DNA from: a virus
Length of the DNA: 25,219 nt
Direction: 5' to 3' (one strand)
IMG/VR virus record: IMGVR_UViG_3300036853_000080
Span: 1-25,219 of that record
The notes beneath the pieces were generated by a model that did no database searches, was not told the DNA's origin, and saw nothing but the letters and a program-made list of their open reading frames with translations. Position 1 is the first letter of the stretch; every line of letters begins with the position of its first letter. Below are positions 1-25,219 of this stretch, one piece after another. Made by a program: the position numbers and the translations under genes.

Positions 1-773
1 GTCGATGGCATTGGCGGGGTGCGGCGATCCAGCCTTTCAATTTCAGCAACGATCAGCGCGCCAGCACGGACTAAATCTTCGCGCTTGCTGCGGGGCTTGA
101 ACCAGCGCCACTCCCAAGGCCACAGTTTATGGATCAAGGAAAGATCGCTGACCTTCTCGGGACCGGCCGAGAGCGCGTAACTTGCCGCAGCCCGCGCCAT
201 TTCTCCCGTGTCGTGCTGGTCGTCGTGGATTGAGGTCCAGCCTTCGCGGGTTATTTGGCCGTAGCGCTCGGTCCCCACGTCAGATAGCGCCTGCGATGTG
301 TAGGCGTTACTGGCGGACTGCGGCGCGGCAAGGGCGGCCTCAAGTACGAGGCGGGCATTGTGCCCCGCCGATCTCGCCGGATTGCCGTATGTGCGCTCGG
401 TCAACAGGTCGATCGCCTGCGCCATCGCAACCCGTAACGGATTAGGCCCCGGTGCTTGGGCAAGAGCGCGGATGGCAGTGGCGGCTTGTTCAATACCAGA
501 GACTTGATAACCGTCTCCAATCCCCGCGACATAGCATTCCTTTGCTATGATTTCCTCGATGGTGCCGTTGGATGGTTGGGCAACACCATTCATACCGAAG
601 CCGTCGAAATCAAACCGGCTCAGAAGTCCGTCAGCAATGGCTGCGACCCCTTGATAGCCAAGCGTCATGTTTTCCTCACGCATGGCGGTCGCGTGAAGGT
701 GAACTTGCCGGGAGCATTCCTCGACAATTTGCCGCGCTGTGGCACAGACACTGGATGATTGTGTATGTGTCAA
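1..773 (-). CDS. Phage protein with conserved C-terminal HDD/WPW motif region (partial)
   Basis: The reading frame is open from a TTG at 773-771 to the left edge, giving 257 codons with no stop, so the C-terminus is missing. The TTG start is chosen because a GGAGG lies 8 bases upstream and the codon overlaps the TGA of the preceding gene (TTGA). The N-terminal half is helical and alanine-rich. The C-terminal part has a pattern I know from many phage and prophage proteins of unknown function: EGWTSIHDDQHDTGEMARAA, then WPWEWRWFKP, then a segment ending in AGALIVAEIERLDR. It is the last visible gene of the leftward operon that starts at 1702. The biochemical role is unknown. The conserved His and Asp residues could bind metal, but that is only inference. 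Confidence 0.8.
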   Translation of the reverse strand, partial: MTHTQSSSVCATARQIVEECSRQVHLHATAMREENMTLGYQGVAAIADGLLSRFDFDGFGMNGVAQPSNGTIEEIIAKECYVAGIGDGYQVSGIEQAATAIRALAQAPGPNPLRVAMAQAIDLLTERTYGNPARSAGHNARLVLEAALAAPQSASNAYTSQALSDVGTERYGQITREGWTSIHDDQHDTGEMARAAASYALSAGPEKVSDLSLIHKLWPWEWRWFKPRSKREDLVRAGALIVAEIERLDRRTPPMPS

Positions 774-1081
774 GTCTGCATCCTCCACGAGAAAGCGTTG
801 GACTCGTGATTCAATATCCACTTGACTAGTGCCTCGTGGAAATGATCACCACGCATCGTCTCGGTGATATCGGTCTTGTCCAGTGGGTCCAACATCAACA
901 CACGCGTTTGCGGATCATGCGGCTGCTTGGTGCGGATACTTTCGACATCGCCTGCCGACACCGTCGCGATAGCCTGCCGCTTGCGGCCGTCCTCGGTGTA
1001 GTCGAAACGAATGGCGTAAAAACCAACGCCACTAACTCCGTTGCGGTGATAGACTGACTGGTGAACGTTGATCTTAGTCAT
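770..1081 (-). CDS. Conserved phage hypothetical protein, 103 aa
   Basis: It begins at ATG 1081-1079, overlapping the upstream stop as ATGA, and ends at 770 in a TGA shared with the next TTG start. The product begins MTKINVHQSVYHRNG and has a central segment FYAIRFDYTEDGRKRQAIATV that reads like alternating beta strands, then PQTRVLMLDPLD and a helical C-terminus (FHEALVKWIL). There are no cysteines, signal peptide or membrane segments. I recognise the general sequence type from phage genomes but know no function. Tight coupling on both sides shows it belongs to the operon. Confidence 0.8.
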   Translation of the reverse strand: MTKINVHQSVYHRNGVSGVGFYAIRFDYTEDGRKRQAIATVSAGDVESIRTKQPHDPQTRVLMLDPLDKTDITETMRGDHFHEALVKWILNHESNAFSWRMQT

Positions 1082-1293
1082 ATTTCGCCCTCGTCGGCTG
1101 CCTTGTAGGCTTCGGGATGGGGCACGATTTCAGGTACCCCATGCATTTTACGAATTGGGTTCACCCGGTCGACACACGCCTTACAAATCGGTTCGCGCTT
1201 GCCGTCGATGCGAACTGATGGGACGTGAACCGGGTTGAAGCCGAACACCCCTTTACACCCGATGCAAGTTCCCACTATCATTACATAGCCCAT
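1078..1293 (-). CDS. Small zinc-ribbon phage protein, 71 aa
   Basis: The start is set at ATG 1293 (MGYVMIVGTC) because GAGGAG lies 8 bases upstream, inside the end of the preceding gene; a longer frame upstream would overlap that gene by about 100 bases. The product has CIGCKGVFGFNPVHVPS and then ICKACVDRVNP: two CxxC pairs about 26 residues apart, the layout of a treble-clef or zinc-ribbon knuckle. Proteins with a CxxC, FNP, VPS, CxxC, NP pattern are common in phages and are usually unnamed. It may bind nucleic acid or a host protein through zinc; this is inferred from the motif only. Confidence 0.85.
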   Translation of the reverse strand: MGYVMIVGTCIGCKGVFGFNPVHVPSVRIDGKREPICKACVDRVNPIRKMHGVPEIVPHPEAYKAADEGEI

Positions 1294-1298
1294 CGGTG

Positions 1299-1484
1299 TT
1301 ACTCCTCGTCGATTGGTTCGTCGTGCCAGTAGTTCGAATCCGCCAGAACATCTGGACGGTATCGCTTCATCTTGGCGGGGTGGCAGTCTTCGCAGGTGTA
1401 ACACAGGAAGATCGCTCGCGCGTCTGCTTGCGGAAACTTCTCCTTACCGCTGCCGCAGTCGCAAATCCGTGGTACTCTGGCCAT
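1299..1484 (-). CDS. Small cysteine-rich zinc-binding phage protein, 61 aa
   Basis: ATG at 1484-1482 overlaps the upstream stop (TAATG), and AGGAG lies 10 bases before it. The product starts MARVPRICDCGSGKEKFPQ and contains CDCGSG, then FLCYTCEDCHPAKMKRYRP and YWHDEPIDEE at the C-terminus. Cysteines occur as CxC and CxxCxxC with an adjacent His, enough for one zinc site. The same layout, including the C-terminal YWHDEPIDEE, is familiar from many phage genomes where it has no assigned role. Its stop codon overlaps the ribosome-binding site of the next gene, so the two are probably translated together. Confidence 0.85.
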   Translation of the reverse strand: MARVPRICDCGSGKEKFPQADARAIFLCYTCEDCHPAKMKRYRPDVLADSNYWHDEPIDEE

Positions 1485-1702
1485 TACGGTTTCACTCCTG
1501 CGTTGAGGCGGCGCGTTGCGACATTGCGGAATGCGGCTTTGCTGCGTTGCTCACGTGCTAGTTCCTCCGCATGGATTGCTTGCCATTTTTGTGGAATTCG
1601 GCTTGGGTACTTCTTCCCACACTCGAATTCGTGCGCGGTGTATGTTGTCTCTGTGAATGGCGCTAGTTCGCAGTGACACCCAAAGCATAGGCGTGTTGGC
1701 AT
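1484..1702 (-). CDS. Small CxxC protein, 72 aa, first gene of leftward operon
   Basis: Two ATGs are available. The one at 1702 (MPTRLCFGCHCEL) is preferred because GAGGGG sits about 6 bases upstream, whereas the ATG at 1714 has no ribosome-binding site and would overlap that GAGG. The product has CFGCHC near the N-terminus and one further Cys (FECGKKYPSR), then a charged helical C-terminus rich in Arg, Lys and Glu. It is probably zinc-binding. It heads the operon that runs to the left edge and lies about 59 bases downstream of the predicted start of transcription. Confidence 0.75.
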   Translation of the reverse strand: MPTRLCFGCHCELAPFTETTYTAHEFECGKKYPSRIPQKWQAIHAEELAREQRSKAAFRNVATRRLNAGVKP

Positions 1703-1767
1703 TGGACCCCTCATATAACACTGTTGTGCGCACCGCTGCGCCTATTACAGGCACTGGTGCCATACGC

Positions 1768-1796
1768 ATTAAAACATAGCGCGCGGTCCCTGTCAA
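1768..1796 (-). promoter_or_regulatory. Extended -10 sigma70-type promoter for the leftward operon
   Basis: Reading leftward: TTGACA (1796-1791), 14 bases, TGt, TTTAAT (1773-1768). The -35 matches consensus fully and the spacer is 17. Predicted transcription start is near 1761, giving a leader of about 59 bases before the ATG at 1702. It is divergent from the promoter at 1838-1866 and shares the TTGACAGGG and TTTAAT elements with it. Confidence 0.75.
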
Positions 1797-1837
1797 TCTA
1801 TCCTTCAGTATTCCGCAGTTGAATATAGAAAGAGTAC

Positions 1838-1866
1838 TTGACAGGGCGCTAACGGCGTGCTTTAAT
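1838..1866 (+). promoter_or_regulatory. Extended -10 sigma70-type promoter for the 1937-2566 gene
   Basis: TTGACA at 1838-1843, 14 bases, TGc, TTTAAT at 1861-1866, a spacer of exactly 17. Predicted transcription start is near 1873, leaving a 64-base leader. Same family as the other promoters listed here. Confidence 0.8.
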
Positions 1867-1891
1867 TAGGTTGCCATCGAGGTGGTGGCGC

Positions 1892-1910
1892 AAATCAAGT
1901 AGTTTGATTT
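1892..1910. promoter_or_regulatory. Small dyad in the leader of the 1937-2566 gene
   Basis: AAATCAA (1892-1898) and TTGATTT (1904-1910) form a 7-bp inverted repeat with a 5-base gap. It lies about 20 bases after the predicted transcription start. It could be an operator or a weak RNA hairpin; there is no direct evidence for either. Confidence 0.35.
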
Positions 1911-1936
1911 CATAACACAAACATGGAGTTAGCGAA

Positions 1937-2566
1937 ATGGCGAAGAGACAGCGCAAAGTGAAAACGGAAGCAGAGTTGGCAGCGATCGAAGCGGACCGAA
2001 TTGCCGCAGCAGAGGGAACTGGGCCTTACGCACAGGAAGTGGTGGAGTACTTGAATGCGCCGCTCGACGCCGAAGTTACAGAGGAGCAAGACGCGGCGCT
2101 GAAAGAAGTGATGGGTGTTCCAGAGAGCACCAGCGATGAACTGAACGACATGGTTGATGAAGTTGTAGCCGAGGCTGAAGGCGATGTCGAGGAAGAGCGG
2201 ATCCCCAATTCGATCGTCAAGCCCAAATTCAAGAACAAATACGCGGCGAACGCCGCCGCCATCGGGGATACCCGCAAGCAAGTCAAGCGATCGAATTGGG
2301 ACTGGCTTAGTCAGCAACTCGCCGCATTCTGCCTCAACGACAAGGGCAAAATCGACATCGGAGCGTTTACGGACGTTCTGGAGGCCAATGGGATAGACCA
2401 TTCCAAGTGGACCAACCGGAATAAAGGTTGGGAGGGCCGGTTCAGAATGACGGGTCGGGTTGCGCTGCAGAAGGTAGTGGCGAACTCAGGGTCGCTGGCG
2501 TGGCCGAATGGCGAGCCTACAGTTGCGCCGCCGGAATGGTGCGAGCAGTACAAGACCAAAGCCTGA
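1937..2566 (+). CDS. Conserved phage protein of unknown function, 209 aa (paralogue of 4452-4949)
   Basis: ATG with GGAG 8 bases upstream. The N-terminal half (about residues 1-95) is acidic, rich in Glu, Ala and Asp. The C-terminal half is basic and conserved: NSIVKPKFKNKYA, then RSNWDWLSQQLA, then NGIDHSKWTNRNKGWEGR, then RMTGRVALQKVV. The same four blocks in the same order occur in the protein at 4452-4949, so the two are paralogues with unlike N-termini. The pattern (V-P-Y-K-Y-A, NG-D, N-x-G, RM-GR) recalls a phage family with no known role. The gene is monocistronic, with its own promoter (1838) and terminator (2576), which suggests separate regulation and perhaps high expression. Nucleic-acid binding is a guess from the basic C-terminus. 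Confidence 0.9.
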   Translation: MAKRQRKVKTEAELAAIEADRIAAAEGTGPYAQEVVEYLNAPLDAEVTEEQDAALKEVMGVPESTSDELNDMVDEVVAEAEGDVEEERIPNSIVKPKFKNKYAANAAAIGDTRKQVKRSNWDWLSQQLAAFCLNDKGKIDIGAFTDVLEANGIDHSKWTNRNKGWEGRFRMTGRVALQKVVANSGSLAWPNGEPTVAPPEWCEQYKTKA

Positions 2567-2575
2567 CAATAAATC

Positions 2576-2612
2576 AAAGCCCGCTGAACCAAATGGCGCA
2601 GCGGGCTTTTTT
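2576..2612. terminator. Rho-independent terminator, probably bidirectional
   Basis: Stem AAAGCCCGCTG (2576-2586) pairs with CAGCGGGCTTT (2599-2609) around a 12-base loop, followed by a T run. It ends the rightward 1937-2566 gene. The leftward gene ending at 2632 converges on it, and in that direction the stem is followed by TTTGATTTATT, so it may stop both. Confidence 0.9.
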
Positions 2613-2631
2613 GTGACTTGCTGCGGTGGAA

Positions 2632-2907
2632 CTAGATCGAACGCCACCACCTGATGGTGTGCCAGATGTTCGCAAGTATCAGCAGCGCTGTGAATACAAT
2701 AAACGCGATAGCTGCAATTATGAGCATCGCTTCCCCGAATTGGGACAGCCAAATAAGGAGTGCCCATCCTAGGAATAGGAGCCAAATGAGGATGGAGACG
2801 CCGAATTTGGATAGAAATAGAATTCCTCCTATCCACCAAATCCAGCGCCCCACCAAGCGGGTGGTTGCTCCTACGATTCTGTCCGCGATTTCATCATCGC
2901 GATTCAT
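2632..2907 (-). CDS. Small integral membrane protein, 91 aa
   Basis: The product has a charged N-terminus (MNRDDEIADRIVG) and then about three hydrophobic stretches at roughly residues 21-36, 37-55 and 60-82, rich in Trp, Ile and Leu, ending IRWWRSI. It is most likely an inner-membrane protein with no recognised domain. AAGGAAG lies upstream of the ATG at 2907, and the start follows directly on the TGA of the 2908-3072 gene, so the two are co-translated. A role in superinfection exclusion or lysis would be possible for such a protein, but nothing in the sequence decides it. Confidence 0.75.
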   Translation of the reverse strand: MNRDDEIADRIVGATTRLVGRWIWWIGGILFLSKFGVSILIWLLFLGWALLIWLSQFGEAMLIIAAIAFIVFTALLILANIWHTIRWWRSI

Positions 2908-3072
2908 TCATACTTCCTTCTTCACAATGGTAACGACAAAGCTTGTAGCATCAGGCTCAATCATGAGCTTCATGATCCATTGCAATAGCTCACCATCGCT
3001 GTTGGCATTATGATCCGGCGTATCCACCTTTGTCTCGGGGTAGTTGACAGTGGCCTTGATGTGATATTTCAT
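2908..3072 (-). CDS. Small phage protein, 54 aa
   Basis: ATG at 3072 with GGAG 7 bases upstream; stop TGA at 2910-2908, directly before the membrane-protein ATG. The product starts MKYHIKATVNYPETK and ends FVVTIVKKEV. It reads as two beta strands flanking a helix (GELLQWIMKLM), a ferredoxin-like or beta-alpha-beta pattern. It is the first gene behind the consensus promoter at 3127-3155. No family recognised. Confidence 0.7.
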   Translation of the reverse strand: MKYHIKATVNYPETKVDTPDHNANSDGELLQWIMKLMIEPDATSFVVTIVKKEV

Positions 3073-3126
3073 GGTAGTTCTCCGTGGCGGGATTCGGGTT
3101 CACAATGACACCCGATGCCTAGGCGA

Positions 3127-3155
3127 ATTATAACACAGCCAGACGGGGCTGTCAA
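3127..3155 (-). promoter_or_regulatory. Consensus sigma70 promoter with extended -10
   Basis: Leftward: TTGACA (3155-3150), 14 bases, TGt, TATAAT (3132-3127). Both hexamers match consensus fully with a 17-base spacer. Predicted start of transcription near 3120, 48 bases before the ATG at 3072. This is the strongest-looking promoter in the window. Confidence 0.9.
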
Positions 3156-3182
3156 GGGGTACTTCACTAGTCGGCGGCGAAC

Positions 3183-3374
3183 TCATCGCTTGACGCGGTA
3201 GAGCAGCGGCTGCGTGTCGGGCAGCGCGTCACCTTGAATTTTCCAGCCCCACTGGACCGCCTGTTCGGCCTCTTCCTTGGTCAACAGGACGACACCTTCG
3301 TGGATCATGTCGCGCGATCGCTCGCCGGTTATCACAATGTCGCCGTTGTCCCTGAACTCGACGCTGCGCTTCAT
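3183..3374 (-). CDS. Small hypothetical protein, 63 aa
   Basis: ATG at 3374 (MKRSVEFRDNGDIVITGE) is chosen over an upstream TTG at 3413 because that TTG is part of the -35 of the promoter at 3385-3413. GGAG lies 5 bases upstream of the ATG. The product has an N-terminal beta-hairpin-like stretch, then VVLLTKEEAEQAVQWGWKI, a likely helix, and a basic end (LLYRVKR). The predicted transcription start is only about 4 bases before the ATG, so the mRNA may be almost leaderless and may not include the GGAG. No known family. Confidence 0.65.
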   Translation of the reverse strand: MKRSVEFRDNGDIVITGERSRDMIHEGVVLLTKEEAEQAVQWGWKIQGDALPDTQPLLYRVKR

Positions 3375-3384
3375 CAGTCTCCGC

Positions 3385-3413
3385 CTTATGGCACAGGGAG
3401 GACGGTTTGTCAA
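3385..3413 (-). promoter_or_regulatory. Promoter for the 3183-3374 gene
   Basis: Leftward: TTGACA (3413-3408), 14 bases, TGc, CATAAG (3390-3385). The -10 is weak (4 of 6) but is backed by the TG extension. The -35 lies in a 17-bp block, 3404-3420, repeated exactly at 3651-3667. Confidence 0.6.
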
Positions 3414-3423
3414 GTATAGCCCA

Positions 3424-3603
3424 TCATAAGCGTCGAACGCGTGTTATTTCGAATTTGTTATTTTCCCATCCACCGTGCTTACGAATGGCATCAAGAATAG
3501 TGTCAGCATTCGTGCCTGTGATTTGCGCCGCGTATCGAAGCGTTACGTAACGAGTCACTGGTTTCTTAGTCACGGCTACTTCTATGTCGAAATCGCTCTT
3601 CAT
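3424..3603 (-). CDS. Small hypothetical protein, 59 aa
   Basis: ATG at 3603 (MKSDFDIEVAVTKK) has a perfect AGGAGG 7 bases upstream; the longer TTG-initiated frame to 3660 runs through the promoter and is rejected. The product contains TRYVTLRYAAQITGTNADTILDAIRKHGGW, which looks like a strand followed by a short helix-turn-helix-like segment, and ends FEITRVRRL. A small DNA-binding role is possible but unproven. It is expressed from its own promoter at 3631-3660. Confidence 0.65.
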   Translation of the reverse strand: MKSDFDIEVAVTKKPVTRYVTLRYAAQITGTNADTILDAIRKHGGWENNKFEITRVRRL

Positions 3604-3630
3604 AATAAAGCCTCCTGAGCCAAAATGAAC

Positions 3631-3660
3631 AGCGTAGCACGGGCTGGATAGGTTTGTCAA
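3631..3660 (-). promoter_or_regulatory. Promoter for the 3424-3603 gene
   Basis: Leftward: TTGACA (3660-3655), 15 bases, TGc, TACGCT (3636-3631), spacer 18. Predicted start near 3624, a leader of about 21 bases containing AGGAGG. Confidence 0.6.
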
Positions 3661-3706
3661 GTATAGCTTCAGATAGCGAAATGTGAAGGTGCCTGAGGAC
3701 GTTGTT

Positions 3707-3887
3707 GCGTACCCACCTTTTTACTGCTACACCTACTACCTAATTAACAGGTTATAAATCAGCACACGGGGAGTGGGGTCAGTAGAATAGGTGTTGTAAG
3801 TATCTCCCCCGCTGTGTGCACCGTGTGGGACTTTGAGCGCAGCGAGAAGATTCGGTAGTAGGTGTAGCAGTAAAAAGGTGGGTACGC
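3707..3887. repeat. Perfect 34-bp inverted repeat with 113-base spacer
   Basis: The left arm 3707-3740 is the exact reverse complement of the right arm 3854-3887, and the match stops sharply at both ends. Inside the spacer, shorter complementary pairs compete: CACACGG (3763-3769) with CCGTGTG (3821-3827), or GCACAC (3762-3767) with GTGTGC (3814-3819). The left edge of the spacer is AT-rich (3741-3760). No transposase or other gene lies within it. Confidence 0.9.
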
Positions 3888-3930
3888 CGCCTCTGCGTTT
3901 ACTGTTTGGCTCTGGTCGTGCGAAGCTTTT

Positions 3931-3980
3931 ATGTTGCGTCGAGCGAAGCTCTTCACAAGTGGGCAGCTGCCCACCAACAT
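3931..3980. other. Nested palindromes able to fold as a three-way junction
   Basis: ATGTTG (3931-3936) pairs with CAACAT (3975-3980). They enclose GAGCGAAGCTC (3941-3951) and the perfect palindrome GTGGGCAGCTGCCCAC (3959-3974). The arrangement can close as one stem bearing two hairpins, in RNA or in extruded DNA. Confidence 0.6.
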
Positions 3981-4075
3981 TCGTCGCGCGTAGCTCGTCA
4001 AGCATTTCGCCTAGTTCCACGCCCCGCTCTTATTATTCGCTGCGGCGTTGCGAAACGTTTCATCAGATCGAGGCA

Positions 4076-4098
4076 CGAAAAAGGCGGCTTTCGCCGCC
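4076..4098 (-). terminator. Rho-independent terminator of the 4106-4949 operon
   Basis: On the leftward strand the stem GGCGGC, loop GAAA, GCCGCC is followed directly by TTTTTC. It lies 8 bases beyond the stop codon at 4106. Confidence 0.9.
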
Positions 4099-4105
4099 AG
4101 TTCCG

Positions 4106-4303
4106 CTAGTGTAAGTAGACGTCGATCGAGGGTCGACTTCTGCCCATAGTTACTGCTTCCATCATTTGGCAGGTGCGGTAATTGGCTTCCCATTCGGGCT
4201 TCGACTGGCGTAACGCGACAGGGTGCGATTCCGCACAGTAATCGTGCGTTACGCAGCCACCTAGCGAAGCGGCTATGGCGAGCGCTGCGAGGAGTTTCGT
4301 CAT
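4106..4303 (-). CDS. Small predicted lipoprotein, 65 aa
   Basis: The product opens MTKLLAALAIAASLGGC, a short lipoprotein signal peptide with lipobox LGGC and lipidation expected at Cys17. The mature part of about 48 residues has two further Cys (DYC and RTC), which could form a disulphide. The ATG overlaps the stop of the 31-aa peptide as ATGA, and a terminator follows. A small lipoprotein next to a tiny membrane peptide recalls the two-component spanins (Rz/Rz1), but the mature part is not proline-rich, the partner is far too short for Rz and no lysis genes are near. The role is unknown. Confidence 0.75.
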   Translation of the reverse strand: MTKLLAALAIAASLGGCVTHDYCAESHPVALRQSKPEWEANYRTCQMMEAVTMGRSRPSIDVYLH

Positions 4304-4395
4304 GCCATTCCCAATCCTAGTAGAAATCCAATGGCGACGAAGCCCGCCGTGACGATTAAGGCTTCGATGAGCATTACGCGCTGTTCCAAGTTCAT
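4300..4395 (-). CDS. 31-aa single-pass membrane peptide
   Basis: ATG at 4395 with GGAG 8 bases upstream; TGA at 4302-4300 overlaps the lipoprotein ATG. The product is MNLEQRVMLIEALIVTAGF followed by a hydrophobic stretch ending LLGLGMA, so residues of roughly 8-30 form one membrane helix. The good ribosome-binding site and overlap with the lipoprotein argue that it is translated. The function is unknown. Confidence 0.6.
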   Translation of the reverse strand: MNLEQRVMLIEALIVTAGFVAIGFLLGLGMA

Positions 4396-4422
4396 TTAGG
4401 TTACTCCGGTTTCGCGAAAGGT

Positions 4423-4444
4423 GGGCGGGACTTGCGCCCCGCCC
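4423..4444 (-). terminator. GC-rich hairpin between operon genes, possible attenuator
   Basis: GGGCGGG (4423-4429) pairs with CCCGCCC (4438-4444) around 8 bases, just past the stop at 4452. Leftward, only ACCTTTCG follows, so it is a weak terminator or an RNA-stabilising hairpin that would lower expression of the two genes beyond it. Confidence 0.45.
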
Positions 4445-4451
4445 GGTTCCG

Positions 4452-4949
4452 TTAGTGGGTGTGCTTGGCGATCCAGTCGGCGGGTGCTTCGAGTTCCGCG
4501 CCTTCCGCCGTCTTCAGGTGGCCATTCGCGGCGACGACCTTCTGAAGGGCGAGCCTGCCCGTCATCCGCAGCCGACCTTCCCAGCCCTTGTTGCGGTTGT
4601 TCCAGCGGGAGTGATCCACGCCATTCGCGTCGAGCAGCGCGATGAACCGCTCGATGCTGATCTTGGTTCCTTCGAGGCACTCGGCGGCGAGTTCCTGCGC
4701 CAGCCAATCCCAGCAGGAGCGCTGGGCGACCTTGCCAAGGCCAGCAGTCGCGGCGCGTTCTGCGTAGCGGTGCTTGTAAGTCGGCTTGACGACCGACGAG
4801 GGTTTGGCGTTGTCCGCCGCGACTTCGCCGTCGATGGGCAGAGCTTCGACGACATCGGCGAGGGTGGGGGTTTCGATGATGGCGACTGCCTCTTCGAGAG
4901 CAGCGGCAACGGCGGGAAGGGCGGCAACAGCGCGTGACTTACGTGACAT
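4452..4949 (-). CDS. Conserved phage protein of unknown function, 165 aa (paralogue of 1937-2566)
   Basis: ATG at 4949 with AGGAG 8 bases upstream. The N-terminal part (about residues 1-45) is alanine-rich and acidic. From residue 50 it carries the same blocks as the 1937-2566 protein: SSVVKPTYKHRYAERAA, RSCWDWLAQELA, NGVDHSRWNNRNKGWEGR and RMTGRLALQKVV, ending PADWIAKHTH. The blocks are nearly identical over the NRNKGWEGR-RMTGR core, whereas the N-termini cannot be aligned. It heads an operon with the 31-aa peptide and the lipoprotein. The family's role is not known to me; conservation of Trp, Arg and Asn in the core suggests a fixed binding surface. Confidence 0.9.
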   Translation of the reverse strand: MSRKSRAVAALPAVAAALEEAVAIIETPTLADVVEALPIDGEVAADNAKPSSVVKPTYKHRYAERAATAGLGKVAQRSCWDWLAQELAAECLEGTKISIERFIALLDANGVDHSRWNNRNKGWEGRLRMTGRLALQKVVAANGHLKTAEGAELEAPADWIAKHTH

Positions 4950-5029
4950 GTGGTATTCTCCTATGGGCTGCAGGGGAACCGGGCCGGAGCCTCGGGCGCG
5001 GAGGGCTGCGCCGCCCCAACCGCAAAAGC

Positions 5030-5058
5030 ATCATACCACGACGCGATTGCGGCGTCTA
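5030..5058 (-). promoter_or_regulatory. Candidate promoter for the 4106-4949 operon
   Basis: Leftward: TAGACG (5058-5053), 14 bases, TGg, TATGAT (5035-5030). The -35 is weaker (4 of 6), but spacer and TG extension match the other promoters. Predicted start near 5023, a 74-base leader. Confidence 0.55.
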
Positions 5059-5164
5059 TACACACGATTGCATGGTTGCCATGCGTCCAACGCATAGCGC
5101 ATTGTGCAACGCAACACTGCAAGATTCGTGCCATGGTGCAGCGCAGCAAAGCGCGAACCCCCAA

Positions 5165-5193
5165 CCCCCGAATCGTCTTTGACGATTCGGGGG
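5165..5193. other. Strong 13-bp hairpin
   Basis: CCCCCGAATCGTC (5165-5177) and its exact complement (5181-5193) enclose a TTT loop. No T run follows on either side, so it is not a standard intrinsic terminator. It lies about 60 bases upstream of the HNH promoter and could insulate that gene or act as a protein site. Confidence 0.7.
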
Positions 5194-5255
5194 CGGGACC
5201 CGTTTCGAATTTATATGAATTGTAACGCGCGTATACTGGTACGACGAAAAATACC

Positions 5256-5284
5256 TTGACACGCGCCGCTCGCTGTGTTAAAAT
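5256..5284 (+). promoter_or_regulatory. Promoter of the HNH gene, predicted to give a leaderless mRNA
   Basis: TTGACA (5256-5261), 14 bases, TGt, TAAAAT (5279-5284), spacer 17. With a standard 6-base discriminator, transcription begins at 5291, which is the A of the start codon. Confidence 0.8.
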
Positions 5285-5290
5285 GCGCCC

Positions 5291-5707
5291 ATGCATTATA
5301 AGGATAAAAATAGAGCTAAGGAAGAGGCTAAAGGTTTAATTTCACTTCCGGGAGAAATATGGGACTTTGTTCCTGGTTATTCAGACTATATGGTTTCAAG
5401 TAAAGGGCGTGCTGCAAATTGTCCTTACGGCGTTTGGAGATTAGCGCGTTTGATGTGGATTGGCGGAGGCGGGAAAAATTGTAAATATCTTGGTTTTAGG
5501 GTAAAAGTTGCTAGGAATAAATACAAATATATAAGGATACATACAGTTGTTGCTGAATTGTTTATAGGTCCACGCCCTCCTGGAATGTTGGTGTGTCACA
5601 AAGAGGATGATAGAAATAAAAATTCAGTAGATGATTTGTATTATGGTACTCACGGTGATAATATAAGAGATTGGTGGAGGATTCGTACCGCTAAGTATGG
5701 GTTCTGA
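5291..5707 (+). CDS. HNH homing endonuclease with NUMOD4 motif
   Basis: A 138-aa product. Residues about 21-40 (PGEIWDFVPGYSDYMVSSKGR) form a NUMOD4-type segment, the usual N-terminal DNA-contact motif of this class. Residues about 80-126 form the HNH nuclease: IRIHTVVAELFIGPRPPG, then VCHKEDDRNKNSVDDL, then YYGTHGDNIRD, with His84, His103 and Asn124 as likely key residues. Such enzymes cut DNA at specific sites and spread themselves between phage genomes. The gene is clearly more AT-rich than its neighbours and sits alone between divergent units, both signs of recent insertion. There is no ribosome-binding site before the only plausible ATG, in line with a leaderless mRNA. Confidence 0.9.
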   Translation: MHYKDKNRAKEEAKGLISLPGEIWDFVPGYSDYMVSSKGRAANCPYGVWRLARLMWIGGGGKNCKYLGFRVKVARNKYKYIRIHTVVAELFIGPRPPGMLVCHKEDDRNKNSVDDLYYGTHGDNIRDWWRIRTAKYGF

Positions 5708-5731
5708 ACACTACTATATTCACATAGTACC

Positions 5732-5761
5732 TTGACGGCACCCCACTTCGTGTGCTATGCT
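5732..5761 (+). promoter_or_regulatory. Promoter ahead of the virion gene block
   Basis: TTGACG (5732-5737), 15 bases, TGc, TATGCT (5756-5761), spacer 18. Predicted start near 5768, 30 bases before the ATG at 5798. It is the only candidate seen upstream of the packaging genes. Confidence 0.65.
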
Positions 5762-5797
5762 GCATGCATTCGCATGTAGCAATAGGGGATTCCCTCC

Positions 5798-6343
5798 ATG
5801 GCTGGTCCTTACGACAATTTGATTGGTGATTTGGCTCCCAACGAAGAAGGCTGGCTCCCATTGGATGTGAATGGGACTCCCTCTGGTCCCGCAACCCACA
5901 GTCCTCCTCCTGCCCCCGCTTTGGCTTGCTCCGTCATGGCGAACAGCCAGGAGAAGGTGGATGCCGGTGAAGATGCACTCGTAACGCTCACCGGAGCGCC
6001 GATCACGGATCACATGACTTCCAACGTGGACCCGAGAGAAGCTGCCCCTCCTGGAGTTCCGCCCGCAATTAGCACCCTTAATCCAAACACGGCGGTGCAA
6101 GGCGTCGACTTACCCCTAACAATTACGGGATCCGATTTGGCTGGCGTCACCGACGTGAGCGTCAATGGTGTTACTTCGGCTGCCACTTCCGTCACTGCCA
6201 CTTCCGTATCCACGACAGTGCTCGGGGCCACGCTCGTAACTGGAACCGCTGTTGTGTTCGTCACTTCCCCGGATGGGAATAGCAATTCGCTGAATCTGAC
6301 AGTCACCGCAACGCGGACGAACAAAGGCCCCGCCAGACCTTAA
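5798..6343 (+). CDS. Ig-like (IPT/TIG-type) phage protein, 181 aa
   Basis: ATG with AGGGG about 9 bases upstream. Two parts are visible. Residues about 8-80 hold a domain also found in the next gene (GD, P, E, G, LDVNGTPSG, then VMAN, then TGAPITDHM). Residues about 88-170 look like an Ig-fold IPT/TIG domain: PAISTLNPNTAVQGVDLPLT, a GSDL turn, repeated Val-Thr-Ser strands and FVTSPDGNSNSLNLTVT. Ig-like domains on phage virions often decorate the capsid or tail and bind weakly to cell-surface glycans. A decoration or other structural role is likely from context but not proven. Confidence 0.8.
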   Translation: MAGPYDNLIGDLAPNEEGWLPLDVNGTPSGPATHSPPPAPALACSVMANSQEKVDAGEDALVTLTGAPITDHMTSNVDPREAAPPGVPPAISTLNPNTAVQGVDLPLTITGSDLAGVTDVSVNGVTSAATSVTATSVSTTVLGATLVTGTAVVFVTSPDGNSNSLNLTVTATRTNKGPARP

Positions 6344-6401
6344 TTCCCAATAACCCTATTTGGCTTGCAACGCGGTAATGTACCGCATAAGGAGGAAGTA
6401 A

Positions 6402-6959
6402 ATGGCCGAACCCCCGAAAACAACCCCGCAGAAGCCTCAACAGCCCAACCCGACTCCGCACAACCCGAACCAAACACACGAACAGCAAGAAGCGGAGCGT
6501 AAACGCCGCGAGGAGGAGCAGAAGCAAGCGCGCGAGGCGAAGACGGGCCAAGCGACTTCTACTTACAACGCTGCGAAGGGCACCACTTCGCTCGAAGATC
6601 CGCGCGGCGACCGTTTCCTCACCCACGACGAAATCAAGTCACTCGCCGGCGATATTCAGCCAGGCGAACTGGGCTTCCTCAAATTGGATGAGGAAGGGAA
6701 GCCGACCGGAACAGTGATAACGGACGTGCGCGATGTGTATGATGAAACCCCGAAGGCGACCGTCATCGCGAATCGAATCCCAGTCGCGGATGAAATCGTA
6801 ACCCCGTCCGGTGCCCCGATCTCGAAATTCATGAACCCGGACACCACGCTTTGGGATGCGGGGATGCTCGCCAGAAATCCGCCTCCGAAAGAAGACTCCG
6901 ACCTGAAACATCGCGGTCCCGTTGGTGGCGGCGTAATTAACCAGCCGGTTACGGCCTAA
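6402..6959 (+). CDS. Phage protein, 185 aa, sharing a domain with the 5798-6343 product
   Basis: ATG with AAGGAGG a few bases upstream, an excellent site. Residues 1-50 are low-complexity, first Pro/Gln/Asn/Thr-rich, then a charged helix (QQEAERKRREEEQKQAREAK). Residues about 81-149 match residues 8-75 of the previous protein: GDIQPGELGFLKLDEEGKPT then TVIANRIPVAD and SGAPISKFMNP. The C-terminus is Gly and Pro rich. The charged, disordered N-terminus with a compact domain suits a minor virion or assembly protein, but no function is recognised. It lies just upstream of the terminase genes. Confidence 0.8.
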   Translation: MAEPPKTTPQKPQQPNPTPHNPNQTHEQQEAERKRREEEQKQAREAKTGQATSTYNAAKGTTSLEDPRGDRFLTHDEIKSLAGDIQPGELGFLKLDEEGKPTGTVITDVRDVYDETPKATVIANRIPVADEIVTPSGAPISKFMNPDTTLWDAGMLARNPPPKEDSDLKHRGPVGGGVINQPVTA

Positions 6960-6972
6960 TTCGGTTACAGCT

Positions 6973-7473
6973 TTGGATGACCAAATTCCAAACGATCTGG
7001 TCGCTCTGCCTACGATGCCGTATTCAGAGCGACCAGCGGAACTGCCTCTCGACATAGAAGAGACGCGTACTGCTATTTGGATGGCGAGCGGCAATATCAC
7101 CGAAGCCGCGAAAATACTCAAAGTTACGTCACTTCGGTTAAGAAATTTCATCAAGAAATCACCGTACCTGTCCGCCGAAATGCAAGAGGCGGCTGATAGA
7201 CTGGTTGACATAGCGGAGAGTAATGTTTATGACGCGCTCACCGATGAGCTTGACCCATCTCGTCGCGACACGATGTCGCGCTTTGTTCTCACCAATATCG
7301 GGAAACACCGTGGATGGGGCGCTACCGGTTCTGGAGGCGTTACCGTTAAAAATTCCGCAGGAGGAACAATTATCGTTCAATGGGCTGACGGTACCTCATT
7401 CGGAGGAAGCGGTCAAGACGAACCTAAAGAGGTTGACGGAAGAGTTATCGATAATGAACCAAGCGCGGCATGA
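6973..7473 (+). CDS. Terminase small subunit
   Basis: The product recognises phage DNA and regulates packaging with the large subunit. Residues about 25-60 (LDIEETRTAIWMASGNITEA, AKILKVTSLRLRNFIKKSPY) form a helix-turn-helix. A helical oligomerisation region follows (SAEMQEAADRLVDIAESNVY, DPSRRDTMSRFVLTNIGKHR), then a glycine-rich tail. Length (166 aa) and position directly before the large terminase fit. The start is uncertain: the TTG at 6973 has no clear ribosome-binding site, and ATG 7015 (MPYSERPAELPLD) also lacks one; conserved sequence seems to begin near the latter. The 3' end overlaps the next small gene by 20 bases. Confidence 0.85.
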   Translation: MDDQIPNDLVALPTMPYSERPAELPLDIEETRTAIWMASGNITEAAKILKVTSLRLRNFIKKSPYLSAEMQEAADRLVDIAESNVYDALTDELDPSRRDTMSRFVLTNIGKHRGWGATGSGGVTVKNSAGGTIIVQWADGTSFGGSGQDEPKEVDGRVIDNEPSAA

Positions 7474-7630
7474 CGTCGAGAAGAATGGTCTCGTTGCAGC
7501 GCGCGATGCCGGTACCCACTTTATGGACCTAATTGGGTTCATTCCGGGAAGTTCGGAAAGAACAAGCGCAAAAGCGAGGGCCGAAGAAGCAATCGCCTAC
7601 GTTCAGAAATTAATCGACGAATTGGAATAG
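7454..7630 (+). CDS. Small helical protein between terminase subunits, 58 aa
   Basis: ATG at 7454 lies inside the end of the small terminase gene, with GGAAGAG about 9-11 bases upstream. The product is MNQARHDVEKNGLVAARDAG, then THFMDLIGFIPGSSERT, then SAKARAEEAIAYVQKLIDELE: two helices joined by a short PGSSER turn. The pattern (hydrophobic helix, P-x-S-x-ER, then A-x-x-EEA-x-x-Y/W helix) recalls the small helical-hairpin proteins that include the anti-CBASS protein Acb2, but key positions differ and I cannot test it. A packaging accessory role is equally possible. It ends one base before the large terminase ATG. Confidence 0.65.
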   Translation: MNQARHDVEKNGLVAARDAGTHFMDLIGFIPGSSERTSAKARAEEAIAYVQKLIDELE

Positions 7631-7631
7631 A

Positions 7632-8960
7632 ATGCCTGAAAGCGCCGCAGCGGAACTGCAACCAACACCAATAACTATTCCGTATGTGCCGCGCGAGCAT
7701 TTTAGGTCACTCCACGCTTCGAAGAAGCGTTGGAAATTCGTCGTAGCGCACCGCCGAGCCGGAAAAACAGTCGCGCTGTGTAACCAAGTAATTCGCGCGG
7801 CGTTGGAAAACAAGAGGACATTCCCGCCGCCGCGTTATGGATATATTGGACCAAGCTTCGCGCAGGCCAAGGATTTGGTCTGGGGGTATTACAAATATTA
7901 CACCGGGGTCTTACCCAAGGTGAAGGTGATAGAAGGGGACTTACAAATTATTCTTCCGAATGGGGCGATGATCAACCTATATGGAGGAAGCGCCGCCTAT
8001 GAACGAATGCGAGGTCTATACTTCGACGGTATCGTTGCCGATGAATATCCCCTGCTCAATCCTAGCATGCTTGGCAGCGTTGTCCGTCCTTGTCTTGCGG
8101 ATTACCAAGGGTGGGCCGTTATAAGTGGTACTTCTAATGGCGATGATCACTTCCACGACTTGAAGAAGCGGGCTGAAAAAGAGACGGATCATTGGGATCT
8201 GTTTAACATACCCGTAACAATGACCGATGCGCTTCCCGAAGACGAAGTGAAGGAAATGCGCAAGGACATGACGGCAGACGAGTTCGCCCGAGAAATGATG
8301 TGTTCTTTTGATGCGCCTATCGAGGGTAGTTACTACGGCGAGGTGCTAAACGACATTCAATTGGACGGCCACATTACCGGAGTTCCCTACGACCCCAATT
8401 CGCTGGTCATGACGTGGTGGGATTTGGGTATCGACGATGAGATGGCCATTTGGTTTGTGCAGCGTTGCGGCAGAGAATTACACGTAATTGATTATTTAGC
8501 TAATACGGGCAAGGGGCTTGAGTTCTATGTGGGGCAGATCAAACAGAAACCTTACGTCTATGGTTGCCATGTACTTCCACACGATATCAAAGCGCGAGAA
8601 CTTGGAACCGGCGTGTCCAGAAAAGAAGTCTTGGACTCAATGCTTCCGAACGTCTTTGTGTGCCCTAATCACACGGTTGAAGATGGAATTTCCGCTACGC
8701 GGGCCGCTATAAGGATGATGTGGTTCGACCAAGTTCGCTGCGAGGCAGGAATTATGGCGCTGCGGAACTACCACAAGAACGCCACCGGAAAACCCCTCCA
8801 CAATTGGGCGAGCCATCCTGCGGATGCATTCCGAGTGGGTTGCGTATCGCTCAACATGATTTCCAATATGATCGGCGGTACCAATGTGATTGGCATTGGT
8901 GAAGGTGCGCTCAAGCGTAATCTCAAGCGTATGGCGAATGGGCCGAGGAGAATGCGATGA
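7632..8960 (+). CDS. Terminase large subunit (packaging ATPase and nuclease)
   Basis: The motor protein pumps DNA into the prohead through the portal and cuts concatemers. It is 442 aa long, normal for the family. Walker A is AHRRAGKT (residues 39-46), Walker B IVADEYP with Asp137 and Glu138, and the coupling motif SGTSNG (165-170). The RNase H-like nuclease domain has WDLGIDDE with Asp264, then VLPHDIKARELG with Asp318, and HPADAFR with Asp398 as the three metal-binding acids. All catalytic motifs are intact. The gene follows the 58-aa gene by one base and overlaps the portal start as ATGA. Confidence 0.97.
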   Translation: MPESAAAELQPTPITIPYVPREHFRSLHASKKRWKFVVAHRRAGKTVALCNQVIRAALENKRTFPPPRYGYIGPSFAQAKDLVWGYYKYYTGVLPKVKVIEGDLQIILPNGAMINLYGGSAAYERMRGLYFDGIVADEYPLLNPSMLGSVVRPCLADYQGWAVISGTSNGDDHFHDLKKRAEKETDHWDLFNIPVTMTDALPEDEVKEMRKDMTADEFAREMMCSFDAPIEGSYYGEVLNDIQLDGHITGVPYDPNSLVMTWWDLGIDDEMAIWFVQRCGRELHVIDYLANTGKGLEFYVGQIKQKPYVYGCHVLPHDIKARELGTGVSRKEVLDSMLPNVFVCPNHTVEDGISATRAAIRMMWFDQVRCEAGIMALRNYHKNATGKPLHNWASHPADAFRVGCVSLNMISNMIGGTNVIGIGEGALKRNLKRMANGPRRMR

Positions 8961-11170
8961 ACGTCGTAACCAAAGACGTAAATGGCCAGCCGCTTGAGCG
9001 CCTATTTGATAACGGCGTAATCGGCCAGTTGGGAGCCACTGAACTTGGTGGAATGAACCCGACTGAGGGACCGGACGAGACAGTATACGCCGCAACAGTG
9101 CGCGAAATGATCGACGACGCGATTGACTTCGAGGACAGCGTTCTAGCCCCGGCGCGCGACGAAAATCTACACTACTTTTACGGCGAATACCCGGAGCAAG
9201 AAGGTGAAGGAAAGTCATCAGCTGTTAGTACTGATTTCCGTGATACTGTTATGGCTATCCTTCCTAGCCTTATGCGTATTTTTACTTCTACCGAGAATGT
9301 TGTAAACTGCAAGCCGAACCACAAGGGCCAGGAAGAAATGGCTCGGCAATGCACCGATTATTTGAATTACGTTCTTTGGGAGGACAATCCGGGGTTCCTG
9401 ATCGTCCACAGCATCTGTAAGGATGCGTTGCGCTGCAAGACGGGCGTGATGAGATGGCACACCGAAAACGACAAAGAGGTGACGGAGCAGGAATACAACA
9501 ACATCACGGCGGAGCAGTTTCAATACCTTCTCAGCGAGAATCCTACTGTCCAAGTGCTAGAGAAGCAGGATTCCCAGCTTTATCCCGGTATCATTGATCT
9601 GCTCCGTATTCGCTTTGTGAAGTCGAAGCCGGTTACGAAGATCTTGTCGGTGCCGCTCGACGAATTCAGGGTATCCCGGAAAGCGAAGGACGTCGAGAAC
9701 GCGCCTTTGATTGGCCACGATCAAGTCGTAAATGTGTCGGAACTGGTCAGACAAGGGTACGAACTGGACGAACTTGTCGACTACATGAATGAGTCAGCCG
9801 ATATCCACTCGATGGATCGGATCTTCAGAAATAGCGGCCTAGACAGAGGCGATCTTACTGACGCTTGGGATGTTCGCTATGGTTGCTACTATATCCGGAT
9901 CGATAAGGATGGCGATGGAATCGCCGAGCTACGAGAAATTCATACCATTGGCGATAATCACGATATTCTTTACGATGAAGTGGTTCAACACGCTAATTTC
10001 GCCGTCTGGTGCCCTGATCCTGAACCTCATACTTTGGTTGGTGATACTCCAGCTGATCTTGTGAAAGATATCCAGACCATTAAGACGAATATGCTTCGGG
10101 GTTCGCTGGATTCTCTTGCACAGTCCATTTGGCCTCGAACGGTTTTCAACCAGACTGTGACCAATACGGACGATGTGTTAAACGACGAGATAGGCGCTCC
10201 GATTCGCACTACAACTGATCCGAGTGCGGCAGTAATGTCGGTTACGCACCAATTCGTTGGACAGCCTGTCTTCCAGATGTTCGGCGTAATGGAGCAGCTT
10301 CGCCAAGCTCGTACTGGCATTTCGGACGCGTCGAAGGGGGTCGATCCTCGTGCGCTGCAGAGCACGAATGTTACTGGCATCGACGCTATTGTCCAAGGGG
10401 CGCAGGAACGGATCGAACTGTGTGCCCGCATTCTCGCCGAAACTGGGATGAAGCAACTGTTCCAAGGGCTTCTCCGCGAGATAGTCAACAATCCCAATCA
10501 AATTCGTACCATACAGTTGCGTGGCAAGTGGGTGGATGTAAATCCGTCCACATTTGACCCCACCTTGAAGATCAGTGTTAACCCCACCCTTGGGAAAGGG
10601 TCGGACATGACACGACTTATGGTTCTCAAAGAGGTTCAGGCCACGCAAACCGCCATCATGCAGCAATTTGGTGTGGAGAATCCGTTATGCGGGGTGCAAG
10701 AATTCCGGAATACCTTGACAGACATATTGGCTATTGCGAATGTGAAGAATGTGGGGCGTTACTACCGCGAAATCGACGAGGAGACAGTAAAACGTATTGC
10801 CTCCACGCCCAAAGAACCGGACGCGGCTACTTTGCTCGCGCAATCCGAGATGGAGAAGAACCGCGTTACAATGGCGACCAACATATCGAAGTCCAACTAT
10901 CAGGATCGCAAGCTTAGGGTCGACGATGACTTCCGCCGCGATCAGATGATGGTCAAGGGGCTTCTCGATGCCGCCAAGATTGAAGCTCAATTCGCTGTGG
11001 ATGTCAATGAGGCGGAGTTCGAAGCCGAGAATACCCCTCCGGGCGAAGAAGTAGGACCTCCGCCAATTCCAGTTCCTCAAATAGCTCAGAATATGATGGG
11101 ACAAGCCAATGCCGTTGCCGGACAACGATCACAACCGCCCATTCCAACCGGAGAAGTCCCGCCTCAATAA
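8957..11170 (+). CDS. Portal protein, P22-like
   Basis: It forms the dodecameric ring at one capsid vertex through which DNA enters and leaves and to which the tail attaches. The 737-aa length and order after the terminase fit P22-type portals. Visible marks are a YAATVREMIDDAI helix near residue 44, the conserved NYVLWEDNPGF stretch (about 137-147), an EF-hand-like loop IDKDGDGIAELRE (about 315-327) seen in many such portals, and a long helical C-terminal barrel region ending in a Pro-rich tail. The ATG overlaps the terminase stop. The last 62 bases overlap the next gene in another frame. Confidence 0.93.
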   Translation: MNVVTKDVNGQPLERLFDNGVIGQLGATELGGMNPTEGPDETVYAATVREMIDDAIDFEDSVLAPARDENLHYFYGEYPEQEGEGKSSAVSTDFRDTVMAILPSLMRIFTSTENVVNCKPNHKGQEEMARQCTDYLNYVLWEDNPGFLIVHSICKDALRCKTGVMRWHTENDKEVTEQEYNNITAEQFQYLLSENPTVQVLEKQDSQLYPGIIDLLRIRFVKSKPVTKILSVPLDEFRVSRKAKDVENAPLIGHDQVVNVSELVRQGYELDELVDYMNESADIHSMDRIFRNSGLDRGDLTDAWDVRYGCYYIRIDKDGDGIAELREIHTIGDNHDILYDEVVQHANFAVWCPDPEPHTLVGDTPADLVKDIQTIKTNMLRGSLDSLAQSIWPRTVFNQTVTNTDDVLNDEIGAPIRTTTDPSAAVMSVTHQFVGQPVFQMFGVMEQLRQARTGISDASKGVDPRALQSTNVTGIDAIVQGAQERIELCARILAETGMKQLFQGLLREIVNNPNQIRTIQLRGKWVDVNPSTFDPTLKISVNPTLGKGSDMTRLMVLKEVQATQTAIMQQFGVENPLCGVQEFRNTLTDILAIANVKNVGRYYREIDEETVKRIASTPKEPDAATLLAQSEMEKNRVTMATNISKSNYQDRKLRVDDDFRRDQMMVKGLLDAAKIEAQFAVDVNEAEFEAENTPPGEEVGPPPIPVPQIAQNMMGQANAVAGQRSQPPIPTGEVPPQ

Positions 11171-11411
11171 TTACGAGACGTCCGAGAAGGCGGCGGAAGC
11201 GAAGGCACTTCTGGACAATCCTGTTCTACGGGGGGCCATGCTTGATATATATTCCAGGGCGGCTGGAACGTTAGTAAAGGAGGATGTGGGTAGCTTGACA
11301 GCCGGGGCGGCCCATGCTATGATGAAATCGGTTCTGGATCTGCAAGCGCAGCTAGAAGAATACATCAGCGACGACAAAATGCGTCAGAAGTATAATAAAG
11401 GAGATACGTGA
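11109..11411 (+). CDS. Small helical protein between portal and scaffold, 100 aa
   Basis: ATG at 11109 lies within the portal gene, with GGGA about 8 bases upstream; later start codons would lose conserved-looking sequence. The product has a polar N-terminus (MPLPDNDHNRPFQ), then long helices (ETSEKAAEAKALLDNPVLRG, DIYSRAAGTLVKEDVGS, AHAMMKSVLDLQAQLEEYI). Small helical proteins with this motif order commonly sit between portal and scaffold genes in this phage type; their function is unknown to me. The gene carries an internal promoter at 11295-11323 for the genes that follow. Its TGA overlaps the scaffold ATG (TGATG). Confidence 0.8.
   Translation: MPLPDNDHNRPFQPEKSRLNNYETSEKAAEAKALLDNPVLRGAMLDIYSRAAGTLVKEDVGSLTAGAAHAMMKSVLDLQAQLEEYISDDKMRQKYNKGDT
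11295..11323 (+). promoter_or_regulatory. Internal promoter for scaffold and capsid genes
   Basis: TTGACA (11295-11300), 14 bases, TGc, TATGAT (11318-11323), spacer 17. It lies inside the 11109-11411 gene. Predicted start near 11330, 81 bases before the scaffold ATG. Together with the terminator after the capsid gene it bounds a two-gene unit for the most abundant head proteins. Confidence 0.75.
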
Positions 11412-12538
11412 TGGCTGGATTGGAAGAAGCCGCAATTGCGTTTGATCTTGATGCGCGTTCGCAGCCGACCAAGCCCTCTGCTCCTAAGGGTGCCGACGTA
11501 GAGAAAATCCCCGTCGAAAAGATGTTCGAGAATGTTGGCAAGTTAGAGATCGACGACGAAAGTCCCGCGAAGGGCGGTGGCGACGACGATGACCCGGAGG
11601 AGATTCTTTATGGCAAAGACAATAAAGCCGATCCAAGGAATCCTAGCAAAGGAGATGAATCGGATAGCGATGGGGACGATGACGACGGGGAGGCTGGAGA
11701 AGACGAGTCCGACGAGTCCGACGATGACGATACTGGAGAAGAAGGGGCCGAGGATGAAGAAGAAACCGCCCTTCTTGGAAAAGAGGTCGAAGTTACTGTA
11801 GACGGCGAACCCAAGAAAGTAACCATTAAGGAAGCTCTCGAAGGTTACGTTCGCACTGAGACATTCCACCAGCGAATGAATCAATTGGACGAGGCGAAGA
11901 AGATCGTCCGAAGAGCCGCTGCCGACGCCGTTCAGAATTACGAATATTCGATGAACGTGGCGAAGCAGATGGAAGAACACATGAAGGCGCTTATTCCGCC
12001 GGAACCCGATTGGGACGCGGAATTCGCCAAGGATCCGGTTGCTGCTCGCGAGAAGCAGCGCTATTACGATAAGGCCAAAGGATTCCAAGCACAACTAAAC
12101 GCGCAGACGGAAGAAGCGCGGAGAAAGATGGTCGAATCTAACCACACTCAGTTGGCGGCATTCGCCGAAGAAGAAAGCCAGAAGTTCGAATCCCTAAACC
12201 GTAAAACGTGGTCTGATCCCAAGAAGAAGGCAAAGGATCTGCAATCGATGCGCAGAACTGGCCTCGCTTCGGGGTTCACAGAAGAGGAATTGTCGCAAGT
12301 ATACGACAGCAGAATGCTTCAGGTTCTCCTGAAAGCGTCCAAATACGACAGAATGATGGCTGCCAAGCCTAAGCCTGTCATTCGTCAGCCGCAAGGCAAA
12401 CCGATACCTCCGGGAGCGGGAAGCGCCAAACAGCGCACGGCTCACAAGGGAGTTAACTCGGCAATGAAGAGGCTCAATCGCACCGGTAGCATGGAAGATG
12501 CTGCTGTCGTGTTCGACCAACTTCTTGCAAGAGGATAA
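11411..12538 (+). CDS. Capsid scaffold (assembly) protein
   Basis: It guides capsid assembly and is then removed. The 375-aa product starts at ATG 11411 with GGAG 7 bases upstream. Residues about 50-115 are strongly acidic, with runs of Asp and Glu (for example DDDDPEE and DDDDTGEEGAEDEEE). A short strand-rich segment VEVTVDGEPKKVTIKEALEG follows, with the VRTETFHQRMNQLDEAKKIV type motif typical of scaffolds of this phage group, then long charged helices and a basic, Pro/Gly-rich C-terminus with KPKPVIRQPQGKPIPPG, the likely capsid-binding end. Position between portal and capsid supports the call. Confidence 0.85.
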   Translation: MAGLEEAAIAFDLDARSQPTKPSAPKGADVEKIPVEKMFENVGKLEIDDESPAKGGGDDDDPEEILYGKDNKADPRNPSKGDESDSDGDDDDGEAGEDESDESDDDDTGEEGAEDEEETALLGKEVEVTVDGEPKKVTIKEALEGYVRTETFHQRMNQLDEAKKIVRRAAADAVQNYEYSMNVAKQMEEHMKALIPPEPDWDAEFAKDPVAAREKQRYYDKAKGFQAQLNAQTEEARRKMVESNHTQLAAFAEEESQKFESLNRKTWSDPKKKAKDLQSMRRTGLASGFTEEELSQVYDSRMLQVLLKASKYDRMMAAKPKPVIRQPQGKPIPPGAGSAKQRTAHKGVNSAMKRLNRTGSMEDAAVVFDQLLARG

Positions 12539-12543
12539 CCCAA

Positions 12544-13608
12544 ATGCCATCAATTAGTAATGCTTTTTCGACCTACTCGGCGAAAGGCAACAGGGAAGAT
12601 CTGTCCAACAGCATCTACAACATCGACCCCTTCGATACACCGGTTCTTTCGATGTCTCGACGGCGGAACGCCAAAAACAGGACCTTCGATTGGCAGACGG
12701 AGAATCTGCCGGTAGTCGATCCGAACAATGCGCAGCTCGAAGGTTTTGACAACGTTCGCGGGGCGGCGACCCCCACGGTTCGTCTCACCAACGTTGCGCA
12801 GATTTCGAAGCGCGATGCGACCGTTACCGGATCGCAGGAAGCCGCCGATGCCGCTGGCAAAGGGTCCGAATTGGGTCATCAGATGGCAATGGCGTCCAAG
12901 GTCCTCAAATCGGACATGGAAACCATCATGTGCTCTCGACAAGCTCGTGATGATGGTGCCGATACAACGACCGCCCGCAAAACCGAAGCCATCTGCCATT
13001 GGATCGGTCGCGCAAGGGATAAGCTCGGCGCTGCTGCCGGTGCTGTTATTGGTGTTACCGCTGGTCTTCCGGTTCTGGCTACTGATGCTTTTGCTGCGGT
13101 TGCTGGTGCTTCCCAAGTCGCGATGACTGAATCAATGGTCGGCGATGCGATGCAGAAGGCATACACCAATGGTGCAAGTCCAGACGTTATGATCGTTCCT
13201 CCGGCGATCAAACGCACGGTCAGCACCTTCGATGGCCGCAATGGTTCGCAAATCCTCGTCGGCAAGACCGAAGTTACGGCAACGGTCGATGTTATCGCCA
13301 CCGATTTCGGTCGCATCAAGGTGTTGCCGTCGCGGTGGGTTCCGACCGATGTTTCGCTGATCCTCGACGCGGATTACCTCGCTACCGCGTTTTACAGGAA
13401 TTTCCGCACGTTCCCCCTCGCCAAGACCGGCGATGCGGACACGCGGATGATTCTCTGCGAGTGGGGCGTTGAGATGCGTAACCCGCTTGCACACATCTTG
13501 TTCAACGGTGTCAAGCAGGGTGCCATTATTACGACGATGGTTACTCAGGCTCAGTTGGACGCTGCGACCCAACCTCATGGCGGTCCCGTAATCGTCGACC
13601 GCAAGTAA
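12544..13608 (+). CDS. Major capsid protein, SU10-like
   Basis: A 354-aa HK97-fold-type shell protein. The N-terminus (MPSISNAFSTYSAKGNREDL, SNSIYNIDPFDTPVLSM) has the E-D-L, I-Y-N-I-P-x-DTP pattern of the SU10 capsid family (DUF5309). Later come VTGSQEAADAAG, a central Ala/Val-rich region (A domain or E-loop), PPAIKRTVSTFDGR, VDVIATDFGRIKVLPSRWVP and ILCEWGVEMRNPLAH, all in the usual family order. GAGG lies 9 bases upstream of the ATG. A terminator follows the gene. The pairing with an SU10-type adaptor at 14571 supports the family call. Confidence 0.93.
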   Translation: MPSISNAFSTYSAKGNREDLSNSIYNIDPFDTPVLSMSRRRNAKNRTFDWQTENLPVVDPNNAQLEGFDNVRGAATPTVRLTNVAQISKRDATVTGSQEAADAAGKGSELGHQMAMASKVLKSDMETIMCSRQARDDGADTTTARKTEAICHWIGRARDKLGAAAGAVIGVTAGLPVLATDAFAAVAGASQVAMTESMVGDAMQKAYTNGASPDVMIVPPAIKRTVSTFDGRNGSQILVGKTEVTATVDVIATDFGRIKVLPSRWVPTDVSLILDADYLATAFYRNFRTFPLAKTGDADTRMILCEWGVEMRNPLAHILFNGVKQGAIITTMVTQAQLDAATQPHGGPVIVDRK

Positions 13609-13624
13609 CTTTAGTCGGAGACTG

Positions 13625-13651
13625 CCTCCCCCTAACGGGGGAGGTTTATTT
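13625..13651 (+). terminator. Rho-independent terminator after the capsid gene
   Basis: CCTCCCCC (13625-13632), loop TAAC, GGGGGAGG (13637-13644), then TTTATTTG. The right arm GGGGGAGG is also the only ribosome-binding site for the next gene, so the hairpin would hide it in read-through mRNA. Confidence 0.85.
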
Positions 13652-13655
13652 GTAT

Positions 13656-13883
13656 ATGAAAATTTTGGTAACACTACTAGTTCTACATGTTCCAGGTGGC
13701 CGGGAAGTTATGATCAACCCGGATGAAATAGTGACCATGCGACAGGGTGAGCACAAAGGAAAATTCGTTCACGAAGACGTTGGTTGTTTAATAAACATGA
13801 GCGATGGGAAATTTGTTAGTGTAATTGAATCGTGTGCAGAGGTGCAAGGACGTATCGCGAAAGAACAGGGGAGTAAACCATGA
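13656..13883 (+). CDS. FlbD-like small phage protein, 75 aa
   Basis: The start could be ATG 13656 (MKILVTLLVLHVPGG) or TTG 13650, which is closer to the GGAGG. The layout is a strand I-L-V-T-L-L-V-L, a turn PGGREVMINPDEIVTM, then a strand pair CLINMSDGKFVSVIESC and a helix AEVQGRI. This is the pattern of the small flagellar protein FlbD (L-T-x-L-x-G, x-N-x-x-x-I, L-x-x-G-x-x-x-V-x-E-S-x-x-E-V), which also turns up as unnamed phage proteins. A role in flagellar control is not implied. The gene is the first after the capsid terminator and overlaps the lipoprotein start as ATGA. Confidence 0.7.
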   Translation: MKILVTLLVLHVPGGREVMINPDEIVTMRQGEHKGKFVHEDVGCLINMSDGKFVSVIESCAEVQGRIAKEQGSKP

Positions 13884-14071
13884 TATGGAAAATCGCTTTG
13901 ATTGCACTACCGCTCGCCGGTTGTGTTACAACCGATGATCGTGGTCTACAGGAGTTACTTGCAGAGCGGGCCAGTCGCACCGACGTGGCACTTGCCATCG
14001 CTGAAGTTGTGTGTAAACAGCAGGCGCGAACGTTGGTACAAATCGCACGCTGCGAACTGAGGAGTAGGTAG
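13880..14071 (+). CDS. Small predicted lipoprotein, 63 aa
   Basis: The product begins MIWKIALIALPLAGC, a short signal peptide with lipobox LAGC and lipidation expected at Cys15. The mature part is about 49 residues, mostly one helix (LQELLAERASRTDVALAIAE) with two more Cys near the C-terminus. GGGGAG lies upstream of the ATG, which overlaps the previous stop. It is not obviously related to the lipoprotein at 4106-4303 beyond size and the V-T after the Cys. Small phage lipoproteins can block superinfection or act in lysis; neither can be decided here. Confidence 0.75.
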   Translation: MIWKIALIALPLAGCVTTDDRGLQELLAERASRTDVALAIAEVVCKQQARTLVQIARCELRSR

Positions 14072-14073
14072 CT

Positions 14074-14229
14074 ATGCCTTCAAAGACATCTAAGCAAGCC
14101 CGAACGATGGCCGCCGCTGCGCACGATCCGAAATTTGCAAAGAAAGTGGGCATCCCGGTTAAGGTGGCCAAGGAATTCAATAAGGCTGACAAGGGCACCG
14201 GGAAGATTAAGCCCAAGCGGCGGAAGTAA
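14074..14229 (+). CDS. Small basic phage protein, 51 aa
   Basis: ATG at 14074 with GGAG 9 bases upstream. The product is MPSKTSKQARTMAAAAHDPK, then FAKKVGIPVKVAKEFNKADK, then a Lys/Arg-rich end (IKPKRRK). Proteins with the pattern SKKQAR-M-AAAAHDPKFAKK-GI-KVAKEF-ADK are frequent in phages of many hosts and remain without a known role. The strong positive charge suggests DNA or RNA binding, or packing with DNA inside the head; this is inference. It lies between the capsid and adaptor genes. Confidence 0.85.
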   Translation: MPSKTSKQARTMAAAAHDPKFAKKVGIPVKVAKEFNKADKGTGKIKPKRRK

Positions 14230-14241
14230 TATTCCGTATAC

Positions 14242-14270
14242 TTGACAGCGAACTCAGGGTGTGGTACCAT
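14242..14270 (+). promoter_or_regulatory. Promoter whose -10 overlaps a start codon
   Basis: TTGACA (14242-14247), 14 bases, TGg, TACCAT (14265-14270), spacer 17. Transcription would begin near 14277, inside the 14269-14571 gene, so its transcript should serve the adaptor and tail genes rather than that gene. Upstream it shares TATAC with the promoters at 3413 and 3660. Confidence 0.55.
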
Positions 14271-14571
14271 GGCTGAGAAGAAAGTAATTTATCGTGACGA
14301 TGGTACGGTAAAGCGTACCATGATCTGGGAGGACGACCAACCTGAAATAGTGCACGTACAGACTACGCAAGACCTCACGCAGACGCTAGAAAATAACAAA
14401 ATAATGCGTGAGATGCACCCTAGACGGTCCACAAATAAGTTGCTGGCCCGAGGGGTGCCCGTTTCGGTCGCGGAACGAGCAATGCGTGAAGAATGGGATG
14501 AGAGCGATTGGAAAAAGTGGCTCAATGACCCAGACAACGCAGCTTTCCGAGTTTGGCCGGGACAGGTATAA
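14269..14571 (+). CDS. Conserved phage protein between capsid and adaptor genes, 100 aa
   Basis: ATG 14269 gives MAEKKVIYRDDGTVKRTMIW. The N-terminal strand-rich part, then TTQDLTQTLENNKIMREMHP, and a C-terminal KKWLNDPDNAAFRVWPGQV match a phage protein type I know from the neck region of similar genomes; the WLNDPDN-AFR-PG end is characteristic. The role is unknown, probably in the head or head-tail joint. There is no clear ribosome-binding site (only AGGG about 10 bases upstream) and the ATG sits within a -10 element, so translation must come from longer upstream mRNA. The next in-frame ATG is at 14320. The stop overlaps the adaptor start (TAATG). Confidence 0.8.
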   Translation: MAEKKVIYRDDGTVKRTMIWEDDQPEIVHVQTTQDLTQTLENNKIMREMHPRRSTNKLLARGVPVSVAERAMREEWDESDWKKWLNDPDNAAFRVWPGQV

Positions 14572-15209
14572 TGGGTACGTTTCTCACCGACAAATGCAAC
14601 GAAATTCGTAACTGGTTGGCGATCGGTTCGGACGTTTATCCGGACCCAGTTGTAACCGGTTGGATTCGTATGGCTGAGGAATACTTGTCGACGGTTCTGC
14701 GCGTCAAACACATGATTCAGATCGACACCTCCACGTTAATTAAAGATCGAGTTCCGTTGCCGTTGGATTGGCAGGAAGTTCGGTTGGTTCGCAGATTAGA
14801 TACGGATGGTGTTTGTCGATACCAAACCCCCGACGCATTTTTCAACCCAGAATTCCCGGATGGACCGGAACCTCCGTACAACACGCGAAATTCTCGATAT
14901 TGCATTCTGGGTAATTATTTATTCGTTGGTGAGGTTACTTCTTCACCGGGGTTGGAAGTGGAGTTAACGTATTATCAGAACATACCTCCGCTTACTGATG
15001 ATGTTAATAATTGGCCAAATTGTTTCCATCCAACTGTGTATACATTGAAGATTCTTCATATCGCTTCGTTGTACGCGATTGAAGATGAGCGAGGGGTGAC
15101 TTGGGACAACGAAGTTTCGCGGGCGGTGAATACAATGAACGCGGCCCATAAGGTCGATATGGCTAGCGGTTCTGTGCTGATGCAGGTGCGCAAAAAGACG
15201 TTCGGATAG
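14571..15209 (+). CDS. Head-tail adaptor protein, SU10-like
   Basis: It is expected to sit under the portal and link it to the tail nozzle. The 212-aa product starts at ATG 14571, overlapping the previous stop. The N-terminus is MGTFLTDKCNEIRNWLAIGS, with VVTGWIRMAEEYLSTVLRV, two helices typical of adaptors; then a strand region PLPLDWQEVRLVRRLD, YLFVGEVTSSPGLEVELTYY, and a helical end (YTLKILHIASLYAIEDERG) near the C-terminus. Sequence order and length match the SU10 adaptor type. The first nozzle-type gene follows further downstream, after the fibres. Confidence 0.85.
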   Translation: MGTFLTDKCNEIRNWLAIGSDVYPDPVVTGWIRMAEEYLSTVLRVKHMIQIDTSTLIKDRVPLPLDWQEVRLVRRLDTDGVCRYQTPDAFFNPEFPDGPEPPYNTRNSRYCILGNYLFVGEVTSSPGLEVELTYYQNIPPLTDDVNNWPNCFHPTVYTLKILHIASLYAIEDERGVTWDNEVSRAVNTMNAAHKVDMASGSVLMQVRKKTFG

Positions 15210-15212
15210 TTT

Positions 15213-15434
15213 ATGGGCCGGAAGTACGGGTTAGGAAAGTACGGCAGGAATTCTTACGATCTGCAACCACCCGCAGAAAACCCGCCGTGGGTTCCCGTGC
15301 CCGAGATACCAATTGAAATATGGTCCCCCATCGTCGGGGAACCGCCGCCCGCTTGGGCTTCGTCGTTACCACAGTTTGCTTGTGACGCGCCAGAAATTTG
15401 GAAGCCGTTGGTTAACCCAACATACTGTCAATAG
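15213..15434 (+). CDS. Small Pro/Tyr-rich virion-region protein, 73 aa
   Basis: It starts 4 bases after the adaptor stop, with no strong ribosome-binding site, so coupling to the adaptor is likely. The N-terminus has short GlyTyr repeats (RKYGLGKYGRNSYDL), a pattern found in small tail-associated phage proteins; the rest is Pro and Trp rich (PPWVPVPEIPIEIWSPIVGE) and probably extended. It may be a linker or minor tail component. No family with a known role is recognised. Confidence 0.65.
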   Translation: MGRKYGLGKYGRNSYDLQPPAENPPWVPVPEIPIEIWSPIVGEPPPAWASSLPQFACDAPEIWKPLVNPTYCQ

Positions 15435-15442
15435 GGCTAGAC

Positions 15443-17320
15443 ATGGCTGACGGGTTCACACAGAATTTGGGGTTGACCAAACCCGACGTTGGTTATTCCG
15501 ATGATACTTGGGGCGAGAAATTAAATACCAACTTCGACATCATCGATAAGATGAAGTCGGTCTACATTTCGGATACGCCTCCCCCTGTTACGGTTCCTGG
15601 AGCGTTGTGGTGGGAAAGCGATACCGGCATCCTGTATCTTTTGTACAACGATAGTACATCGCTTCAATGGGTAGGAATTGGTGGAGGCGGTGGAGGCGGG
15701 GGCGGTGCTTTTCCAGAGGCTCCTATCGACGGAGTAGTTTACGGTCGCCAGAACGCCGGTTGGACACCGACCCTTCCGGACGCCCCGAATAATACTAATA
15801 CTTACGGGCGTAAAGGCAATGCTTGGTCCATCATAACCAGTTTGGTTGACGCCGCTGTTGACGGCAACCTTTACGGGCGCAAGAACGGTGCTTGGTCGGT
15901 AGTTCCAGCTAGCTTGGCTGATGCTCCGGCAGACGGTAATTATTACAGCCGCCGTAATTCGGCATGGGCTGTTGCCCCCACGGGGTTGAGCGATGCCCCA
16001 AGCGATGGTAATTCGTACGGGCGCAAGAACGGTGCTTGGGCGGTTATAGCCGGAGGTACCGATGCTCCGTCCGATGGATTCGCTTATGGGCGCATAAACG
16101 GTGCTTGGAGTAAGGTAGCGGGGCTTAGCTTAGCAAATGTATTCGCGGTAACGAGCGCCGCCGCTCTTGTTTTAGGACCGAATGGTGCGGCTAACCCAAC
16201 GCTGTCGATAGACACTTCTGTCGGCGCTTCTGCGGTAACTGGCCTCAACTTACAAACAAGAGCGGCAGGAGCGGGTGTTTATCTGTCCGCCACTTCTTCC
16301 GCTGCGAGTGAAGGGTTGTTTATCAATCCCAAGGGTACCGGTAAGCTGACTTTGTGTAATCAAAACGCACTCGGCGTAATTTATGTCGGCAACGGGGCCT
16401 TTTCCGGCGACGATAGTTTAATTCTGATGAATCGAGCTTATACGCCCGCGAGCGGGTTGCTCAATTCACACGCGATGCGCGATGAAAGCGTGATGACGCA
16501 GAACGTAACTGGCGGTGCTTTTTCGGGTTATTCGTCATTCGACTGTGCGCCGCAATTCAAAGGTGTTTGCACAACGGCGATGAACCACATCCATTCGTTC
16601 CAATCGCGTCCGATTTATTGGTCAACCGGCCACGTAAACGAAATGGCTGGGTTTACCTTCCAAGCTGGTGCCTTCAGCGGTACTGTTGACAGCGCCTACG
16701 GCTTCATGATGATGGACGGCATCGAACAGACAGGCGGTGTAATCACCAATCAGTACGCATTTTATTCCAATACATTGACGGCGGGCGACAACAATTATTT
16801 CTTGTGGGGTGGCAACAATCCGTCCTACTTGCCGGGTGTGTTGCGGCTCGGAACCAACCCCGCTGGCATTTCGGTTGAGGCGCTGTTGGTGTCTTACAAT
16901 GGTGCAGCTACTTTCGGCACATCGTTTGCTGATACTTACGCTGGTGCCGCACAATTAACTGCTAACTTGTTTTATCGGGCCGGTGTTGTTGTAGGCTCCG
17001 TTACTACGACGCTGACCGGTACGCAATTCAATCCGACATCCGACGAGACACTCAAGAACTTCATCGGCCCATATGATCCGAAAGCAGCAATTGAAATTAT
17101 CCGCGCCGATCCAGTTCGTGAATTTACCTGGAAAGTGGACGATAGTCACGAAATAGGATGGGGCGCGCAGACATCCTACGCGATATCGCCTGATTTAGCG
17201 ACGCCTCCGTCTCACGAAGGACTTCCGTGGGGGATGGATAAGACAAAACGAATTCCGTATATTTGGGCGACGATTACTGATCTGCTCGACCGCGTAGAAG
17301 CATTGGAAGCTGCACGATGA
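15443..17320 (+). CDS. Tail fibre with repeat region and C-terminal S74-type chaperone domain
   Basis: A 625-aa receptor-binding candidate. Residues 1-40 form an anchor domain (NLGLTKPDVGYSDDTWGEKL, NTNFDIIDKM) shared with the protein at 19466. Nine glycines in a row (80-88) form a hinge. Residues 91-225 hold six repeats of the DAPSDGNSYGRKNGAWAV type. A strand-rich shaft and tip follow. The end has an intramolecular chaperone of the peptidase S74 (endosialidase) kind: TSDETLKNFIGPYDPKAAIE with Ser533 and Lys538 as the expected self-cleavage pair, ending in a coiled coil (ITDLLDRVEALEAAR). Such domains fold the trimer and then cut themselves off. The host receptor is unknown. Confidence 0.9.
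   Translation: MADGFTQNLGLTKPDVGYSDDTWGEKLNTNFDIIDKMKSVYISDTPPPVTVPGALWWESDTGILYLLYNDSTSLQWVGIGGGGGGGGGAFPEAPIDGVVYGRQNAGWTPTLPDAPNNTNTYGRKGNAWSIITSLVDAAVDGNLYGRKNGAWSVVPASLADAPADGNYYSRRNSAWAVAPTGLSDAPSDGNSYGRKNGAWAVIAGGTDAPSDGFAYGRINGAWSKVAGLSLANVFAVTSAAALVLGPNGAANPTLSIDTSVGASAVTGLNLQTRAAGAGVYLSATSSAASEGLFINPKGTGKLTLCNQNALGVIYVGNGAFSGDDSLILMNRAYTPASGLLNSHAMRDESVMTQNVTGGAFSGYSSFDCAPQFKGVCTTAMNHIHSFQSRPIYWSTGHVNEMAGFTFQAGAFSGTVDSAYGFMMMDGIEQTGGVITNQYAFYSNTLTAGDNNYFLWGGNNPSYLPGVLRLGTNPAGISVEALLVSYNGAATFGTSFADTYAGAAQLTANLFYRAGVVVGSVTTTLTGTQFNPTSDETLKNFIGPYDPKAAIEIIRADPVREFTWKVDDSHEIGWGAQTSYAISPDLATPPSHEGLPWGMDKTKRIPYIWATITDLLDRVEALEAAR
15713..16117 (+). repeat. Six in-frame tail-fibre repeats of 20-24 residues
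   Basis: Each unit has the form DAPxDGxxYGRxNGAWxxV with variable links. Units begin at about residues 91, 112, 136, 160, 184 and 207 of the fibre. The first two and the fourth are the most diverged. A seventh copy lies in the separate tail protein at 17493, encoded near 17840-17890. Confidence 0.9.
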
Positions 17321-17493
17321 AGCAACAGGAAGCGATTGCATTGATTATATATCTTCAACGTGCGAGCAGCATCGTTCCGACCACCGGGAATGAATGGAAT
17401 GTGATTGCGTCGGGTATCAAATTAATCGAGGACATCGCGAACGGCAAGGTCGAAATCGAAGTGAAGCCGATCAATTCGGTGGGGAATTCGTAA
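17317..17493 (+). CDS. Small protein between fibre genes, 58 aa
   Basis: ATG at 17317 overlaps the fibre stop (ATGA) and the TAA overlaps the next ATG (TAATG), so all three frames are coupled. The product is MKQQEAIALIIYLQRASSIV, PTTGNEWNVIASGIKLIEDI, then a short strand KVEIEVKPINSVG. It is probably a small alpha-beta protein with no signal peptide. It could be a fibre assembly helper by position; nothing in the sequence proves it. Confidence 0.7.
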   Translation: MKQQEAIALIIYLQRASSIVPTTGNEWNVIASGIKLIEDIANGKVEIEVKPINSVGNS

Positions 17494-18722
17494 TGGCGTT
17501 CGATTTTCCAGATAATCCGAGTATTGGAACGGTGTACGGGGATTACACCTGGGACGGAGAGAAGTGGGCCGTTACATCTGATGGAAGTGGAGGCGGTGGC
17601 GGAACTCCGAGCGATACCAATCCGATTATGGACGGCGTTGCTGCCCCCGGCGTTTCTGATAATTACTCACGCGGCGACCACGTTCACCCAACTGACACAT
17701 CGCGCGCCGCCGCAAGTGCAATTCCGATTCCAGCCACCGCTGTTCCGCTTATAGAAGGAACGGCGGCAGTCGGTGTTTCTGTCAAATATGCCCGTGAAGA
17801 TCACGTCCACCCCGCAAGCGGCGGAGGAGGCGGCATAACCGATGCACCTTCAGACGGCAAGACTTACGGCCGTTTAAACGGAGCGTGGTCGCAAGCATTG
17901 GCGATCACGGGCGGAACGTTAACAGGACCGTTGACGTTAGCAGCGGACCCGGCATCGGTAATGCAGGCGGCAACGAAACAGTACGTCGATGCGAACAGCA
18001 TGACGCAAGCCGTTGCTGATGCACGATATGTTAATATCACTGGCGATACAATGACGGGAGGTGTCAATACACCTGCGAGTTCGGTCAATCAGCTTGGTGA
18101 TGTCTACGCTATTCGCAGCGCTAATACTGGCATCGTATTTTTTGGCAGCAACATTGCACAGTACATCTATTTCGACGGTACGCAGTTCCTTTTCCAAGGA
18201 GCGCCGATCCAAGCGTCGCTGAATGCAGCTTCGGCTGCGGTAACAGCCGCACCGGGCGACAACGACACCAGCGTTGCAACAACGGCCTTTGTTCAAGCTG
18301 CCCTTGCGGCAGCTGGAGGAGGAGGATTCCCCGCTGGCACCAAGACGGTGTTTTATCAAGCGGCGGCACCAACTGGCTGGACTAGGATTACGACCGTCGA
18401 TGATGTGGGTTTACGTGTCGTTGGGTCTGGAGGCGCTCCGGGCGGCGCGGTGCAAGGCACCAGCAACTTCTCGGTTGTGTTCTCGCAGACCGTGACCGGC
18501 AATACCACGCTGTTGCAGTCGCAAATTCCGTCTCATACTCATACAGTTAATCAATCCACAAATGCTGGCGTGCTCGGTAATACATCGGGCGGCTCGGCGA
18601 ATTTCTGGTATGCTTACGCTGGTACATTCAATGCCGGTGTAACTGGCGGCGATGGCGCGCACAGTCACCCAGTTACCCTTAACCTCAAGTTCGTTGACCT
18701 CATACTCGCGAGCAAGAACTGA
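17493..18722 (+). CDS. Second tail fibre or tip protein with His-rich C-terminus
   Basis: The start at ATG 17493 is preferred, giving 409 aa; the frame is open further upstream but overlaps the 58-aa gene. Modules in order: a short N-terminal fold (FPDNPSIGTVYGDYTWDGEK), a Gly linker, two repeats ending YSRGDHVHPTD and YAREDHVHP, another Gly linker, one copy of the DAPSDGKTYGRLNGAW repeat of the first fibre, and shaft segments (GGTLTGPLTLAADP, VNITGDTMTGG, NDTSVATTAFVQAAL). The C-terminus has SHTHTV and HSHPVTLNLKFVDLI, resembling the metal-binding tip of short tail fibres such as T4 gp12. It probably binds host surface sugars. Confidence 0.85.
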   Translation: MAFDFPDNPSIGTVYGDYTWDGEKWAVTSDGSGGGGGTPSDTNPIMDGVAAPGVSDNYSRGDHVHPTDTSRAAASAIPIPATAVPLIEGTAAVGVSVKYAREDHVHPASGGGGGITDAPSDGKTYGRLNGAWSQALAITGGTLTGPLTLAADPASVMQAATKQYVDANSMTQAVADARYVNITGDTMTGGVNTPASSVNQLGDVYAIRSANTGIVFFGSNIAQYIYFDGTQFLFQGAPIQASLNAASAAVTAAPGDNDTSVATTAFVQAALAAAGGGGFPAGTKTVFYQAAAPTGWTRITTVDDVGLRVVGSGGAPGGAVQGTSNFSVVFSQTVTGNTTLLQSQIPSHTHTVNQSTNAGVLGNTSGGSANFWYAYAGTFNAGVTGGDGAHSHPVTLNLKFVDLILASKN

Positions 18723-19045
18723 TGGTCAAAATTCCGCACGCCGACGAAGGCGCGATCTGCCCGCTGCACAAGGTCGATACCTCGACCGTGTGTCACAAGT
18801 GTCCGTGGTGGTGTCGCGTGATTGGTAAGAACCCACAGAGCGAGGAAATGATTGATGATTGGCGCTGCGCAATAGCGCTGCTGCCGATGTTGTTAATCGA
18901 AAATGCGCAGATGACGCGGCAAGCTGGTGCGGCAACAGAAACGCTGCGTAATGAAATCGTCAAGGGCGTAGCCGAAACGATAATGGTTGCGACTGGGCAA
19001 CAAACTGGAAGATTGATCGATGCGCGTAACAATCGTAGTTCCTGA
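18722..19045 (+). CDS. Cys-rich phage protein of the tail region, 107 aa
   Basis: ATG at 18722 overlaps the previous TGA (TGATG). The N-terminus holds CPLHKVDTSTVCHKCPWWCR: cysteines and a His in a C-x2-H, C-x2-C-x3-C layout suited to one zinc ion. The rest is helical (WRCAIALLPMLLIENAQM, then TETLRNEIVKGVAETIMVAT). The CPLH-C-x-x-CPWW motif occurs in unnamed phage proteins near tail genes. It may be a tail-assembly factor or chaperone. The end overlaps the next gene by 26 bases. Confidence 0.8.
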   Translation: MVKIPHADEGAICPLHKVDTSTVCHKCPWWCRVIGKNPQSEEMIDDWRCAIALLPMLLIENAQMTRQAGAATETLRNEIVKGVAETIMVATGQQTGRLIDARNNRSS

Positions 19046-19283
19046 CAACAAAGTTTCAGTCGACGGTTATCCACAGACCGTGGACTGTGCGGAACTGGCC
19101 GCCGAAGGCAAGCATGCCGTGCAATGGTACGACACGATGGGCGAAGTTGAGTTCGCCAGCACTTTCGACCAAGAGACGATGCAAACGAATCGCTTGCCGA
19201 ATGAGATAATCACTGACTTTTCGGCTTATCAACCGTATGTTGATGCTTGGGAAGTAAAGAGTAAAGAGAGGAGTGTGTCATGA
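19020..19283 (+). CDS. Tail-region conserved protein, 87 aa
   Basis: ATG at 19020 with GGAAG about 9 bases upstream, inside the end of the previous gene. The product is MRVTIVVPDNKVSVDGYPQT, then AEGKHAVQWYDTMGEVEFAS. The opening strand, V-DG turn and HAVQW-x-x-x-GE-E motif match a widespread small phage protein found beside fibre genes, often near fibre assembly genes, with no proven role. The TGA overlaps the next ATG. Confidence 0.85.
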   Translation: MRVTIVVPDNKVSVDGYPQTVDCAELAAEGKHAVQWYDTMGEVEFASTFDQETMQTNRLPNEIITDFSAYQPYVDAWEVKSKERSVS

Positions 19284-19450
19284 CACTTGGCCTCGCGTAT
19301 TGGATTCTAATGTTGGCGTGGTTCGTATTCGGTCTGCTGCTCCATTTCGGCGTGGTTGGCGGTATTTGGGCGGGCGGCAACGTTGTGTTGTTGTTTGTTT
19401 TGTTCCTGCTGTTGGGTTGGCAGGTATTTGGGCCGCCGCTTCGCAGGTAG
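19280..19450 (+). CDS. Small two-helix membrane protein, 56 aa
   Basis: ATG at 19280 overlaps the previous stop (ATGA) and follows AGAGAGGAG, a good ribosome-binding site. The product is almost all hydrophobic: MTLGLAYWILMLAWFVFGLL, then a short GGIWAGG turn, then VVLLFVLFLLLGWQVFG, ending in PPLRR. Two membrane helices in a hairpin are clear. Such proteins can be holins; with no endolysin beside it this stays a possibility, not a call. Confidence 0.75.
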   Translation: MTLGLAYWILMLAWFVFGLLLHFGVVGGIWAGGNVVLLFVLFLLLGWQVFGPPLRR

Positions 19451-19465
19451 AAAGAGGGTCTAATT

Positions 19466-20455
19466 ATGGCTGACACTGTTACACCCAAATTAGGCTTAAC
19501 CAAGCCTGAAATTGGCGCGTCCAACAATACTTGGGGAACCAAGCTCAACGCCAATTTCGATGCGCTTGACCAGAAAGTGGTGCGCCAAACTACCCAATGG
19601 AAAGTTACGCCCGGTGATGACGACCCGGCTAGTTCATCCGGACCTTACGTGGTTACTCGTTACGGCAATAATACGTTGCGGATCGATGACCCGCTTACGA
19701 TCAACAGACAGACCGGCGAAGTTATTATACCCAATAGATTGACGGTGGGTTCCGCCGCTCTTGGCGGCCTTGGTGTTACCATAGCGGAATTCCCCTTCCA
19801 GATCAATCCGCCGGTTACACCGGCTGCGGGATTTTTGAGGATTTATGCCGACGCCAACGGAAACTTGGTGCTGAAACGAGCGGACGGCACCGTCGAATAT
19901 CTTGGGGTTCCGCCTGGAACTGTTGGATTTACTGGTGCGGCAACCGCCGATGTGGGTTGGGCGTTGATGAATGGCCAATCGTTGCTGCGGGCACAATATC
20001 CGGTATTGTATTCCCGTTATGGCACGCTTTTCGGCGCACCCGATGGCAACTATTTCAATTTGCCCGATGTTCGTGGCCGCGTTATTGCAGGTGTAGACGG
20101 CGGGGCTGCAAGATTGTTGAACGTGATGAGCGGTTCTCTCGGTGCTGTTGGTGGGAATGAGCTTATCACACTAACAGTTAGTCAAATTCCGCCCCACACT
20201 CACAGCGGCGTTACATCTGCTGAGAACAGGACACACAAGCACGCTGGTGTTGTTACGGGCGGCGCAACGCGACCAGTTAACGGGACCGGTGCCAACGCGT
20301 ACCCGTACGATGTGTTGAATGTCGGAAGTTCAGGCGTAGAAGACACTAACCATGAACACTCGTTTACCACCGACACGGGGGCTGGTGTTGGGGGCACTTG
20401 GCACCCCAACGTTCAGCCTACCATTGTTCTTAACGCTCAGGTGAAACTAGGATGA
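19466..20455 (+). CDS. Tail fibre with phage tail collar domain
   Basis: A 329-aa product; AGAGGG precedes the ATG. Residues 1-36 (MADTVTPKLGLTKPEIGASN, NTWGTKLNANFDALDQ) match the anchor of the 625-aa fibre, so both probably dock on the same tail site. Residues about 150-208 form a tail collar domain: GTVGFTG, GWALMNGQSLLRAQYPVLYS, then YFNLPDVRGRVIAG. The C-terminal third is His-rich (PPHTHSG, THKHAG, NHEHSF) and likely binds metal in a trimer tip. The gene overlaps the next as ATGA. Confidence 0.9.
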   Translation: MADTVTPKLGLTKPEIGASNNTWGTKLNANFDALDQKVVRQTTQWKVTPGDDDPASSSGPYVVTRYGNNTLRIDDPLTINRQTGEVIIPNRLTVGSAALGGLGVTIAEFPFQINPPVTPAAGFLRIYADANGNLVLKRADGTVEYLGVPPGTVGFTGAATADVGWALMNGQSLLRAQYPVLYSRYGTLFGAPDGNYFNLPDVRGRVIAGVDGGAARLLNVMSGSLGAVGGNELITLTVSQIPPHTHSGVTSAENRTHKHAGVVTGGATRPVNGTGANAYPYDVLNVGSSGVEDTNHEHSFTTDTGAGVGGTWHPNVQPTIVLNAQVKLG

Positions 20456-21969
20456 TACCCGTAGAATTCCCTCCGGGAGTAACAACTCTACTTTCCAGAG
20501 CAGCCAAGATTAGCAATTGGCATGACGCCAATCTTGTGCGTTGGGATGATGGAACTACCCTCAGGCCCATCGGGGGCTGGGAATTAGTGTCGTTCGATGG
20601 GGCTGTCACTTTCGCTTCTCGCGTACGCGAAATGCATCGGTGGGTTGCCTTAAACGGTATCGTTTGGACCGCTTATCTGTGCGAACAGCACTGTTATGTG
20701 GAGTCGGGCGGTGTACTTACGGATATTACGCCGGATGTGGGAATACCTGCGCCAACCGGCTTCCAAGCTGGTTACGGCGAATTGGACTACGGCGAAAATA
20801 ACTACGGCGTGGATGTTCCAGGGGCCGTGTCTACTCTACAAAAGTTCTCCCTCGCTTGGACCCTAAATAATTGGGGCGAGGATTTGTTGGTTATGTGGAG
20901 TTACGAAGGTCATCTTTTCAGATGGTCACCGGCAACACCGTCCACCAAATTAGCTATCGTGGCCGGTGCCCCGGTATCTAACAGACAATTTATTATCACC
21001 CCGGAACGGCACTGCATGTTGTTCGGGATGGGGGGCGCATTTGGTGATTTTGGGTGGTGCAGTCAAGAAGATTTAAGTGATTGGAATTTCTCAAGTATAA
21101 CCAATACGGCCGGTGCTTACACGGTCGACCCATTGTCACCCATCGTGGCTGCTAGGCTTTCGGCTGCTGGCATCCTCGTGTTTACGCCTTCGATGACGCA
21201 TGTTGTGGATTACGTTGGGCTTCCGTACGTGTATCGCATACGTCCGGTTGGAAAGGTTCCAATCCCAATAAGTGCATCGTCCGCCTCTTCCATCCCAGAA
21301 GGAGTGGTATGGATTTCGGTTGAAGGTTTCTGGCTGTGGAATGGCAATACCGCCGATATCATTCCGTGCCCCATCTGGGATGCCATTTCTGCCAAAATGG
21401 ACTTCGCCAAGACCATCCGCGAGGCATCCGTCGTAAGCATCGCGAGCCGAGGTGAACTGTGGTGGTTCTGGGTAGATGGAACTATAGGGGAAAAGGCCAA
21501 TCGTTACGTTATTCTAGATTACCGCTCCAAAGTATGGGTTCCGGGGTATCTAAGTCGGACATGCGGTATTTCATTCGGCAACGAGCGCACTCCGATTATG
21601 TCGGACGGAACTAAAGTGTGGAAGCATGAGACCGGGTTTATCTATCCCGAGGCTATGTTTATGCCATACTTAGAATCTCAAACTCTCAGCGCGATGGGCG
21701 GAGAAAAGTGGGTTACCTTGTCCAAGTTGCTTCCCGACATTATGGGTGACCCAACAGCCCTGGCATTTTCGGTTGCCATGAACAATGACCGCACGAATTA
21801 CGGCGCTCAGATTTATTCAACTAAACGCGCTGTCAACGGACACGGTTGGGTTGATATCCGTGAAACTGCTCGGGACCTTCGGTTACGCATCGACATGGTT
21901 AAGAATTCGGATTGGAGCACGATTGGTCCAATTATCCTGGATATCAAACCGCGAGGCAAGAAAAAATGA
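20452..21969 (+). CDS. Tail nozzle (tail stabilisation) protein
   Basis: A 505-aa protein expected to extend the short tail below the adaptor, like the SU10 or P22 gp10-type nozzle. The N-terminus (MIPVEFPPGVTTLLSRAAKI, NWHDANLVRWDDGTTLRPIGGWE) is typical of this group: starting with PPG and a W-DANLVRW-GTLRPIGGW stretch. The rest has beta-propeller-like repeats (SWNF, FWLWNGN, LWWFWVDG) and ends in Arg/Lys (IKPRGKKK). Length and place between fibres and internal proteins agree. Confidence 0.88.
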   Translation: MIPVEFPPGVTTLLSRAAKISNWHDANLVRWDDGTTLRPIGGWELVSFDGAVTFASRVREMHRWVALNGIVWTAYLCEQHCYVESGGVLTDITPDVGIPAPTGFQAGYGELDYGENNYGVDVPGAVSTLQKFSLAWTLNNWGEDLLVMWSYEGHLFRWSPATPSTKLAIVAGAPVSNRQFIITPERHCMLFGMGGAFGDFGWCSQEDLSDWNFSSITNTAGAYTVDPLSPIVAARLSAAGILVFTPSMTHVVDYVGLPYVYRIRPVGKVPIPISASSASSIPEGVVWISVEGFWLWNGNTADIIPCPIWDAISAKMDFAKTIREASVVSIASRGELWWFWVDGTIGEKANRYVILDYRSKVWVPGYLSRTCGISFGNERTPIMSDGTKVWKHETGFIYPEAMFMPYLESQTLSAMGGEKWVTLSKLLPDIMGDPTALAFSVAMNNDRTNYGAQIYSTKRAVNGHGWVDIRETARDLRLRIDMVKNSDWSTIGPIILDIKPRGKKK

Positions 21970-22172
21970 TGAGAGTTCCGAATTTTAAGGACTTGGAAGT
22001 TACCAAGTTTTTGTCTGAAATGTTGAGAGAATTCGACAGGTCTGACAAGGAAGTCCTCAGCGCGATTACTGCCAACAGATCGGTGCTGTTGTATTCTCCG
22101 AGCAAGAAGGTGTTTGAAATTACAGTCAGCGACACAGGGGTTATTACTGCAACCAAAGTGTCTGGAACATGA
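21966..22172 (+). CDS. Small virion-region protein, 68 aa
   Basis: ATG at 21966 overlaps the nozzle stop (ATGA), with GAGG 9 bases upstream; a longer frame from 21912 would overlap the nozzle gene. The product has an N-terminal helix (VTKFLSEMLREFDRSDKEVL) and then strands (VLLYSPSKKVFEITVSDTGV). The LLYSP-K-x-V-x-E-x-V-D-G end is a pattern I know from small genes beside nozzle genes in this phage type. No function is known. Confidence 0.8.
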   Translation: MMRVPNFKDLEVTKFLSEMLREFDRSDKEVLSAITANRSVLLYSPSKKVFEITVSDTGVITATKVSGT

Positions 22173-22525
22173 AGATAACGGACCCAAGAATGGCCGCGAA
22201 AATGAACGAGGCTTTGAAAGCCAGCGGCGATGTGTATGATTTGAGGGATATTCAGGACCTACTTAAAGATGGAATGATGCAAGGCCACGTCGAAGGCGAC
22301 ACGTGGGCAATTACCCAAGTCCACGATTGGCCAAAGAAAAAATCTGTAAATATTTTATATGTTGTTGGTTCCTTAGAGAATTCGATTAGGTTAGAGGGCA
22401 AGATTACAGAGTGGGCCAAGGAAATAGGCGCTGATTTTATTACAGCTGTTGGACGTGATGGGTGGTGGGAACGCCGCACCCCCGGTTGGAAGAAAGTCGG
22501 CACTCTTTATTCGAAGGATCTATGA
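22169..22525 (+). CDS. Phage protein with GNAT-like features, 118 aa
   Basis: ATG at 22169 overlaps the previous stop. It begins with helices (MAAKMNEALKASGD, DLRDIQDLLKDGMMQG), then strands TWAITQVHDWPKKKSVNILY and VVGSLEN, then a helix KITEWAKEIGADFITAVGRD and GWWERRTPGWKKVGT. The ordering and the W-AKEIGADFI-GR-GW-R end resemble small acetyltransferase-like proteins found with podovirus internal virion genes (T7 gp13 is the named example). The acetyl-CoA loop is not obvious, so catalytic activity is doubtful. Confidence 0.7.
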   Translation: MKITDPRMAAKMNEALKASGDVYDLRDIQDLLKDGMMQGHVEGDTWAITQVHDWPKKKSVNILYVVGSLENSIRLEGKITEWAKEIGADFITAVGRDGWWERRTPGWKKVGTLYSKDL

Positions 22526-23580
22526 CCATGGGCGGCACAACGTCAACCACCAATACCTCGCAACAGCAAAAAGTAGAGCTTCCTGCTTGGGTGAATGAAG
22601 CTTCACAATCCAATTATCAGCTTGCGAAGGACGTATCTGGTAGACCGTTGGAGCAATTCCAAGGAGAACGGGTTGCCGCGCCTTCGGATTTGACGACGCA
22701 AGGTTACGGCATGCTTAGATCAGGCGCTGGAACAGAGGCTCCGCTTTACGGCGAAGCTGCCAATCTGTACAGGAGTTCAGCCGGTCCGCTTGACATTAAC
22801 AAGTATTTGAACCCGTACACCAATGAGGTGGAACAACGGGCCATCGGGAACGCGAACACAGCGCTTACGCAGCAATTGAACAACATCGCGTCGGATGCTA
22901 GCAGAAATAAAGTGTTCGGCGGCACTCGGATGGGAGTCCAGCAGGGTGTCGCGCAAGCCGAAGGGGTGAAGGGTATCGGCGATTTAAGCGCCGCCTTGCG
23001 TAAGCAAGGATTCGATACCGCCGCTAACTTGGCTACCGCTGATTTGGGTCGTAAAGCAACCGCTGCAAGCGGATTGTTGACGACTGCCGGGGGACAACAG
23101 AGTTCCCGCATCGCCGATGCTTCCTCCTTACTTTCGGGTGGCCAACAAGAAACTGGTTCGCGTCAAGCAGTTATCAACGCTGCGATAGATAAATTCAACG
23201 AGGCGAGAAACTACCCTGTCGAGCAGCTTAATATGCGCTTGGCGGCGTTGGGTATGTCGCCTTACGGCAAGACCACATCTGGTACCGGTACTTCGAGCAC
23301 TGAAACTCCCATGGATTGGGCGACTACCGGATTGGGTGTCCTTAAAGCTCTTCCAGCGTTGTACGCTATGTCTGATCGGAACACCAAGACAGACATCAAA
23401 AAGTTGACGGACGGCGATATCCCGATATACTCTTATCGGTACAAGGATGACCCCAAGAGCTATCCGAAGGTGGTAGGCCCAATGGCTCAAGATATCGAGA
23501 AAAAGTATCCGTCCGCCGTTAAAAAGGTCGGTAAGCATCGTGTTATCGACATAAACAACTTAATGGAGGTGCTGTCGTGA
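22522..23580 (+). CDS. Putative internal or ejection protein with C-terminal S74-type domain
   Basis: ATG at 22522 overlaps the previous stop; AAGGA lies just upstream. The 352-aa product has a Ser/Thr/Gln-rich start, then long Ala/Gln helices (YTNEVEQRAIGNANTALTQQ, VKGIGDLSAALRKQGFDTAA, QSSRIADASSLLSGG), typical of proteins packed inside the head. Residues about 283-352 look like a peptidase S74 or chaperone domain: MSDRNTKTDIKKL with Ser284 and Lys289, then IPIYSYRYKDDP, VVGPMAQDIEKKYPSAV and IDINNLM. This ending is more usual in fibres. Position after the nozzle fits a DNA-ejection role. Confidence 0.8.
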   Translation: MTMGGTTSTTNTSQQQKVELPAWVNEASQSNYQLAKDVSGRPLEQFQGERVAAPSDLTTQGYGMLRSGAGTEAPLYGEAANLYRSSAGPLDINKYLNPYTNEVEQRAIGNANTALTQQLNNIASDASRNKVFGGTRMGVQQGVAQAEGVKGIGDLSAALRKQGFDTAANLATADLGRKATAASGLLTTAGGQQSSRIADASSLLSGGQQETGSRQAVINAAIDKFNEARNYPVEQLNMRLAALGMSPYGKTTSGTGTSSTETPMDWATTGLGVLKALPALYAMSDRNTKTDIKKLTDGDIPIYSYRYKDDPKSYPKVVGPMAQDIEKKYPSAVKKVGKHRVIDINNLMEVLS

Positions 23581-24227
23581 CACCCGAAGAACTACGTGCA
23601 GCATTTATTAAGTCTCGGGGGTTAAACCTTACCAGCACTCCGGTTGACGCCCCTATCGTTCCGACACCGATACCGGTGCAACGTGGAATTGTACCGCCTC
23701 CAGTTCGCACGGACATTCTCCCTTCGCCGGGAGGACCGGCAACTGATCCAACTGCCCCGCCGCATCGCTTGCCTCCTGCTGAAGCTGTTGAAGCTTGGAG
23801 GCGGGGTACTCCTCTGCCAACGATTCCGCCAGAAGTGGAACCGTCGGTTGCGGCTCCACCGGCTCGGGTCCCCCCTGCCTTTCCAGCCGGTGGAACTGCA
23901 CCTGTTATAGCGACGAATCCAGTCGTAGAGCAAAGTCCGACAGGCGTTACTCTTAATACAACTCCTGTCGCTCCCGGTTGGGCCGGAACTGTTGGATTGC
24001 CCAGTACGCCCGAAGAAGCCAAGGTATTCGATAAAGGCAGCGATTACCAGAAGATGCTGTCTAGTCTGGATGACGTAGCCAAAGGCCTGAAGCCTAAAGC
24101 GCCGGTTGCAGCGATACCTAATTTAGTTGCAGGAGCACCAGAGCCAAATCAATCTAATCAATTGGCTGCCCAATTAATGGCTGCGATGATGAATAAAAAT
24201 CGTGGTCTTACCTTGACAGGACGATGA
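23577..24227 (+). CDS. Proline-rich virion-region protein, 216 aa
   Basis: It starts with GTG 23577 overlapping the previous TGA (GTGA); GGAGG lies 7 bases upstream and confirms this start. Residues 1-14 form a short helix (MTPEELRAAFIKSR). About 20-150 is Pro/Ala/Thr/Val rich and probably disordered. The C-terminal part is helical (DYQKMLSSLDDVAKGL; NQLAAQLMAAMMNKNRG). It looks like a flexible minor virion protein, perhaps packaged and ejected. No domain is recognised. Confidence 0.75.
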   Translation: MTPEELRAAFIKSRGLNLTSTPVDAPIVPTPIPVQRGIVPPPVRTDILPSPGGPATDPTAPPHRLPPAEAVEAWRRGTPLPTIPPEVEPSVAAPPARVPPAFPAGGTAPVIATNPVVEQSPTGVTLNTTPVAPGWAGTVGLPSTPEEAKVFDKGSDYQKMLSSLDDVAKGLKPKAPVAAIPNLVAGAPEPNQSNQLAAQLMAAMMNKNRGLTLTGR

Positions 24228-24228
24228 C

Positions 24229-25219
24229 ATGAACATCGCTGACATAATTGCTGCCCTTACGGGTGGAGCAGACCCCAACAAGGCAATCTTGCAAGGAGCA
24301 GGTGCAGCACCTTCGTTGGTAGCTCCGCCGACGCAAGCTGCCCCACAGGTTCCGCCTCCTAATGCCCCTCAAGGCATACCAACACCTGTAACAAATCCGC
24401 AACCGGCTGCGGCTGCGCCAACAATTACGCAGTCTCCTCCGGATTTGGCGAATATGTACATCGAATTGATGAAAAAGAATCAGAACGCCCAGCAGTTGGA
24501 CGGGAATTTGCAAAGCCAATATATAGAACAAATGAATAAACAACGAAATGCGGCAGCATTGGATTCCGGTTTGGGTTTGATTGCAGCAGGACTATCGAAT
24601 AGCCCGACGAACCGCGCGGCGCTTATTCAGGGATCATTGGGCGGGCACGGAACTGGCGGAATGTCTTTGTCTGCCAGCGACATGATCAATTTCCAGAAGC
24701 AGGCCGAAGGGCAGAGGCAACAGCTTATCCTGCAGCAAGCGATGCCCGCACTTATGAAGCAGTACAACATGACCCCGGCTCAGATAACTGCCTTGCAGGC
24801 GTCCGGCCAATTGGGTGATGTGTTGAAGCATTATTCCACCGAGAATCTAGGCATAACGGAGAACGCCGAGACTGGACAGAAGACTCTGTTCAATCAGCGC
24901 ACTGGCAAGCAAATCGCAACGGTCGGCGGCGAGAAACCCGACGAGACTCAATTCGTGAAGGGTCCGATGGGAGAAGAGTTGCGTAACAAGCGTACCGGCG
25001 AACTAATCGGCAAGCCTATTGGCCCCACTGAAGCGAATATTGATGCGAAAGGAACCAAGTATCCAGCCCTCGATACAGGATTTGACTACGTTCGTGATGA
25101 GAAAGGGTTGGTTCAACTTACTGACGGCAAGCCAACAGTTACTCCGATTGCCGGGACTAAGGCTGAGAAGGAGCAAATCGACGCGGCTCAAAAGAAGGTC
25201 GAACAGAAGATACAGTCCT
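24229..25219 (+). CDS. Internal virion (ejection) protein, N-terminal part
   Basis: ATG at 24229, one base after the previous stop; the frame stays open for 330 codons to the right edge, so the end is missing. After MNIADIIAALTGGAD comes a Pro/Ala-rich stretch to about residue 70, then helices (MYIELMKKNQNAQQLDGNLQ, QYIEQMNKQRNAAALD, LIAAGLSNSPTNRAALIQGS), Gln-rich helices (QKQAEGQRQQLILQQAMPAL) and strand-like repeats (LFNQRTGKQIATVG, LRNKRTGELIGKP). This is typical of long internal virion proteins of podoviruses, which are injected ahead of the DNA. Any enzymatic domain would lie beyond the window. Confidence 0.8.
   Translation, partial: MNIADIIAALTGGADPNKAILQGAGAAPSLVAPPTQAAPQVPPPNAPQGIPTPVTNPQPAAAAPTITQSPPDLANMYIELMKKNQNAQQLDGNLQSQYIEQMNKQRNAAALDSGLGLIAAGLSNSPTNRAALIQGSLGGHGTGGMSLSASDMINFQKQAEGQRQQLILQQAMPALMKQYNMTPAQITALQASGQLGDVLKHYSTENLGITENAETGQKTLFNQRTGKQIATVGGEKPDETQFVKGPMGEELRNKRTGELIGKPIGPTEANIDAKGTKYPALDTGFDYVRDEKGLVQLTDGKPTVTPIAGTKAEKEQIDAAQKKVEQKIQS

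Follow-up and report, generated by a model that had tools for sequence, protein, structure and literature searches.

The stretch of DNA analysed here (the window), a fragment of 25.2 kb from IMG/VR, carries genes for terminase, an SU10-type portal and capsid. A TerL search with the window protein retrieved 28 related contigs, most of them 75-87% identical, and the nearest isolate by TerL is Ochrobactrum phage vB_OspP_OH (hereafter OH), at 59%. Two genes, A (1937-2566, + strand) and B (4452-4949, - strand), are paralogues, of which relatives carry a third copy, and the region between them contains a large hairpin. Neither protein A nor protein B has a match in Pfam or PHROG. The predicted model of protein B has a pLDDT of 72 and found no match in a PDB fold search, and no relatives of this protein were found in the bacterial genome contigs searched. 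Beyond gene B there is an HNH endonuclease with a NUMOD4 motif (5291-5707), probably a homing endonuclease, directly after a strong rightward promoter (5256-5284). The features of the hairpin region are as follows.

3660-3631, - strand: leftward promoter-like site TTGACA/TACGCT, read from the sequence, left of the hairpin
3660-3687, - strand: leftward promoter-like site TTCACA-16-TATACT, pointing away from the element
3707-3740, + strand: left (5') arm, pyrimidine-rich, starting GCGTAC
3741-3853, + strand: spacer or loop region, containing shorter internal stems
3762-3771, + strand: conserved loop motif, GCACACGGGG in the window
3783-3800, + strand: second loop motif, TAGAATA...TTGTAAG
3854-3887, + strand: right (3') arm, purine-rich, finishing GTACGC
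3943-3956: palindromic repeat of GCGAA-N4-TTCGC type, 9/10 matches
3959-3974: perfect palindrome GTGGGCAGCTGCCCAC
3997-4010: palindromic repeat of GCGAA-N4-TTCGC type, 8/10 matches
4050-4063: palindromic repeat GCGAAACGTTTCAT of GCGAA-N4-TTCGC type, 8/10 matches
4083-4098, - strand: strong intrinsic terminator pointing left, which closes off the side towards protein B
4452-4949, - strand: gene for protein B, the syntenic locus marker in relatives

Over 34 nt the two arms are exact reverse complements, separated by 113 nt, as originally noted, and pairing extends to 38 nt with one mismatch (3707-3744/3850-3887). No other inverted repeat in the window that spans 100-230 nt scores above 40; this one scores 87.5, against a best of about 31 in shuffles of the region. 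Folding, which had been suggested as a check, gives z = -9.4 for the + strand and z = -8.4 for the - strand when the element is treated as RNA, and the competing shorter pairs noticed earlier in the spacer appear as inner pairing in the fold. It had also been claimed that the element holds no gene, and the ORFs that overlap it are indeed mechanical and unsupported. A tRNA scan of the element found none, and the intrinsic-terminator test found no T run after either arm. DNA searches of the element against phage DNA, and of an arm against viral contigs, gave no match; a 32-nt Listeria phage match to the element was rejected as chance. It is worth adding that a different repeat, of about 49 nt, occurs in seven copies inside the tail-protein genes (15715-17888).

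A profile of protein B identified 36 loci, and the interval left of B was then scanned for hairpins. A hairpin of 143-184 nt was found in 18 of the roughly 30 related contigs that have this interval (17 IMG/VR contigs and the window), in every case left of the same leftward gene. The members are the window, L052, L054, L057, L061, L064, L065, L066, L067, L068, L072, L073, L074, L077, L080, L082, L084 and L085, the least typical being L072 (154 nt) and L082 (143 nt). The first homologue to be found, in L010/L008, is at the same place and is 183 nt long, with arms that are 82% complementary; in L069 the loop motif is present and the pairing is weaker. The isolate OH has a homologue at 1673-1825, carrying CTACACGTGG in its loop. 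An OH repeat at 748-981 had first been read as the homologue and was rejected: this 234-bp inverted repeat (L050:748-981) consists of two divergent promoters before p04, and L077 has a comparable repeat of divergent promoters in front of gene A.

Members were chosen partly by stem strength, with position and loop motif as the independent criteria. The ends of the hairpin are conserved (TAC[GC]...[CG]GTA), the 5' arm is pyrimidine-rich across the family and often has CTTTTTC at its end, the loop motif is approximately TACRCGNGGGG, and many members have the second motif in the form ACAATA-N5-TTGTAG. Searching viral contigs with the motif by itself added no members: it returned only two known ones and three chance hits to unrelated contigs that lack the hairpin. 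The near-complete relative G001 has a single copy. On these sequence comparisons, the repeat belongs to a family of hairpins that is old, occurs once per genome and is found in a mostly uncultivated phage group. Absence from near relatives, which had been named in advance as evidence against a function, is not what most relatives display; about a dozen contigs have no clear copy (L055, L056, L058-L060, L062, L070, L071, L075, L079, L081 and L083), some of their intervals being shortened by contig ends, and no such hairpin was found in phiM5, P26218 or two Manatee Spring phages.

The arms of different members are a median of 62% alike, compared with 57% for shuffled arms. Among the eight members with ungapped arms, 85% of 30 positions pair within a member, whereas exchanging arms from one member to another lowers this to 53%; every one of the 30 stem positions has changed on both sides. 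Here pairing was counted from the arm ends and not from alignment columns; column-wise RNAalifold on a MAFFT alignment gave no structure, because the sequence alignment misplaces the diverged arms. The covarying bases that the original prediction had proposed to look for are present in the relatives. The prediction had further held that exact pairing implies selection or recent origin, of which selection stands and recent origin does not, since in relatives the hairpin occupies the same place although its arms differ in sequence.

A small mobile-element relic (MITE-like) or an assembly artefact would account for long exact terminal inverted repeats with no gene inside. Either is hardly credible, as there is one copy per genome, always at the same locus, in 18 independent contigs; the arms have diverged with compensatory changes, and no target duplication was seen. 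An insertion-sequence relic is likewise contradicted, multiple copies or a variable location not having been found. The four options first offered for the repeat are thereby reduced to a replication origin and a structured RNA, as nothing indicates a recombination site. A search of five relatives of 42-44 kb for RVT_1, as in a retron or other RT element, found none.

The main rival to an origin is a structured RNA, non-coding and about 180 nt long, read in the terminase orientation (+ strand). It would owe its activity to the long stem and the conserved loops; one example of a target would be the host RNA polymerase, the phage apparently having none of its own. The massive covariation together with conserved loop motifs supports such an RNA. 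Stem mispairs are G.T more often than A.C (42 against 20, p = 0.007), a bias equally compatible with RNA, G.T being the mildest mispair in DNA too. Of 15 regions tested, including two or three that do not truly belong to the family, 14 fold better on the + strand, although the OH hairpin folds better on the other strand. A T7-type RNA polymerase was not found in five relatives, in a search whose control was also silent. The length and closing stem of the element are similar to those of 6S RNA and other structured RNAs of about 180 nt; unlike 6S, it has a near-perfect stem, no promoter and no match in an Rfam covariance-model scan that included 6S. In nearly all members no sigma-70 promoter enters the hairpin from the left, though other promoters of the window come close to consensus. 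For the window, where sigma-70-like sites were the only type tested, none leads into the element and the neighbouring ones point away. The earlier statement that no promoter reads the element therefore holds for sigma-70 in the window and most relatives, and fails in L064 and L072, which have sigma-70-like sites 67-200 nt off that face it. An RNA would also leave the adjoining conserved DNA palindromes unexplained. We consider the RNA possible but doubtful; if it is correct, the hairpins would form an undescribed covarying phage RNA family.

These palindromes lie immediately to the right of the hairpin. Counted at 8/10 matches, GCGAA-N4-TTCGC has a density of 13.7/kb in the first 150 nt and 5.1/kb in the next 150 nt, falling to about 2/kb up to a distance of 1500 nt; elsewhere it is 0.6-1.3/kb, and over the whole interval the figure is 5.9 against 0.97/kb. 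The outer GCGAA/TTCGC is kept and the middle is variable (GCGAAACGTTTCGC, GCGAAGCGCTTCGC, GCGAAGCTTTTCGC), and constant outer bases with a varying middle look like the signature of a protein site and not of a covarying RNA stem. The perfect palindrome at 3959-3974, with its flanking CTTCACAA, is common to L007, L008/L010 and L036.

The palindromes resemble dimer sites, and could be operators for a phage repressor or activator, with the hairpin insulating or regulating the leftward early promoter next to it. In the window, as in many relatives, leftward promoter-like sites are indeed present at a distance of 20-75 nt from the left side of the hairpin. However, the hairpin intervenes between palindromes and promoter, no TGTCA-type leftward promoter was found beside it in L067, L074, L077, L080 or L084, and operators have no need of a 34-bp stem, so that we regard purely regulatory DNA as unlikely.

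A primase-polymerase/SF3-like helicase (DUF5906/VapE-type helicase) is encoded in G001, G012, L013, L026 and OH, its AEP domain match being weak (E 0.06, with a weak AEP N-terminus in G001); the window fragment ends short of this gene. Among isolates, only OH has the full-length protein. The relatives also encode a family A polymerase. The crenarchaeal plasmid pRN1 encodes a primase-polymerase with SF3 helicase, and needs only its replication operon and a stem-loop of about 100 nt that is conserved in structure and not in sequence; a similar stem-loop origin has been proposed for Bordetella phage BIP-1/BPP-1 (PMC4234260). Because this phage clade has a primase-polymerase/helicase, and pRN1, with the same enzyme type, replicates from a stem-loop, we propose an origin module. 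Our preferred reading, held with slightly less than even confidence, is that the element would be the structural core of the clade's DNA replication origin. By analogy, the palindromes would be binding sites and the hairpin a loading or priming structure. The palindromes would be bound, and the DNA opened, by a DNA-binding protein of the phage, either the primase-polymerase/helicase itself or a partner; the exposed + strand would then fold into the hairpin, and the hairpin would place the primase-helicase so that it can make the first primer, a role that has been proposed for the pRN1 stem-loop.

The palindromes, the promoter-free position and the GC skew fit a DNA origin: the cumulative GC-skew minimum is within about 1-2 kb of the hairpin in G001, G012 and OH, a signal confounded by gene direction, which switches at the same place. 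Counting against it are the possible operator role of the palindromes, the contigs without a clear hairpin, the terminator on the protein-B side, detected in 5 of the 18 members, and the primase-polymerase gene, which does not adjoin the hairpin but lies some 6-8 kb away in OH, L013 and G001.

The hairpin precedes the terminase block and, in OH, lies 1.7 kb inside the left end. Such a position would also suit a site that is recognised or processed in genome packaging or in the formation of terminal repeats, and a long hairpin intermediate occurs at T7 concatemer ends. A role of this kind is very improbable, as the OH hairpin is away from the 55-bp terminal repeats and the relatives' contig ends differ.

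Returning to the origin, the element is like those of pRN1 and BIP-1 in being a large non-coding stem-loop that keeps its shape and not its sequence, in a replicon with a primase-polymerase and SF3-type helicase (as seen in the relatives' genomes, with the weak AEP match). It differs from the pRN1 stem-loop in measuring about 180 nt rather than 100 and in having conserved ends, a conserved loop motif and a palindrome cluster alongside; in pRN1 the stem-loop directly follows the 3' end of the replication gene, whereas here the two are far apart. It may work like the pRN1 stem-loop, yet we do not class it as a member, because of the palindrome cluster and the distance to the replication gene. 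The oriV of RSF1010 comprises the ssiA/ssiB hairpins and iterons (as summarised in PMC4234260). Here too, initiator repeats would stand beside a hairpin presenting a priming site, although the ssi hairpins are short and paired in place of one long hairpin, and the repeats are palindromes here and direct iterons there. Single-strand origins (sso) and Frpo-type single-stranded promoters are long imperfect single-strand hairpins of similar size, but no conserved sigma-70 promoter is formed inside the present hairpin.

More tentatively than the origin itself, we suggest an undescribed class of phage origin, in which a hairpin of about 180 nt, selected for shape, would lie beside palindromic initiator sites and be used by a lineage-specific primase-polymerase/helicase. 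Phage origins used with primase-polymerases are little known, and the stem-loop origin model so far draws on a single archaeal plasmid family plus a prediction for one phage. The module offers 18 natural variants with compensated arms, and the isolate OH, for a direct test of the model.

It may be added that a PurZ-like adenylosuccinate synthetase (phrog_1211) alongside a family A polymerase was noticed in G001 (L090:16145-17194) and OH (p32/p33), accompanied in OH by a nucleotide pyrophosphohydrolase. Judged from gene content, these PurZ-bearing phages may have 2-aminoadenine (Z) genomes.
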